Assembly (NCBI GenBank): GCA_001803635.1
Contig: MHDU01000028.1
Coordinates: 1 to 56,939, forward strand
Direction: 5' to 3'
Source: Nitrospirae bacterium GWB2_47_37
GTDB lineage: Bacteria > Nitrospirota > Thermodesulfovibrionia > Thermodesulfovibrionales > Dissulfurispiraceae
Length of the DNA stretch: 56,939 bases
Positions 1 through 56,939 of the stretch are shown piece after piece (positions within the stretch are counted from its first letter, which is position 1; every line of letters begins with the position of its first letter). The notes beneath the pieces were generated by a model that was given only the letters and a program-made list of their open reading frames with translations, had not been told where the DNA came from and searched no databases. The position numbers and the translations under genes are program-made.

Positions 1-214
1 TATTTAGCCATTCATCTTCACCGATTCCAGCCTGCCTTAAAAGTCTCTTTAAAAAACCGACTCCGATTTGGGACTCGTGCTTATTCGGAGTTATGACTGT
101 TAGATTTCCTTTTTTCATTTTTGGATGTTTCCCCCCAAAGAACGGACCTTCGAATCCAAGCTCTCTCATCCGTGATACAAAGTCCCTCCAGCTTACCGGA
201 GTCAATTTTTCCAT
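1..214 (-). CDS. hicA: HicA-family mRNA interferase toxin (partial, cut by window edge)
   Basis: Reading the reverse strand from the ATG at 214 gives about 71 residues that run off the window start. The protein opens MEKLTPVSWRDFVSRMRELG, followed by FEGPFFGGKHPKM, then an ITPNKHESQIGVGFLKRLLRQAGI segment, the usual HicA order. HicA toxins are small double-stranded-RNA-binding-fold ribonucleases that use a conserved histidine; here that is the H of GGKH. Its start codon shares one base with the stop of the upstream hicB gene (TAATG), so antitoxin and toxin are translationally coupled, with the antitoxin first. Only the last few residues appear to be missing. Confidence 0.85.
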   Translation of the reverse strand, partial: MEKLTPVSWRDFVSRMRELGFEGPFFGGKHPKMKKGNLTVITPNKHESQIGVGFLKRLLRQAGIGEDEWLN

Positions 215-459
215 TATGCCGGTTGTTCTATAATATTGAGATCTAACTTCTCAATAACAGGCAGTTCAAGATTACTTTTCAACCTGAAAACAATCCATTC
301 CTCCAGAGCCTCTCGTAATGACTCTCTGCATTTTTCAAGAGTCTCTGCCTTTGCCCATACGCCCTGAAAATCAGGTATCTCTCCCCAGAATGTTCCTTCA
401 TCTTCTATGATCTCGTAATGGGCGCTTCCCATTGCTTTTTGAATATATTCCGTCAACAT
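214..459 (-). CDS. hicB: HicB-family antitoxin
   Basis: An 81-residue protein with the HicB partial RNase H-like fold: YEIIEDEGTFWGEIPDFQGV followed by WAKAETLEKCRESLREALEEWI. HicB binds and neutralises HicA and usually represses the operon. This version is short and lacks an obvious separate C-terminal ribbon-helix-helix or HTH domain, so autoregulation would depend on the complex. The gene has a strong ribosome-binding site (AGGAGGGG) a few bases before the ATG and overlaps hicA by one base. The order antitoxin-toxin is the reverse of classical hicAB and is common for the short HicB form. Confidence 0.85.
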   Translation of the reverse strand: MLTEYIQKAMGSAHYEIIEDEGTFWGEIPDFQGVWAKAETLEKCRESLREALEEWIVFRLKSNLELPVIEKLDLNIIEQPA

Positions 460-482
460 TTCCCCTCCTGCTTCCGTCTTAT

Positions 483-491
483 ATTATACCA
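483..491 (-). promoter_or_regulatory. Extended -10 promoter element of hicBA
   Basis: On the reverse strand TGGTATAAT lies about 24 bases upstream of the hicB start, a perfect -10 hexamer with an upstream TG dinucleotide. No convincing -35 box is visible, which fits an extended -10 promoter. Seen in sequence; promoter activity is inferred. Confidence 0.45.
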
Positions 492-588
492 CCATCGCTA
501 TTTCTATAAGGGTAAAGCCCCTTTGGCTGATGACTCATAAAGAATAGTTTTTTGATTTTTTGTTTCATATTTACAGAAACCTCAATTC

Positions 589-792
589 CTATGCTGCAAT
601 TAAAAAATCTGTTAAAGCCTTTTCTGATGTCTTTGTATATTTTAAGATTTTTTCTTTATGCTTGAAGATTTCAAGAAATACAAAATTAGGCGAGTAGAAT
701 TTATATTCTTTATTAAAAAGTATTTTTCTCTGTTCTGCCGAGTTGGATAAAAGCGATGAAAAAATTATACCCGCATCAACAACAACTTTCAC
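589..792 (-). pseudogene. Truncated PIN-domain (VapC-like) toxin
   Basis: The 67-residue product begins MKVVVDAGIIFSSLLSN, a PIN-domain first strand with the conserved aspartate, and continues FVFLEIFKHKEKIL with the second conserved acidic residue. PIN toxins are about 130 residues and need two further acidic residues from the C-terminal half; these are missing because a TAG stop follows FLIAA. The next 100 bases in all three frames do not restore the family's C-terminal part, so the gene appears deleted rather than frameshifted. It overlaps the upstream antitoxin-like gene by 4 bases (ATGA), the normal layout for this TA type. Probably inactive as an RNase. Confidence 0.65.
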
Positions 793-1013
793 CTCACTGC
801 AACCCCTAAAAACTCGTCTTTATTTTCTTTCCACCACTTCTTTTTTATTTCATCGGCAAGCTTCAATATCCCTTTACTGAAATCGACTTTTTTAGCGAGG
901 GTTTCAGTTTTTAACCGATCCATGAGTTCTATAATATAGTCGCTGTCGATAGAGGACTTATCAATAGATATTATCATTCTGTCTTTTGTCGATTTAATCT
1001 CCAATGCTTCCAT
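789..1013 (-). CDS. VapB-like antitoxin of PIN toxin
   Basis: A 74-residue protein with no strong catalytic motif. The N-terminal half (IKSTKDRMIISIDKSSID) is followed by a helix-rich, lysine- and glutamate-rich C-terminus (KLADEIKKKWWKENKDEFLG), typical of small antitoxins whose tail wraps the PIN partner. It has a GAGGGATG ribosome-binding region about 9 bases upstream and its stop overlaps the PIN gene start. Upstream on the reverse strand, within 60 bases, a TATAAT -10 box is visible. Assignment rests mainly on its position before the PIN gene. Confidence 0.6.
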   Translation of the reverse strand: MEALEIKSTKDRMIISIDKSSIDSDYIIELMDRLKTETLAKKVDFSKGILKLADEIKKKWWKENKDEFLGVAVR

Positions 1014-1093
1014 TATATCTTCATCCCTCGCCTGCTTTTTGTTTATTATACTATAAAATAATCATTAACGCGAACGCGCAAACTTTTCTATAT

Positions 1094-2914
1094 TTACGCC
1101 TTGGCTGCCGAGGCTTCTTCTATAAGCTTGTCTATCTCCTGCCCCTCTATGGTCTCTCTCTCAAGCAGCGCGTTTGCAATAACGCCGAGGAGATATTGAT
1201 TGTCTTCTAAAATCTTTTTCGCCCTTTCGTAAGCCGCCGTAACGATCCGCTTCACCTCTTCATCTATATCCATAGCAGTCTTTTCGCTGTAATCCTTATG
1301 CTTCGCTATCTCGCGGCCGAGGAATATCTGTTCGTCCTTCTTGCCGAAGGTAAGCGGCCCTAATTTTTCGCTCATGCCCCATTCGGTGACCATCTTACGC
1401 GCGAGGTCGGTCGCCCTTTCGAGGTCATTGCCCGCGCCGGTAGTCAGGTGGTTAAGAGCTATCTCCTCCGCTGCCCTGCCGCCCAAAAGCACATTGAGCG
1501 CCTTTTCAAGATAATCCCTTGAATACGTGTACCTGTCGTCTATGGGAAGCTGCTGGGTAACGCCGAGCGCCCTGCCCCTCGGTATTATGCTCACCTTATG
1601 TATCGGGTCGGTTCCCGGCGTAAGCTTTGCGACGAGCGTGTGGCCCGCTTCGTGATATGCGGTATTCTTTTTCTCCTCGTCGCTTAAAACCATGCTGCGC
1701 CTCTCCACTCCCATTAATACCTTGTCTTTTGCGAACTCGAAATCGGACATCTCTACTTTTTCCTTAGCCTTTCTCGCGGCAATCAGCGCCGCCTCATTTA
1801 CGAGATTCGCGAGGTCCGCGCCTGAAAATCCGGGCGTGCCTCTTGCTATCTTATCGAGGTTCATCTCATCCGCAAGCGGTATATTCTTTGTGTGGACTTT
1901 AAGTATCTCAAGCCTTCCCCTGACATCGGGCGTAGGCACGACTATCTGCCTGTCGAACCTGCCGGGCCTTAAAAGCGCTGGGTCGAGGACATCCGGCCTG
2001 TTGGTTGCCGCAAGGATTATAACGCCCTCATTGCCCTCAAAACCGTCCATTTCCACGAGAAGGGCGTTCAGGGTCTGTTCCCTTTCATCATGTCCGCCGC
2101 CGAGTCCGGCGCCCCTGTGCCTTCCTACAGCGTCTATCTCGTCTATGAATATTATGCAGGGCGCACTTTTCTTTGCCTGCTCGAAAAGGTCCCTTACGCG
2201 GGACGCTCCTACGCCGACGAACATCTCAACGAAATCGGAACCCGATATGGAAAAGAACGGCACGGCTGCCTCTCCGGCAATGGCCTTTGCAAGCAGCGTC
2301 TTTCCGGTGCCGGGAGAGCCGACCAACAAAACGCCTTTCGGTATTTTTCCGCCTAATTTAGAGAATTTCTGCGGATCTTTGAGGAACTCTATTATTTCTT
2401 CCACCTCGGCCTTTGCCTCTTCTATACCGGCAACGTCGGCGAACGTAATTTTCACCTGCTTATCCGATACGAGCTTAGCCTTTGCCTTTCCGAAAGACAT
2501 CGCCTTATTGCCGCCCATCTGCATCTGCCTCATAAAAACAACCCATACGAGGACAAGGAAAATAATAGGCCCCCACGAAAAGAAGAAATTCACATACCAC
2601 GGATTCTGGTCAGGCGGTTTGGCGGTTATCTTTACGTTCTTACTCTTCAGGTCTTTCACGAGATCGGGATAGTTCACGGCGTATGTCCTGAACTTTGTCC
2701 CATCTTTGAGCCTGCCGGTAATATAGCTCTCCTTTATGGTGACCTCTTCCATGTCTCCGGATTCCACTTTGGAAATGAATTCCGAAAATATGATCTCCTT
2801 CTCGCTCGTGGGCGGAACATTGAAGAGATTAAAAAGCAGGATCATCGACAACCCTATAAGCAGCCACACAAATAAACTTTTATACATGTTCCTTTCTTGT
2901 CCTTTTCCGTTCAT
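1094..2914 (-). CDS. ftsH: ATP-dependent zinc metalloprotease FtsH
   Basis: Membrane-anchored AAA protease that degrades unassembled or damaged membrane proteins and regulatory proteins. Residues 10-32 and 112-130 form two membrane segments with a periplasmic domain between them. The AAA module follows: Walker A at 199-206 (GSPGTGKT, serine where most members have proline), Walker B IIFIDEID at about 254-261, and the second region of homology ending GRFDRQI at 318-324. The zinc site HEAGH is at 421-425 and the third ligand aspartate lies near 497 ([10 protein letters not shown]). The length of 606 is normal. The first ATG lies 4 bases after the rph stop; an internal ATG at codon 10 (position 2887) is an alternative start directly before the first membrane segment. 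It is the last gene of the minus-strand envelope operon. Confidence 0.97.
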
Positions 2915-2917
2915 TTT

Positions 2918-3652
2918 CTAATATTTTAACATATTTGACTTATCCGTCTCTCTCTGAACTGCTACAAGTTCGCGGATACCCTTTTCCGCGAGCGAAATCA
3001 ATGAACCGAGCATCTCTTTCGAAAACGGCTCGGCCTCGGCCGTGCCCTGTATTTCGACTATCCTGCCGCTTTCCGTCATAACGACGTTCATATCCGCGTC
3101 CGCGCCGGAATCCTCGATATAACAGAGATCGAGACGCGGCTCTCCGCTCACGATGCCGACGCTGACCGCGGCAAGATATTCCCTTATCGGGTTTCTCTCT
3201 ATCACTCCGTTTCTCACGGCATGGTGCAGGGCATCGTTAAGCGCCATGAATGCGCCTGTTATAGAGGCTGTTCTCGTGCCGCCGTCGGCCTGTATCACGT
3301 CGCAGTCTATCCATACGGTCCTTTCGCCCAAGAGTTTGAGATCCACCACCGCCCTAAGCGCCCTTCCGATAAGCCTCTGTATCTCGTGCGTCCTGCCGCC
3401 GATGCGGCCGGAGGTGGACTCCCTCATTGTTCTCGTATTGGTCGCCCTCGGCAGCATCCCGTATTCAGCGGTAACCCATCCCCTTTTTTGATCCCTTAAA
3501 AAGGGCGGAACCTTGTCCTCTATGGATGCCGTGCATATAACGCGCGTATTGCCGACCTGAATCAATACGGAACCCTCGGCTGCGGGTATGAAATTTCTCG
3601 TCACCGCAGGCCTCCTCATCTCATCGTTCTTCCTTCCGTCGGGTCTCATCAT
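2918..3652 (-). CDS. rph: Ribonuclease PH
   Basis: Phosphorolytic 3'-5' exoribonuclease that trims tRNA 3' ends. The 244-residue sequence has the family signature [14 protein letters not shown] at the start, then [10 protein letters not shown], the [14 protein letters not shown] segment, [20 protein letters not shown] (substrate and phosphate binding) and [19 protein letters not shown] near the C-terminus. Two ATGs are adjacent (3652 and 3649); the GGAGG lies one base before the first and 4 before the second, so the second is the likelier start. It sits between murI and ftsH with a few bases on either side, consistent with co-transcription. Confidence 0.97.
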
Positions 3653-3661
3653 GCCTCCATT

Positions 3662-4456
3662 CTATAACGCTATTTTTTCTATATTCTTTATTTCTTGTTG
3701 TAGAAATCTCTCTCCGACGCTTACAAACTTTTCAGTGGAATCCGTAACATAGAACTTTCTTTCAGAAGCCGCGCCTGCCTCTCTGTTCATCCGTTTTTCC
3801 CAAAGCGCATCCTTCACGGCCTTTGCCGTCTCTATAGCCGAATCTACAAGGCGGACATCTCTCATAACCTCCTGAATCACGCCTTTAAGAAGGGGATAAT
3901 GGGTGCATCCGAGAACGATGGTATCCGTTTCCTTGTCCGTCATATCTTTAAGATATTTCTCGGCGATAAGGCGGGCTATAGTCCCTTCCGTCCAGCCTTC
4001 TTCCACCAAAGGCACGAAAAGAGGACAGGCTAAGCCGTAGACCTCGATCTCCCTATTCAGCGCTTTAACAGCCTTAACATAAGAACTGCTCTTTATCGTG
4101 GCCTCGGTTCCTATTATACCTATCCTTTTATTCTTAGTGACATTAACCGCAGCCGCCGCTCCGGGATCTATAACGCCTATTACGGGAATGGATACGGCTT
4201 CCCGTATCTTCTGAAGGCTTATTGCCGATACCGTATTACAGGCAACCACCAGAAGTTTTATATTCTTCCGCAAAAGGAATTCCGTGCATTCAAAGGAATA
4301 ACGTATTACCGTTTCCGGAGACCTGATGCCGTAAGGAACCCTCGCGGTATCGCCGAGATACAATATGTTTTCGGCAGGCAGCAGTTCGGCGATCTCCTTT
4401 AAGACCGTAAGTCCGCCCACTCCGGAATCGAAAATGCCTATAGGGTTGTCATTCAT
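3662..4456 (-). CDS. murI: Glutamate racemase
   Basis: Cytoplasmic cofactor-independent racemase supplying D-glutamate for peptidoglycan. The 264-residue protein begins IGIFDSGVGGLTVLKEI; both catalytic cysteines are visible, in VVACNTVSA (about residue 73) and LGCTHYPLL (about residue 183), with the surrounding substrate-binding residues intact. It lies 5 bases after the GerMN gene and 9 before rph, in an operon otherwise concerned with cell-wall remodelling. Confidence 0.97.
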   Translation of the reverse strand: MNDNPIGIFDSGVGGLTVLKEIAELLPAENILYLGDTARVPYGIRSPETVIRYSFECTEFLLRKNIKLLVVACNTVSAISLQKIREAVSIPVIGVIDPGAAAAVNVTKNKRIGIIGTEATIKSSSYVKAVKALNREIEVYGLACPLFVPLVEEGWTEGTIARLIAEKYLKDMTDKETDTIVLGCTHYPLLKGVIQEVMRDVRLVDSAIETAKAVKDALWEKRMNREAGAASERKFYVTDSTEKFVSVGERFLQQEIKNIEKIAL

Positions 4457-4461
4457 TGAAT

Positions 4462-5028
4462 TTATTGAACTATGGTCTTCAGGCCGTACATAATGCGAAA
4501 ATGCCCGCCTATGCTCTCTATCTCCTTCCCCTCTATCAATAACCTCACGTCTTCTATTCCCTGAATATTTTTAACCGTCGTGTCGAATAAAGACCTCAGA
4601 AGGTAATACTCCTGCCGGGCATCTCCTGCAAATCCTTTCCTGAATTCCTCCGACACGTCTATGTAAAGCACGTTATTCCTGTCCCTGTAAACGCCCAATA
4701 ATTTTGCATCCTTAAATCCTTCACCCAGCAGCTTCAGGTATTCCGCAAGTATTGTCTCCGCCATCTCGACCGGCAGAGGCTTATTTTGAAACATCCTTTC
4801 TTCCCCGGCCATTCCGTCCTCGGAAGGATGAAATATCTTTACCGGAATTCCGGCCTCCACCCCGCCGGTCAGCGCCTCCAAGCCTTTCGATGTTTCATCT
4901 TTTAATTCGATCAAAGGGCTTTCGGCCTTCTCTGCTTGCGAGAAGTAATACCGCGTGACGAGCCAGCCGGACACCACGGCCGCGCAAAGCACCGCAAAGG
5001 CAATCACTATGCTCTTTTTGCTTCCCAT
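4462..5028 (-). CDS. GerMN-domain exported protein
   Basis: A 188-residue protein with an N-terminal membrane anchor or uncleaved signal (SIVIAFAVLCAAVVSGWLV) and one GerMN domain over about residues 60-180: ILAEYLKLLGEGFKDAKLLG, then NNVLYIDVSEEFRKGF, and a terminal LLIEGKEIESIGGHF strand. GerMN domains occur in sporulation proteins but are also common in non-spore-formers downstream of N-acetylmuramoyl-L-alanine amidases, as here (4 bases after the amidase). A role in binding or regulating the amidase at the cell wall is inference from position. Confidence 0.85.
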   Translation of the reverse strand: MGSKKSIVIAFAVLCAAVVSGWLVTRYYFSQAEKAESPLIELKDETSKGLEALTGGVEAGIPVKIFHPSEDGMAGEERMFQNKPLPVEMAETILAEYLKLLGEGFKDAKLLGVYRDRNNVLYIDVSEEFRKGFAGDARQEYYLLRSLFDTTVKNIQGIEDVRLLIEGKEIESIGGHFRIMYGLKTIVQ

Positions 5029-5032
5029 AAAT

Positions 5033-6073
5033 CTATTCCTTACCCCTCGCCGAATAACCGATTACCTTTAATAGGGCGTTTATCAGGCGCTCCCTGTTCT
5101 TCCTGTCATAATTAAATTTTTCAGGGTTCGGGAGTTCTATTAAGACGGCAGGCGCATTAACATGCGCAATAACCGGCAGGGGCAACCTTTCATGCCTTAC
5201 ATTTATCCCGAGTTCGCTCTTAATCGCCTGCGCCGCTGCATTCACGGCATTCTTATCTATTTCTGCGGCGGGGATTCCGGCCGCCTGTTCCGGCGCCTCA
5301 GGAATTTCTTCAGTTTTGCCTTTCCGGCCTTTGATCTTAGGAGAAGTATATATGTTTAATTCGTTCTTTGAAGATAGATGTATGCTGATGAATATCTCAG
5401 GGGATCTCAGATTTACAGCCTTTATCCTATCTTTTATTGTAAGCGTCTGATCGGCCTTTCTTGTAAGAAAAACTTTTTTGCCTTTTTTGGCGAGCGTATT
5501 CGCGAGTTCCTTGGCAATGGAAAGTGTCGTCTCTTTTTCCGTAAAATTTCTGCCCTTCATGCCCATATCGTATCCACCGTGACCCGCGTCTACTGCAAAT
5601 GATTCGAACGCGATATCACCCTCCTGCAAAGAATATGCCGACGAAGGTTTGCCTATATATGCATCGATAACAAGCCTCGAAGGCGATGAGAGCTTCGAAA
5701 CGTCTATGTCGTCGAGATTATCTACGGTAAGAGCGCAACTGCTGCTTTTTGCGGTAATTTTTACGCCGCCCGTCATCTCGACAGGCACGTCGGGTTTCAA
5801 GATGATTTTTTCCGAACCCTTCTGAGCCGCTTTAATAACGACTGCCGACTGAAAATCTACCTTAATTACATTACTGCCCGATAGTATTACGGATGCCTTC
5901 TGTATATATTCCTCAGGCGCTGAAAAAACTATTCTGACATAATTGGCATGTTTGCCGGCCTTCACGGTCACCGTTGCCGGTTCCTTGCCGGACTGGGCGG
6001 CGAAACCGGAGGAATGAACCGACAGGAATAAGAAACATATCAAAAACTCTATGACGACAAATTTTATCCGCAT
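5033..6073 (-). CDS. N-acetylmuramoyl-L-alanine amidase (Amidase_3)
   Basis: Zinc amidase that cleaves stem peptides from peptidoglycan in the periplasm. The start was placed at the ATG at 6073, which gives a clean signal peptide (MRIKFVVIEFLICFLFLSVH ending near SSGFAAQ); the frame remains open upstream to 6151 but that extension is unconvincing. An N-terminal beta-rich domain, possibly AMIN-like, precedes the catalytic domain. The latter has zinc-ligand segment VDAGHGGYDMG, the KETTLSIAKELANTL helix with its glutamate, and ISIHLSSKN with the second histidine. The C-terminal catalytic glutamate appears in VLIELPNPE. No Shine-Dalgarno is evident before 6073. First gene of the amidase-GerMN-murI-rph-ftsH operon. 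Confidence 0.88.
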   Translation of the reverse strand: MRIKFVVIEFLICFLFLSVHSSGFAAQSGKEPATVTVKAGKHANYVRIVFSAPEEYIQKASVILSGSNVIKVDFQSAVVIKAAQKGSEKIILKPDVPVEMTGGVKITAKSSSCALTVDNLDDIDVSKLSSPSRLVIDAYIGKPSSAYSLQEGDIAFESFAVDAGHGGYDMGMKGRNFTEKETTLSIAKELANTLAKKGKKVFLTRKADQTLTIKDRIKAVNLRSPEIFISIHLSSKNELNIYTSPKIKGRKGKTEEIPEAPEQAAGIPAAEIDKNAVNAAAQAIKSELGINVRHERLPLPVIAHVNAPAVLIELPNPEKFNYDRKNRERLINALLKVIGYSARGKE

Positions 6074-6130
6074 TTTTAAAAGAATACAAGATGCCGCAAT
6101 GAAGATGCAAGCCCATAATCCGTAGTCATG

Positions 6131-6529
6131 GGGATGTGAGGCATACTTCAAAAGCCTTTAACAATGCGATAGCACATCAAAGGCACGGTTTCAAAGACTT
6201 CAATAGCACAAGGTGCAAATCCCCAATCAAGGTATAGAAGGCACGGCTTCAAAGCCTTTACAAGTGCCGGTCTAAGTTCAGAGCATAGATATTCGGCGAA
6301 TCTCCCAATAAGAAAGCACCTATGCGGATGACGGGAAGGCGTATGTTGGTTGAATATTTCGCCGGTAAAGTCTTTTCCGCCATACCTTCCATACCTTCGA
6401 CCCATCATTTTAACGGGATGTGAGGCGTGCTGAAAAAGCCTTTACTGTTACCCGGATTGAATGCTTCTAATCCGGAAATATATGTCAGGTGCTGCGAAAA
6501 GACTTTAAACCACGCACTTGTAAAGACAT
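6131..6529. repeat. Five degenerate copies of a ~24-nt repeat in a gene-free stretch
   Basis: The roughly 650 bases between the amidase gene and feoB hold no convincing gene. They contain spaced copies of a motif near AGGCRYGSTTCAAAGCCTTT, starting about 6138, 6180, 6238, 6422 and 6485. Copies at 6131-6160 and 6415-6444 match at 26 of 30 bases; copies at 6180-6200 and 6238-6258 match at 19 of 21. Spacing is irregular (about 40, 60, 185, 65), so this is not a CRISPR array. Each unit contains the self-complementary core AAAGCCTTT-like sequence. Function unknown; it may be a decayed small-repeat family or a structured leader region. Confidence 0.55.
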
Positions 6530-6734
6530 TTATCTTGTATTCGTAAGCTACAACATTGGTGACTTGTCGGATAATGCCTTTATAATCTCTCATATACACT
6601 TGAATCAACACTTTTTAAAGTCATGGAGCAGCGCCTGACATATAAAATCGCTCAACTCACATAATTGATGATTAAACTTGAAAATAACCCGCCGGTTTCT
6701 TTAGAATTAACTGTAACTGAGATTAAATTGCAAT

Positions 6735-8723
6735 ATGGAGGCTTCATTGCACGAACATAGATCAAAGACCAAAAAACATGCGGCGCACCTCGAAAGGGTC
6801 GCCCTCATAGGCAACCCCAATGTAGGCAAAAGCGCCATCTTCGGCCTGCTTACGGGCAAATACGTAACCGTATCCAACTACCCGGGGACAACGGTCGAAA
6901 TAACCCACGGGAACATATTTTTGGACGGCAAACGGCTCTTGTTGGTCGATACGCCGGGCGTCAACAGCCTCATCCCGATGAGCGAGGACGAAAAGGTTAC
7001 GAGGGACATCCTGCTCATGGAATCACCCTCATCCGTAATTCAGGTAGGCGATGCGAAAAGCATAAAAAGGACTCTCCTGATTACCTTACAGCTTTCGGAA
7101 ATGGGAATCCCCTTGATACTCGATCTCAACATGATAGACGAGGCTATGGACAGAGGAATATCCATAGATGTCGAGACGCTGAAACAAATCCTCGGCGTCG
7201 ATGTTATGAGGACCATAGCGCCCCAGAAAAAGGGCATAAAGGAATTAAAAACGGCAATATTATCTCCGAAACGCCCGACGATCCATATAAAATATGTCCC
7301 CCTTATCGAAGATTGTATAGAGAAAATTTCCAAACTTCTCCCGGAGGCGGCTATTTCAAAGCGTTCCCTTGCCGTGATGATCCTATCGGAAGACGAAAGC
7401 CTGAGGGACTGGCTTAAATCCCATGTAAGCGATGAAGCCCTGTCCGGGATAGAAAGTTTAAGGGACGAATGCAAACTGAAGTTCAAAGATTCAATCGCTT
7501 TTATTATCAATAAAACGCGGATAGAAGCCGCTGAGGAAATAACGCGAAAGGTGATAAAAAAATCGACTCCTGAGAGCGGCAGGCTGCTGAATTTCATAGG
7601 CAGGATGAGCATGCACCCCGTCTACGGCATCCCGGTACTATTGACGGTGCTGTTCGGACTCTACGCTTTTGTGGGCGAGTTCGGAGCGGGGACCCTTGTC
7701 GACCTTGTCGAAAACGGCGTCTTCAACGAATACATCAATCCGGCCGCGACAAAATTAATCAAGTTCCTTGTTCCGATAGAACTATTTCAGGAACTGCTGG
7801 TAGGCGAATACGGCCTTATAACCGTGGCGCTTACATATGCCATTGCCATCATCCTTCCGATCACCGCCACCTTTTTCATAGCCTTCGCAATACTCGAAGA
7901 CAGCGGATACCTGCCGAGGCTTGCCATCATGAGCAACAGAATATTCAATATAATGGGGTTGAACGGAAAAGCCGTTCTGCCTATGGTGCTGGGTCTCGGC
8001 TGCGGGACAATGGCGGTAATGACGTCGAGGATACTCGAAACCAAAAGGGACAGGCTGATAACAACATTCCTCTTAGCCCTCGCCATACCGTGTTCCGCGC
8101 AATTAGGCGTAATCCTCGGCATGTTGAGCGCTTTGTCGTTGAAGGCTACAATAATCTGGATAGCGAGCATTCTTGTAGTGCTCTTCGTATCAGGCTTTCT
8201 GGCGTCAAAGGTCATCTCCGGGGAGAGGACTGAGTTTTTCCTTGAGATACCGCCCATAAGAATGCCGAACCTGACCAACATCGTAGTAAAAACCATAGGC
8301 AGGGTGGAGTGGTATCTCAAAGAGGCGGTGCCGCTCTTCATCCTCGGCACATTCATCCTATTTGTGCTTCACAAGTTCAACCTTCTCGTCTTCCTCGAAA
8401 AAATTACAGCTCCCATTACCGTAAATCTCCTCGGCCTTCCTGAAAAGACTGCCGAGGCGTTTATTCTCGGATTCCTAAGAAGGGATTACGGGGCTGCGGG
8501 TTTATTTAAAATGGCCGAAGGCGGACTCTTAACGCCTGCACAGTCGATAGTAAGCCTTGTTACCATAACCCTCTTTGTGCCGTGCCTCGCGAATTTCTTT
8601 ATGATAATAAAAGAGCGCAGTCTAAGTGCGGCCCTTGCTATTATAGCAATAGTATTTCCGACCGCTTTTTTATTCGGAGGCCTGTTGAACTGGACATTAA
8701 AAACCTTTAATATCGGTTTATAA
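6735..8723 (+). CDS. feoB: Ferrous iron transporter FeoB
   Basis: Inner-membrane Fe(II) transporter with an N-terminal GTPase domain. G1 is GNPNVGKS at residues 26-33, the switch/G2 segment is VSNYPGTTVE, G3 is DTPGV near 74-78, and G4 is LNMIDEA. The membrane part has the paired Gate motifs: the ALTYAIAIILPITATFFIAF region, then VLPMVLGLGCGTMAVM and the C-terminal transport core. At 662 residues it is slightly shorter than E. coli FeoB. The first ATG (6735) has no ribosome-binding site; a GGAGG at 6737-6741 lies 5 bases before an in-frame TTG at 6747, a better-supported start. No feoA gene adjoins it. The fur-family gene follows after 12 bases, so iron uptake and its regulator are probably co-expressed. 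Confidence 0.96.
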   Translation: MEASLHEHRSKTKKHAAHLERVALIGNPNVGKSAIFGLLTGKYVTVSNYPGTTVEITHGNIFLDGKRLLLVDTPGVNSLIPMSEDEKVTRDILLMESPSSVIQVGDAKSIKRTLLITLQLSEMGIPLILDLNMIDEAMDRGISIDVETLKQILGVDVMRTIAPQKKGIKELKTAILSPKRPTIHIKYVPLIEDCIEKISKLLPEAAISKRSLAVMILSEDESLRDWLKSHVSDEALSGIESLRDECKLKFKDSIAFIINKTRIEAAEEITRKVIKKSTPESGRLLNFIGRMSMHPVYGIPVLLTVLFGLYAFVGEFGAGTLVDLVENGVFNEYINPAATKLIKFLVPIELFQELLVGEYGLITVALTYAIAIILPITATFFIAFAILEDSGYLPRLAIMSNRIFNIMGLNGKAVLPMVLGLGCGTMAVMTSRILETKRDRLITTFLLALAIPCSAQLGVILGMLSALSLKATIIWIASILVVLFVSGFLASKVISGERTEFFLEIPPIRMPNLTNIVVKTIGRVEWYLKEAVPLFILGTFILFVLHKFNLLVFLEKITAPITVNLLGLPEKTAEAFILGFLRRDYGAAGLFKMAEGGLLTPAQSIVSLVTITLFVPCLANFFMIIKERSLSAALAIIAIVFPTAFLFGGLLNWTLKTFNIGL

Positions 8724-8735
8724 CGGGAGCGCAGC

Positions 8736-9158
8736 ATGGAAAAACAAAAATTCAGGGAATTCCTTACAACAAAGGGACTTAAGCTTACAAAAGAGAGGGA
8801 TGAAATACTCCATGAAATACTCGTCATGAAAAAGCACTTCGATCCCGAAGAACTATTTGTCAGGCTCAAGACAAAGGGTTCTAAGGTATCGAGGGCATCC
8901 GTTTACAGGACGATACCCCTGCTTGTCGAGGTCGGCCTGATAGAAGAAGTGGAAAGGATCGACAGGCACGCGCATTATGAAAAGATATCCGAAGACCGGC
9001 ATCACGACCACATGATCTGCATGAAATGCGGAAAGGTGATCGAATTCTATTCCCCGACCCTCGAAATGCTCCAGAGGGAAATATGCCAAAAGGAAAACTT
9101 CAAAGGCGTCAGGCACAGCCTCGAGATATTAGGGTATTGTGAGAAATGCGGCGGCTAA
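8736..9158 (+). CDS. fur: Fur-family metal-responsive repressor
   Basis: A 140-residue winged-helix repressor. The DNA-binding helix is in SRASVYRTIPLLVEVGLIEE. The metal site follows in RHHDHMICMKCGKVIEF, with one structural-zinc CxxC pair there and the second in YCEKCGG at the C-terminus, so the structural zinc site is complete. Placement directly downstream of feoB supports iron sensing (Fur) rather than zinc (Zur) or peroxide (PerR) sensing, but sequence alone does not decide. No clear Fur box was recognised upstream of feoB; the AT-rich segment at 6658-6690 is a weak candidate. Confidence 0.92.
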   Translation: MEKQKFREFLTTKGLKLTKERDEILHEILVMKKHFDPEELFVRLKTKGSKVSRASVYRTIPLLVEVGLIEEVERIDRHAHYEKISEDRHHDHMICMKCGKVIEFYSPTLEMLQREICQKENFKGVRHSLEILGYCEKCGG

Positions 9159-9166
9159 TCTATAAT
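9137..9166 (+). promoter_or_regulatory. Promoter inside the 3' end of fur for the small membrane protein
   Basis: TTGTGA at 9137-9142, an 18-base spacer and a perfect TATAAT at 9161-9166. The ATG of the next gene is only 5 bases after the -10 box and lacks a Shine-Dalgarno, so the predicted transcript would be leaderless. Sequence match seen; activity inferred. Confidence 0.45.
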
Positions 9167-9171
9167 TCATA

Positions 9172-9411
9172 ATGTCTTCCGTATTATTCATAACCATACT
9201 GACATTCGTATTACACATCCCTTTCGGTTACTTCAGGAGCCGCGCGAAAAAATATTCCCTGAAATGGTTTATATACATTCACATTCCTATACCGTTTATA
9301 GTTTTAGTGCGTATTATCACGCACACCGATTATAAATTCATACCCCTATTCGTAATAGCCGCTGTTGCCGGACAATTTTTCGGCGGAAAGCTGGAGTTAA
9401 AGGCCGGATAA
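9172..9411 (+). CDS. Small hypothetical membrane protein
   Basis: A 79-residue hydrophobic protein with three likely membrane segments: residues 3-20, a middle one around IHIPIPFIVLVRII, and FIPLFVIAAVAGQFFGG at the C-terminus. Basic residues (RSRAKKYSLKW) lie between the first two. I do not recognise a family. Its TAA stop shares its last base with the ATG of the downstream dehydrogenase (TAATG), so the two are translationally coupled. No ribosome-binding site precedes it; see the -10 box 5 bases upstream. Confidence 0.75.
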   Translation: MSSVLFITILTFVLHIPFGYFRSRAKKYSLKWFIYIHIPIPFIVLVRIITHTDYKFIPLFVIAAVAGQFFGGKLELKAG

Positions 9412-10424
9412 TGCTCGCGAGCTATCTCATACAACCGGGCGTTATAGAACTGCGTGATGCCGATAAACCAAAGCCCTCGCGCGGAGAAGTCCTTGTAAAG
9501 ATCAAGGCCGCCCTCACCTGCGGAACAGACTTGAAGGCTTTTCAGAGAGGACATCCGATGATACCCATGCCCGGAGTGTTCGGGCACGAATTTTCAGGTG
9601 TAATCGCAGAGACAGGAAAAGGCGTAAAGGATTTTAAGGCCGGAGACGAAATAATGGCTGTACACAGCGCTCCGTGCCTTAAATGTAAATATTGCAGCAA
9701 AAAACTTTATAACCTCTGCGAAAACATCATGGACACTAAAGTCCTCGGCGCATTCGCAGAATATATATTGCTTCCAAAGCATATAGTCAAACAAAACCTT
9801 TTCCATAAGCCCGCCAACCTGAGCTTTGAGGAGGCCGCATTGCTCGAACCGCTCGCGTGCGTTGTCCACGGCATGAGCGGCCTGAAAATAAAGAAAGGCT
9901 CCAAAGTCCTGATCTTAGGCTCCGGCCCGATAGGCCTGCTCCATATGTCAATCGCAAAACTGCACGGAGCGCATGTAATGGTATGCAGCAGAAAAAAAGA
10001 GAGACTCGCCTTTGCAAAAAAATTCGGAGCAGATTCGGTTGCGACAGCGGAAGAACTTCCTGATGAAACGAAAATATTCACCGGCGGAATGGGATTCGAT
10101 TATGTGTTTGAATGCACCGGGCAATTAGATGTATGGGAGGCCTCGATAAATTATGTCAGAAAAGGAGGGACGGTAGTTTTATTCGGCGGCGTAAAAAGCG
10201 GCGCTACGGCAAGCTACGACACGCACAGGCTGCATTATGACGAAATAACTATAAAAGGAGTGTTTCACTTCACGCCTCATGACGTAAAAACAGCCTATAA
10301 TCTTCTGAAAGATACCTTGAATCTTTTTCCCCTGATAAGCGGGAGCTATCCGCTTAAAGACCTTCACATAGCGTTTGAAAAACTCTCAAAAGGCGAAGGG
10401 ATAAAGTACGCGATTATTCCTTAG
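9411..10424 (+). CDS. Zinc-dependent medium-chain alcohol dehydrogenase
   Basis: A 337-residue NAD(P)-dependent medium-chain dehydrogenase. The catalytic zinc ligand cysteine is in ALTCGTDLKAF and the GHEFSG motif supplies histidine and glutamate. The structural-zinc lobe carries four cysteines in CLKCKYCSKKLYNLC, and the Rossmann glycine motif is GSGPIGLL. The family includes threonine, sorbitol and other polyol dehydrogenases; the substrate cannot be assigned. The spacing of the structural cysteines resembles threonine/sorbitol-type members. A second paralogue lies 500 bases downstream, suggesting duplication or paired roles in one pathway. Confidence 0.9.
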   Translation: MLASYLIQPGVIELRDADKPKPSRGEVLVKIKAALTCGTDLKAFQRGHPMIPMPGVFGHEFSGVIAETGKGVKDFKAGDEIMAVHSAPCLKCKYCSKKLYNLCENIMDTKVLGAFAEYILLPKHIVKQNLFHKPANLSFEEAALLEPLACVVHGMSGLKIKKGSKVLILGSGPIGLLHMSIAKLHGAHVMVCSRKKERLAFAKKFGADSVATAEELPDETKIFTGGMGFDYVFECTGQLDVWEASINYVRKGGTVVLFGGVKSGATASYDTHRLHYDEITIKGVFHFTPHDVKTAYNLLKDTLNLFPLISGSYPLKDLHIAFEKLSKGEGIKYAIIP

Positions 10425-10436
10425 AGGGTCGGTAAA

Positions 10437-10775
10437 TCACGGCGCTATGCGCCAATTCGGCGGCGAATATTCATTACCGCACCAAATCGTGATGACCTTC
10501 CCCGACGCATCGTCAACTTCGATCTTGATCGATCCGTGAACGTAACCCGGGGTTTTGAAAAAAATAGCGGAAACTCCGGATCGTTCAGCCTGCCGTCTAT
10601 CAGGCGACCCTAATGCATTCAGCACTTGAGTAAAACTATCCCCCGGTTTCAGCTCGCGGCATGACTCGAATATCGCTTTGCGCGAGGAGATACACCAGCG
10701 GTACGCCAGAATAGATGCGGGTATACCGAGCAACAGGCAAACGAGTAACATGACTGCTGCCCCTTTTCTTGTCAT
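10437..10775 (-). CDS. Hypothetical exported small protein, BamE/SmpA-like fold
   Basis: A 112-residue protein with an N-terminal membrane or signal segment (AAVMLLVCLLLGIPASILAY) and a short soluble domain. The part ELKPGDSFTQVLNALGSPDRR resembles the G-x-S/T-xx-xV-xx-xLG-xP signature of BamE/SmpA-type domains, followed by beta strands ending in IKIEVDDASGKVITIWCGNEY. The signal lacks a clear lipobox, although a cysteine occurs at WCISS. A CCGGAG ribosome-binding site precedes the ATG. It is convergent with the dehydrogenase to its left. Function unknown. Confidence 0.65.
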   Translation of the reverse strand: MTRKGAAVMLLVCLLLGIPASILAYRWCISSRKAIFESCRELKPGDSFTQVLNALGSPDRRQAERSGVSAIFFKTPGYVHGSIKIEVDDASGKVITIWCGNEYSPPNWRIAP

Positions 10776-10891
10776 AACTTACGCTCCGGATTTTATATTT
10801 TATTGCGTTGAGTTTTCAATTATAAGGGCTGAACATCACATTGTCAATAACATAAAAAATCAATACGTTACCTTGAAACAGGCTTAAAAAT

Positions 10892-10921
10892 TTGGCAAAG
10901 TTTCTAAAATAGAATTATTAT
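10892..10921 (+). promoter_or_regulatory. Promoter of second zinc dehydrogenase, probably leaderless
   Basis: TTGGCA at 10892-10897, an 18-base spacer, and TATTAT at 10916-10921. The ATG at 10928 begins 6 bases after the -10 box and has no Shine-Dalgarno, so transcription would begin at or next to the start codon. Confidence 0.5.
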
Positions 10922-10927
10922 ACGGGT

Positions 10928-11989
10928 ATGAAAGTCGCAAAACTTTACAGTTTTAAGGACATACGGATCGAAGACATTCCGGTTCCTGAGATCGGACCGC
11001 GCGATGCGCTGATAAAAACAAAGGCATGCGGCATATGTTCAGGGGATGTGATGCCGTGGTATATCGAAAAAAAAGCGCCTTTAGTAATCGGTCATGAACC
11101 TGCCGGAGAAATCGTCGGACTCGGCAAGAACTTAAACAGTTCCTTTAAAATTGGAGACCCTGTCTTCACGCATCATCATGCGCCTTGCCTAAACTGCAAA
11201 TATTGCCGGCGCGGAGATTATGTTCAGTGCGAGATATGGAGAAACACAAAGATAATTCCCGGCGGCATTTCGGAATACATACTCATCCCTGAAATAAACT
11301 TGAGAAACGATACTCTCAAACTGCCCGAAAATATAAGTTATGAAGACGGAACTCTCGTCGAACCTCTCGCATGCGTTGTTAAATCGCTGAAACGGGCGAA
11401 TATAAAAAAAGGCGATACCATATTGATTATCGGCCTCGGCGTAATGGGACAGATGCATGTGCTGCTCGCGAGAAAATTCGGAGCGAAAAAAATTATAGCG
11501 GCGGATATGGTGCGCTTCAGGCTGGATAAGGCGCTCGAATTCGGCGCCGATTACGCCATAGACGTATCGAAAGAAGACATGATAGAGAAACTAAAGGATT
11601 TAACGGACGGCATGATGGCCGATATTGTCATAGCCGGACCGAACAGCGCCGATGTCATGAAACAGGGGATAGAGGCTGCGTCATGCGGAGGGACGGTGAT
11701 ATTTTTTACGCCCGCCAAACCCGGAGAAATTCTAAACCTCGATCCTAATTATCTCTACTTCAGGGATATAAACATTGTCACAAGCTATTCATGCGGGCCG
11801 GACGATACGAAAAACGCCCTGCGTTTTATCCGGCAAGGCGTTGTCGCGGCAAATAAATTAATAACCCACAGATTTTCGATAGACGATACTGAAAAGGCTT
11901 ACCGCCTCACAGCAGAGGCAAAGGAGTCATTAAAATGCGTTATAGTTTTCAACTCAAAAACCTCGCTATCTCCTGAATCATCCTTGTGA
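10928..11989 (+). CDS. Zinc-dependent medium-chain dehydrogenase (sorbitol/threonine dehydrogenase-like)
   Basis: A 353-residue paralogue of the enzyme at 9411. The catalytic zinc cysteine is in KACGICSGDVM, the GHEPAGEI segment follows, the structural zinc lobe is CLNCKYCRRGDYVQC, and the nucleotide motif is GLGVMGQMH. The residue after the second strand is aspartate (AADM), which favours NAD over NADP. Substrate unknown. Its last 41 bases overlap the end of the convergent cheV gene, an unusually deep convergent overlap for this gene-dense window, so the final residues may be poorly conserved. Confidence 0.9.
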   Translation: MKVAKLYSFKDIRIEDIPVPEIGPRDALIKTKACGICSGDVMPWYIEKKAPLVIGHEPAGEIVGLGKNLNSSFKIGDPVFTHHHAPCLNCKYCRRGDYVQCEIWRNTKIIPGGISEYILIPEINLRNDTLKLPENISYEDGTLVEPLACVVKSLKRANIKKGDTILIIGLGVMGQMHVLLARKFGAKKIIAADMVRFRLDKALEFGADYAIDVSKEDMIEKLKDLTDGMMADIVIAGPNSADVMKQGIEAASCGGTVIFFTPAKPGEILNLDPNYLYFRDINIVTSYSCGPDDTKNALRFIRQGVVAANKLITHRFSIDDTEKAYRLTAEAKESLKCVIVFNSKTSLSPESSL

Positions 11990-12908
11990 CATCGAATTTC
12001 ACAAGATAACCGTCCGCCCCCACGAGCGATGCCTTCTGCTTGTTTTCCTCGCCGCTCAGGGAAGTATTTATAACTATCGGGAGTATCTGAAGTTTGGAAT
12101 TGCTTTTAACGTTTTTCGTAAACGTCAGGCCGTCCATCTCCGGCATTTCCACGTCGGTAACGACGAGGTCTATGTAATCGGTAATGGGCTTGTCGCCTAT
12201 CTTCTGCAGAAAATCATTAAGTATATCCAATGCCTGCTTGCCGTCCATAGCCTCTATAACATGCAGTCCTGCGCTCTCAAGGGTATCCCTGAGGATCTTT
12301 CTGGCGACCGATGAATCGTCGGCAATAAGGACATTGCCTTTGAGTTTCTTCTTGCCTATTCGTTCTATCTCTTCGAGCGCTACGCCGTGCTTCGGCATAA
12401 GGGCGCCGATATCCGAGATAACGCTCTCAAGGTCTACTATCAGAAGTAGGGATTCCTCATCAATCTTTGTTACGCCGGTTATCCTTCCTCCATGCTTTGC
12501 CTGAAGTAGAGAAGGAGGCGGCTTTATCTGATCCCACTTTATCCTTCGTATCCTCTCCACCTCGTGAACGATCATGCCCACTGTAGTGCCGAGCATCTCA
12601 AGGACAATGACCTTGGGACGTATTTCCATATCGGGAGGCGTAACTATTTTCATCCATTTGCCGAGATCGACTATCGGTATAACCTCGCCCCGCACCTCGG
12701 CAAGGGCCTCCGCATAGACAGGCATATCCGGAACCTTCCTAAGCGCCGGCATCGGAATAATTTCTCTTACCTTTGCGACATTCACTCCGTAATCGAGAGA
12801 TTCAGGACTGCCGTCAGGATGAGTCCCATACATCCTGAAGACAACAAGCTCCATTTCGTTTGTTCCGACCTTTAAGACCTCAGGTAAAGCGCCTATTCCT
12901 TGAGCCAT
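11949..12908 (-). CDS. cheV: Chemotaxis adaptor CheV (CheW-receiver fusion)
   Basis: The N-terminal CheW domain (about residues 15-165) contains YGVNVAKVREIIPMP and ALAEVRGEVIPIVDLG, then SLLLIVDLESVI. A complete receiver domain follows from about residue 190: VLIADDSSVARKILRD supplies the acidic pocket, LVVTDVEMPEMDG the phosphorylated aspartate, and ADGYLVKFD the conserved lysine. CheV couples chemoreceptors to CheA and is tuned by phosphorylation. The start at 12908 was chosen because GGAGGG lies 5 bases upstream; an in-frame ATG at 12920 precedes that site. No other chemotaxis genes are in view; the nearby PilT ATPases suggest, but do not show, a role in twitching. Confidence 0.93.
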   Translation of the reverse strand: MAQGIGALPEVLKVGTNEMELVVFRMYGTHPDGSPESLDYGVNVAKVREIIPMPALRKVPDMPVYAEALAEVRGEVIPIVDLGKWMKIVTPPDMEIRPKVIVLEMLGTTVGMIVHEVERIRRIKWDQIKPPPSLLQAKHGGRITGVTKIDEESLLLIVDLESVISDIGALMPKHGVALEEIERIGKKKLKGNVLIADDSSVARKILRDTLESAGLHVIEAMDGKQALDILNDFLQKIGDKPITDYIDLVVTDVEMPEMDGLTFTKNVKSNSKLQILPIVINTSLSGEENKQKASLVGADGYLVKFDVTRMIQEIARFLS

Positions 12909-12977
12909 AATTCCCTCCATGTATTCAATTAATCGAACCCTTTGATATTTTTAAATTATAGCCCTATAGCGATACTT

Positions 12978-13007
12978 TTGCAAGCAAATCTTGAATTCGT
13001 ATATAAT
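12978..13007 (+). promoter_or_regulatory. Promoter upstream of the cupin gene
   Basis: TTGCAA at 12978-12983, 18-base spacer, perfect TATAAT at 13002-13007. The first in-frame ATG downstream (13015) starts 7 bases after the -10 box, so either the mRNA is leaderless or translation starts further in. Confidence 0.5.
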
Positions 13008-13014
13008 CAATCCT

Positions 13015-13524
13015 ATGAAAAAAATAAAAAAAACGCGTCAACATCCCTCACCTTCAAATGCCCCTTCCTGTGACTGGAAAGCGCCGCAGAGTTTAGAGCT
13101 AAGAGTTAAAAGTTCGGAATCAATAAAAAATAAGAACAGGATATTGAGGCATAAAGAAAATTTCAAATGGAGCGGGGTAAAAACAGAGAAATATAAAAAG
13201 CAGGACGGCGGATGGTCGGCCATTTCAAGAAATATTTTAGTAGGAAATCATGGAGAGACGGCAAAGTTTAACTTGAGATATTTCGAAATAGAGCCGGGCG
13301 GTTACAGCAGCTTAGAGAGACACAAACATGAGCATGTGGTGGTCTGCATCAGAGGCAAGGGTAAAATAAGGATGGGCAAAAAATCTTATGACCTGAATTA
13401 TCTCGATACCGCCTATGTAGCTCCGGATACCGCGCATCAACTCATAAATCCTTATGACGAGCCCTTCGGATTTTTCTGCATCGTAAACGCTAAGAGGGAC
13501 AAGCCGAAAAGAGTTATAAAATAA
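13015..13524 (+). CDS. Cupin-domain protein
   Basis: The C-terminal 100 residues form one cupin barrel. Motif 1 is seen in PGGYSSLERHKHEHVVVCIRG with its histidines and glutamate, and motif 2 in APDTAHQLINPYDEPFGFFC with the last histidine. Such stand-alone cupins bind a metal and act as isomerases, small-molecule sensors or storage proteins; the substrate is unknown. The N-terminal 45 residues are low complexity, rich in K, S and P, and encoded partly by a heptanucleotide repeat, so they may not be translated: an in-frame TTG at 13144 with AGG nearby is an alternative start. Confidence 0.8.
   Translation: MKKIKKTRQHPSPSNAPSCDWKAPQSLELRVKSSESIKNKNRILRHKENFKWSGVKTEKYKKQDGGWSAISRNILVGNHGETAKFNLRYFEIEPGGYSSLERHKHEHVVVCIRGKGKIRMGKKSYDLNYLDTAYVAPDTAHQLINPYDEPFGFFCIVNAKRDKPKRVIK
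13089..13116. repeat. Heptanucleotide repeat array (4 units) in cupin gene
   Basis: Four consecutive 7-base units, GAGTTTA, GAGCTAA, GAGTTAA and AAGTTCG, near the 5' end of the cupin frame. One of seven such arrays found in the window; the same unit family recurs inside trpE. Confidence 0.7.
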
Positions 13525-13535
13525 GGCGGATTTGT

Positions 13536-16199
13536 TTATGCAGATGCCCCGCAGCACTTTTTATATTTTTTTCCGCTGCCGCAGGGGCAGGGATCGTTTC
13601 TTCCTACTTTTTTATCTTTATGAACGGGCTGCGGCGCGGAATCACCCTCGGCCCTGTTATAAACCAGATTCTGCTCCGACTTCATTTTTATCTCCTGCTC
13701 TTCCTCCTGCCGCACCTGAATCTTAAAGAGCCTCATCAATACCTCTGAGGTAAGCCTCCCGGACATTTCGGCAAAAAGATCGAATGCCTCTTTTTTATAC
13801 TCCACAAGGGGATCTCGCTGCGCGTATCCCCGCAGCCCTATGCCTTCTTTCACGTGGTCGATGCCGAGGAGATGGTCCTTCCACTGCGCGTCTATGACCT
13901 GCAACAACACCATCTTCTCTATGTAACGCATAAACTCGGCGCCTGCTTCGGCTTCTTTCTTATCGTAAGCCTCCTGCACCTGCGATACGATAAAATCCCT
14001 GAGATCATCGACCGATGAAAATCCGTCTAATTTCAAATCTACCGCGAACAGACCGTATAACGCGTCTTTAAGCCCGTTAATGTCCCATTCGGCGGCATCC
14101 TGACAGTATACGGAAAGAAGCTCGTCGACTTCGTCTTCCATCATATCTGTGACCCTTTCCTTTAAGGACTCGCTCTGCAGCGCCTCCTTTCTGAAGGAGT
14201 ATATCTCTTTTCTCTGCTTGTTCATGACGTCGTCGTATTCGAGGAGGTGTTTTCTTATGTCGAAGTTATGGGCCTCTACCCTTTTCTGCGCGTTCTCGAT
14301 GGCCTTTGTTACCATCTTGTTCTCTATAGGGATGCTCTCGTCCATCTTCAATAAGTTCATAAGGCCGTTTATCCTGTCCGAGCCGAATATGCGCATGAGG
14401 TCGTCTTCTAAAGAAAGATAAAATTTCGAAGCTCCGGGGTCTCCCTGTCTCCCCGACCTTCCCCTGAGCTGATTGTCTATTCGCCTTGCCTCATGGCGCT
14501 CCGTTCCCATTATATGAAGCCCGCCTGCCGCCAATACACGATCCTTTTCGTTATCGCATATCTCCTTTGCCTTCTCATAAGCGGCTTTGAACTCTTCTTC
14601 CGTAAATTCCTTCTTATCCTTCAACAACTCTCTCGCAATGCCGTCGGGATTTCCGCCCAAAACGATATCGGTTCCCCTTCCTGCCATGTTCGTCGCGATA
14701 GTTACCGCGCCGAATCTTCCTGCCTGAGCGATAATCTCGGCCTCTTTCTCGTGGTATTTAGCATTCAAGACAAAATGTTTTATGCCCTTCTTTTTCAGTA
14801 AATGACTCAGGACTTCGGATTTTTCTATGGATGTGGTTCCTACAAGCACGGGCTGCCCATTTTGATGGCAGACTTCTATGTCGTCTATCACGGCGTTGAA
14901 TTTGGCCCTTTCTGTCTTGTATATCACATCCGGATAGTCGCTTCTCATCATCTGCCTGTTTGTAGGCATAACAACGACGTCGAGGTTGTATATCTTGGCG
15001 AACTCTTCGGCCTCGGTATCGGCAGTGCCGGTCATGCCCGCCAGCTTGTTATACATCCTGAATAAATTCTGAAAGGTAATAGTGGCCAGCGTCTGGTTTT
15101 CACTCTCTATTTTTACGCCTTCCTTGGCCTCGATAGCCTGATGCAGGCCGTCGCTCCAGCGCCTTCCGGGCATAAGCCTGCCCGTGAACTCGTCTACGAT
15201 AATAACTTCGCCGTCCTTTACCACGTAATCCACGTCCCTTTTGTAGAGATGATGCGCCCTCAATGCCTGAAGGACATGGTGCACTATCTCTATGTTCGAC
15301 GGGTCGTAAAGGTTTCCTACGGCGAGGAGCTTTTCGACCTTTGAGCTTCCGGATTCGGTAAGGACTACATTTTTAAGTTTTTCGTCCAGCTTAAAATCCG
15401 CCTCAACCTTCAAGTTAGGGATTACTTTATTTACTTTGTAATATTTATCGGTGGATTCCTCGGAAGGCCCCGATATTATAAGCGGCGTCCTCGCCTCGTC
15501 TATGAGTATGCTGTCCACCTCGTCGACGATCGCATAATTCAATTCCCTCTGTGAAAATTCGGAGGAGTCGTACTTCATGTTATCCCTGAGATAATCGAAA
15601 CCGAATTCGTTGTTTGTGCCGTAGGTTATATCGGCAAAGTAAGCCTCTCTTCTCGAACATGGTCTCAAATAGTTAAACCTATTGTCATGAGAGACATACG
15701 CAAGGTCGAATATGAACGAATTGTCGTGCTGTATTACGCCCACGGAAAGGCCTAAAAAATCATAAATAACTCCCATCCACTGGGCGTCTCTTTTTGCAAG
15801 GTAATCGTTCACGGTTACTACATGAACTCCCCTTCCATCGATCGCGTTAAGATAGACAGGCAGCGTCGCAACGAGGGTCTTTCCTTCGCCTGTCTTCATC
15901 TCGGCTATCTTTCCTTCATGGAGCACAAGGCCGCCTATGAGCTGTACGTCGAAGTGCCTCATGTTCAAAAGGCGTTTTGAGACTTCTCTTACGACCGCAA
16001 ACGCCTCATTCAGGATCTCATCAAGGCCTGCGCCGGACTCCAGCCTTCTTCTGAATTCGCCGGTTTTTGCCTTAAGTTGCTCGTCGCTCAAGGACGCAAT
16101 GGAAGATTCGAAGCTGTTTATCCCGTCGATAGCGCCGAACAGCCTCTTTAACTCCCTCTCGTTCTTTGTCCCGAATATCTTTTCCAAAATGCCGGCCAT
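13536..16199 (-). CDS. secA: Preprotein translocase ATPase SecA
   Basis: Motor of the Sec translocon. The 887-residue protein has Walker A MKTGEGKT at 101-108, the [14 protein letters not shown] helicase motif II region, the [10 protein letters not shown] and [10 protein letters not shown] motifs of the second nucleotide-binding fold, and an intact C-terminal zinc-binding tail [17 protein letters not shown] used for SecB and phospholipid contact. Between GVIQHD and [13 protein letters not shown] there is an insertion of about 25 residues ([18 protein letters not shown]...) absent from E. coli SecA; from general recollection such an insertion is typical of Nitrospirota and some relatives. It is convergent with the cupin gene (11-base gap) and divergent from pilT. 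Confidence 0.98.
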
Positions 16200-16245
16200 C
16201 TTTTTATACTAAACGACGGAAACTCTTTTGTGCAAGATTGACACC

Positions 16246-16274
16246 TTGACAAAATATCCGTAGTCTGATAGATT
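16246..16274 (+). promoter_or_regulatory. Sigma70-type promoter of the pilT operon
   Basis: Perfect TTGACA at 16246-16251, a 17-base spacer and TAGATT at 16269-16274, about 45 bases before the pilT start, which has AAGGAGA at 16307-16313. Seen in sequence; one of the best promoter matches in the window. Confidence 0.65.
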
Positions 16275-16319
16275 TTGATTGTTATTTAAAGATTATCCAT
16301 CCTAAAAAGGAGATGCAAA

Positions 16320-17393
16320 ATGGCAAAAATCGATGCTTTTTTCAAACTGATGAACGATCAGGGCGCCTCGGACCTGCACCTCGTATCCGGTTCTCAGCCT
16401 ATCCTGAGAGTACGCGGAGAAATGGAAAGAGTCGAGTATAAAGTGTTCGAAAACGACGAGTTAAAAGGTATGCTTTACGAGATCGCGCCTGAAGACAAGG
16501 TGAAAATATTCGAAGAGACCGGAGACGTGGATTTCGGATATGAAATTCCGGGTCTGGCAAGATACCGCGCAAACTTTTTCCTCCAAAAATACGGCGTAGC
16601 CGCGGTCTTCAGGCAGATACCGAGCGATGTATTATCGGTAGAGCAACTCGGACTGCCTGAGGTATGCAAGAAATTCTCAATGCTGAACAAGGGACTTGTG
16701 CTTGTCACGGGGCCTACAGGAAGCGGTAAATCCACCACGCTGGCCGCCATAATCGATTACGCGAACAAGATGCGTAAAGACCACATCATTACCGTAGAAG
16801 ACCCGATAGAATTCGTTCATAAAAGCCGGGGCTGCATAATTAACCATAGGGAGTTGGGAACGCATACGCGCTCTTTTGCCGCAGCTCTCAGGGGAGCGCT
16901 CCGCGAAGACCCGGATATTATCCTTGTCGGCGAAATGAGAGACCTCGAAACAATCTCGCTTGCGCTCGAAGCCGCATCGACGGGTCATCTCGTATTCGGA
17001 ACCCTGCATACGACTAACGCGCCTAAGACCGTAGACAGGGTCGTGGACGTATTCCCGGCAAACCAGCAGGCGCAGATAAGGACCACCCTTTCGGAATCCC
17101 TGAAAGGCGTTATAGCGCAGAACCTCTTTAAACGGATAGATAAGAAAGGCAGGTGCGCCGCCCTCGAAATCCTGGTATGCACTTATGCGGTAGGCGCGTT
17201 GATAAGGGAGGCCAAGACTCACCAGATAGCTTCCACGATGCAGACAGGGAAAAAGTACGGCATGCAGACCCTCGACGACGCGATCATGGAACTCCTGCTG
17301 AAGAAATGGATAAGCCCTGAAGACGCTTACGACAAAGCTATAGACAAGCAGAAATTCGTACAGTTCTTAAAAACTCCGCCGCCGGAGTTTTAA
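16320..17393 (+). CDS. pilT: Type IV pilus retraction ATPase PilT
   Basis: Hexameric ATPase powering pilus retraction and twitching. Residues 1-110 form the PAS-like N-terminal domain. Walker A GPTGSGKST lies at 131-139, the Asp box VEDPIEF near 159-165, Walker B with ILVGEMRDLET near 201-211, and the His box TGHLVFGTLHT near 221-231. The PilT-type C-terminus ALIREAKTHQIASTMQTG (AIRNLIRE-like) is present. Length 357 is typical. The second PilT-family gene follows 16 bases downstream with its own GGAGG site. Confidence 0.95.
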   Translation: MAKIDAFFKLMNDQGASDLHLVSGSQPILRVRGEMERVEYKVFENDELKGMLYEIAPEDKVKIFEETGDVDFGYEIPGLARYRANFFLQKYGVAAVFRQIPSDVLSVEQLGLPEVCKKFSMLNKGLVLVTGPTGSGKSTTLAAIIDYANKMRKDHIITVEDPIEFVHKSRGCIINHRELGTHTRSFAAALRGALREDPDIILVGEMRDLETISLALEAASTGHLVFGTLHTTNAPKTVDRVVDVFPANQQAQIRTTLSESLKGVIAQNLFKRIDKKGRCAALEILVCTYAVGALIREAKTHQIASTMQTGKKYGMQTLDDAIMELLLKKWISPEDAYDKAIDKQKFVQFLKTPPPEF

Positions 17394-17409
17394 AAAAGGA
17401 GGAGATTAA

Positions 17410-18588
17410 ATGAGAAGGCCGGAAATAGATTATATGCTGACAACCATGCTCGACAGCCACGACAACGTCTCTGACCTCAATTTTACCGTGGGCAAGTCGG
17501 CTCAGGTCGAGGCATCGGGACAGCTTGTGACTGTGCCGTTTGAAAAAATACCGTTCGACGCGCTGACGCCGTTTCAAACCGAGATATTCGCCATGAACCT
17601 GATAAACTCCGATCGCCGCCTCACGGAGACGCTTATAAAAGAAGGCTCCTGCGACTCTTCGTATTATCTTCCGGACAAGGCGAGATTCAGGGTAAACATA
17701 TTCTCGCAGCGCGGCTCGTACTCTATCGTAATGAGAAGATTATCTACCGTTATCCCGACCCTCACGGATCTTAAAGTGCCGGAGGTGCTCTCCGGAATAG
17801 CAGAGGAAAAAAACGGCATGGTACTGGTTACAGGCGCTACCGGAAGCGGTAAGTCCTCCACTTTGGCGGCAGTCTTAAGGCTGATAAACGAAAACAAATC
17901 CGTCCATGTACTTACTCTCGAAGATCCGGTCGAGTTCGCGCATCCTCATATCAAGGCCACTTTTAACCAGCGCGAGATGGGCATCGACTTCGATAGTTTT
18001 GCCGGCGGATTAAGGGCTGCCTTAAGACAGGCGCCGAAGGTCATCCTCGTCGGAGAGATGAGAGACAGGGAGACCGTGGAGATCGGCCTGTCCGCGGCGG
18101 AAACCGGTCATTTGGTTCTCTCCACACTCCACACTATAGACGCCGGACAGACCATCAACAGGATAGTCGGCATGTTCGAGCAGGAAGAGGAAAAACAGAT
18201 ACGCATAAGGCTCGCCGATACCATCAGGTGGGTAGTCAGCCAGAGGCTTCTGCCGAAGGTGGGAGGCGGAAGGGTAGCGGTAATCGAGATAATGAAAACA
18301 AACCTCAGGGTAAAAGAATCCATCCTGAACGGAGAATCCGAAGGCAAGACCTTCTACGATATTATAGAGGCCGGAGACGCATACGGCATGCAGACGTTCG
18401 ACAAGGCCATACTCAAGCTTTTCGAGGAAGGCATAATAACGGAGGAGACCGCCCTTGCCTATGCCTCTAAAAAACCGATCGTAGGGAGAGGCATCGACAT
18501 GTTGAAGCAGTCGAAGGGAGAAAAGACAACGGACATCGAAGGGTTAAAGATGGATACGGACTACAGCAAAAAACTGAAAGTGAAATGA
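17410..18588 (+). CDS. PilT/PilU-family accessory retraction ATPase
   Basis: A 392-residue paralogue of PilT. Walker A GATGSGKSS is at 142-150, followed by LEDPVEFAHPH, the Walker B region VILVGEMRDRET and the His box TGHLVLSTLHT, so the ATPase site looks complete. The C-terminus is longer than PilT and ends in a charged, lysine-rich tail. PilU-type proteins usually assist PilT in the same operon; that role is inferred. Its 5' end lies 16 bases from pilT and a pseudo-receiver gene follows after 8 bases, so the three form one unit. Confidence 0.9.
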   Translation: MRRPEIDYMLTTMLDSHDNVSDLNFTVGKSAQVEASGQLVTVPFEKIPFDALTPFQTEIFAMNLINSDRRLTETLIKEGSCDSSYYLPDKARFRVNIFSQRGSYSIVMRRLSTVIPTLTDLKVPEVLSGIAEEKNGMVLVTGATGSGKSSTLAAVLRLINENKSVHVLTLEDPVEFAHPHIKATFNQREMGIDFDSFAGGLRAALRQAPKVILVGEMRDRETVEIGLSAAETGHLVLSTLHTIDAGQTINRIVGMFEQEEEKQIRIRLADTIRWVVSQRLLPKVGGGRVAVIEIMKTNLRVKESILNGESEGKTFYDIIEAGDAYGMQTFDKAILKLFEEGIITEETALAYASKKPIVGRGIDMLKQSKGEKTTDIEGLKMDTDYSKKLKVK

Positions 18589-18596
18589 GGTGAATT

Positions 18597-19070
18597 ATGG
18601 ACTTACAAAATGCGCCGCATACGGAAGAATACGAAGAGGAACTAAAGACTGCCCTTGTGTGCGAAAGCAACCCTGAATCGCAAAAAAACATAGCTTCCAT
18701 CATTCAGGAACTTAAATATTCCGTAGAGCTTTCGGCAAATCAGGGCGATACATTAGAGAAACTGCGTTTTAACCGGTACGACGTGATAGTTCTCAATGAA
18801 AAGTTCGACGCCAATTCTCCGGAAGAAAATAACGTATACAACATCCTGAAATTCATGCCCATGTCGACAAGACGCCATATCTTTCTTGCCTTAATCGGGC
18901 AGAATTTTCAGACAGGCGATCATGGGGCTGCATTTGCCGAAAGCGTAAATCTGGTAGTCAATGAAAAAGATCTTCCGAATTTAAAAACCGTTCTTAAGAA
19001 ATCCATCGCCGACAATGATCAGTTTTATAAAGTTTACAAGGAGAGCCTTATAAAAATGGGCAAGAGGTAA
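18597..19070 (+). CDS. Degenerate receiver-like (pseudo-receiver) protein
   Basis: A 157-residue protein that looks like a CheY-type receiver fold without its chemistry. The first strand reads TALVCESNPESQKNI where an acidic pair is expected. The third strand YDVIVLNEKF has asparagine at the position of the phosphorylated aspartate, and the later SVNLVVNEKDL lacks the conserved lysine-proline. It would therefore signal by binding rather than phosphorylation. It lies 8 bases after the pilU-like gene and is followed by a terminator, so it is the last gene of the pilT operon. A role in controlling the retraction ATPases is inference. Confidence 0.7.
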   Translation: MDLQNAPHTEEYEEELKTALVCESNPESQKNIASIIQELKYSVELSANQGDTLEKLRFNRYDVIVLNEKFDANSPEENNVYNILKFMPMSTRRHIFLALIGQNFQTGDHGAAFAESVNLVVNEKDLPNLKTVLKKSIADNDQFYKVYKESLIKMGKR

Positions 19071-19085
19071 CACGCTCTTGCCCAT
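19056..19085. terminator. Bidirectional terminator hairpin after pilT operon
   Basis: An 11-bp perfect inverted repeat, ATGGGCAAGAG and CTCTTGCCCAT, around an 8-base loop. The left side is preceded by TAAAA and the right side followed by GCATTAAAATACTTTT. It overlaps the end of the pseudo-receiver gene and lies 3 bases beyond the end of the convergent YtxH gene, so it can serve both. Confidence 0.75.
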
Positions 19086-19088
19086 GCA

Positions 19089-19283
19089 TTAAAATACTTT
19101 TCCTTTTACTTTTTCCGCGTATTCGACGGCCTGTTCTCTCATTTCTTCCGCAAGTTCGCGTATCTGTTTTCTCGTCTTTTTACCGGACTGCGGTGCCATA
19201 AGAAGGGCGACCCCCGCGCCTACAAGCCCGCCCGCGAGGAATGAAAAAAGCGCGACCAATGCCGTATTCTCGTCTCTGCTCAT
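19089..19283 (-). CDS. YtxH-family small membrane protein
   Basis: A 64-residue protein with a glycine-rich membrane segment (LFSFLAGGLVGAGVALLMAP) followed by the YtxH signature APQSGKKTRKQIRELAEE and an amphipathic helix. The family is linked to general stress responses in Firmicutes but its function is unknown. It has a good promoter upstream (TTGACA, 17 bases, TACTCT) and a GGAGG ribosome-binding site. Transcribed alone, convergent with the pilT operon. Confidence 0.85.
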   Translation of the reverse strand: MSRDENTALVALFSFLAGGLVGAGVALLMAPQSGKKTRKQIRELAEEMREQAVEYAEKVKGKVF

Positions 19284-19314
19284 AAATTAACCTCCATTGT
19301 CTTCTTTTATAGAA

Positions 19315-19343
19315 AGAGTATCAGGTAAGAGAGTCTCTGTCAA
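19315..19343 (-). promoter_or_regulatory. Promoter of the YtxH-family gene
   Basis: Reverse-strand TTGACA at 19343-19338, 17-base spacer, TACTCT at 19320-19315, about 30 bases before the start codon. The -35 box overlaps by two bases the hairpin that ends the ppdK transcript. Confidence 0.55.
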
Positions 19344-19373
19344 CCCCGTTAGAAATCTCCTTCTAACGGGGTT
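19342..19373 (-). terminator. Perfect 13-bp hairpin downstream of ppdK
   Basis: AACCCCGTTAGAA and its exact complement around a 6-base loop (ATCTCC), 12 bases past the ppdK stop. No long U tract follows on the reverse strand, so termination would depend on stem strength. Probably the ppdK terminator. Confidence 0.65.
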
Positions 19374-19385
19374 CGATATTCGACT

Positions 19386-22160
19386 TTATTTTTTGCCCTT
19401 CAATGCCGCCTGCGCCGCCGCGAACCTTGCGATAGGAACCCTGAACGGCGAACAGCTTACATAGTTCAGCCCTATCTTATGGCAGAATTCGACCGACTTC
19501 GGCTCCCCGCCGTGCTCGCCGCAAATGCCCATCTTCAGGTCTTTCTTAACGCCCCTGCCCTTTTCTACGGCCATGCGCATCATTACGCCGACGCCGTTTT
19601 GGTCTATGGTAATAAAGGGGTCTTCTTTAAGAACTCCGCTTTCTATGTAGAAAGGCAGGAACCTTCCGGCATCGTCCCTCGAAAGGCCGTAGGTCGTCTG
19701 TGTGAGGTCGTTTGTCCCGAACGAATAGAAGTCCGCGATATGCGCGATCTCATCCGCCGTTACGCATGCCCTTGGAAGCTCTATCATCGTACCTACCGTG
19801 TAAGGGACTTTAACTTTATATTCCTTCTGAACCCTTTCCGCGGTAGAAACAACAACCTCTCTCATATTCTTAAGCTCGTTCACATGCCCTACGAGCGGAA
19901 CCATGATTTCAGGAATAACCTTGACCTTTTCCTTAGCAAGCCCGCACGCGGCTTCCATTATAGCCTGCGCCTGCATTTCGTATATTTCGGGATACGTTAC
20001 GCCGAGACGGCAGCCCCTGTGTCCGAGCATGGGATTAAATTCGTGCAGCGACTTATTTTTCGCGTTCAGCCTTGCGAATGGAACTCCCATTTCATTCGCA
20101 AGTTCCTGAAGCTCTTTATCGGTGTGAGGCAGGAATTCATGGAGCGGCGGGTCGAGAAGCCTTATGGTAACGGGAAATCCGGCCATCGCCTTGAATATGC
20201 CCGCAAAATCCTGTCTCTGGAAAGGAAGGAGTTTTGCGAGCGCCCTCTTTCTTTCATCCACCGTATCGGAGAGTATCATTTCCCTCACGGCCTTTATCCT
20301 GTCGGGGCCGAAGAACATATGCTCCGTCCTGCAAAGGCCGATGCCCTCGGCGCCGAAGTTCCTCGCCGTAATCGCATCCTCCGGGGTATCCGCGTTTGTC
20401 CTTACCTTCAATGTCCTTAACTGATCCGCCCACTTCATAAGTTCCTTATACAATAAATTGCGATCCGGGTCGGCAGGCAGCAGATCGAGCTTGCCTTCGT
20501 ATACGCGTCCCTTTGTGCCGTTAAGGGTTATCCAATCGCCCTCTCTCAACGTCCTGCCGTTCACCTGTAATGTCTTCTTATGCACGTCTATATCGAGCGC
20601 CGAGCAGCCTACTATGCAGCATTTGCCCCATCCCCTCGCAACGAGCGCCGCGTGGCTTGTCATTCCTCCCTTTGCCGTGAGAATAGCCTCTGCCGCGTGC
20701 ATCCCGTGAACGTCTTCGGGCGAGGTCTCGCTCCTTACGAGTATGACCTTCTCCCCTTTCTTTGCCCACGCCTCCGCGTCGTCGGCGGTAAATACTATTT
20801 TTCCGACTGCGCCGCCCGGGCCTGCCGGGAGTCCCTTTGCGAGTTCCTCAGCCTTCTTTTCAGCCACAGGCGCAACGCTCGGATGCAAAAGCTCATCGAG
20901 CTGTTCGGGCTTCACCCTTAACACGGCGGTCTCTCTTGTAATGAGTTTTTCCCTTCCCATCTCGACAGCCATGCGGATCGCGGACTGACCGTTGCGCTTT
21001 CCGACTCTTGTCTGGAGCATCCAGAGCCTTCCGTCTTCTATAGTGAACTCTATGTCCTGCATGTCTCTATAATGTTTTTCGAGCTTTTTCTGGATGGCGA
21101 ACAATTCTTTATATAACTTAGGCATGCTTTCCTCGAGCGAAGAAAGATGCCTTGTATCGTCGGTCTTTCCGGCCTTGTTCACCGGATTCGGAGTCCTGAT
21201 GCCCGCGACAACGTCTTCACCCTGCGCGTTCGACAGCCACTCGCCGAAAAACATGTTCTCTCCCGTGGCCGGGTTGCGGGTAAACGCGACGCCTGTAGCG
21301 GAATTGTCTCCCGTATTTCCGAATACCATTGACTGCACGTTGACCGCGGTTCCCCAGTCATCCGGGATCTTCTCTATCCTTCTGTATGAGATCGCACGCT
21401 TTCCCATCCATGACTGAAAGACCGCGCCGATGCCTCCCATAAGCTGCTCCTGAGGGTCGTCCGGAAATTTCTTGCCGAGCGTATGCTTGATGATCACCTT
21501 GAATTCGTCGCAGAGTATTTTAAGATCGTCTACCGTAAGATCCGTATCGCTCTTGTATCCCTTATCCTTTTTCAGCACTTCCATCGCGTGCTCAAGTTTG
21601 TGGCGTATGGCATTGCCTTCCGCGGGATCTATCCCTGCGGCCTTTTCCATAACGACGTCGGAATACATCATAAGCAGACGGCGGTATGCGTCGTACACGA
21701 GCCGGTCGTTGTTCGTCTTCTTTATAAGAGCGGGGATCGTCTTTGTGGTAAGGCCTACGTTCAAAACCGTCTCCATCATGCCGGGCATTGAACTGCGCGC
21801 GCCCGACCGGACCGAAACGAGAAGCGGATTAACGGGATCTCCGAATTTTTTCCCCATTATCTTTTCGACCTTTGACATTGCGGCATCTATCTGAGGATTT
21901 AATTCCCCGGGGTATTTCTTATTGTTTTTGTAGTAAAGGGTGCAGACTTCCGTGGTTATGGTAAAACCCGGCGGAACCGGTATGCCTAAATTTACCATCT
22001 CCGCCAGATTGGCGCCCTTTCCCCCAAGAAGGTTCTTCATCTCCGATTTGCCGTCGGCCTTTCCTCCGCCGAAAAAGTAGACATACTTCCGTGACTTCGC
22101 AGATTTCACCGGCATGGCAGCCTTTGCCGGTTTTTTTGTTTTTTTGACGACCTTTCCCAT
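19386..22160 (-). CDS. ppdK: Pyruvate, phosphate dikinase
   Basis: Interconverts pyruvate, ATP and phosphate with PEP, AMP and pyrophosphate; in anaerobes it serves gluconeogenesis or energy-saving glycolysis. After a basic alanine-rich leader of about 25 residues, the ATP-grasp domain begins YVYFFGGGKADGKSEMKNLL and contains SVRSGARSSMPGMMETVLNVG. The phosphohistidine motif is GGMTSHAALVARGWGKCCIVG, mid-protein. The C-terminal PEP/pyruvate barrel has RLLDPPLHEFLPH, the FSFGTNDLTQTTYG segment and the catalytic cysteine in GICGEHGG. The length of 924 slightly exceeds the usual ~880 because of the lysine-rich N-terminus. Single-gene transcript with a hairpin at its 3' end. Confidence 0.97.
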   Translation of the reverse strand: MGKVVKKTKKPAKAAMPVKSAKSRKYVYFFGGGKADGKSEMKNLLGGKGANLAEMVNLGIPVPPGFTITTEVCTLYYKNNKKYPGELNPQIDAAMSKVEKIMGKKFGDPVNPLLVSVRSGARSSMPGMMETVLNVGLTTKTIPALIKKTNNDRLVYDAYRRLLMMYSDVVMEKAAGIDPAEGNAIRHKLEHAMEVLKKDKGYKSDTDLTVDDLKILCDEFKVIIKHTLGKKFPDDPQEQLMGGIGAVFQSWMGKRAISYRRIEKIPDDWGTAVNVQSMVFGNTGDNSATGVAFTRNPATGENMFFGEWLSNAQGEDVVAGIRTPNPVNKAGKTDDTRHLSSLEESMPKLYKELFAIQKKLEKHYRDMQDIEFTIEDGRLWMLQTRVGKRNGQSAIRMAVEMGREKLITRETAVLRVKPEQLDELLHPSVAPVAEKKAEELAKGLPAGPGGAVGKIVFTADDAEAWAKKGEKVILVRSETSPEDVHGMHAAEAILTAKGGMTSHAALVARGWGKCCIVGCSALDIDVHKKTLQVNGRTLREGDWITLNGTKGRVYEGKLDLLPADPDRNLLYKELMKWADQLRTLKVRTNADTPEDAITARNFGAEGIGLCRTEHMFFGPDRIKAVREMILSDTVDERKRALAKLLPFQRQDFAGIFKAMAGFPVTIRLLDPPLHEFLPHTDKELQELANEMGVPFARLNAKNKSLHEFNPMLGHRGCRLGVTYPEIYEMQAQAIMEAACGLAKEKVKVIPEIMVPLVGHVNELKNMREVVVSTAERVQKEYKVKVPYTVGTMIELPRACVTADEIAHIADFYSFGTNDLTQTTYGLSRDDAGRFLPFYIESGVLKEDPFITIDQNGVGVMMRMAVEKGRGVKKDLKMGICGEHGGEPKSVEFCHKIGLNYVSCSPFRVPIARFAAAQAALKGKK

Positions 22161-22255
22161 GTATTCCCTCCGGATATAATTTGAAAAATAGAAAAGCCCT
22201 ATAATTTATCCCAACCAAGCTGAAAATTTCAAGGAAACAATGGGATTGACGAATT

Positions 22256-23884
22256 TCAGATCCCGAACTCCTTCATCTTCAATTCCTTCCTCTTTATCTT
22301 CCCGCTTATGGTTTTAGGCAGGTCTTCGACGAATTCCACCTTTCGGGGATATTTATACGGCGCGGTATTTTTCTTCACGAATTCCTGAAGCTCCTTAATC
22401 AACGCCGCCGAAGGACTATAAGCCTGCGTTAAAACAATGAATGCCTTAACCACCTCGCCCCTTACTTCATCCGGGCTTGCGACAACGGCCGATTCCTTTA
22501 CTGCGGGATGTTTAATCAAAACGCTCTCTATTTCAAAAGGCCCGATCCTGTAGCCCGACGTAAGGATCACATCATCCGCCCTTCCCACGAACCAGAAGCA
22601 GCCGTCTTCATCCTTATACGCCCTGTCTCCTGTTATATACCGTTGCCCCCGCATGGTCTTTTCCGTAGCATGAGGATTTCCCATGTATTCCTTAAATAAC
22701 CCTATCGGCCTTTCCGGTTTTACCTTTATCGCTATGTCTCCTTCCGTATTCGGAGGGAGGATATTTCCATCTTCATCGATAACATCGACAATGAATCCGG
22801 GCACAGGCCTGCCCATAGAGCCGGGCTTTACGGAAAGACATCTGAAGTTCGCCAATATATTTACCGTCTCTGTCTGTCCGTATCCGTCATAAATATATAG
22901 TCCCGTCCTCTCCTTCCATATTTCGATTATCTCCCTGTTAAGCGGCTCCCCTGCCGCGACAAAATGGCGCACTGCCTTAAAATGTAATCTTCCGGCGGGG
23001 ATTTCCTTGACCATCATCCTGTAAGCCGTAGGCGGCCCGCATAATGTTGTAACCGGATATTTCTGCAATACATCCATTATCGCCGACGGCTCGAACTTAC
23101 CTTTTTTATGAAATGAAAAAATCGTCGCTCCCATGTGCCAGGGCCCGAAAAGGCTCGACCACGCAGCCTTTGCCCATCCTGTGTCGGAGAGATTCCAGTG
23201 AATGTCTCCGGGCCTTAAATCGAGCCAGTATTTGCCTGTTACCATATGGGCAAGCGGATAAGATGCATGCGTATGAAGGACCATCTTGGGAGGCCCTGTA
23301 GTGCCTGATGTGAAATAGATCAATGCAGGCTCATCCGCAAATGCCCTCTCGCCTTCAAAGGCATCCGCATTGTCCCTCGCGGCAATATAATCAAGCACTC
23401 CTTCTCTCTTTCCTACGCTTATAAGAAACGGCTTTGCGGACGAATTATTTACAGCCTCTTCCACCTTCGGCGCGTCTTCTTCTGTTGCGATAACAGCCTT
23501 TATATCCGCTGCCGAAAGCCTGTATTCGATGTCCTTCGCCGTCAAAATAGTAGTTGCGGGAATAGGTATGGCATTAAGCCTCATGAGGGCAAGCATTATC
23601 TCCCACCATTCCGGAATATTCGGAAGCATTACGAGCACTTTGTCGCCCTTTTTAATTCCAGATTTTTTGAATGCAGCCGCGCCCTTTGACGAAAGGAGTT
23701 TCAATTCATTAAATGAAAATTTCTTTTCGGCATTGCCGTCCGTCCAGAAAAGCGCTGCTTCATTTGGGATAGAGGCTGCCCATTTGTCGAATACATCGAG
23801 GGGGAAAGAAAATCTTTCGGGGACAGGGAAGGAAAATTCCCTATATTCTTTTTCATAGTCTGTCATGTTGGGCGTCTTTTCCAT
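22256..23884 (-). CDS. AMP-forming acyl-CoA synthetase (ACS/medium-chain type)
   Basis: Adenylate-forming ligase activating a carboxylic acid to its CoA thioester. Motifs in order: the phosphate loop YFTSGTTGPPKMVLHTH, the WNLSDTGWAKAAW segment, YDGYGQTETVN (A5), ITGDRAYKDEDGCFWFVGR with the hinge aspartate (A7-A8), SGYRIGPFEIES, and the catalytic lysine in KTISGKIKRKEL (A10). The 542-residue length and the WNLSDTGWAK region match medium-chain or short-chain synthetases (ACSM-like) rather than the ~650-residue acetyl-CoA synthetase. Substrate not determined. A membrane protein gene lies 19 bases upstream. Confidence 0.92.
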   Translation of the reverse strand: MEKTPNMTDYEKEYREFSFPVPERFSFPLDVFDKWAASIPNEAALFWTDGNAEKKFSFNELKLLSSKGAAAFKKSGIKKGDKVLVMLPNIPEWWEIMLALMRLNAIPIPATTILTAKDIEYRLSAADIKAVIATEEDAPKVEEAVNNSSAKPFLISVGKREGVLDYIAARDNADAFEGERAFADEPALIYFTSGTTGPPKMVLHTHASYPLAHMVTGKYWLDLRPGDIHWNLSDTGWAKAAWSSLFGPWHMGATIFSFHKKGKFEPSAIMDVLQKYPVTTLCGPPTAYRMMVKEIPAGRLHFKAVRHFVAAGEPLNREIIEIWKERTGLYIYDGYGQTETVNILANFRCLSVKPGSMGRPVPGFIVDVIDEDGNILPPNTEGDIAIKVKPERPIGLFKEYMGNPHATEKTMRGQRYITGDRAYKDEDGCFWFVGRADDVILTSGYRIGPFEIESVLIKHPAVKESAVVASPDEVRGEVVKAFIVLTQAYSPSAALIKELQEFVKKNTAPYKYPRKVEFVEDLPKTISGKIKRKELKMKEFGI

Positions 23885-23903
23885 ATAAATTTCCCTCGCA
23901 AAT

Positions 23904-24512
23904 TTAAAGCATCATGAGTATGCCGACGATTGCCGTGCCTGCCGTGCCTGCAATTGCAAAAACCTCCAGCAATCCGCCTATCCAGCCCAGCTTTTGGATC
24001 CAAAGCCCGGCGCATATTCCTCCAAAATATCCTATGACAAGCCCTGCAAGACCATCCATCACGCGCATCCACCGGGAATGATCGAACCCTATCTTTCCGG
24101 CAGTTATTCCTGCAACGGCTCCAAAAATTACAAAAAAAAGAAAAACAGAAACCTTGAACCTCTCAAACGAAGGACTGCATCCTGCTTGAGAATAAATGCT
24201 GTGTATGAACAGGGCCAAAAAGCCTGCAGCTCCGATGCCTCCTATCAGCCATCCAAGAATCGAGCCTTTAGAAAGTCCCGAACTTATCCCCAAAACAGCG
24301 GCAGCAAACGAAACAACCGCAAGTACCGGCATTTCGATCGGGATATGATCCCTGAAAGGAGATTCATATTCATCTTTCTTAGGGACCAAGATATTCCGGA
24401 GGATCGAAGGGAAATATCGTAAATGGAAGTCGAGAGAAAAAAATCTTGGGGGTCTCGCCGCTATCTTGCCCATGCGCTTATTGTAATATGTAAAGGGACG
24501 CGGGTCAAACAA
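23904..24512 (-). CDS. Hypothetical multi-spanning membrane protein
   Basis: About 202 residues with an N-terminal cytoplasmic part of roughly 60 residues and then five predicted membrane segments rich in glycine and alanine (for example PVLAVVSFAAAVLGISSGLS, FKVSVFLFFVIFGAVAGITA and the C-terminal FAIAGTAGTAIVGILMML). I do not recognise the family. An ATG at codon 14 (MGKIAARPP) is an equally plausible start. It lies just upstream of the acyl-CoA synthetase on the same strand and divergent from htpG. Confidence 0.7.
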   Translation of the reverse strand: MFDPRPFTYYNKRMGKIAARPPRFFSLDFHLRYFPSILRNILVPKKDEYESPFRDHIPIEMPVLAVVSFAAAVLGISSGLSKGSILGWLIGGIGAAGFLALFIHSIYSQAGCSPSFERFKVSVFLFFVIFGAVAGITAGKIGFDHSRWMRVMDGLAGLVIGYFGGICAGLWIQKLGWIGGLLEVFAIAGTAGTAIVGILMML

Positions 24513-24584
24513 AAAATTTCAAAGGCCAAACTCCAGATTGTGCTACACCTTGACTTTTTTCATCGTATGAATAAAAAATATGTT

Positions 24585-24611
24585 TTAGCACTCTACGCAT
24601 TAGAGTGCTAA
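24585..24611 (+). promoter_or_regulatory. Perfect CIRCE element (HrcA operator) upstream of htpG
   Basis: TTAGCACTC, nine bases, GAGTGCTAA: an exact match to the CIRCE consensus bound by the heat-shock repressor HrcA. It ends 27 bases before the htpG ATG, overlapping the expected transcription start, with TTGACT at 24550-24555 as a candidate -35. CIRCE normally controls groESL and dnaK operons; here it directly precedes htpG. Confidence 0.92.
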
Positions 24612-24638
24612 AATTCTATCGAAAGGTGATTAATAACC

Positions 24639-26549
24639 ATGACAATGCAGAAACACGAATTCAAAACCGAAGTCAAACAGATACTTGATTTAATGATCCA
24701 CTCGCTTTATTCCCACAAAGAAGTATTCCTCCGAGAGCTTATTTCAAATAGCTCCGACGCCATAGATAAGGCCCGCTACGAATCCCTTACAAATCCGGAT
24801 ATCATGGAAGGCGGCGCTGAGTGGAAAATAAAAATAACCGCGGATAAGGACGCCGGCACGCTTACCGTAAGCGACAACGGCATCGGCATGACGGAGGAAG
24901 AAATAATCAAGGCCCTCGGCACAATAGCCCACTCCGGCACAAAGGAATTTCTCAAGGCATTGCAGGACGCCAAACTCAACGACAACCCGGAACTCATAGG
25001 CCAGTTCGGGGTCGGGTTCTATTCATCCTTTATGATTGCGGATAAAGTCACCGTAATATCACGCAAGGCAGGCTCGAAAGACAAAAAGGCTATCCGATGG
25101 GAATCCACGGCAGACGGCTCATTCACCGTCGAGGCCGCGGAAAAAGAGACAAGAGGCACGGATGTGATGCTTCACATGAAAGAGGATGAAAAGAAATATC
25201 TCGAACCGTGGGAGATTAAAGACGTCATAAAAAAATATTCGGATTTTATCGAGCATCCTATTGTTATGGATATTGAAAAAGAGCAGGAGTCCTCTCTCGA
25301 TAAGGGCAAGAAAATAAAGGTAAAAGAAGAAGAGACAATAAACTCACAAAAAGCGCTCTGGCTTAAAGGAAAGGACGAAATTTCGCAAGAGGAACATAAT
25401 GAGTTTTACCGCCATATATCCCATGATTTTTCTGACCCGGCAAAGATAATACACTACAGGGCTGAAGGCACATCCGAATTCGCTTCGCTGCTCTATATCC
25501 CTGAAAAGGCCCCTTATGGAATTCTTTTCAGGGATTACAAAATAGGGCCTATGCTTTATGTGAAAAGGGTAAAGATAATGGACAACTGCGAAGACCTTAT
25601 CCCCCCGTATCTGCGCTTTGTCAAAGGGGTTGTGGATTCATCCGACCTGCCGCTGAACGTATCGCGCGAAATGCTCCAGAACAACAGACAGGTTGAAGTA
25701 ATCAAAAAAAGCATCACCAAAAAAATACTCGATACGCTTTCCGAAATGAAGCAGAACGACTACGAAAAATATATATCCTTCCACAAAGAGTTCGGCAGGG
25801 TGATCAAGGAAGGGCTCCATTACGATTTTTCGAGGCGCGAATCCATAGCAGACCTGCTCCTCTTTGAATCGACAAAAACCGAGCCGGATAAATACACCAC
25901 AATGCAAAATTATGTCGAAGGCATGAAGGAAAAACAGGAAGATATTTATTACATATCCGCGCAGACGCGGCAGGAAGCGCTCCAATCCCCTTACCTCGAA
26001 AACTTCCTCGATAAAGGATACGAAGTCCTTATTATGACGGATGATATAGATGAACTGCTTATGGCCGGTTTTGAATACAAAGGCAAAAAACTTAAATCCG
26101 TCATAAAGGGCGACGTGTCATTTGAAGGAAAGGACAAAAAAGAGCGCGAGGCTGAAACAAAAGAGTTTGCAGGAATTATTAACCTCATCAAAGATACTTT
26201 GAGAGACGACATAAAAGACGCACGGCTTTCGTCGAGGCTTAAAGATTCGCCGTGCTGCCTTGTATCCGACGAGGGGGATATCGACCCGCAGATGGAGAAA
26301 GTATTCAGGGCAATGGGACAGGAGCCTCCGGTGAGCAAGAGAATACTTGAGATAAACGCAGGGCATCCGCTGTTTTCGGCAATGAAAGCGGCTTATGAAA
26401 AAAACGCGGCAAGCGCGGAACTCGCGGAGAATATAAAGCTGCTGTATGATCAGGCGCTTATTCTTGAAGGCTCGAAACCGAAAAATCCGGCTGAATTCGC
26501 AAAAGCGGTAGCAAGGCTTATGGTCGCCGCAATTGAAAAAAATGCATAA
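24639..26549 (+). CDS. htpG: Molecular chaperone HtpG (Hsp90)
   Basis: ATP-driven dimeric chaperone of 636 residues. The N-terminal GHKL ATPase domain has ELISNSSDAIDKARYE (catalytic glutamate and metal-binding asparagine), VSDNGIGMTEEEI, and GQFGVGFYSSFM. The middle domain carries DSSDLPLNVSREMLQ with the conserved arginine, and the C-terminal dimerisation domain ends near LYDQALILEGSKP. The ATG at 24639 has AAGGTGAT 8 bases upstream. Control by HrcA is strongly suggested by the CIRCE element. Confidence 0.97.
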   Translation: MTMQKHEFKTEVKQILDLMIHSLYSHKEVFLRELISNSSDAIDKARYESLTNPDIMEGGAEWKIKITADKDAGTLTVSDNGIGMTEEEIIKALGTIAHSGTKEFLKALQDAKLNDNPELIGQFGVGFYSSFMIADKVTVISRKAGSKDKKAIRWESTADGSFTVEAAEKETRGTDVMLHMKEDEKKYLEPWEIKDVIKKYSDFIEHPIVMDIEKEQESSLDKGKKIKVKEEETINSQKALWLKGKDEISQEEHNEFYRHISHDFSDPAKIIHYRAEGTSEFASLLYIPEKAPYGILFRDYKIGPMLYVKRVKIMDNCEDLIPPYLRFVKGVVDSSDLPLNVSREMLQNNRQVEVIKKSITKKILDTLSEMKQNDYEKYISFHKEFGRVIKEGLHYDFSRRESIADLLLFESTKTEPDKYTTMQNYVEGMKEKQEDIYYISAQTRQEALQSPYLENFLDKGYEVLIMTDDIDELLMAGFEYKGKKLKSVIKGDVSFEGKDKKEREAETKEFAGIINLIKDTLRDDIKDARLSSRLKDSPCCLVSDEGDIDPQMEKVFRAMGQEPPVSKRILEINAGHPLFSAMKAAYEKNAASAELAENIKLLYDQALILEGSKPKNPAEFAKAVARLMVAAIEKNA

Positions 26550-26554
26550 AAACT

Positions 26555-26597
26555 CTTAATATGGCATAATACAATAAAACGAATAAACCATATTAAG
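26555..26597. promoter_or_regulatory. 10-bp inverted repeat flanking the fic promoter region
   Basis: CTTAATATGG at 26555-26564 and its exact complement at 26588-26597 enclose 23 AT-rich bases containing CATAAT at 26565-26570, a possible -10 box. It could be an operator for an autoregulator or the htpG terminator stem. It ends 17 bases before the fic ATG. Confidence 0.4.
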
Positions 26598-26613
26598 AAG
26601 GCGGTAAAAACTT

Positions 26614-27558
26614 ATGCGCTATTTAGACCCGAAAATAATAGCCAATCTGGATGAAAAACTATCCCTGTTGAATTCCTACCGTCCTCTTCCGCAGGCATCC
26701 GTCCGAAAACTGAGGGAGCAATTCGGGATAGAGATGACATACAATTCAAACGCGATTGAAGGAAACAGTCTCACGCTTAAAGAAACCTTCCTCGTTATCA
26801 AGGAAGGTCTTACTATAAAGGGCAAGCCGCTTAGTGACCATATCGAGGCGAAAAACCACACAGAAGCTCTGGAATATCTTTATGAATTGATTGATAAAGA
26901 CAGCCGCAGCACGATTTCAGAACGCCTGATAAGGGAATTGAACCATATTGTTATGAGGGACATTGATAAAGAATGGGCAGGCAGATACAGAAACAGCAAT
27001 GTGATCATCGGAGGGGCGGATCATACGCCGCCGGAGGCGCTCGATGTGCCGCTGTTGATGCAGGAACTTATTGATTTGGTACGGCGGAAGAAAAAAGTCC
27101 TGCATCCTGTTGAATTGGCGGCTGTCCTCCACCACAGGCTCGTCAACATCCATCCCTTTTTGGACGGCAACGGACGCACCTCGCGGCTTGCGATGAATAT
27201 AATCCTGATGCAGTCTGGATTTCCTTTGGCGGTTATTCTGAAAAACGACAGGAAGAAGTATTACAGGACGCTCGCAGAGGCGGACAGGGGGAACTATCCG
27301 CCGTTTGTAAGGTTTATCGCACAAGCTGTCCAGCGGTCGCTTAATATCTACCTTAAAGTGCTGACTCCGGCAAGAAAAAACAAGGAGCATTTTATCCCAT
27401 TGTCAGAGCTTGCGAAAGACTCAAAGTTCACGGGGAAATATCTCAATCTTCTGGCGAGAAACGGAAAACTTGAGGCGCACAAAGAGAGGCGCAACTGGCT
27501 GTCGTCAAAAGAAGCGCTTAAGAGATATCTTGATGGAAGGGAAAGAAAAAGAAAATGA
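26614..27558 (+). CDS. Fic-family adenylyltransferase (class II)
   Basis: A 314-residue protein that would transfer AMP to a target hydroxyl. The catalytic motif HPFLDGNGRTSR is complete at 180-191. The inhibitory helix S-N-A-I-E-G-N is at 45-51, N-terminal to the Fic core, which makes this a self-inhibited class II Fic protein not needing a separate antitoxin. A C-terminal winged-helix-like segment (IPLSELAKDSKFTGKYLNLLARNGKLEAH) follows. The target is unknown. It opens the 26.6-29.8 kb accessory island. The ribosome-binding site is weak. Confidence 0.9.
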   Translation: MRYLDPKIIANLDEKLSLLNSYRPLPQASVRKLREQFGIEMTYNSNAIEGNSLTLKETFLVIKEGLTIKGKPLSDHIEAKNHTEALEYLYELIDKDSRSTISERLIRELNHIVMRDIDKEWAGRYRNSNVIIGGADHTPPEALDVPLLMQELIDLVRRKKKVLHPVELAAVLHHRLVNIHPFLDGNGRTSRLAMNIILMQSGFPLAVILKNDRKKYYRTLAEADRGNYPPFVRFIAQAVQRSLNIYLKVLTPARKNKEHFIPLSELAKDSKFTGKYLNLLARNGKLEAHKERRNWLSSKEALKRYLDGRERKRK

Positions 27559-27640
27559 CTATTTCACTTTTGACTTTTGCTCTCGTGGTCGCTTTAGCAA
27601 TGCGCAGACATATTGGCTGGATAAATGTGCCTGTCTTTTT
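27556..27640 (+). repeat. Direct repeat, left copy, flanking the RelE/HigB-like TA pair
   Basis: Starts at the fic stop with TGACTATTTCACTTTTGACT and continues through GCTCTCGTGGTCGCTTTAGC. It matches, with about 80 percent identity over some 75 bases, the copy at 28372-28460 that follows the antitoxin gene. Confidence 0.75.
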
Positions 27641-27669
27641 TCATGTACTTTTTTCATTATTGACAAATG

Positions 27670-27717
27670 GTAACTTTTATTTTCTCCATCTTTTCAGATG
27701 GAGAAAATAAAAGTTAC
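27670..27717. promoter_or_regulatory. Perfect 21-bp inverted repeat covering the toxin start codon
   Basis: The left arm (27670-27690) begins GTAACTTTTATTTTCTCC; after a 6-base loop (TTTTCA) the right arm (27697-27717) is its exact complement. The ATG of the toxin gene is at 27698-27700, inside the right arm, and codons 1-6 are fully paired in the mRNA hairpin. No Shine-Dalgarno is visible. The structure should hide the start codon, or act as an operator for the TA complex. Confidence 0.8.
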
Positions 27718-28036
27718 TGAATATTTAAAGGATGGGGTATCCGCGTTCGGAGAATGGTTCAACAGGCTCGATTCTCACGCGGCAGCCAAGGTATCAACAG
27801 CGCTATATCGATTGGAACAAGGTAACTTTTCGAATGTGAAATCCGTCGGGAAGGGCGTTTCTGAATATAAAATTGACTTCGGCCCGGGCTACAGGATTTA
27901 TTTCGGACAAGAAGGTGATTATTTGATTATACTGCTCGGCGGAGGTTCTAAAAAAAACCAGAACAAGGATATAAAAACGGCTCAGATGCTTTGGGCCCAG
28001 TATAAAATTGACAGGGAAAGCAAAAAGAGGAGGTAA
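27698..28036 (+). CDS. RelE/HigB-like toxin (phage Gp49/addiction module killer type)
   Basis: A 112-residue protein of the putative addiction-module killer family. Recognisable parts are FGEWFNRLDSHAAAKVSTALYRLEQGNF, VGKGVSEYKIDFGPGYRIYFG (the characteristic strand pair with conserved R, Y and G), and LLGGGSKKNQNKDIKTAQML. Members are ribosome-associated mRNA endonucleases. The ATG is the only plausible start: an in-frame stop lies at 27671 and no ribosome-binding site precedes it. The antitoxin gene begins one base after its stop, the usual toxin-first order of HigBA-type pairs. Confidence 0.88.
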   Translation: MEKIKVTEYLKDGVSAFGEWFNRLDSHAAAKVSTALYRLEQGNFSNVKSVGKGVSEYKIDFGPGYRIYFGQEGDYLIILLGGGSKKNQNKDIKTAQMLWAQYKIDRESKKRR

Positions 28037-28037
28037 T

Positions 28038-28364
28038 ATGCCGATTACAAAAAACTTTCGCAAAACAATCATGGATCGCGCCGGGCGGGATTCAGCGTTC
28101 CGCAGACATATGCTGACAGAGGCTATTAATGAGCTTCTTTCCGGCGATATAAATGCAGGCAAATCAATTCTACGCGATTACATTAACGCAACAATCACCT
28201 TTCAGGGACTCGCCGATAAACTCGGCAAGTCAAGCAAGAGCATTCATCGCATGCTCGGGCCGAGCGGCAATCCGAGGGCTGAAAATATTCTGGAGATAAT
28301 CAAGATTCTTCAGGCGCATGAACACGTAAAACTTCAGGTTAAGGCAAATAAACTGGCGGCATAA
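28038..28364 (+). CDS. HTH (XRE-type) antidote protein of addiction module
   Basis: About 108 residues from the ATG at 28038, chosen because AGGAGG lies 5 bases upstream. The C-terminal half is a Cro/CI-type helix-turn-helix: TFQGLADKLGKSSKSIHRML followed by PRAENILEIIKILQ. The N-terminal part (MPITKNFRKTIMDRAGRDSA) contacts the toxin in related systems. It probably represses its own operon; the large inverted repeat upstream of the toxin is a candidate operator. Confidence 0.88.
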   Translation: MPITKNFRKTIMDRAGRDSAFRRHMLTEAINELLSGDINAGKSILRDYINATITFQGLADKLGKSSKSIHRMLGPSGNPRAENILEIIKILQAHEHVKLQVKANKLAA

Positions 28365-28371
28365 AGGTTTT

Positions 28372-28460
28372 TGACTATTTCGCTTTGACTTTTGCTCTCG
28401 TAGTCGCTTAAGCAATGCTTGGCATAGATATATTGGGGGGATAAACATGACTGTCCATTT
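28372..28460 (+). repeat. Direct repeat, right copy, after the TA pair
   Basis: TGACTATTTCGCTTTGACTT followed by GCTCTCGTAGTCGCTTAAGC and AATGC, matching the copy at 27556-27640 with a few substitutions and short indels. The pair brackets an approximately 730-bp segment containing exactly the toxin and antitoxin genes. Confidence 0.75.
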
Positions 28461-28486
28461 TTCGTTTTGTCCCCTTTTTTGTTTTT

Positions 28487-28516
28487 TTGACGGATCAAAA
28501 AGACTTCTGATATTAT
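28487..28516 (+). promoter_or_regulatory. Promoter of the DUF3800 gene
   Basis: TTGACG at 28487-28492, 18-base spacer, TATTAT at 28511-28516, with an AGGGGG ribosome-binding site just before the ATG at 28551. Confidence 0.5.
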
Positions 28517-28550
28517 TGAGAAACTACCTAATAACTGCTTAGGGGGTTTT

Positions 28551-29351
28551 ATGTTAACGACATTTCATGTTTATGGAGATGAAAGTATCGCAGGGAATAC
28601 TGTTGTTTATGGCCTTGTGATAGTTCCCGAAGAAAAGCTCGAACTTATCGAGACAATCCTAGGAGACGTAAAAGAAAGGTTTAAAGCATCTCGCCGTACT
28701 CGTTTTCACTGTCGCGAAGTATTTCATAAAGACGCACGTCGCAAAACTGAATGGTCACATCTGACTGACGATGGAGCCTATGAACTGGCTTTGACAATTA
28801 CAGATAATCTTTCTGGAAAGGGACTTGAGACAAGGATTGGCCATGTAGACAGAAGGGATATAAAACATGAGATTCCGGGGCCAAGGGGACACAAATCAAT
28901 AGCTATTAATGATGCGAAGGAATTAATTCCATTTGCTTATCAAGGTGCAGCTGGACAACTGGTTACTAATGACAAATACAATAATAATCGCTGCAAACTC
29001 TGGGTAGAGCCAAACAGTGATATTGTCCGCTGGTTTGGGTCAAGGAGGCACGTAGGGAGACTGTTAAAAACCAATTTTATAGACTCTAACACAGGGTCAA
29101 TTGCAACGACCATGACACCAGAGAATTTAGACTCAAAAGAGAGACCGGTACTTCTTGAGCTTGCCGATTTACTCGCATACTGTTCAGCGAGAGTTCTCGA
29201 AAATATGTACACAACAAAAAGAAAAAGGCATGGCGACCGCGTTGTGGAGGCGATATATAGGTCGATGAATCCTCGTATCGGTAAATTTAAGCAGTTTGAT
29301 CCGGAGAAAACCAAAGAAGTTGTAATGCATCCAAGAAATTATAAAACATAA
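28551..29351 (+). CDS. DUF3800-domain protein
   Basis: A 266-residue protein beginning TTFHVYGDESIAGNTVVYGL, the acidic first strand typical of DUF3800 (DES motif), with further likely metal-binding positions in TRFHCREVFHKDARRKTEW and a C-terminal ELADLLAYCSARVLENMY helix with conserved aspartate. DUF3800 has a predicted RNase H-like fold and is frequent on mobile and defence islands; activity has not been established here. Base composition differs from the flanking housekeeping genes (more A/T-rich codons), and it lies between a TA pair and IS-like debris, suggesting horizontal acquisition. Confidence 0.8.
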   Translation: MLTTFHVYGDESIAGNTVVYGLVIVPEEKLELIETILGDVKERFKASRRTRFHCREVFHKDARRKTEWSHLTDDGAYELALTITDNLSGKGLETRIGHVDRRDIKHEIPGPRGHKSIAINDAKELIPFAYQGAAGQLVTNDKYNNNRCKLWVEPNSDIVRWFGSRRHVGRLLKTNFIDSNTGSIATTMTPENLDSKERPVLLELADLLAYCSARVLENMYTTKRKRHGDRVVEAIYRSMNPRIGKFKQFDPEKTKEVVMHPRNYKT

Positions 29352-29697
29352 CTCTTTATAAGGCCCCCAGTTATCAAGCAAAAAAGCACTACTAACGATT
29401 CCTATTTGATAAACTTCCTTATAGAATCCTTTTTTGAAAAATTGCATAATCAGTTCCGAATTGGTTTCAAAATCGGTGTCAAATGAAATATCTACAGCAA
29501 ATACTTATCGAGGTTCAATAGCCATAGATATCCACGTGAAATGTAAAAATGGGGTCAACGCCTGTTTATTCGATTTTAGGGTCAGATATTGCTTCCTGTG
29601 ACATCTCTCATTCAATGTTTCTTCTCCTCCCCCGTCCCAAAAAACTCATTAATGATAATACGTTATGCCTGTTGAAGGCAAGGACTTGGGGGATACA
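29352..29697. other. Gene-free accessory stretch with a possible protein fragment
   Basis: No intact gene is seen. On the reverse strand between about 29352 and 29505 a roughly 50-codon open stretch reads like protein (DISFDTDFETNSELIMQFF then KKGFYKEVYQIGIVSS) but has no start and runs into the antisense of the DUF3800 gene, so it may be a remnant of a lost gene. Around 29550-29590 two GGGTCA-type words occur close together, reminiscent of REP-type intergenic repeats, without clear pairing. Confidence 0.3.
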
Positions 29698-29746
29698 TGT
29701 CAAGCCAAATTAGAAATGTCCTATTTTTACCAAAATAGAAATGTCC
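29698..29746. mobile_element. IS-end-like duplicated motif
   Basis: The 11-base word TAGAAATGTCC occurs twice, at 29711-29721 and 29736-29746, each within an AT-rich 15-mer, and TGTCAA lies at 29698. On the reverse strand this is GGACATTTCTATTTTGG, then GGACATTTCTAATTTGG, then TTGACA, an arrangement like the multiple subterminal repeats of some transposable elements. No transposase remains in the window. Confidence 0.4.
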
Positions 29747-29749
29747 GTA

Positions 29750-29820
29750 AGCCGGTCGTGGGAGACGAACTGTAGATTTTTGGGCTAACAATCAAAGTCG
29801 CGGGTTCGAGCGCCCCGCGT
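29750..29820 (+). pseudogene. tRNA-Tyr-like remnant
   Basis: GACGAACTGTAGATTTTT resembles a tRNA-Tyr anticodon arm with loop CTGTAGA (anticodon GTA). TGGGCTAACA follows as a long variable arm and GCGGGTTCGAGC as a T arm. The acceptor stem does not pair, the T loop is enlarged and there is no CCA, so a working tRNA is unlikely. Such fragments mark integration of mobile DNA at tRNA genes. Confidence 0.45.
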
Positions 29821-29828
29821 GGATAGTT

Positions 29829-30857
29829 TTACAACGGCAGATATGCCTTGGGATTTAAATCTATGCCCGCGATGTTTCCTGCCTTAAAGTGATGATACCC
29901 TGCGGCTGCTATCATGGCCGCGTTATCCGTGCAAAACGAAATCGAAGGCAGGAATAATTCGACCTCCCTTTCCTCCGCCATTTCCTTGAACCTTTTTCTA
30001 AGTTCGCTGTTAGCCGATACCCCGCCTGAAAGAGTTACACGCTTTATCCCTTTCTTCACTATCGCCCATTCAACTTTTCTCACAAGCACATCAACAACCG
30101 CAGACTGAAATGACGCCGCAATGTCTTTAATGAATTCGGCATCGCCGGCGGCTTGCGACTGACGGCTGACGGCTGATTTCACTGCCGTCTTTAAGCCGCT
30201 GAAGCTGAAATCGAATGATTCAGGCACATACGCCCTCGGAAAATCGAATGCCTTCGGATTCCCTTCCAGAGCCAGATTATCTATGACAGGGCCTCCGGGA
30301 TAGGCGAGGCCGAGGAGTTTTGCGACTTTATCGTATGCCTCTCCGGCAGCGTCGTCCCTTGTCCTGCCGAGTTCCATATATTGTCCGAAGTCGTTGACTA
30401 TATAAAGGCTTGTGTGCCCTCCGGATGCTATCAGAGACAAAAACGGAAATTCGATATTCTCATGATCGAGGAATGCGGAAAATATATGACCTTCGAGATG
30501 GTTCACCGCGACAACAGGTTTATTTTTAGCATAAGCGGCCGCCTTGGCAAATCCGCAACCGACAAGCAAAGAACCTATCAGTCCGGGCCCGTGGCATACG
30601 GCTATAGCGGCAATATCATCGAGGGTAATCGCGGCTGCGTTTAATGCCTCATCAACTACCGGCCATATCATCTCGATATGCCTTCTGGAAGCCAATTCAG
30701 GCACTATGCCGCCGTATTTTTTATGAATGTCGGACTGCGAAGAAACGATGTTGGAGAGGATTTTTTTCCCTTCGGCAACGACAGCGGCGGACGTATCGTC
30801 GCACGAGGTGTCGATGCCGAGAATCAACTCTGAGCCGATATTTTTAGCCCCCTCCAT
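29829..30857 (-). CDS. tsaD: tRNA N6-adenosine threonylcarbamoyltransferase TsaD
   Basis: Transfers threonylcarbamoyl to A37 of ANN-decoding tRNAs as part of the TsaB-D-E complex. The ASKHA-fold motifs are intact: LGIDTSCDDTSAAVV at the start, the iron-binding histidines H120 and H124 in VNHLEGH, SLIASGGHTSLY, and LSGGVSANSELR near the C-terminus. Length 342 is normal. Residues about 226-235 (SRQSQAAGD) are a variable linker encoded by a heptanucleotide repeat. The 5' end overlaps resC by 14 bases. Confidence 0.97.
   Translation of the reverse strand: MEGAKNIGSELILGIDTSCDDTSAAVVAEGKKILSNIVSSQSDIHKKYGGIVPELASRRHIEMIWPVVDEALNAAAITLDDIAAIAVCHGPGLIGSLLVGCGFAKAAAYAKNKPVVAVNHLEGHIFSAFLDHENIEFPFLSLIASGGHTSLYIVNDFGQYMELGRTRDDAAGEAYDKVAKLLGLAYPGGPVIDNLALEGNPKAFDFPRAYVPESFDFSFSGLKTAVKSAVSRQSQAAGDAEFIKDIAASFQSAVVDVLVRKVEWAIVKKGIKRVTLSGGVSANSELRKRFKEMAEEREVELFLPSISFCTDNAAMIAAAGYHHFKAGNIAGIDLNPKAYLPL
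30155..30182. repeat. Heptanucleotide repeat array (4 units) in tsaD
   Basis: Units GCGACTG, ACGGCTG, ACGGCTG, ATTTCAC in tandem on the plus strand, read in frame by tsaD on the minus strand as a serine/glutamine-rich loop between two conserved segments. Confidence 0.75.
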
Positions 30858-31929
30858 ATGAATGCAGACCGCTCAGGAGAAGATTGACTCCGAGATATGT
30901 AAATATCGTACACACGAACCCGACCACGGCAACGATGGCTATTTTGTTGCCTCTCCATCCCCTCAAAAACCGCGCATGGAGATAAAAGGCGTAAACGAAC
31001 CATGTTATCAGCGACCATGTCTCTTTAGGGTCCCAGCTCCAGTATTTTCCCCATGCCTGATCAGCCCATATGGCGCCGAAAATCAGCCCGCCCAATGTAA
31101 AGATCGGGAACCCTATGGCGATATTTTTATAGGTAAGGTCATCAAGGATTTCTTGCGATATGGAAAAAGACTCGATGAGTTTTTTAAGCGCGTGTCCATA
31201 TCTCCATGTCAAAAACACAAGGCCTGCCGCGCCGAAGTAACTGAGTAGGGCGATAATACCCGAAGCGTTCCTGAAAGTCGCTTTGAACAGATAGCTCTGA
31301 ATAAATGCCTCGGGAGACCTTGCGGCGACCTTAAAGGCCATGAAATCTATTCCCATAGCTATGAGCACAGCGGCAAAGATTCCTAACGTAACCGTCCAGA
31401 ATATGTATGCCCCGCTTTTTTTATTTTCGGTTGTTACGGCAAGATACATTATGCCCGTGGCAAACGATATCGCGAACGCGGCATAAGCGATAAAGCTCAT
31501 TGTTACGTGCGCCAGAAGCCAGTTGCTCTGAAGGGCCGGAATAAGCGGATGTATGTTTTTATCCATCCCGGATATGTCTATGAACGCCAGCGCCATGCCG
31601 GCTATAGGCGTAATGAACGCGCCGAAAGAGCGGTTTTTGTATTTCCATTCTATTACAAGATAGCCGAGAATCAGGCACCACACGAAAAATACGAGCGATT
31701 CATACAGGTTTGTAAGAGGTATCGCCCTCATAACGCCCATCTGCCCTAAATCGTAGAACTCGATTCCCCTCATAACAAAAGCGATTGTCTGTGAGACAAA
31801 GCCTACGGCCGTTATAGTCGTTGCTATTACGCCTACGGTGGAATTCCTGAATGCGAGATACGCTATATAGGCGACCATTGCAAGTATGTAGGCAATTCCA
31901 GATATTCCGAAAAATTGCGAGCTATCCAT
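30844..31929 (-). CDS. resC: Cytochrome c maturation protein ResC/CcsA family
   Basis: A multi-spanning membrane protein of 361 residues. The haem-handling tryptophan-rich segment WGKYWSWDPKETWSLITWFVY lies near residues 290-310 and conserved histidines occur in surrounding membrane segments (for example LLAHVTMSFIAYAAF and FYLHARFLRGW). With ResB it forms the system II cytochrome c synthetase that exports haem and attaches it to apocytochromes outside the membrane. It overlaps resB by 8 bases and tsaD by 14, implying co-translation. Confidence 0.94.
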   Translation of the reverse strand: MDSSQFFGISGIAYILAMVAYIAYLAFRNSTVGVIATTITAVGFVSQTIAFVMRGIEFYDLGQMGVMRAIPLTNLYESLVFFVWCLILGYLVIEWKYKNRSFGAFITPIAGMALAFIDISGMDKNIHPLIPALQSNWLLAHVTMSFIAYAAFAISFATGIMYLAVTTENKKSGAYIFWTVTLGIFAAVLIAMGIDFMAFKVAARSPEAFIQSYLFKATFRNASGIIALLSYFGAAGLVFLTWRYGHALKKLIESFSISQEILDDLTYKNIAIGFPIFTLGGLIFGAIWADQAWGKYWSWDPKETWSLITWFVYAFYLHARFLRGWRGNKIAIVAVVGFVCTIFTYLGVNLLLSGLHSYGGG

Positions 31930-33349
31930 TTAAACCTCCTGCCAGCTTCTCTATCTTTTGTTCAAAGGCTATCTTGTTCTTGTTTACCGATGCGGCGATG
32001 AATGCCTTGACGCCGCCCTTTTCTTCTTTCAGGGTTATCCATATTCTGGCGTGGCTCATGAAAAACGCCGCGTATAGTCCGACCGCCATAACGAGGCAGC
32101 CTAAATATACTATCCATACGCCGGGGTCTCTCCGCACTTGAAGCCCGGTGTACTGAGCGCCCCATAGGTCTTTGAATTCGACCGTGGCGTCGGGCACGGT
32201 CCATGTCTGCGGGTATCTCTTCAATATCCACCTGCTGTATTTCTGTTTTCCGCCCTCTGTAAATTCGATAAATACCGCCGGATTATTCATAGTTTCGGCG
32301 TATGTAAAAAGCTTGCCCGATTCGTCTACCGCTATAGCGGGGCTGAAATCCGCGATCTTGCCGTTTATGTTTGTTCCGGGAATCGTGAAAGACTCGCCGA
32401 ATCGCAGAGATATGTCCTCTTTTTTGGCGCCTGAGGTTACGCTGACCTTAAACAAAGAATCTTTGGAAGGCGAAAAACCGTAACTCGACTGGTAAAAAGT
32501 AATGCCTTTATATTTTAACGGGCTGTTGACGTCTATTTCCGTTACCTCTTTGCCGTTTATTTTTACAGGTTTGCCGTTTTCAAATATCGCAAGCCGGCTT
32601 CTGAACGACTTCGGGGTGTCTGAATTATCATAAAAAGAAACCTCGAAATCATTACATTTCAAATCGAAACCGAGCGGAATTTCCTTTCCCGTCCTCCTGT
32701 CGTATACTATAGCAGAGCTTGTGCCTTCAAGCAGATTCAAAGACGCGTTGAAACCGAAGAATATGCCGACCACCGCCCCTATAAGTATAAGGATAATGCT
32801 GAAATGCGTCACGTACACTCCGAGCCTGCTGTACCTGCCCTTTTCAGCGCATATCTGCACTCCGCCCGCTTCGGCGTGTATATCAGCTTTAAACCCGATC
32901 CCTTTCAACGCCGCTTCCGCCGCGCTTCGCGCGTTGTCAACGCGTCCTTTCAGAAATATCTCCTTTTTTAGCGGCATGGAATTCAAAAGTTCCGGAGATA
33001 ACGGTTTTACAGGCTCTTTAACAACCTTCCATATCTTGGGAAGCCTGTCGAGGGAGCATATAACAAGGTTAGCGGCAAAAACAAACAGCAGGGTCATAAA
33101 CCACCACGAACCGTACATATTAGTAAAGCCGAAGGAATCGAGCATTTTGAAAACGGTGGGAGCGAACGACTCTCCGAAGAATTTGGAAAGCAGCTTGATG
33201 TTCCGCTCGGGTTCGGCCTGCTGTTCGATTATAGTGCCGACTATCGACGTAATAGATATAAGCGAGAAGATTACGACGGCAAGGGTTATCGATGAAAAAA
33301 CATTCCAGATTTTATCGACTACATTCCGATTTTCTTTTTTATCGCTCAC
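31922..33349 (-). CDS. resB: Cytochrome c biogenesis protein ResB (Ccs1)
   Basis: A 475-residue partner of ResC. Three N-terminal membrane segments (ITLAVVIFSLISITSIVGTII, SWWFMTLLFVFAANLVICSL and YVTHFSIILILIGAVVGIFF) are followed by a large periplasmic beta-rich domain and a final segment (IVYLGCLVMAVGLYAAFFMSH). GLQVRRDPGVWIVYLGC is a typical ResB C-terminal signature. The frame starts with GTG at 33349, with AAGGAG 8 bases upstream. System II machinery points to several c-type cytochromes, consistent with an anaerobic or respiratory Gram-negative lifestyle. Confidence 0.93.
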   Translation of the reverse strand: MSDKKENRNVVDKIWNVFSSITLAVVIFSLISITSIVGTIIEQQAEPERNIKLLSKFFGESFAPTVFKMLDSFGFTNMYGSWWFMTLLFVFAANLVICSLDRLPKIWKVVKEPVKPLSPELLNSMPLKKEIFLKGRVDNARSAAEAALKGIGFKADIHAEAGGVQICAEKGRYSRLGVYVTHFSIILILIGAVVGIFFGFNASLNLLEGTSSAIVYDRRTGKEIPLGFDLKCNDFEVSFYDNSDTPKSFRSRLAIFENGKPVKINGKEVTEIDVNSPLKYKGITFYQSSYGFSPSKDSLFKVSVTSGAKKEDISLRFGESFTIPGTNINGKIADFSPAIAVDESGKLFTYAETMNNPAVFIEFTEGGKQKYSRWILKRYPQTWTVPDATVEFKDLWGAQYTGLQVRRDPGVWIVYLGCLVMAVGLYAAFFMSHARIWITLKEEKGGVKAFIAASVNKNKIAFEQKIEKLAGGLNG

Positions 33350-33543
33350 AGCATGCTCCTTAATTTTTTATTATCCGCCCGGCAAAGCAGCGCACCGGTT
33401 ATAATACGCTATCGTCAGGCAGAAAGGTATGAGAAATATCATACGTTATTATCCACAAAAATATGAATCTTTTATGAACCGGCGCAGGTTCGCACAAGAC
33501 TTTTAATAATAACAGAATAGACGGCAATCTGCAAAGCGGGGTT

Positions 33544-35358
33544 TCACCGATAAATTATTGCCTTCAGCGGAATTGTAACCGTAAACACGCTTCCCTTGCC
33601 CGGCGTGCTTTCGACGTCGATTTTGCCGCCGAGGGCATCGGCGGCCTTCTTGGCTATAGCAAGGCCGACCGACGCCTGCTGCTCCGAAAGCTCTTCGAAT
33701 ATGTATTCCAGCATTTCCGGCTCGATGCCCGCCCCTGTATCGGCAACCGAGGCCTCCAGATATTCCACGCCGTCCTTTAATACCGGGGAAGACAGGATAG
33801 TTATGGTGCCGGCCTCCGTTGTCTTTATCGCATTATTCACTAAATTTTCGAGTATCTGTCTCACAATATGCCTGTCGGCATACACAGGTCTATCCGCAAA
33901 CGATTCATGACAGTCCGCTATCAGCTCTATTTCCTTATGTCCTATAAGGTTCCGCGCCGCGTCTTCAATCTCTTTCATCATCCCGCACATATCGAACTCT
34001 TCGGGGGACACGGCGAACGATCCTTCCTCAAGCCGTGAAAGCTCGATGAGGTCGTCCATTATGCGAAGTGTGTTTTGCGCCGCTCCGATAATATCTCCGA
34101 GCATGTCTTTACGGGAAGGGTCTGCTTCCGCGTCGAGAACGGATTTTATTTTATCTATAATATTATTCAACGGTTCCTTGAATTCCCATGACATTTTCGA
34201 AAAAAACATCGATTTCAAACGTGTCTTCTCTTTGGTCCTTATGCTTTCCCTCAACGATTCTTCCCTTGCCTTAAGCTCCTCCAGCATGTCCTCAATGGAT
34301 TTTTTCAACTCCGTAAATTCGCCCTTATATCCCTTTCCCATGTCCACATTCATGTCCCCGAAAGAAAACGATTTAACGGCGTTTGCCAGCCTATGTATAG
34401 GTTTTGTAATAACCCGCCCCGCAAGGTACGAATTCTGGATAACGGTCATCAGGAATACCGCTCCTACAACAGAGCAATAACCTATCAGGAGAATATTAAA
34501 CGGCCTTGTAACGTCGGACTTATCGGCGGTCGATATAAGACGAAGGGGAGCCTGTCGAAGGTCTACGGCATAAAAAAAGATTTTATCCCTATATCCGGAG
34601 ATGTCATGCCCGTTCTTAGGCAAATTGTATCTGATCTTCTTCTGAGGCATTCCGTCTTTTACCAATAGAAGGTTTCCGTCCATGTCCGTAACATCGATCT
34701 TGCCGGTCTTATACAAACCCCTCTCTATTTTCAAAAAACCCGCAAGTTCCTTCACCGGCAACACCGCGTGTATAAAAGCGATCTGTTCGCTGCCCTCGAA
34801 CACCGGCGTCAGCATCTCTATGCCGTAATCGGCGCCGTTGTCGCCGTAAAAACCGATTACAACAGCCGACTTGAGATCGACGGCCTTACCTTTGAAAAAA
34901 TCCCTCTCCGACCAATCCGCATTTAAAATATCCTGCCTGCTGCTCGATATAACCCTGCCGTCCTTGGATATAACGGAAAGCATCTTATATCTGCCTGCCG
35001 GCGCCTTTTCTTGAAGCTCCCCTGAAATAACGGCCTGAGAACGATTAATTTGTTCGGTTATTTTTTTCCTGAGTTTGACGCCGGGCTGCACGCCGGCTAA
35101 AATCGCGGCATTATCCTTTAATGCGCCTCGCCTCGAAAGGCCTTCGAGGTCGCTTTTGTGATACGCGAACCATGAGTCGAATGCGGTCTTTTTTTCGGAA
35201 GAAAGGGTAATAAAATACCCCTTATGGAAATCCTGCAGGAACCGGGCATATCCGAAATAATAAAAACCGATCCCGCCGGCAATTAAAATAACCAGCAAAA
35301 TCGACATCGGCAATAAGGATATCCTCGTGTTGATCCTCTGAAAAAATTTCACTTTCAA
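33544..35358 (-). CDS. Sensor histidine kinase lacking the phospho-accepting histidine
   Basis: A 604-residue membrane sensor: membrane segment at 18-36, an extracytoplasmic Cache-like domain (about 40-285), a second segment near 287-308, HAMP-like region to about 365, coiled coil, then the kinase core. The dimerisation helix reads FFSKMSWEFKEPLNNI at about 385-400, so tryptophan 391 stands where the phosphorylated histidine should be. The ATPase domain has an N box (ILENLVNNAIKT) and G1 (DTGAGIEPE), but the G2 box is degenerate (EQQASVGLAIAKKAADALGG). It probably senses and binds ATP without autophosphorylating, or works through a heterodimer. No adjacent response regulator. Confidence 0.88.
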   Translation of the reverse strand: MKVKFFQRINTRISLLPMSILLVILIAGGIGFYYFGYARFLQDFHKGYFITLSSEKKTAFDSWFAYHKSDLEGLSRRGALKDNAAILAGVQPGVKLRKKITEQINRSQAVISGELQEKAPAGRYKMLSVISKDGRVISSSRQDILNADWSERDFFKGKAVDLKSAVVIGFYGDNGADYGIEMLTPVFEGSEQIAFIHAVLPVKELAGFLKIERGLYKTGKIDVTDMDGNLLLVKDGMPQKKIRYNLPKNGHDISGYRDKIFFYAVDLRQAPLRLISTADKSDVTRPFNILLIGYCSVVGAVFLMTVIQNSYLAGRVITKPIHRLANAVKSFSFGDMNVDMGKGYKGEFTELKKSIEDMLEELKAREESLRESIRTKEKTRLKSMFFSKMSWEFKEPLNNIIDKIKSVLDAEADPSRKDMLGDIIGAAQNTLRIMDDLIELSRLEEGSFAVSPEEFDMCGMMKEIEDAARNLIGHKEIELIADCHESFADRPVYADRHIVRQILENLVNNAIKTTEAGTITILSSPVLKDGVEYLEASVADTGAGIEPEMLEYIFEELSEQQASVGLAIAKKAADALGGKIDVESTPGKGSVFTVTIPLKAIIYR

Positions 35359-35431
35359 TTAATGACCGCCTTCTCCCTTACTATTAACATTCCTTCTTTT
35401 AACATAAAATACAATAATATCACAAGGATAA

Positions 35432-36946
35432 TTACCCCCCGCCTACGGTCTCAAGGGTGCGTATCAAAGCCTCCGCCTTTTTTAAGGTTTCATAGTATTC
35501 CCGCTCCGGATCCGAATCCGCGACTATACCCGCGCCTGCCTGCACATAGGCAAAGCCGTCTTTTACGACAAATGTCCTGATGATTATATTGAGATCGAGG
35601 TCTCCTGAAAAACCCATATATCCTAATGAGCCGGTATAAGGGCCCCTCGCCGTGGGTTCGAGTTCGTCTATTATTTCCATGCACCTGACCTTAGGCACGC
35701 CCGTTATCGTGCCGCCGGGAAATGCCGCTTTGATCGCGTCGAAACAGGTCTTATCCTTTTCCATTACCCCGCGCACATTAGAGACTATATGAATGACATG
35801 CGAATAATCTTCCGTAATCATCAGTTCGTCCGTAGCCACGCTGCCGTATTCCGCGACCCTTCCGATGTCGTTCCTTTCGAGGTCTATAAGCATTATGTGC
35901 TCGGCCCTCTCCTTTTCGTTCAACAGCAGTTCCGCCCTCATAAGCTCGTCTTCCCTGAGAGTGCCGCCCCTCGGCCTGGTTCCTGCAATAGGCCTCGTTT
36001 CTATAATGCCGTCCTTCACGCGTATCAGCCTTTCCGGAGAGGAGCTTACTATCTGATACCCTCCGAAATCGGCATATGCGGCAAAAGGCGAAGGGTTAAT
36101 ACTGCGAAGCACCTTATATATTTCCCACGGATTTTTATCTCCTATATCGGCGGAAATCCTTTGCGACAGGTTAGCCTGAAATATGTCTCCGGCAGCGATA
36201 TATTCCTTTGTCTTTTTAACGAGGTCCATGTATTGCTCTTTGGACATCTCATAAAAGAGTTTAGGGGTAAAAGAGTTTGGGAGTTCGGAAGTTATCTTTC
36301 GTTTCTCCATTTTCAACTCCTTAACCCTTAAACTAATAACTCTCAATTCTTCATTTGCCTCACCATAAGCCCTGTCCCAGTCGATATCCGAAATATCCCT
36401 GTAGCCCAATTCCAAATGCCGCGCGCCGGGAGAGATAATCGCCCATGCCTTCCGTTCCTGATGATCGAACGCAACTACCCTGTCGACCAGCAAGAAATGG
36501 GCGTCGGGAATATAAAGGTCGTCTACGGCCTTCCTTGGAATATTTTCGATATATCTTACGAAGTCATAACTCAATAATCCTATCGCACCGCCCTGAAACG
36601 GAGGGAGTTCCTGATCGGGCTTCTGGGGATAGGCTGTTACGAGTTCCTTTAAACGCTCAAGCGGAGGCCTGAAAGATATTGTTTCCTTGAAATCCGCCCC
36701 TGCCGATGCCCCTATCTTTACCTCGCCGTTTTTAACCGTAAATACGAGGTACGGATCAAAGGCGATAAACGAATAACGCGCTATTTTATAGGGGCCTTTT
36801 ACGCTTTCAAGGAGAATGGAGTTTGTGCCGCATTCGAGCGACTCATAAACCGCAAGAGGTTCGGCATAAGGAATTTCTACATAAAGAGGCGGGATGCTTC
36901 CTTTTTTAGCCGACCGGATGAAATCTTTCTTATTGAGATTCAACAT
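35432..36946 (-). CDS. trpE: Anthranilate synthase component I (or PabB-like)
   Basis: Chorismate-using enzyme of 504 residues. The N-terminal domain has NSILLESVKGPYKIARYSFI, the LLES region associated with tryptophan binding in TrpE. The catalytic domain has RPIAGTRPRGG (alanine where lysine marks many aminodeoxychorismate synthases), ELLLNEKERAEHIMLIDLERND, AAFPGGTITGVPK and GPYTGSLGYMGFSGDLDLNI. These favour anthranilate synthesis over PabB, but no trp genes adjoin it, so PabB remains possible. Residues about 198-230 are a linker written in heptanucleotide repeats. It lies 33 bases downstream of pyrF on the same strand. Confidence 0.88.
   Translation of the reverse strand: MLNLNKKDFIRSAKKGSIPPLYVEIPYAEPLAVYESLECGTNSILLESVKGPYKIARYSFIAFDPYLVFTVKNGEVKIGASAGADFKETISFRPPLERLKELVTAYPQKPDQELPPFQGGAIGLLSYDFVRYIENIPRKAVDDLYIPDAHFLLVDRVVAFDHQERKAWAIISPGARHLELGYRDISDIDWDRAYGEANEELRVISLRVKELKMEKRKITSELPNSFTPKLFYEMSKEQYMDLVKKTKEYIAAGDIFQANLSQRISADIGDKNPWEIYKVLRSINPSPFAAYADFGGYQIVSSSPERLIRVKDGIIETRPIAGTRPRGGTLREDELMRAELLLNEKERAEHIMLIDLERNDIGRVAEYGSVATDELMITEDYSHVIHIVSNVRGVMEKDKTCFDAIKAAFPGGTITGVPKVRCMEIIDELEPTARGPYTGSLGYMGFSGDLDLNIIIRTFVVKDGFAYVQAGAGIVADSDPEREYYETLKKAEALIRTLETVGGG
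36256..36353. repeat. Heptanucleotide repeat region in trpE linker
   Basis: Two blocks of 7-base units: AGAGTTT-, GGGAGTT- and GGAAGTT-type units at 36256-36293, and CTCCTTA, ACCCTTA, AACTAAT, AACTCTC, AATTCTT-type units at 36313-36353 (the complementary orientation). Read in frame as a lysine- and serine-rich linker between the two TrpE domains. The units resemble those in the cupin gene. Confidence 0.65.
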
Positions 36947-36979
36947 TTGAATTTGGCCGAAGACAAATATTTTTGCCTG

Positions 36980-37699
36980 TTATGCCGTGAGTATTTCGAG
37001 CGAGATAAGCTCAAGCGCCTTAATGGGATCTTCCTGCTGCAATATTCCTCTGCCCATGACAATATAATCAGCGCCCTTCTTTAAGGCCTCTTTCGGCGTT
37101 GCCGTCCTCTGCTGGTCATCGGGCGGGGTCCACGAGGGCCTGATGCCCGGCGTAACTACGAGGAAATCCTTTCCGCAATGCTGTTTTATTATGGAGATCT
37201 CGTGTGGCGACGCGACAACTCCGTCGAGCCCGGCCTTAACCGCCAATGATGCAAGATGTTTCACATGATTTCTCAGGCTGTGCTGAATGCCGACCTCCCC
37301 TTTTAACGCCTCGTTGTTAAGGCTTGTTAAAACCGTCACCCCTATTATCTTAGGCATACGGATATTGTCTTTAGCGCAGATTCCCGAAACGCTGTCCCTG
37401 CACCTTTTCATCATCTCAAAACCGCCGGATGTATGGACGTTGAACATGTATACGCCCATCTTAGCTGCCGCAGCGGCGGCCTTTGAAACCGTATTGGGTA
37501 TGTCGTGAAATTTCAAGTCGAGGAACACCTCTTTGCCCTTTTTATGTATCTCCTCTACTATCTTAGGACCGGCAGTTGTAAAAAGCTCGAAACCCACCTT
37601 AAAAACCGCCGTATAATCGCTCAGTCTTTCGACTATGTCGAGCGCCTTTTGCGCGTCGGATACATCGAGGGCTATTATTAATTTCTCTTTCCAGCGCAT
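36980..37699 (-). CDS. pyrF: Orotidine 5'-phosphate decarboxylase
   Basis: Catalyses the last step of UMP synthesis. The 239-residue TIM barrel has ALDVSDAQKAL, the DLKFHDIPNTV tetrad (catalytic D-K-x-x-D), GVTVLTSLN and the phosphate loop VVTPGIRPSW with GADYIVMGRGIL. One base separates it from dcd and 33 bases from trpE, so the three nucleotide/aromatic genes probably form one transcript. Confidence 0.97.
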   Translation of the reverse strand: MRWKEKLIIALDVSDAQKALDIVERLSDYTAVFKVGFELFTTAGPKIVEEIHKKGKEVFLDLKFHDIPNTVSKAAAAAAKMGVYMFNVHTSGGFEMMKRCRDSVSGICAKDNIRMPKIIGVTVLTSLNNEALKGEVGIQHSLRNHVKHLASLAVKAGLDGVVASPHEISIIKQHCGKDFLVVTPGIRPSWTPPDDQQRTATPKEALKKGADYIVMGRGILQQEDPIKALELISLEILTA

Positions 37700-37700
37700 A

Positions 37701-38249
37701 TCACATCCTCGGAAGGGTAATTCCCCTCTGTGCCTGATATTTCCCGGACTTATCCTTGTATGATGTCTCGCATATTTCCGCTGCCTGAAGGAATATCAAC
37801 TGCGCTATTCCTTCGTTGGCGTATATCTTTGCGGGCAGCGGGGTGGTATTCGAAATCTCGATGGTCACATGGCCTTCCCATTCCGGCTCGAGCGGGGTTA
37901 CATTCACGACAAGGCCGCACCGGGCATAGGTGGATTTGCCGAGGCATATCACCAGCACGTCCCTCGGTATCCTGAAATATTCGAGAGAAGTCGCGAGCAC
38001 AAAAGAATTAGGCGGGATAATGCAGACGTCCCCTTTGAAATCCGCAAAACTTTTGGGATCGAAGAGCTTAGGGTCAACGACTGTATTGTTTATATTCGTG
38101 AATATCTTGAATTCATCATTGATGCGCATGTCATAGCCGTATGAACTTACGCCGTACGAGATAACGCCTTTTCTCGACTGCTTGGGATTAAACGGCTCGA
38201 TCATGCCGTTCTTTGCCGCCTCTCTTATCCACCTGTCGTTTTTGACCAT
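37701..38249 (-). CDS. dcd: dCTP deaminase
   Basis: Trimeric deaminase making dUTP for dTMP synthesis. Signature segments of the dUTPase/Dcd fold: [65 protein letters not shown] with the catalytic glutamate, and the C-terminal [13 protein letters not shown] that closes over the nucleotide. Length 182 is normal. First gene before pyrF. Confidence 0.96.
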
Positions 38250-38347
38250 ACTATCCTCGCGATTTAAAAGTAGTTGTAAAATAGCATAAAGGTATTGCTA
38301 CAGGCAAGAAAAGAGAATTACACAGAGACGAGCATTTTGGTAACTGC

Positions 38348-38689
38348 TCACAACCATATATATCTGTCTTTTAAATCAGTTGCAGGAATGTTATCCAAAA
38401 AGACCGTAACACGTCTCAGTATCTCTTTAAAATCCAATTGAGGGGTCACCACTATTCCGTAATGCGTAATATTTTTTTCATAACACATTCTTGCGAGATT
38501 GGTAAAATGAGAGACGTTGCAAGTTAAGAGAGCCCTTTGATTTTTGATTGCATAATAAAGCTGGTCTTCGTCGGAACGGCCTTCCATCTTTATTTCATGA
38601 GCGCTTACGGCATCATAGCCCATTGTCCGTAAAACCCTTGCGAGCAGGTCTGTTATGTCCTCGTCAAGATATAACTTTGCTTTCTCCAC
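38348..38689 (-). CDS. DUF5615 PIN-like toxin component
   Basis: A 113-residue protein: YLDEDITDLLARVLRTMGYDAVSAHEI carries the acidic DED cluster of PIN-like DUF5615 proteins. Then come GRSDEDQLYYAIKNQRALLTCNVSHF (second acidic cluster; asparagine where D-x-D is frequent) and a short C-terminal helix. Such proteins pair with DUF433 antitoxin-like genes and are predicted RNases. It starts with GTG, overlapping the upstream DUF433 gene by 37 bases. Confidence 0.85.
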   Translation of the reverse strand: MEKAKLYLDEDITDLLARVLRTMGYDAVSAHEIKMEGRSDEDQLYYAIKNQRALLTCNVSHFTNLARMCYEKNITHYGIVVTPQLDFKEILRRVTVFLDNIPATDLKDRYIWL

Positions 38690-38964
38690 CCCTCGCCCTC
38701 GGTAAGCTTCAATTGTGATTCCTTTGTGCCCTCGGCTATTAACCTGTCAATTTCATCTTTATGGTCATAGTAGTATGAAAGAACATCATATACCATCGCA
38801 TGAGTTATATTCGGATACATGGCAACTATTTCATCAACCTCTTTGCCCATCTTTATCCAGTTAATGATCGTCTTAACAGGGATTCTTGTGCCTGCCACTA
38901 CAGGCTCGCCGCCGCACACATCCTTTAGGGACTCAATATATGCATGAGCCTTGCAACTCGTTAT
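38653..38964 (-). CDS. DUF433 antitoxin-like protein
   Basis: About 103 residues with the DUF433 winged-helix signature: VCGGEPVVAGTRIPVKTIINW, then GKEVDEIVAMYPNITHAMVYDVLSYYYDHKDEID. The start at 38964 was chosen because GGAGGTGA lies 4 bases upstream; an in-frame extension to 39000 is unlikely to be translated. The long overlap with the DUF5615 gene indicates tight coupling. It is the probable DNA-binding antitoxin of the pair. Confidence 0.87.
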   Translation of the reverse strand: MTSCKAHAYIESLKDVCGGEPVVAGTRIPVKTIINWIKMGKEVDEIVAMYPNITHAMVYDVLSYYYDHKDEIDRLIAEGTKESQLKLTEGEGWRKQSYILTRT

Positions 38965-39128
38965 CATCGATTCACCTCCGCGCTCCCTAAATAATCTCAA
39001 TAAAATTATAGCATAAAAAATGGGTGACGGGATTTAAAACTATCGGCTTGCCGCGGGGGATTCGACAAGTTGAATCATCATTTTTTTCGCTCAAATGTCT
39101 ATAAATAAGCCTGACACTCGTTTTTTCT

Positions 39129-39353
39129 TTAGCGTTGCGGATCGCTCAACGAGCAATCTGGGTTTCGCTCCAAGTGCTCAAAATGTCCCTCAGCATGGCC
39201 ACCGGCGCGGTGAGGACGGACAGGACTATTACATTCAGTGCACCTCCAATCTGGATCAGATTTTCCAGTCGATCGTGCAGCATTCCTGTCCCGGATCGCA
39301 TCATCAATTAACACGATTCTCCTACCCACAAGACACTTTACGGCTCTTGGCAT
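39129..39353 (-). CDS. Small zinc-ribbon protein with HFEHLERNPDC motif
   Basis: About 74 residues. After a basic N-terminus (MPRAVKCLVGRRIVLIDDAI) it has DWRCTECNSPVRPHRAGG then GHFEHLERNPDCSLSDPQR, a C-x2-C ... H/C zinc-binding layout resembling a minimal version of the CoiA-type zinc-ribbon start. I recall similar small proteins near mobile DNA but know no function. The ATG at 39353 has GAGG 5 bases upstream. It lies immediately beyond the attC-like site at 39387-39443, as a gene in the next integron cassette would. Confidence 0.65.
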   Translation of the reverse strand: MPRAVKCLVGRRIVLIDDAIRDRNAARSTGKSDPDWRCTECNSPVRPHRAGGHAEGHFEHLERNPDCSLSDPQR

Positions 39354-39386
39354 ATCCACCTCGGTAATGCATTTATTTTACTTTGC

Positions 39387-39443
39387 CCCCAACGTGCCTG
39401 CGAATGAGGTGCCCTGCGGGACGGCTCGATCCGCTTGTTGGCC
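39387..39443 (-). mobile_element. attC-like recombination site 1
   Basis: Read on the reverse strand it starts GGCCAAC AAGCGGATCGAG and ends CATTCGCAGGCAC GTTGGGG, giving complementary ends (CCAAC/GTTGG) like integron core sites. Inner arms GCGGATCGAG and CTCATTCGC pair except for an extra base and a mismatch, and the tip is GTCCC-GCA-GGGCAC. It is 82 percent identical (47 of 57) to the site at 42132-42188 without gaps. It lies 21 bases after the PRTase gene stop. Confidence 0.6.
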
Positions 39444-39464
39444 GTCGCCGCTGCATCTTTTCCA

Positions 39465-40325
39465 TCATTCAAATCTTTCTATCAGTGGTTTCCAAGCCTC
39501 ATTACCATTGCATTTACCATCCGACCAAAAAAGGGGCAGTGTATTGTTGGGCACATTATAATAGAACGCCACTAGAGCCTGACAACCTTCCCAACCCAAA
39601 GCATCTTGATCGGGAGTGTACTGTTCTTTACCCATCAAAACTTCATGGCCAATTCGTTTCGCCCACTCTGCTGCCGCATTTGCTTCTTCACTTGTCGACC
39701 AGATTGGATTGTTCGGGGAAAATGCCCGGTCACTCTCTTCAAAAATTTGTGCAGCAATCACTTTTGTAACTTTTCCTTTTAATGCTTTCTCCACTTTCTC
39801 AATACCAGTTCTAAATGCGACCATAACACCAAGGTAAACATCAACATTATTTAACCAATCATAGTTACTAAAGTAATTATTGATATATTTTACAGCTTGT
39901 GAACCACCACCGACAATATCATCCAAGAATACAATGATACTTGGTTTTTCGTATTGACTCGTCTCGTTGAATTCTGCTATATCAGGAAAAATCTTCGCCT
40001 CTCTTTCACTATATAATGACTCGTACTCAGGAAGCCGGCTGATTCCCTGCCGGAATGGGTATGGATTATGCCGGCCGCTCTTAGCTCCATGACCCAAACC
40101 GATGAATACCGCATCTCGCTTTACTGGAAGAGGCAACTGCTTAAAAACCGATGCCCATAGACTTCGTACATCTTCCTCATCATAAATTTTCAAGGCAGAA
40201 AGTAGTCGACATGCCAAGAGGCGTTCGCCCTCAGGGAATTGCAGAATCCAATCGTGAAACCTTGCTGCGGACACTTTCCCGCATCCTAAAAGATTATCAA
40301 CGAAAATAGAAATCCAGCGAGGCAA
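39465..40325 (-). CDS. PRTase-like protein (predicted conflict-system phosphoribosyltransferase)
   Basis: A 286-residue protein with a phosphoribosyltransferase core: the PRPP loop is IIVFLDDIVGGGSQAVKYI (hydrophobic stretch, DD, then glycine-rich turn) near residues 130-148, preceded by a strand containing VFIGLGHGAKSG. This resembles PRTase domains described in predicted prokaryotic conflict systems rather than nucleotide salvage enzymes; that is recalled, not searched. The only start in frame is TTG at 40325, with a poor ribosome-binding site. Upstream, 20 further codons are open (ARKGERYRIRQEQFYESN) back to the TGA of the preceding gene, in the same frame. It ends just before attC-like site 1. 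Confidence 0.65.
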   Translation of the reverse strand: MPRWISIFVDNLLGCGKVSAARFHDWILQFPEGERLLACRLLSALKIYDEEDVRSLWASVFKQLPLPVKRDAVFIGLGHGAKSGRHNPYPFRQGISRLPEYESLYSEREAKIFPDIAEFNETSQYEKPSIIVFLDDIVGGGSQAVKYINNYFSNYDWLNNVDVYLGVMVAFRTGIEKVEKALKGKVTKVIAAQIFEESDRAFSPNNPIWSTSEEANAAAEWAKRIGHEVLMGKEQYTPDQDALGWEGCQALVAFYYNVPNNTLPLFWSDGKCNGNEAWKPLIERFE

Positions 40326-40385
40326 ATTGCTTTCATAAAATTGTTCTTGACGGATGCGGTAGCGCTCTCCTTTGCGAGCATTCCA

Positions 40386-42137
40386 TCAAGGTCGTAAATA
40401 GTAATAGCTGCCAATGTTTAAACGTTGTAGCCCTTCGAACTCAATCGTATTGGGGATCTCTCGCCAGAGTCGCCGCGCGCGCGTAATATATGTGAATAAC
40501 TCTGGAGCATCTTCATTCATATATACATGGTGTGGCAAATTTGACTGCTCATTTACAACGATTACATGGGGCCAGAACCGTATCGCATCAAAAAATGATC
40601 TTTGAGCATCTATTGCAGCTGGAAACTCACCATTATCAATTGCAGCGTGAAAGCGGTCGAAATCTTCCTCCGCATGCGCGAAGGTCATTGCGTGAGCCTC
40701 CGAACGTATCCGTAGATAATACATTACAATTTTATAAAGTTTCTTACATGACATATTTTCTGTGTACTTTAAGGGGTTCGTCATCGTGTGTTTAGCGTCA
40801 TCGGCAGGAGGGTCTAAATAGCGGAGGTATTCGTAATCTGCCATTAACAAAAGCATATGTCTCAAATTCTGAACAAGTAAACCCCGCCAATCGTGTTTGT
40901 AGGGGTCAATGTCATTAAGAATATCAATTAACGACGAATAACTTACCTTTCGCTCTAAACTGGCCTCCTGATCCTCTTCTGGTAATACAGCATCCAGAAC
41001 AAAGAGCTTCCACTCTTTGGCAAAATTATTTACCTCCTCCTTGAGCGTCTCCCCAGTGAATACGCTCCGCGTAGATTTAGTCTTAATAGAGAGTTCCTTT
41101 AACCATTCCAATCGCCGCCAAAGCGCCCAAGTTGTTTTGGCTGTGTATCGGCGTTTTAGAAGCTGCTCCAGCTTCCTCCAATCATGTGGTTGAAGATTAT
41201 TGACTGGGATACGTGAGAGGATGTCACATATCGCAACAAATATCGCGATATTCTCAGTACGAAGACTTGGTTTCCCGTCAGTATTAGCGTCCAGCCAAGT
41301 ACTGAATTTGGATTTTGCACCAAGGAAATCACTCAATGATACACGCTCCACCCCATCGATATAATATTCATGCGCAGCTATCTCAGCACGACTTCTAAAA
41401 TAGTTTGGGAACATCCTTATTTTCGGTATCCGAGAAGTCTCAAGCGCCTGTGCGAATGCTTTACGAGATTCTTCAAATTGCCCCTTTAACAGGTAGACGT
41501 AACCCTTGGTTATTTGTAACCAGTAGTCTAAATAAGCTTGATGCTGAACGTGTGGCTTACTACTATTGAGTTTGAGGGCAGAACGGTGAATCTTGCTTGC
41601 CAACTCTCGTTTTGCTAATGTGTCATCATAGTTGAACACTTGAGCAGCATGACCTGCTTCACACTTTAAAGCGTCAGCAAGGGCTTTGAGTCGTATGAAA
41701 CACATCTTTGATTGGCGGGGTGATAAGAGTGCTGTTTGAGATAAGCAGGAGCTACCGTCATCTGCAGGCGGGCAAGGCTGTTTCATGCAAATGGATGGTA
41801 TACTGAGGTTGGCCAGCTCGCGAAATAAGTCCTGTTGTGTGCGCCCTCTTATTCTTTCTGCTTCAATCCTCAGATTTACTTTACGGGCCTCCAAAATACT
41901 CAAGCGATCAGACAGCTCGTCAAATTCATCAGAATTCTCTCTAATTAATTCACTTATTTCGTCAAGCGTCTTACGCGCCTCTGCGAATTGGCCTGTCTTT
42001 TTCAGGCTATTGAATTTAGCCTCGCTCTTGTGATAGAGATTTCGAGCTTTTGAGTGCTCAGATTTGTACACGCTTTCCACCTTCCTACTGCAAGCAATAA
42101 TAGCACGAGTCATCTTCTTTGTTCTTAAGTTAGCCAA
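40386..42137 (-). CDS. Large helical (TPR-like) protein partnered with PRTase
   Basis: 583 residues, no catalytic motif recognised. The N-terminal 115 residues form a probable coiled coil (KSEHSKARNLYHKSEAKFNS, FAEARKTLDEISELIREN). The middle has a TPR-like pair, GYVYLLKGQFEESRKAFAQA followed by FRSRAEIAAHEYYIDGVERV, and the rest is helix-rich. A cysteine-containing stretch (ICMKQPCPPADDGSSC) lies near residue 115. The first codon TTG (42137) lies inside attC-like site 2; the ATG at 42113 (codon 9) is an alternative. It precedes the PRTase gene by 60 bases in the same frame. Codon and base use differ from the hydrogenase genes next door. It may be the sensor or target-recognition subunit; that is inference. 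Confidence 0.7.
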   Translation of the reverse strand: MANLRTKKMTRAIIACSRKVESVYKSEHSKARNLYHKSEAKFNSLKKTGQFAEARKTLDEISELIRENSDEFDELSDRLSILEARKVNLRIEAERIRGRTQQDLFRELANLSIPSICMKQPCPPADDGSSCLSQTALLSPRQSKMCFIRLKALADALKCEAGHAAQVFNYDDTLAKRELASKIHRSALKLNSSKPHVQHQAYLDYWLQITKGYVYLLKGQFEESRKAFAQALETSRIPKIRMFPNYFRSRAEIAAHEYYIDGVERVSLSDFLGAKSKFSTWLDANTDGKPSLRTENIAIFVAICDILSRIPVNNLQPHDWRKLEQLLKRRYTAKTTWALWRRLEWLKELSIKTKSTRSVFTGETLKEEVNNFAKEWKLFVLDAVLPEEDQEASLERKVSYSSLIDILNDIDPYKHDWRGLLVQNLRHMLLLMADYEYLRYLDPPADDAKHTMTNPLKYTENMSCKKLYKIVMYYLRIRSEAHAMTFAHAEEDFDRFHAAIDNGEFPAAIDAQRSFFDAIRFWPHVIVVNEQSNLPHHVYMNEDAPELFTYITRARRLWREIPNTIEFEGLQRLNIGSYYYLRP

Positions 42138-42188
42138 CGTGCCTTCGTATGCGCTGCCCTGCGGGACAGCTCGATCTGCTTGCTCGCC
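42132..42188 (-). mobile_element. attC-like recombination site 2
   Basis: 57 bases aligned without gaps to site 1. On the reverse strand it ends GGCAC GTTGGCT, the core-site end, and the hairpin tip is GCTGTCCCGCAGGGCAGC, which pairs with one extra A/T base as in folded attC sites. The far-end inverse core is degenerate (GGCGAGC). It lies directly at the start of the 583-residue gene. Confidence 0.55.
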
Positions 42189-42239
42189 AGCACTCCGCAG
42201 TCACAAAGAAAGGAAACATGAGTAGGGGGGAATTTTGTC

Positions 42240-42482
42240 CTAACCCCTGAACTCTTCCTGCTCCATCGCCTCTGCGATCTCTCTTATAAGATTGAGCGCG
42301 TCCTGAGCGGCGTCTTCATCCACCTTCTGTATCGCAAACCCGGCATGGACAAGCACATAATCTCCGATGCGCGTTTCTTCAGGCATCAGCAAAAGGCTTA
42401 TCTCCTTTCTCGCGCCGTAAACATCGACTACGGCAAGGAGATTGTCTATTTCAACGATTCTTGACGGGACCGCAAGGCACAT
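42240..42482 (-). CDS. hypC: Hydrogenase maturation chaperone HypC
   Basis: Small chaperone for the hydrogenase large subunit during Fe(CN)2CO insertion. The true start is the ATG at 42482, giving the required N-terminal MCLAVPSRIVEID with the essential cysteine at position 2; an upstream in-frame ATG would bury it. The rest has AVVDVYGARKEISLLLMP and GDYVLVHAGFAIQKVDEDAA, all typical. It overlaps hyaD by 37 bases and is the last gene of the hydrogenase operon. Confidence 0.95.
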   Translation of the reverse strand: MCLAVPSRIVEIDNLLAVVDVYGARKEISLLLMPEETRIGDYVLVHAGFAIQKVDEDAAQDALNLIREIAEAMEQEEFRG

Positions 42483-42976
42483 TCCACACCCCAACTTTGC
42501 AAAGTTTTAATGATAAGATTAATCATATCTTCCATTTTTCCATCTATCTCCGGCGTCATGTCAAGCCCTACGTCGAGAGACTTAGGCTGTATCCCGACAA
42601 GACATATCTCGGAAGGCGTTATATCCATAAAGGCCGCTGTAAACAGCACGTCCGAAAGTCCTATATGATGGACTGAAAGTTTTGAATTAAGAACGGAAGG
42701 GATGTCTTTATCTTTTATTATTCCGATATGGCCGGGTTCTTTGCCGAAATCCACGGCATCGACGATCATAACCCTGTCGCGGCCTTCAATGATAGGCAGG
42801 AGGTCGAGGCCGATGGTTCCGCCGTCTATTATATCCACATCGGGAGAAAAGGCATATCTTTCCTTAACGGCATTTGCCGCGTGAACCCCGATACCTTCAT
42901 CCTTCAAAAGAATATTGCCGAGACCTATGACGCACAAGGGGGACACAGTCCCCCCTGTGCAATCCTCTTGAGACAT
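42446..42976 (-). CDS. hyaD: Hydrogenase maturation endopeptidase (HyaD/HupD family)
   Basis: Nickel-dependent protease that removes the C-terminal extension of the large subunit after metal insertion. GLGNILLKDEGIGVHAANA (metal-binding glutamate), IIDGGTIGLDLLPIIEG (metal-binding aspartate), and SVHHIGLSDVLFTA (metal-binding histidine) are all intact. Length 176 is slightly longer than E. coli HyaD's usual core. Its substrate here should be the tail after DPCMACAVH of HyaB. Confidence 0.95.
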   Translation of the reverse strand: MSQEDCTGGTVSPLCVIGLGNILLKDEGIGVHAANAVKERYAFSPDVDIIDGGTIGLDLLPIIEGRDRVMIVDAVDFGKEPGHIGIIKDKDIPSVLNSKLSVHHIGLSDVLFTAAFMDITPSEICLVGIQPKSLDVGLDMTPEIDGKMEDMINLIIKTLQSWGVECALRSRQESLK

Positions 42977-42981
42977 TAGTC

Positions 42982-43629
42982 TTATTTTTCCTCCAATGTC
43001 TTATATCCGCTGAATATAGAATTCATGACATCGGCCTTTTCGACCTTGTCATAGAACCATGAGATATAAACATGGGCTATCGCAAACGCGATAAGGAACC
43101 ACATTATCAGATGGTGATACAGCCTGAGCGTCGGAGCGCTGAAGATCATCAGCATCCAGCCCCCCATAACATTCCAGAGCAAACCGACATGGCTCTGGGA
43201 ATAGAGGGCAAAACCCGTAAGTATCTCCACAACGAACAACACGAACAATCCGAGATAAACGTACGTCGCGCAGGCGGTATGCCCCAATGTCGCCTTGGGA
43301 GGCTCTTTTTTGATAAAGAGATAAAACTTTGTTATATCCATCAGCTCTTTAAACCTTCCCGGCGCAAACGGATTGAACGCCTTCCAGCTTGCATACTGAT
43401 TTCCGGCTAAAGACCAGTAGATCCTTATCAGAAAACTCACCGTAAAGAGATACGCCGCGACAAAGTGTATGAACCTCATCCAGCCCATTATATACTGATC
43501 CGTGGAAGTAGCGTAGATAAACGGGTTTCCGATGTAATAGCCGGTAACGGACAATACCGCTATGCAGAGGACATTTATCCAGTGGGTCATCCTAACCGGG
43601 AACTCCCATATATAAACCCTCTTTAACAT
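42982..43629 (-). CDS. hyaC: Ni/Fe-hydrogenase b-type cytochrome subunit
   Basis: Membrane cytochrome b that anchors the hydrogenase and passes electrons to quinone. 215 residues with four membrane segments; haem-ligand histidines appear in FPVRMTHWINVLCIAVL, MRFIHFVAAYLFTV and near LRLYHHLIMWFLIAFAIAHVY. It sits 8 bases after hyaB and 5 before hyaD. It indicates an uptake, quinone-linked membrane hydrogenase. Confidence 0.94.
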   Translation of the reverse strand: MLKRVYIWEFPVRMTHWINVLCIAVLSVTGYYIGNPFIYATSTDQYIMGWMRFIHFVAAYLFTVSFLIRIYWSLAGNQYASWKAFNPFAPGRFKELMDITKFYLFIKKEPPKATLGHTACATYVYLGLFVLFVVEILTGFALYSQSHVGLLWNVMGGWMLMIFSAPTLRLYHHLIMWFLIAFAIAHVYISWFYDKVEKADVMNSIFSGYKTLEEK

Positions 43630-43637
43630 GGCCCCTC

Positions 43638-45347
43638 CTAAACTACTTTTATCTTTGTGATTTCTTTACCTGCTGCGTCCACTACATGAACCGCGCAAGC
43701 CATACAGGGATCGAATGAATGAACCGTCCTCAGTATTTCCACCGGCTTGTTTATATCCGCTACAGGAGTACCGATAAGCGCGGCCTCGTAAGGCCCTTTT
43801 TGGCCCTTCGCGTCCCTCGGCGAGCCGTTCCATGTGCTCGGCACTACGCATTGGTAGTTGGCTATCTTTTTATCTTTTATTAATATCCAGTGCCCCAATG
43901 CTCCGCGAGGAGCCTCATGAAAACCGAACCCCTTCGCCTCTTTCGGCCATGTTGAAGGCTCCCACTTGCTGCCGTTGTGAATGCGGAGGTCTCCCTTCTT
44001 CATGCCTGCGGCAAGCTGGTCTAACCAGACGGGAAGCATCTCCGCGGTAACGAGGGTCTCTATTCCCCTCGCGGCAACACGGCCGAGAGTCGAGAATAAC
44101 GCCTCGGGACCGACGCCGAGTTTCTTAAGAACGCTGTCTACGACTTCTTTAATGCGCTTATGTCCCGAACCGTAAGCGACAAGCATCCGGGCGAGCGGGC
44201 CGACTTCCATAGGCATCTCTTCATATCTCGGCGCCTTCAGCCAACTGTATTTTTTATCGGTGTCGAGGAACTCGTAGGGAGGCTTAGGGCCGGAATATTT
44301 GTAGTTCGTCTCTCCGTCCCACGGGTGCTTTGCCTTTGCGTCGCCTTCCTTGTATTCGTACCACGAATGCGTGACATATTCCATGATCTTTGTGTGGTCG
44401 ACCGGATGGACTTTGCTTAAATCCTTATTTTTGATTATCCCGCGCGGCAGCCAGAGATTGGCCGTGTTGGTCTCGTTGTCGTTAGGGAATTCGCCGCACG
44501 CCAGAAAATTACCCACGCCTCCGCCATAACCTGCCCATTCCTTATAAAATGAAGCGACGGCAAGCAGGTCGGGAATATAGACTTTTTCTACGAACTCATG
44601 AGCCTTTTTAGACAGCCCTGAAATAAAGGCTATGCTTCCGGCATTAAGGGCGTTCTGGCTGTTGGGATCTACGGGTATCGACATGCCGCCCACAAGATAC
44701 GTCTGGGCATGGGGATTCTTTGCGCCCAGCAATGCCTGAATCTTTATTACATCCCTCTGCCAGTCGAGGGCTTCGAGGTAATGGGCAACCGCCATCAGGT
44801 TCGCTTCAGGAGGCAGTTTATATGCGGGATGCCCCCAGTAAGCATTAGAGAATATCCCTAACTGTCCGCTGTCCACAAGGGCTTTCACCTTGCTCTGAAC
44901 GCCCTTGAAATACGAGGCGGATGATTTAGGCCAGTCGGAAATCGATTGGGCAAGCGACGAGGTCTTTGCGGGATCGGCCTTTAAGGCGCTTACTATATCC
45001 ACCCAATCGAGGGCGTGCAAATGATAAAAATGGATCACGTGATCCTGAACATACTGTATTCCGGTTATAAGGTTCCTGATTATCCTCGCGTTATCCGGGA
45101 TTGTTATTCCTAAGGCATTTTCTACCGCTCTCACGGAGCTGGTGGCGTGAACCGTTGTTCAGACGCCTCATATTCGCTGGGTAAACGCCCACGCGTCGCG
45201 CGGATCCCTGCCTTGAAGAATTATCTCTATACCCCTGAACATGGTGCTGGACGACCACGCATCAACTACCTTACCACCCTCAACCTGCGCCTCGATCCTG
45301 AGATGACCTTCGATCCTTGTAATAGGGTCAATCGCTATTTTTGCCAT
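43638..45347 (-). CDS. hyaB: NiFe hydrogenase large subunit with two in-frame TGA codons (predicted UxxU selenoprotein)
   Basis: The catalytic subunit. From the ATG at 45347 (GGAGGG 6 bases upstream) 570 codons run in one frame except for TGA at codon 60 (45168-45170) and codon 63 (45159-45161). The sequence reads MAKIAIDPITRIEGHLRIEA ... DAWAFTQRI-TGA-GV-TGA-TTVHATSSVRAVENAL, where the family has RICGVC: both TGAs stand exactly at the two N-terminal cysteines that bind nickel and iron. The C-terminal motif FDPCMACAVH keeps both cysteines. Conventional calling would give only a 498-residue fragment starting near 45134. A SECIS-like hairpin follows the TGAs. TGA is an ordinary stop in other genes here, so recoding as selenocysteine is the best explanation; double mutation of a decayed gene is the alternative. 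Confidence 0.85.
45124..45143 (-). promoter_or_regulatory. Bacterial SECIS-like hairpin in hyaB mRNA
   Basis: The mRNA folds as ACC, bulged A, GCUC, loop CGUGA, GAGC, GGU: 7 base pairs with one 5' bulge and a G in the first two loop positions. The loop begins 24 nt after the second UGA and 33 nt after the first, both inside the 16-37 nt window known for bacterial SECIS elements. A second hairpin (GGCGU, bulge CU, GAAC, loop AACG, GUUC, ACGCC) starts right after the first UGA at 45167-45144. Confidence 0.6.
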
Positions 45348-45365
45348 AAAAACCCTCCTTTATTT

Positions 45366-46445
45366 TTATCCTTTTTCCTGCTCTTTGGATTCTTTTTTCT
45401 TCGATGCCCCGGCGATAGCGTGAGCCGCTACGCCTGCCGCTGCCGCTGCCGCTATGCCTACTCCTATCTTGTCGGCGGTCTTTTCAACGCCGAAGCCCGG
45501 AACCTTCGGAAGTCTCTTATAAAACGGCGTCATCAAATCCCAGTTATGGTCCGCCGCGCATGCGATGCAGCCGTGTCCGCCCTGAACAGGCCAGCTTGTG
45601 CCTTCGTTCCATTTTATAGTAGGGCAGTTCATATGCGCCTCAGGGCCTTTGCATCCCATCTCATACAGGCACCATCCCTTTCTGTGCCCTTCATCGCCCC
45701 ATTGCCTTACAAACTGACCGGCGTCATAATGCGACCTTCTTTCACAATTATCATGTATTCTCTTGCCATACGCAAAGTATGGCCGATTGCGGCTGTCCAA
45801 TGGAGGCAGAGTGCCGAATGTGAGATAATGAACAATAGTAGCGGTAACATTTTCAACGTTCATCGGGCATCCCGGAAGGTTTACGACAGTGATGCCCGGA
45901 ACGGCTTCTTTCACGCTTACGGCGCCGGTCGGATTAGGCTTTGCGGAAGGAAGTCCTCCCCAGCTCGAACATGACCCTACAGCGAGGGTAACGAGGGCAT
46001 TGCCGCATACTTCCGTTGCTATATCGAGGGCTGTCCTGCCGCCTATCGTACAGTAAACCCCGCCGTCTTTCTTGGGAATGGCTCCTTCCACGATTGCAAA
46101 GTATTTGCCCTTATGGTTCTTTACGACATCCATAAGGGATTTTTCCGCCTGCTTGCCGGAAGCCGCCATAATTGTTTCATGATATTCGAGAGAAATAACA
46201 TCCAATAGTATTTCCGCTATGGTAGGTTTGGTCGCCCTGAGCATAGATTCGCTGTCTCCGGCGCAGTCCTGAAATTCAAGCCATACAGCATACGGCTTTT
46301 GCTTTTTTTCGAGGGCTTCCGCGATCTGGACCGCGAAGCTCGACGGCAGGGCCAGAGTTGCCGCCATTGCCGAACAGAACTTCATGAAATCCCTTCGCGA
46401 CACTCCCCGTTTCGAAAGCTTGTCAAAGAGGCTGTCTTCTTTCAT
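45366..46445 (-). CDS. hyaA: NiFe hydrogenase small subunit, Tat-exported
   Basis: Electron-transfer subunit with three iron-sulfur clusters. The start at 46445 (GGGGG upstream) gives a Tat signal with SRRDFMKF at residues 16-23 and a hydrophobic stretch. The proximal-cluster motif reads LEFQDCAGDSESMLRA, with aspartate where the second cysteine of CxxC usually lies. Further ligands are in AVGSCSSWGG, NLPGCPMN, IHDNCERRSHYDAGQF, CLYEMGCKGPEAHMNCP and QGGHGCIACA. A C-terminal membrane helix (GVGIAAAAAAGVAAHAIAGA) and a charged tail complete it. It lies 18 bases before hyaB. Together with the cytochrome b this is a group 1 periplasmic-facing uptake hydrogenase. Confidence 0.93.
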   Translation of the reverse strand: MKEDSLFDKLSKRGVSRRDFMKFCSAMAATLALPSSFAVQIAEALEKKQKPYAVWLEFQDCAGDSESMLRATKPTIAEILLDVISLEYHETIMAASGKQAEKSLMDVVKNHKGKYFAIVEGAIPKKDGGVYCTIGGRTALDIATEVCGNALVTLAVGSCSSWGGLPSAKPNPTGAVSVKEAVPGITVVNLPGCPMNVENVTATIVHYLTFGTLPPLDSRNRPYFAYGKRIHDNCERRSHYDAGQFVRQWGDEGHRKGWCLYEMGCKGPEAHMNCPTIKWNEGTSWPVQGGHGCIACAADHNWDLMTPFYKRLPKVPGFGVEKTADKIGVGIAAAAAAGVAAHAIAGASKKKESKEQEKG

Positions 46446-46543
46446 AAAAATACCCCCTGTTAAGATTCTGATATGCATAAGATTAGGACAAAACAATCAA
46501 ATTGTCAATATTTTTTTTTAGAGGTATAAGAAAATATTATAAT

Positions 46544-48856
46544 CTAAGAAATTCCCGTCTGCTTTTTCAGTCTTTCCCTTGCTATATGCGCCTGACCGAG
46601 CGATATGCCGGCGTCGTTGCAGGGAACTTTCTCATTGGTATATACATTAAATCCGAGCGATAATAAACGCTCGAATACGCCCTCGAGGAGATACTCGTTC
46701 TGGAAAACGCCGCCGCTGAGTGCGACTGTTTTAATTCCATGCATCGCGCTTATCCGGCTGACGACTTCCGTTATCGCATTGATTACGGTGTTATGGAAGC
46801 GGACGGCGATCAGGCCTCTGTCTTCATCTCGACTCACATCTTCGATGAGGCATAAGATCATTCTTGAGAAATCTACAACAAACGGTCCGCCTTCCGAGAT
46901 TTCAAAAGGATATGCATCCTGTAATTTAGAATTTCTAATTTCATTTTCCAGTGCTATCGCGGCCTCGCCTTCAAAGGTGTTTTTATCGCATATACCGCAT
47001 AATGCCGAGACTGCGTCAAAAAGCCTGCCGGCTCCGGACGAGAGTGGAGAAAACTGCCTATTGCCGAGAATCTTCATGATGTTTTCAATCTTGTCCCTGC
47101 CGTATTTTTCTATAAATCCTATATTGTCTATGCAATTCCACAAATCGGCATCCTGCAATCCGCAAGCAGCAATATAACTTACAGCCGTTCTCCAGCATTC
47201 TTTTACTGCTCTGGCGCTGCCGGGCAGCGGAATATATTTAAAATGTGCAGCCCTCCCGAAACCGTTAAAATCGCATACAAGGAATTCGCTGCCCCATATA
47301 TTCCCGTCCGTGCCGTATCCGGTACCGTCAAAAGCAACCCCTATAACCTTTTCTTTAATGCCGTGTTCGGCCATTACAGAAGCGATGTGGGCGTAATGAT
47401 GCTGAATGCCGAAGTGTACAATTTGAGATTTGAGATTTAATGCCCACTGCGTAGAAAGATAATTAGGATGAAGGTCGTAAGCAACGGCCACGGGATTTGC
47501 CCTGTAAACCTGTTTCAGATTATTCAGGCTTTCTTCAAAGAAACGTAATGTCTCTATATTTTCCATATCTCCTATGTGCTGGCTTACTACCGCGTAATTG
47601 CCTCTGGTAACGGTAAATGTATTTTTAATATCAGCTCCGCAGCCCAGAACGTCAGGACCGTCATCGCTCAACCTGATCGGCTCCGGCACATAGCCTCGGG
47701 CGCGGCGGATAAAAGACCTATCCTTAATTACCGAATCATCGACCCTCATAAAAATATCCCTGTTATGCAAAAGAAAGGCGTCAGCAAATGAAAGCCTCGA
47801 TATTGCTTCTTCATTGTCGATAACAATAGGCTCCTCCGAGAGATTACCGCTCGTCATGACCAAAGCAGAAAAATGAGAGGCCATAGGCGATTGGCTATTG
47901 GCAATAGGATAGTGGAACAAAAGGTAATGCAAAGGCGCATACGGCAACATGAAGCCTAAATACTTATTCCTCGGAGCGATCTCATCAGTAAGCCTTTCGC
48001 CTATCTTTTTAAGAAGCACAATCGGCCTCCGCATGTCCTTGAGCAGCGATTCTTCCGTGGGCGAGACATCGCAGAATTTTTTCACTGTTTCGACATCATA
48101 GGACATAAGGCCAAAAGGTTTATTGCTCCGCCTCTTATGCTCCCTCAATCTCTTGACGGCCTTTTCATTTTCAGCATCGCAGCAGAGATGAAAACCGCCG
48201 ATGCCTTTAATAGCGACTATCGCGCCATGTTTTAATAGTTCTATTGTCTTTTCCATCGGATCTGCGGTTTCGTTGATTTGAAATTTGAAATTTGAAATTT
48301 GAGATTCAAGTTGCGGCCCGCACTCACGGCACGCATTCGGCTGGGCGTGAAACCTGCGGTTTGAAGGATCATTATATTCCGCAAGGCATTGCGGGCACAT
48401 ATTAAAAACGGACATTGTCGTATTCGGCCTGTCATAAGGGACTTTTTTTGTAATCGAATATCTCGGCCCGCAGTTGGTGCAGTTTATGAATGGATAGAGA
48501 TATCTCCTGTCCGACGGATCGAGCATTTCCCTCAAACAGTCGCCGCATATCGCCATATCGGGAGAGACAAGGGTAAAGCTTCCCTGATCAATGCTCTCGA
48601 CTATCGAAAAACCTTCATAGCCCTTTGCAGGCATCTCATGAATTTCGATGTTATCTATTTTCGCGAGAGGGGGACATTGGGTTCGAATAGATTCGAGGAA
48701 CTCGTCAAGGCGCTCGCCTTCCGCATCAATAATTACCCCGCCGGATGTATTGGTCACATTGCCGCTAATGCCTAAACTTTTTGCAAGATTGTAGATAAAA
48801 GGCCTGAAACCCACGCCCTGAACAATGCCTTTGATCCGTATGTGAAGGCGCTTCAT
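46544..48856 (-). CDS. hypF: Carbamoyltransferase HypF
   Basis: Makes the thiocarbamate on HypE that becomes the cyanide ligands of NiFe hydrogenase. Domains in order: acylphosphatase (residues 1-90, with GIVQGVGFRPFIYNL), two zinc fingers (about 105-180, CGDCLREML ... CTNCGPRYS and CPQCLAEY ... CRECGP), YrdC-like (about 200-385, with RRPIVLLKK and LVMTSGNLSEEP), and Kae1/TsaD-like (about 400-770, VIGVAFDGTGYGTDG). Length 770 is typical. Four separate heptanucleotide arrays lie inside it in frame (residues about 183-194, 315-323, 473-479, 636-645), each in a variable loop. It lies upstream of hyaA and is transcribed the same way. Confidence 0.96.
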   Translation of the reverse strand: MKRLHIRIKGIVQGVGFRPFIYNLAKSLGISGNVTNTSGGVIIDAEGERLDEFLESIRTQCPPLAKIDNIEIHEMPAKGYEGFSIVESIDQGSFTLVSPDMAICGDCLREMLDPSDRRYLYPFINCTNCGPRYSITKKVPYDRPNTTMSVFNMCPQCLAEYNDPSNRRFHAQPNACRECGPQLESQISNFKFQINETADPMEKTIELLKHGAIVAIKGIGGFHLCCDAENEKAVKRLREHKRRSNKPFGLMSYDVETVKKFCDVSPTEESLLKDMRRPIVLLKKIGERLTDEIAPRNKYLGFMLPYAPLHYLLFHYPIANSQSPMASHFSALVMTSGNLSEEPIVIDNEEAISRLSFADAFLLHNRDIFMRVDDSVIKDRSFIRRARGYVPEPIRLSDDGPDVLGCGADIKNTFTVTRGNYAVVSQHIGDMENIETLRFFEESLNNLKQVYRANPVAVAYDLHPNYLSTQWALNLKSQIVHFGIQHHYAHIASVMAEHGIKEKVIGVAFDGTGYGTDGNIWGSEFLVCDFNGFGRAAHFKYIPLPGSARAVKECWRTAVSYIAACGLQDADLWNCIDNIGFIEKYGRDKIENIMKILGNRQFSPLSSGAGRLFDAVSALCGICDKNTFEGEAAIALENEIRNSKLQDAYPFEISEGGPFVVDFSRMILCLIEDVSRDEDRGLIAVRFHNTVINAITEVVSRISAMHGIKTVALSGGVFQNEYLLEGVFERLLSLGFNVYTNEKVPCNDAGISLGQAHIARERLKKQTGIS
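46923..46950. repeat. Heptanucleotide array in hypF (Kae1-like domain)
   Basis: Units AATTTAG, AATTTCT, AATTTCA, TTTTCCA in tandem, encoding ENEIRNSKLQ on the reverse strand between two conserved segments. Confidence 0.65.
47421..47441. repeat. Heptanucleotide array in hypF (before QHHYAH motif)
   Basis: Units ATTTGAG, ATTTGAG, ATTTAAT, encoding LNLKSQI on the reverse strand just before the conserved HFGIQHHYAH. Confidence 0.65.
47887..47914. repeat. Heptanucleotide array in hypF (YrdC-like domain)
   Basis: Units GCGATTG, GCTATTG, GCAATAG, GATAGTG, encoding the loop PIANSQSPMA between LHYLLF and LVMTSGN. Confidence 0.65.
48276..48310. repeat. Heptanucleotide array in hypF (after zinc fingers)
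   Basis: Five units: ATTTGAA three times, then ATTTGAG and ATTCAAG. The first three are identical. They encode LESQISNFKFQIN in the linker between the zinc fingers and the YrdC-like domain. Confidence 0.8.
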
Positions 48857-48979
48857 GAAAACTACGGTATCATATTAAGAAAAAATTTGCTAATCTTCGA
48901 ATACGGTAATTGATTTCACAAGATTTTTCCTTTGAAAAATTTATCGGATGTGATAATATTGTCTTCCTAAAAGGAGAAA

Positions 48980-49042
48980 ATGCCAAGTTGGTATATTATT
49001 GGTATATTATATGTTGAACATGACAAGAGGAGGCTTACATGA
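48980..49042 (+). CDS. Possible 20-residue leader ORF before the truncated ATPase
   Basis: ATG at 48980 with AAAAGGAGAAA directly upstream opens a 20-codon frame (MPSWYIIGILYVEHDKRRLT) whose TGA overlaps the ATG of the next gene (ATGA). It includes a tandem TTGGTATATTA repeat. It may couple translation of the downstream gene or be chance. Confidence 0.3.
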   Translation: MPSWYIIGILYVEHDKRRLT

Positions 49043-49269
49043 ACGTACGTAACGGAGTAGATTTTACGGATGAAAATATACAAAAGCTATTTGGTTTTGA
49101 AGATGCCGAAAGTGAACCAATAAGTCGTTTAAAGGAATATTATTTAAAAAGAGAGACGTATGATAGAGTTCTTGCCGACTTACCAATTAGAGTATTAGTT
49201 GGTCATAAAGGGACTGGTAAATCTGCCTTATTTAAGGTTGCAATATCTGAAGAAAGAGAGAACCCTTAG
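49039..49269 (+). pseudogene. N-terminal fragment of a P-loop ATPase
   Basis: 76 residues: NGVDFTDENIQKLFGFEDAE, a short helical region, then the strand-loop LPIRVLVGHKGTGKSALFKVAI containing a complete Walker A motif at about residues 54-62. All later ATPase motifs (Walker B, sensors) are missing: the frame ends at a TAG inside an attC-like hairpin. The intact protein would be several hundred residues. AGAGGAGG precedes the ATG. The truncation point coinciding with a recombination-site remnant suggests loss through cassette rearrangement. Confidence 0.7.
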
Positions 49270-49297
49270 CGGGAACCCGCTTAACTTCGTGTTAGGC
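49266..49297 (+). mobile_element. Partial attC-like site (3' half) at the ATPase truncation
   Basis: TTAGCGGG, AA, CCCGCTTAA forms a stem with one extra T, followed by CTTCGT and a perfect core site GTTAGGC at 49291-49297. The matching inverse-core arm expected upstream is absent, so only half the site survives. Gene-then-attC orientation is as in integron cassettes. Confidence 0.45.
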
Positions 49298-49309
49298 CTA
49301 AAATTAATA

Positions 49310-49338
49310 TTGACAAAAGGCAGACAATGTCGTAAATA
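49310..49338 (+). promoter_or_regulatory. Promoter of the BrnT/CopG-like TA pair
   Basis: Perfect TTGACA at 49310-49315, 17-base spacer, TAAATA at 49333-49338. The toxin ATG at 49345 starts 6 bases later without a Shine-Dalgarno, so the transcript is probably leaderless. Confidence 0.55.
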
Positions 49339-49344
49339 TATATT

Positions 49345-49623
49345 ATGAAGGTTTTCCGGTGGGATAATGAGAAGAATGAATTGTTGAAGAAAAACAGAGG
49401 AGTCAGTTTTGAACAGGTTGTTATCTTGATGGAAAGGGGAGATGTTCTCGAAACAATTGAACACCCAAATCAAGATAAATATCCTGGGCAGAAAATTGCA
49501 ACGGTCAAGATTGGTGATTATGCTTATCTCGTTCCTTATGTACAGGAAAGTGAGGATATATTCTTAAAAACAATTATCCCCAGCAGAAAAGCTACAAATA
49601 AATATGTGAGGGAACAAAAATGA
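49345..49623 (+). CDS. BrnT-like toxin
   Basis: 92 residues with the BrnT-type layout: VFRWDNEKNELLKKNRGVSFEQVVILMERGDVLE, then IATVKIGDYAYLVPYV and the C-terminal LKTIIPSRKATNKYVREQ. BrnT-like proteins have a RelE-like fold and cleave RNA. Its stop overlaps the start of the antitoxin (ATGA). The pair lies just after an attC core site, as TA pairs often do in integron arrays. Confidence 0.8.
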   Translation: MKVFRWDNEKNELLKKNRGVSFEQVVILMERGDVLETIEHPNQDKYPGQKIATVKIGDYAYLVPYVQESEDIFLKTIIPSRKATNKYVREQK

Positions 49624-49904
49624 AAAAGACAGTTTTAGATGCTGAAGAAAAAGATATTTTAGAGTCATACGAGCGTGGCGAATGGAGACCTGTTAAGAAT
49701 CCAAAACACGAAATAAGAAGACTCCGTGAATATGCGAGGAATACACTGCAAAAAGACAAAAGAATAAATATTCGGATGTCGTCAAAGGATTTGGATCAGG
49801 TTCAAGTGATTGCTGCGCAAGAGGGAATTCCTTATCAGACACTAATATCCAGTGTTATTCATAAATATGTCTCGGGATATTTATTAGAAAAAAAGAGGGC
49901 TTAA
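49620..49904 (+). CDS. CopG/ribbon-helix-helix antitoxin
   Basis: 94 residues. An N-terminal ESYERGEWRPVKNPKHEIRRLREYARNTL region is followed by a ribbon-helix-helix: INIRMSSKDLDQVQVIAAQEGIPYQTLISSVIHKYVSG. This is a common antitoxin type that pairs with BrnT-like toxins. It probably represses the promoter at 49310. A strong hairpin lies 11 bases after its stop. Confidence 0.85.
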   Translation: MKKTVLDAEEKDILESYERGEWRPVKNPKHEIRRLREYARNTLQKDKRINIRMSSKDLDQVQVIAAQEGIPYQTLISSVIHKYVSGYLLEKKRA

Positions 49905-49914
49905 CAATTCAATC

Positions 49915-49941
49915 CACGGGACGGGAGATAACCCGCCCGTG
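49915..49941. terminator. Hairpin between the TA pair and the DtxR-type gene
   Basis: CACGGG, bulged A, CGGG, loop AGATAA, CCCG, CCCGTG: 10 base pairs, all but two of them G-C. It lies between convergent genes and can end both; no clear T tract on either side. Confidence 0.5.
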
Positions 49942-49962
49942 ATCTAGGCCGTTGCGGCGGCG

Positions 49963-50613
49963 CTACGCGCCCTTCTTTACGAATATCTCCTTTGCGAGTT
50001 CGGGATCGATGGCGATGGTCGTCTCGTCCACCTGCAGAACGATAGACGGCCTCTTCTGCACCAGCTTTATCTCTGTTCCGGGAATAATGCCTATTGAACT
50101 CAGACGGCCTATGCCCGAAGCCTCCGAAGGCGTTATGAACAATATCTTGGCGCTCAGGCCTACTTCGAAATCGGTAAGCCTTACAACTACAGGCTGAACG
50201 TCCACCCTGTATTTTTTACAGCATTCTCCTCTCGGTATCGGCTTGTCGTGAGGGCATGTTGTAGGATGCCCCAGAAACGTGCATACGCTGTCGGTGAGTT
50301 CTTCGCTCAGTATATGTTCCATTTTACATGCGTCTTCCTCGACGGCGTCTTTCGCGAGGTCAAAGACGTCTGTAAACAGCCGCTCCGCAAGCCTGTGCCT
50401 TCGTATAAGCCCCCTTGCGAGATCATGCCCGCGGCCTATTGGCTTTATAATGTCGTTCTCGATTACGGCAAGCCCTTCTTTAAGCAACACTTCGATCAGC
50501 CCGTCCGTATCCGCATCGTCGGAGTTCAATTTAAAACGCTTTATGTCGGAATGTCCATCTTCGTTCAATTCCCACAAAAGTTCCAATGCCTCGTCTATCC
50601 GTTCTTTTTCCAT
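49963..50613 (-). CDS. DtxR/MntR-family metal-dependent regulator with FeoA-like domain
   Basis: About 216 residues from the ATG at 50613 (GAGG 5 bases upstream). The N-terminal winged helix is followed by a dimerisation/metal domain with GLIRRHRLAERLF, CKMEHILSEELTDSVCTFLGHPTTCPHDKPIP, whose histidines, glutamates and cysteines match DtxR-type metal sites. The C-terminal 75 residues form an SH3-like FeoA domain (IGRLSSIGIIPGTEIKLVQ). Metal (Fe or Mn) not decided by sequence. Unusually it closes a ribosomal-protein operon, 8 bases after rnhB. Confidence 0.88.
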   Translation of the reverse strand: MEKERIDEALELLWELNEDGHSDIKRFKLNSDDADTDGLIEVLLKEGLAVIENDIIKPIGRGHDLARGLIRRHRLAERLFTDVFDLAKDAVEEDACKMEHILSEELTDSVCTFLGHPTTCPHDKPIPRGECCKKYRVDVQPVVVRLTDFEVGLSAKILFITPSEASGIGRLSSIGIIPGTEIKLVQKRPSIVLQVDETTIAIDPELAKEIFVKKGA

Positions 50614-50621
50614 GCTCACCT

Positions 50622-51233
50622 CTAAAAGGGCAGTAATAAATCCTTCACTTTATGAAACGTCTTCCTGTGAATCGGGCAAGGCCCGTGTTTTTCTATTTTA
50701 TCAAGATGCGCTTTAGTTGCATAGCCCTTATGCTTGTCGAATTCATAGGAAGGGTATATGGAGTGATACTCTATCATTATTCCGTCCCTGACTACCTTTG
50801 CAATGATGGATGCGGCGGCTATCGAGGCGCTCTTCGCGTCGCCTTTAATAATCGGTATCTGTTTTATCGGTATGGATGGAATGGTAAGGGCGTCTATAAG
50901 GATCATATCCGGCTTGGTTGTCAGATCCGTCAAGGCATTGTGCATTGCCAGTTTTGTAGCTCTGAGAATGTTCAGCCTGTCTATCTCTACCTGATCGATT
51001 ATGCCGATGCCGATAGACCGGGCGTTCAACACTATAGCCCAGAAAAGCTCTTCCCTTTCCTTTCGCGGTATCTTTTTTGAGTCCCTTACTCCCTCTACCC
51101 TGAAATCTTCGGGAAGGATTACCGCGGCGGCTACAACGGGGCCTGCGAGCGGCCCCCGTCCTGCCTCGTCCACTCCGGCTACCGAGCCGAACCCGTTCTT
51201 TCTTATGGATTCGTCATATTCGTAAGGGTTCAT
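50622..51233 (-). CDS. rnhB: Ribonuclease HII
   Basis: Removes ribonucleotides from DNA-RNA hybrids. GVDEAGRGPLAGPVVAAAVIL with the catalytic DE pair, VRDSKKIPRKERE, ILIDALTIP and GDAKSASIAAASIIAKV are all present. 203 residues, normal length. It sits 16 bases after rplS on the same strand, a frequent arrangement. Confidence 0.97.
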   Translation of the reverse strand: MNPYEYDESIRKNGFGSVAGVDEAGRGPLAGPVVAAAVILPEDFRVEGVRDSKKIPRKEREELFWAIVLNARSIGIGIIDQVEIDRLNILRATKLAMHNALTDLTTKPDMILIDALTIPSIPIKQIPIIKGDAKSASIAAASIIAKVVRDGIMIEYHSIYPSYEFDKHKGYATKAHLDKIEKHGPCPIHRKTFHKVKDLLLPF

Positions 51234-51249
51234 GCGGCACGTCCGTTTT

Positions 51250-51609
51250 TTATGCTTTTACCGCTATTTCTCTTGCCTTCTCTTTAACCTTTGCTTCCTT
51301 GCCCTTCTTGTCTCTAAGATAATAAAGTTTCGCCCTTCTGACGTCGCCCCGCTTTATCACCTCTATCCTGTCTACGGAAGGCGAATGCACCGGGAATATC
51401 CTCTCAACGCCTACGCCGAATGATATCTTTCTCACCATGAAGGTCTCGCGTATACTGCCTCCCTTGCGTGAAATAACAACGCCTTCATAGGGCTGGAGCC
51501 TTTCTTTGTCTCCCTCCACGACCTTGACGTACACCCTTACGGTATCCCCTATGTTAAACTTCGGGACATCCTTCTTATAGCTCTCTTCTATAGGCTGTAT
51601 AAGATTCAT
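51250..51609 (-). CDS. rplS: 50S ribosomal protein L19
   Basis: 119 residues with [45 protein letters not shown] and [21 protein letters not shown], then [20 protein letters not shown], the standard L19 sequence at the 30S-50S interface. Located after trmD, as in most bacteria. Confidence 0.98.
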
Positions 51610-51636
51610 CTTTCTCCTCCGGATATTGGATTTTCG

Positions 51637-52395
51637 TTATTTTTCGTTCGAGCAAAGCTCGTTTATTATAGCATTATCTTCTTCGGTTAATTTTGCTTTT
51701 TTAAGAAGGTCTGGTCTTCTTTTCAATGTCCTTCTTATCGCTTCCCTTCTCCTCCATTTCGATACCTCGCCGTGATTCCCTGAAAGCAGGACGTCGGGAA
51801 CCTTCATGCCCTTGAACTCGGGCGGCCTTGTATAGTGAGGATAATCGAGGATCCCCCATGTAAAAGATTCTTCCTTTATCGACTCCTCGTCTCCCAGCAC
51901 ACCGGGTATAAGCCGGGCAATGCTGTCTATTATAACCAAAGCGGCCAGTTCTCCTCCAGTCAAAACGTAATCGCCTATGGAAATCTCCTCATCGACGAGG
52001 GAGTCGCGCACTCTTTCGTCGATGCCTTCATACCTGCCGCATATGAGAAGCAGACGCCGCTTTTCCGCCGAGAGATACGCCGACAGCGCCTCGGCCTTTT
52101 CCTGATTATACGTAACGCCCTGCGGCGTCAGGAGAACCGTCAACCGCTCTATGCCGTCCGATTTTACGGTATTCACAGCACGATGTATCGGCTCTATCTT
52201 CATGACCATGCCGGAGCCGCCGCCGTAAGGATAATCGTCCACGGTTCTGTGTTTGTCCGTCGTAAAATCCCTCGGGTTGCGGACATTCACGTCGAGCAAT
52301 CCTTTTTGGATCGCCCTGTTCAGGATGCTCTCTCCGAGATACGCATGAAAAATTTCGGGGAAAATGGTAATTATGTCGAATCCGGCGCCCATCAT
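51637..52395 (-). CDS. trmD: tRNA (guanine37-N1)-methyltransferase TrmD
   Basis: SPOUT-family methyltransferase preventing frameshifting. [23 protein letters not shown] at the N-terminus, [16 protein letters not shown], and the trefoil-knot SAM site [29 protein letters not shown]. The C-terminal domain has [12 protein letters not shown] and [13 protein letters not shown]. 252 residues. Two bases separate it from rimM. Confidence 0.98.
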
Positions 52396-52397
52396 TC

Positions 52398-52904
52398 CTA
52401 TACGGCTTCCATAAGTTCAACTATCATCCTGTTCGACTCCACATCTATCTCTTTAACTACATCCCTTATCGCGGGGATAAGGTATTCCCTGTCCGCGCCC
52501 TTTATTGCATACACATCGTTGCTGCCCGTCTCTATTATAGCCGTAACATCTCCTAAATATTCGTCATTACCCGTATAAACCTTCATCCCGATTATCTGAT
52601 GCCGGTAATAAACGCCTTCCGGGAGATCAGGGATCACGGACTTCTTTACCAGTATCTCCGCGCCAAGGTACAGCCGGGCATCCTCCGGAGTTTCGCAGTT
52701 TTCAAAACGGATCAATAAGGATTTTTTATGCCTCCTTACCGATTTTATCTTCTTCCGTTCCGTCGCGCCGCGCGTCCGAACGGATACCTCGCCGAGATGG
52801 AGAAATATTTCGGTGTCGGAAATCAGCGGCATTACCGCCAATTCGCCCTTAAGGCCGTGCGCCCTCGATACCCTTCCTATGGTAATAAGTTCTTCGTTTT
52901 CCAT
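52398..52904 (-). CDS. rimM: Ribosome maturation factor RimM
   Basis: 168 residues, assists 30S 3' major domain assembly near S19. N-terminal RimM domain [21 protein letters not shown]-terminal PRC-barrel with [48 protein letters not shown]. Positioned between khpA and trmD as usual; a strong hairpin lies in the 67-base gap upstream. Confidence 0.96.
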
Positions 52905-52919
52905 GCGCCGAACAACAAG

Positions 52920-52946
52920 AAGGGGCGTTTACGTCAAACGCCCCTT
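52920..52946. terminator. 11-bp hairpin inside the ribosomal operon, between khpA and rimM
   Basis: AAGGGGCGTTT and AAACGCCCCTT around ACGTC. On the transcribed strand it is followed by CTTGTTGTTC, a weak U tract. It could attenuate rimM-trmD-rplS expression relative to rpsP-khpA, or be an RNA-processing site. Confidence 0.6.
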
Positions 52947-52971
52947 TAAAATTTCATTTATCGAACCGCTT

Positions 52972-53202
52972 TTATTCCAATATCTCGATCACGCAGCGCT
53001 TGCCGATCTTTGTGCCTGCCGCGCCGAGGATGGTCCTCATTGCGCGGGCCGTCTTCCCCTGTTTCCCTATAACCTTTCCGAGGTCTCCCTGAGACACCCT
53101 GAGTTCAAAAACCGTAGTTTTTTCGCCTTCAACCTCGGCAATCTTAACCTCGTCGGGCTTATCAACGAGTGCCTTAGCCATCATCTCGAGCAATGTCTTC
53201 AT
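52972..53202 (-). CDS. khpA: KH-domain RNA-binding protein KhpA
   Basis: 76 residues with one KH domain: [48 protein letters not shown], with the GxxG loop GKQG. Located between rpsP and rimM, the conserved position of this gene (YlqC). Binds RNA, usually as a partner of KhpB. Confidence 0.95.
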
Positions 53203-53242
53203 CCTTCCACCTCCGTAGGGTTTAGAAAATTAAGACCAGGGA

Positions 53243-53482
53243 TCACTGCACTGCAGCTTTATTCAAAAGCCTCTTGACTGTATCCGTCGGCTGCGCGCCC
53301 TGCCCGATCCAATATTTTGCCCGTTCCGCATTTACCTTTATCTCCGACGGCTCTTTCATCGGGTCATACGTGCCGATAATCTCTATAAACGGCCCGTCCC
53401 TTCGCGTGCGGGAGTCCGACACTATTATCCTGTAAAAGGGTTTCTTGTGGGCGCCCAGTCTTGTCAATCTGATCTTTACCAA
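53243..53482 (-). CDS. rpsP: 30S ribosomal protein S16
   Basis: 79 residues beginning [42 protein letters not shown] and containing [22 protein letters not shown], a textbook S16. It follows ffh after 72 bases on the same strand. Confidence 0.98.
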
Positions 53483-53554
53483 ACAATCACCTCCTGCGAT
53501 AAATTCCTGACGAGTTAAAATTGTAATATATTTGCAATAAATAATGCAATCATT

Positions 53555-54880
53555 TCAAAAAGGTATCTTGGGCAGACGGAAGCCTTTTTTGCCGCCGCCT
53601 TTGAACATCTTCATCATCTTTTTCATTTCCAGATATTGCTTCAGCAGCCTGTTGACGTCAGTTACGGTCGTGCCGCTTCCGCCGGCGATCCTCTTTCTCC
53701 TGCTGCCGTTGATTACGTTGTAGTTACGCCTTTCCTCCCCGGTCATCGAGTTGATAATGGCCTCTATCTTTACGAATTGCTTATCGTCCACCTTTACATC
53801 CTTCATGGCCTTATTCATGCCCGGTATCATGCCTAAGAGGTTTTCGATCGGCCCCATGCTCCTGAGTTTTTTTAACTGATCCCTCAAATCCTCGAAGGTG
53901 AAACTCTCCTCCATGATCCTCTTATGGAGTTTTTCCGCCTCTTTCTGGTCGAAGGACTGTTGGGCCTGCTCGATCAATGTAAGCACGTCGCCCATACCGA
54001 GTATCCTGCCCGCTATCCTGTCGGGATAAAACGGCTCGAGCATGTCTATCTTTTCGCCCGCGCCTATGAATTTTATAGGCTTGCCTGTTACGTGCCTTAT
54101 GGAAAGCGCTGCGCCTCCCCTCGCGTCTCCGTCCATTTTTGTAAGGATAATTCCGTCTATGCCTATCTTTTCGTTAAAGATCTTCGACATATTGACCGCG
54201 TCCTGACCGGTCATGGCGTCGGCAACGAGTAAAACCTCCTTGGGATTGACCTTCATTTTTATTTCGGTCAATTCCTTCATCAATTCTTCGTCAATGTGAA
54301 GTCTTCCGGCGGTATCCAATATTACGATATCCCTGCCCTCCGTCTTCGCCTGTCTTACCGCATTCTCGCAAAGGACTACGGGATCTTGCGTCTCCTTGGA
54401 ATAAAACACGGGTATGTCTATCTGTTTTCCGAGGGTTATTAATTGGTCGATTGCGGCAGGCCGCTTCAGGTCGACGGCCACGAGCATGGGCCTCCTGCCT
54501 TCTTTTTTGAAAAAACGAGCCAGTTTAGAAGACGTGGTGGTCTTGCCGGAGCCATGAAGGCCGATCATCATTATTATCGTAGGCGGGTTGGGCGCAAGCT
54601 GTATCCGTGTATTGACCGTTCCCAGCAGCGCGCAAAGCTCGTCGTTGACTATCTTGACTACCTGCTGTCCGGGAGAAAGGCTCTCCAGAACCTCCTTGCC
54701 GACGGCCCTGTCTCTTACGTGCTGAATAAAATCTTTTACTACCTTAAAATTTACGTCCGCCTCGAGCAGAGCAAGGCGTATTTCTTTAAGGGCAACGTCT
54801 ACGTCTTCCTCCTTGAGGAGTCCGCGACCCTTTAACTTTTTGAATATGCCGTCAAGTTTTTCGCTGAGATTTTCGAACAT
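53555..54880 (-). CDS. ffh: Signal recognition particle protein Ffh
   Basis: GTPase subunit of SRP targeting membrane proteins. N domain (residues 1-90), then G domain with GLHGSGKTTTSSKLARF (G1), VILDTAGRLHIDEELM (G3) and LTKMDGDARGGAALS (G4). The methionine-rich M domain has GMGDVLTLIEQAQ, LRSMGPIENLLGMIPGM and RIAGGSGTTVTDVNRLLKQ for 4.5S RNA binding. 441 residues. First gene of the ffh-rpsP-khpA-rimM-trmD-rplS-rnhB-dtxR series. Confidence 0.98.
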   Translation of the reverse strand: MFENLSEKLDGIFKKLKGRGLLKEEDVDVALKEIRLALLEADVNFKVVKDFIQHVRDRAVGKEVLESLSPGQQVVKIVNDELCALLGTVNTRIQLAPNPPTIIMMIGLHGSGKTTTSSKLARFFKKEGRRPMLVAVDLKRPAAIDQLITLGKQIDIPVFYSKETQDPVVLCENAVRQAKTEGRDIVILDTAGRLHIDEELMKELTEIKMKVNPKEVLLVADAMTGQDAVNMSKIFNEKIGIDGIILTKMDGDARGGAALSIRHVTGKPIKFIGAGEKIDMLEPFYPDRIAGRILGMGDVLTLIEQAQQSFDQKEAEKLHKRIMEESFTFEDLRDQLKKLRSMGPIENLLGMIPGMNKAMKDVKVDDKQFVKIEAIINSMTGEERRNYNVINGSRRKRIAGGSGTTVTDVNRLLKQYLEMKKMMKMFKGGGKKGFRLPKIPF

Positions 54881-54888
54881 GAAAACAA

Positions 54889-55218
54889 TTAACCGACAAG
54901 CGCGTCTATCTTAGCCTTAAGCTGCGGCTTCGGAACCGCGCCTACGATCTGGTCTACCTTCTCGCCGTCTTTGAAAAACATTATTGTAGGAATGCCCATT
55001 ATCTTATATCTGCTCGCAATATCCGAATTTTCATCCGTATTCAGTTTTCCGACCTTTATCTTGCCGGCATACTCTTTTGCCAGTTCTTCGACAGTCGGAG
55101 CGATCATCCTGCACGGCCCGCACCATACGGCCCAGAAATCAACCATAACCACGACGCCGGCCTTCAACACCTCGCTGTCCCATGTAGCGCTCGTAAGCTC
55201 GACAATGCCTTCCGCCAT
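54889..55218 (-). CDS. trxA: Thioredoxin
   Basis: 109 residues with the active site FWAVWCGPCRMIAPTVEELA (WCGPC), the cis-proline segment GIPTIMFFKDG and the C-terminal helix. No signal peptide, so cytoplasmic. It ends 8 bases before the ffh start, so may be co-transcribed with ffh. Confidence 0.97.
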   Translation of the reverse strand: MAEGIVELTSATWDSEVLKAGVVVMVDFWAVWCGPCRMIAPTVEELAKEYAGKIKVGKLNTDENSDIASRYKIMGIPTIMFFKDGEKVDQIVGAVPKPQLKAKIDALVG

Positions 55219-55300
55219 AAAGTCCTCCTTAAATCCGTTCGGTAAAAAGATTTAGAATTATAATTGCCTCGTAAATATTTTGTCAATTTACTCGAATTAC

Positions 55301-55329
55301 TTGAAAAAAAAAGCTTTTACGGATATTAT
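55301..55329 (+). promoter_or_regulatory. Promoter of the response regulator, probably leaderless
   Basis: TTGAAA at 55301-55306, 17-base spacer, TATTAT at 55324-55329; ATG at 55337, 7 bases later, without Shine-Dalgarno. Confidence 0.5.
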
Positions 55330-55336
55330 TAAATAC

Positions 55337-55867
55337 ATGACGATTCAAACCTATAAAATACTGATCGCGGACGACGAGGCTATGACGAGGGATCTCGTAT
55401 CCTCGGTGCTGTCTTCCAAAGGGCATAAATGCGAAATAGCCATAAACGGAGCACAGGCCCTCGATATGGCTCTTGAGAATGGATTCGACGCCGTTATTAC
55501 CGATATAGTCATGCCCGGAATGGACGGCATTGCCCTTACCAGAGAGCTTTTGAAAATCAATCCCGAACTCCCGGTTATGGTAATAACGGGATTCAGCGAC
55601 GAGCATTACTATGAAGATTCTGTCAATGCGGGCGCCTCGGACTTTATAAACAAGCCGTTTTCCATCGCCGAGCTTTTAGCGCGGTTCCAGAAAATGATGC
55701 GCGACCGTGAAATTATCAACGAGATAAAGGCGCGGGAAAAAGAGATAGAAAGGATCGGCGCGGAAATGATAGCAGGCGTTCAGCATGATTCGACACAAAG
55801 GGTGACGGCGCTGAAAAAAGAGATAGAATCTCTGAAAAAAAACTTGAAGGCCGGGCAAGCCGCATGA
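55337..55867 (+). CDS. Receiver-domain response regulator with coiled-coil tail
   Basis: About 176 residues from the ATG at 55337; a longer frame to 55280 would start upstream of the predicted promoter. Receiver domain: ILIADDEAMTRD acidic pair, VITDIVMPGMDG phospho-aspartate, VMVITGFSDEHYYED and FINKPFS with the conserved lysine, all intact. The C-terminal 55 residues are a charged coiled coil (INEIKAREKEIERIGAEM ... LKKEIESLKKNLK) with no DNA-binding or enzymatic domain, so it likely acts through protein contact. A histidine kinase gene starts 42 bases downstream and is the obvious partner. Confidence 0.9.
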   Translation: MTIQTYKILIADDEAMTRDLVSSVLSSKGHKCEIAINGAQALDMALENGFDAVITDIVMPGMDGIALTRELLKINPELPVMVITGFSDEHYYEDSVNAGASDFINKPFSIAELLARFQKMMRDREIINEIKAREKEIERIGAEMIAGVQHDSTQRVTALKKEIESLKKNLKAGQAA

Positions 55868-55909
55868 CTGCCGGCATCGAAATTTAAAGGCGTTATTTCC
55901 CATCAAGCT

Positions 55910-56939
55910 ATGTTCGGTAATTTGATAAAAAAAATCAAAGCAGGAAACCTATGGCACCTTGTATGGATGGGCGTCCTCGCCTCCGAAATTCTTACCTCTG
56001 CAATAGTATCGCTTATGAGCATCTTATTCCACGGAAGAATTACCGCCGACCTTATGATTACCGGCTTTGTTACTGCCTTGGTAGTTTCAGCAGTCGTTGT
56101 CGCTATGCTTATTTACTTTATCAAACAATTACGGAAAAACGAAGAAGAATTTAGGGAGGCGCAGGAGCAGGCTAACCGAAAAACAGAGATGGAAAACTAT
56201 GCAAAAAACCTCGAACATGTCATAACCCTCAGGACCGAGCGCCTGAATAATGCATTAAAGGAACTGCAGCAGCAAAAGGATTTTTCCGATAAGCTTTTAT
56301 CCGCCATAGGCGCTACGATAGCGGTTCTCGATTGCGAGGGGCGGATCGTAAGGGTAAACAAGGCATGGGAAACTCTGAGAGGATTCGGCGAAGGAGACGT
56401 AAAGGGAAAATACGTATGGGACTTCATGCCCGAAAGGTCCGTCCATCTGGCAAGAATGACCCTTGAGGAGATGCTCGTAAATAAAATTACAACCACATTC
56501 AAAATAGCCGTATTAACAAAAGACGGCAGGGAAAGAACGGTTTTAGCGAACAACGCGGTTATTGAAGATGAAAACGGAGATGTCAAATACATTATAGCTA
56601 CGGGCATCGATGTTACGGAGAAAGAAATGATGGAAGAACATCTGATGGAGGCGCAGAGATTGCAGTCCATAGCAACGCTGGTTACAGGCCTATCGCATAA
56701 TTTTAACAACATCCTCGTGGGCATCCTCGGATACGCCGGCCTGTTAAGGATAAAGCTTTCCGCATCCGAGACCCGGGATACCCTTCAAGATGCCGACGAA
56801 ATGTTGAAATACATAGATACCATCGAAAATTCCGTAAAAAAAGCGTCCGAGTTTATCAAACACCTCATGATGTTCTCAAAAAAGACCGAATACATGAAAA
56901 AAGATCTAAGTCTCGACGAACTGGTAGGCGACGTGCTGG
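55910..56939 (+). CDS. Membrane PAS-domain sensor histidine kinase (partial, runs off window)
   Basis: 343 codons are present with no stop. Two membrane segments (about residues 14-37 and 45-68, the second TGFVTALVVSAVVVAMLIYF) are followed by a coiled coil, then a PAS domain from about 118 (LLSAIGATIAVLDCEGRIVRVN ... TFKIAVLTKDGRERTVLANN). The dimerisation helix has LVTGLSHNFNNILVGILGYAGLL, the H-x-FNN type H box found in NtrB-like kinases, with its histidine intact. The ATPase domain lies beyond the window. Same strand and immediately after the response regulator. Confidence 0.88.
   Translation, partial: MFGNLIKKIKAGNLWHLVWMGVLASEILTSAIVSLMSILFHGRITADLMITGFVTALVVSAVVVAMLIYFIKQLRKNEEEFREAQEQANRKTEMENYAKNLEHVITLRTERLNNALKELQQQKDFSDKLLSAIGATIAVLDCEGRIVRVNKAWETLRGFGEGDVKGKYVWDFMPERSVHLARMTLEEMLVNKITTTFKIAVLTKDGRERTVLANNAVIEDENGDVKYIIATGIDVTEKEMMEEHLMEAQRLQSIATLVTGLSHNFNNILVGILGYAGLLRIKLSASETRDTLQDADEMLKYIDTIENSVKKASEFIKHLMMFSKKTEYMKKDLSLDELVGDVL

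Follow-up and report, generated by a model that had tools for sequence, protein, structure and literature searches.

Probable conflict-system contexts of PRTase-CE proteins

Phosphoribosyltransferases (PRTases) of the PRTase-CE family (PF24390) recur as likely effectors in retrons, DS-32 systems, ORC/CDC6 operons, HD fusions and ParB contexts. In type III-A retrons the PRTase is accompanied by a winged-helix protein and a reverse transcriptase (RT), in DS-32 (PRTase, NF053875; anti-phage by its NCBI name) by a NADAR protein (NF053876), and in PRTase-CE/ORC-CDC6-like operons by an ORC/CDC6-like ATPase (PF24389) and a third gene of ~315 aa. A DprA-PRTase anti-phage system was reported by Rousset et al. 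(PMC9122126), who state that how retron PRTases act is unknown, and we found no known reaction for PRTase-CE proteins. Defence cassettes within integrons are credited to Darracq 2025, Kieffer 2025 and Getz 2025 by the papers that cite them (PMC12444791, PMC13092281), and both CALINs (cassettes without an integrase nearby) and insertion into genomes through attG have been described (PMC12444791).

The window analysed here is one complete contig of 56,939 nucleotides from Nitrospirae bacterium GWB2_47_37. It contains an effector of a known class in a vehicle of a known type, joined to a partner not seen before, and this cassette is probably a mobile phage-defence unit. The features of the locus are as follows.

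38348-39000, minus strand: DUF433 and DUF5615 (PIN-like) genes, a likely toxin-antitoxin pair lying close downstream of the cassettes, with a strong Shine-Dalgarno sequence
39129-39353, minus strand: small ORF with weak similarity to the DUF7830/CoiA N-terminal zinc ribbon, directly after site A, with a good Shine-Dalgarno sequence
39387-39443, minus strand: site A, downstream attC-like site (R'' GGCCAAC, AAGCGG, L'' ATCGAG ... L' CTCAT, R' GTTGGGG)
39465-40325, minus strand: phosphoribosyltransferase of the PRTase-CE family (PF24390), 286 aa from TTG, candidate effector (Pfam, PADLOC, AF2 and PDB matches)
39897-39932, minus strand: PRPP-loop motif VFLDDIVGGGSQ, with D135, D136 and G141 unchanged throughout 35 PRTase-CE proteins
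40326-40388, minus strand: TGA followed by 20 codons without a stop (WNARKGERYRIRQEQFYESN), in the frame of both ORFs; may mark an interrupted fusion
40386-42137, minus strand: helical protein, 583 aa from TTG (575 aa from the ATG at 42113), candidate sensor/regulator, weak TPR match, no relatives
42132-42188, minus strand: site B, upstream attC-like site (degenerate R'' GGCGAGC, L'' ATCGAG, R' GTTGGCT)

The PRTases of the ORC/CDC6 operons belong to the same family as the window PRTase (22-30% identity) and share with it the DD motif and a C-terminal N-x-P-x-x-T-L-P-x-x-W, but the window protein lacks part of the 60-110 region. At the window locus the ATPase and the third gene are missing and the helical orphan, which has no PF24389 match, stands in their place, with the gene order reversed so that the partner lies upstream. 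The window PRTase also matches the PADLOC models for retron III-A PRTases (PRTase_III-A, E 6.6e-35), but no RT ORF or winged-helix gene occurs among its neighbours in the window, and neither a retron ncRNA nor any other Rfam match was found at 37-45 kb. With DS-32 it shares the PRTase domain (NF053875, E 6.1e-8), but at 32.2 bits against a cut-off of 250 and without a NADAR partner. The HD and ParB partners of other relatives are likewise missing from the window locus. The likeness to the integron defence cassettes lies in defence-type gene(s) bounded by attC; as far as the citing papers tell, effector class and partner differ, although PRTase cargo there is possible, and the window cassette is located away from any integrase and has a putative defence role.

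An integron gene cassette outside its integron

The unit between sites A and B measures exactly 2745 bp. The initial annotation had drawn attention to two bounding 57-bp sites of 82% identity and to two minus-strand ORFs between them; the sites indeed agree at 47 of 57 positions, and both ORFs lie where described, tightly bounded by them. A 20-mer core common to both sites occurs twice in the window, compared with 0.04 occurrences expected, and twice in no shuffle, while no further copies of the full sites were found anywhere in the genome. The layout of site A matches that of attC sites from annotated plasmid integron arrays (e.g. GCCTAAC-CCTTCC-ATCGAG...CTCAT...GTTAGAC). Scored with an in-house position matrix derived from 12 sites (plasmid arrays and candidates beside integron integrases of relatives), site A took second rank: of all the positions in the window, on either strand, only one outscored it, a site at 49899 that closes a BrnT/BrnA-like cassette. 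The score of site B itself was weak (rank 244 in the window), and its attC status is based on its identity to site A. No direct neighbours of the attC sites were detected in plasmids or in 148 genomes of the phylum.

In an integron cassette, the R' box comes from the site upstream and the R'' box from the cassette's own attC. Site B gives TTGGCT to the cassette. In place, the R boxes of site A pair at 5/7 positions; when the unit is circularised, R'' of site A meets R' of site B and the two pair at 7/7 (six Watson-Crick and one wobble), and this joined site forms a hairpin whose R stem is complete. The BrnT/A cassette shows the same rise, from 4+1 in place to 6+1 joined. Plain folding of the DNA of the sites was no better than that of shuffles, which is expected because extrahelical bases are involved; what did discriminate was R-box pairing after circularisation. 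With an attC of complementary R''/R' boxes after the gene and bounds at G|TT, the unit can be regarded with high confidence as an integron gene cassette, and the packaging suggested at the outset is well supported by the in-house attC score, the pairing of the circularised R boxes and an integrase encoded in the same genome.

This integron integrase, which scores 370 bits with TIGR02249 (cut-off 265), is encoded at the start of another contig (C32:185-1123), and integron integrases were present in 20/80 relatives. The cassette is 39 kb and about 15 kb from the ends of its contig and therefore lies outside the array adjoining the integrase. With regard to the CALIN criteria (at least two attC, no integrase nearby), there are two homologous sites, of which B is weak alone, an integrase on a different contig and flanks of more than 14 kb, so that the cassette may be a CALIN-like remnant or an off-array insertion. 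The small ORF directly after site A is possibly a second cassette whose own attC has decayed or was not found.

Codon use sets the pair apart from the host, as had been noticed. Under host usage, the TPR ORF has a mean log-likelihood per codon of -1.351 and the PRTase ORF one of -1.352, whereas 26 host ORFs (250 aa or longer) average -1.108 +/- 0.046 (lowest -1.252), which places both about 5 SD off host usage and to an equal degree; GC3 is 0.43 and 0.36, respectively, against 0.56 in the host. Hydrogenase/hypC genes lie directly upstream on the same strand. Between hypC and the cassette no good promoter or terminator signal was found, and the cassette could plausibly be transcribed by polymerase reading through from the hydrogenase genes.

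The PRTase-CE protein

The 286-aa protein matches PF24390 over positions 2-253 of 253 (E 2.4e-42, 146 bits against a cut-off of 27). An AF2 model built from 35 sequences reached a mean pLDDT of 89.5, and its top Foldseek matches were to uracil phosphoribosyltransferase (UPRT, E 4e-4); in VIA-align (Z 9-11) all of the matches listed were PRTase-fold proteins. The top structural matches from both programs include uracil and orotate phosphoribosyltransferases, PyrR and HGPRT, and the best Foldseek match among viral structures was a phage PRTase-CE protein. The motif VFLDDIVGGGS, read as a PRPP loop in the initial annotation, lies at 39900-39932 on the minus strand, and its residues D135, D136 and G141 are invariant in 35/35 PRTase-CE proteins. 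From the model, the protein almost certainly adopts the type I PRTase fold, with its acidic pair intact. A motif lying outside a PRTase fold had been named in advance as the outcome that would tell against the proposal; the confident fold, the matches to PRTases and the invariant DD place the motif within one. Matches to PF24390 in 25 genomes of the phylum were weak and below the cut-off, and were ignored.

The helical partner and the reading frame

Helices make up most of the 583-aa protein; two long ones lie at the N-terminus, and residues 210-235 give a weak TPR match. Its TTG start is the TTG within the R' box of site B (GTTGGCT). The structure prediction proposed for both proteins succeeded for the PRTase but not for this one, whose AF2 model (pLDDT 39) has no usable fold. 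No relatives were found in plasmids or viral contigs, in PDB, PHROGs, NCBIfam or PADLOC, in 296 genomes of the phylum and 31 of the family, among the ORFs of the PRTase loci compared, or, in a search for close relatives only, in 84,980 GTDB species genomes. The pair is therefore known from one locus. We call the helical protein a candidate sensor because of its TPR-like character and the modular contexts of the PRTase.

The unit had been described as two genes, and two ORFs are present, but the number of genes is uncertain since the only stop between them, in a reading frame that they share, is one TGA (40388-40386). They may represent a single TPR-PRTase fusion gene of ~890 aa interrupted by this TGA through a nonsense mutation or an assembly error, in which case the locus would hold a single-protein system in a copy that is decaying or was misread. 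The 20 intervening codons are open, and the PRTase ORF contains no ATG, its only start being a TTG whose Shine-Dalgarno energy of -0.1 kcal/mol amounts to none (host neighbours mostly have -6 to -14); lacking both, and following an in-frame TGA, the unit may be broken. Moreover, the alignment of the extended frame to an HMM built on 34 PRTase-CE proteins starts at residue 19, a little ahead of the TTG, and two proteins of 906 and 616 aa (at loci L066 and L146) provide precedents for a C-terminal PRTase-CE domain. However, a shared frame with no stop across 20 codons is expected by chance at about 0.12, so the arrangement is only suggestive of a fusion; the commonest relatives are encoded by separate genes, and the helical part has no homologue that could reveal an intact form. 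On balance we rate an interrupted fusion as possible but somewhat improbable.

Relatives of the PRTase

Among related loci on GTDB contigs, an ORC/CDC6-like ATPase gene lies directly downstream of the PRTase gene in 43/46, a share that overstates this partner because the scan was seeded partly with ORC-type proteins, and nearly all of the 43 then carry the third gene. A DNA methylase is often encoded near these operons, as is ThyX in rhizobial plasmids. A retron III-A context (winged-helix gene and RT) was found at three loci (L072, L143 and L144), and a DS-32 PRTase member above cut-off occurs at L036 in a genome of the same phylum (G143). In the PRTase tree, which has many long branches, the window PRTase falls outside the main ORC clade; this placement does not extend to a position beside its nearest kin. 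The neighbourhood survey suggested initially had a divided result: the family adjoins proven defence modules (retron III-A, DS-32, DNA-methyltransferase operons), whereas co-occurrence of the pair was not found.

Several other arrangements were observed in the course of this survey. The complete PRTase-CE/ORC-CDC6/third-gene operon is present on five IMG/VR contigs (L148-L152), so the system is also found in putative viral or prophage sequence. The 906-aa protein of Sphingobium xanthum (L066:4880-7600) fuses an HD-domain phosphohydrolase to PRTase-CE and is a candidate single-protein conflict system. A PRTase-CE gene directly follows a ParB_N gene in two different phyla (L039:6045-8807 and L081:5952-7669), the gene after it at L039 being possibly DNA adenine methylase-like. 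At L036:9735-14551 the DS-32-type PRTase precedes a fusion of a NADAR domain with a DUF1156 anti-phage-associated protein.

Proposed function and alternatives

In the explanation that we prefer, PRTase-CE is the effector of the unit and the helical, TPR-like protein its regulator. The helical protein would sense an infection cue and hold or release the PRTase, directly or as a fusion. The active PRTase, with PRPP or a ribosylated nucleotide or base as its substrate, would then deplete nucleotides or nucleic acid or modify them, halting phage growth or the infected cell. A defence reading is suggested because the family occurs in retron III-A, DS-32, ORC/CDC6 plus DNA methylase and DprA-PRTase contexts, and on these grounds we consider a defence role fairly probable. 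That regulator and effector work together in the manner outlined seems marginally probable. Tentatively, and rating it somewhat short of probable, we also put forward that the locus is an immune system not described before: PRTase-CE would be under the control of a helical/TPR regulator, whether separate from it or fused to it, and the whole would move between genomes as an integron cassette. If true, this would mean that a modular effector which handles nucleotides has yet another kind of partner. Being compact, with a single partner and natural attC boundaries, such a version would be easy to clone and assay, and the cassette extends integron cargo to the PRTase-CE effector class in a little-studied phylum.

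A cassette without any defence function, carrying a nucleotide-salvage or regulatory PRTase and an unrelated helical protein, is unlikely. The resemblance of the fold to UPRT, OPRT and PyrR would agree with it, as would dcd and pyrF (pyrimidine metabolism) at 1-2.5 kb downstream; however, these two are host genes outside the cassette, the codon use of the cassette departs from that of the host, and the PRTase-CE relatives adjoin retron RTs, NADAR, ORC/CDC6, methylases and ParB, salvage enzymes being absent beside them except for ThyX/dUTPase near some operons.

We think it equally improbable that the cassette is a stabilising toxin-antitoxin-like module with the PRTase as toxin and the helical protein as antitoxin. 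Toxin-antitoxin modules are common integron cassettes, the window itself holds a BrnT/A-like one, and DS-32 pairs a PRTase with NADAR, a de-ribosylating enzyme family; but the putative antitoxin would be far larger than its toxin, and the scheme fails if the two parts are fused. Decoding of the TGA as selenocysteine or by read-through, yielding free helical protein plus a helical-PRTase fusion, is very improbable: the common frame, SelB encoded in the genome and a stem enclosing the TGA (z -1.8) would accord with it, but the stem is only marginally unusual (9/200 shuffles are as good), its loop is ~10 nt from the TGA, nearer than in bacterial SECIS elements, there is no Cys homologue, and specific support is lacking.

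A second cassette in the window

The BrnT/BrnA-like integron cassette occupies 49280-49957 on the plus strand, 7.7 kb from the PRTase cassette, with the following features.

49279-49297, plus strand: short attC remnant GCTTAAC-TTCGT-GTTAGGC at the upstream edge
49345-49623, plus strand: BrnT-like toxin
49620-49904, plus strand: BrnA/CopG-like antitoxin
49899 onward, plus strand: best attC of the window, closing the cassette

Immediately before it, 49039-49269 (plus strand) encodes a 76-aa N-terminal fragment of a Sll1717-family P-loop ATPase (E 5.6e-12), with weak similarity to DS41 anti-phage and ORC-CDC6-like proteins, a truncated defence-type gene that ends where the BrnT/A cassette starts.
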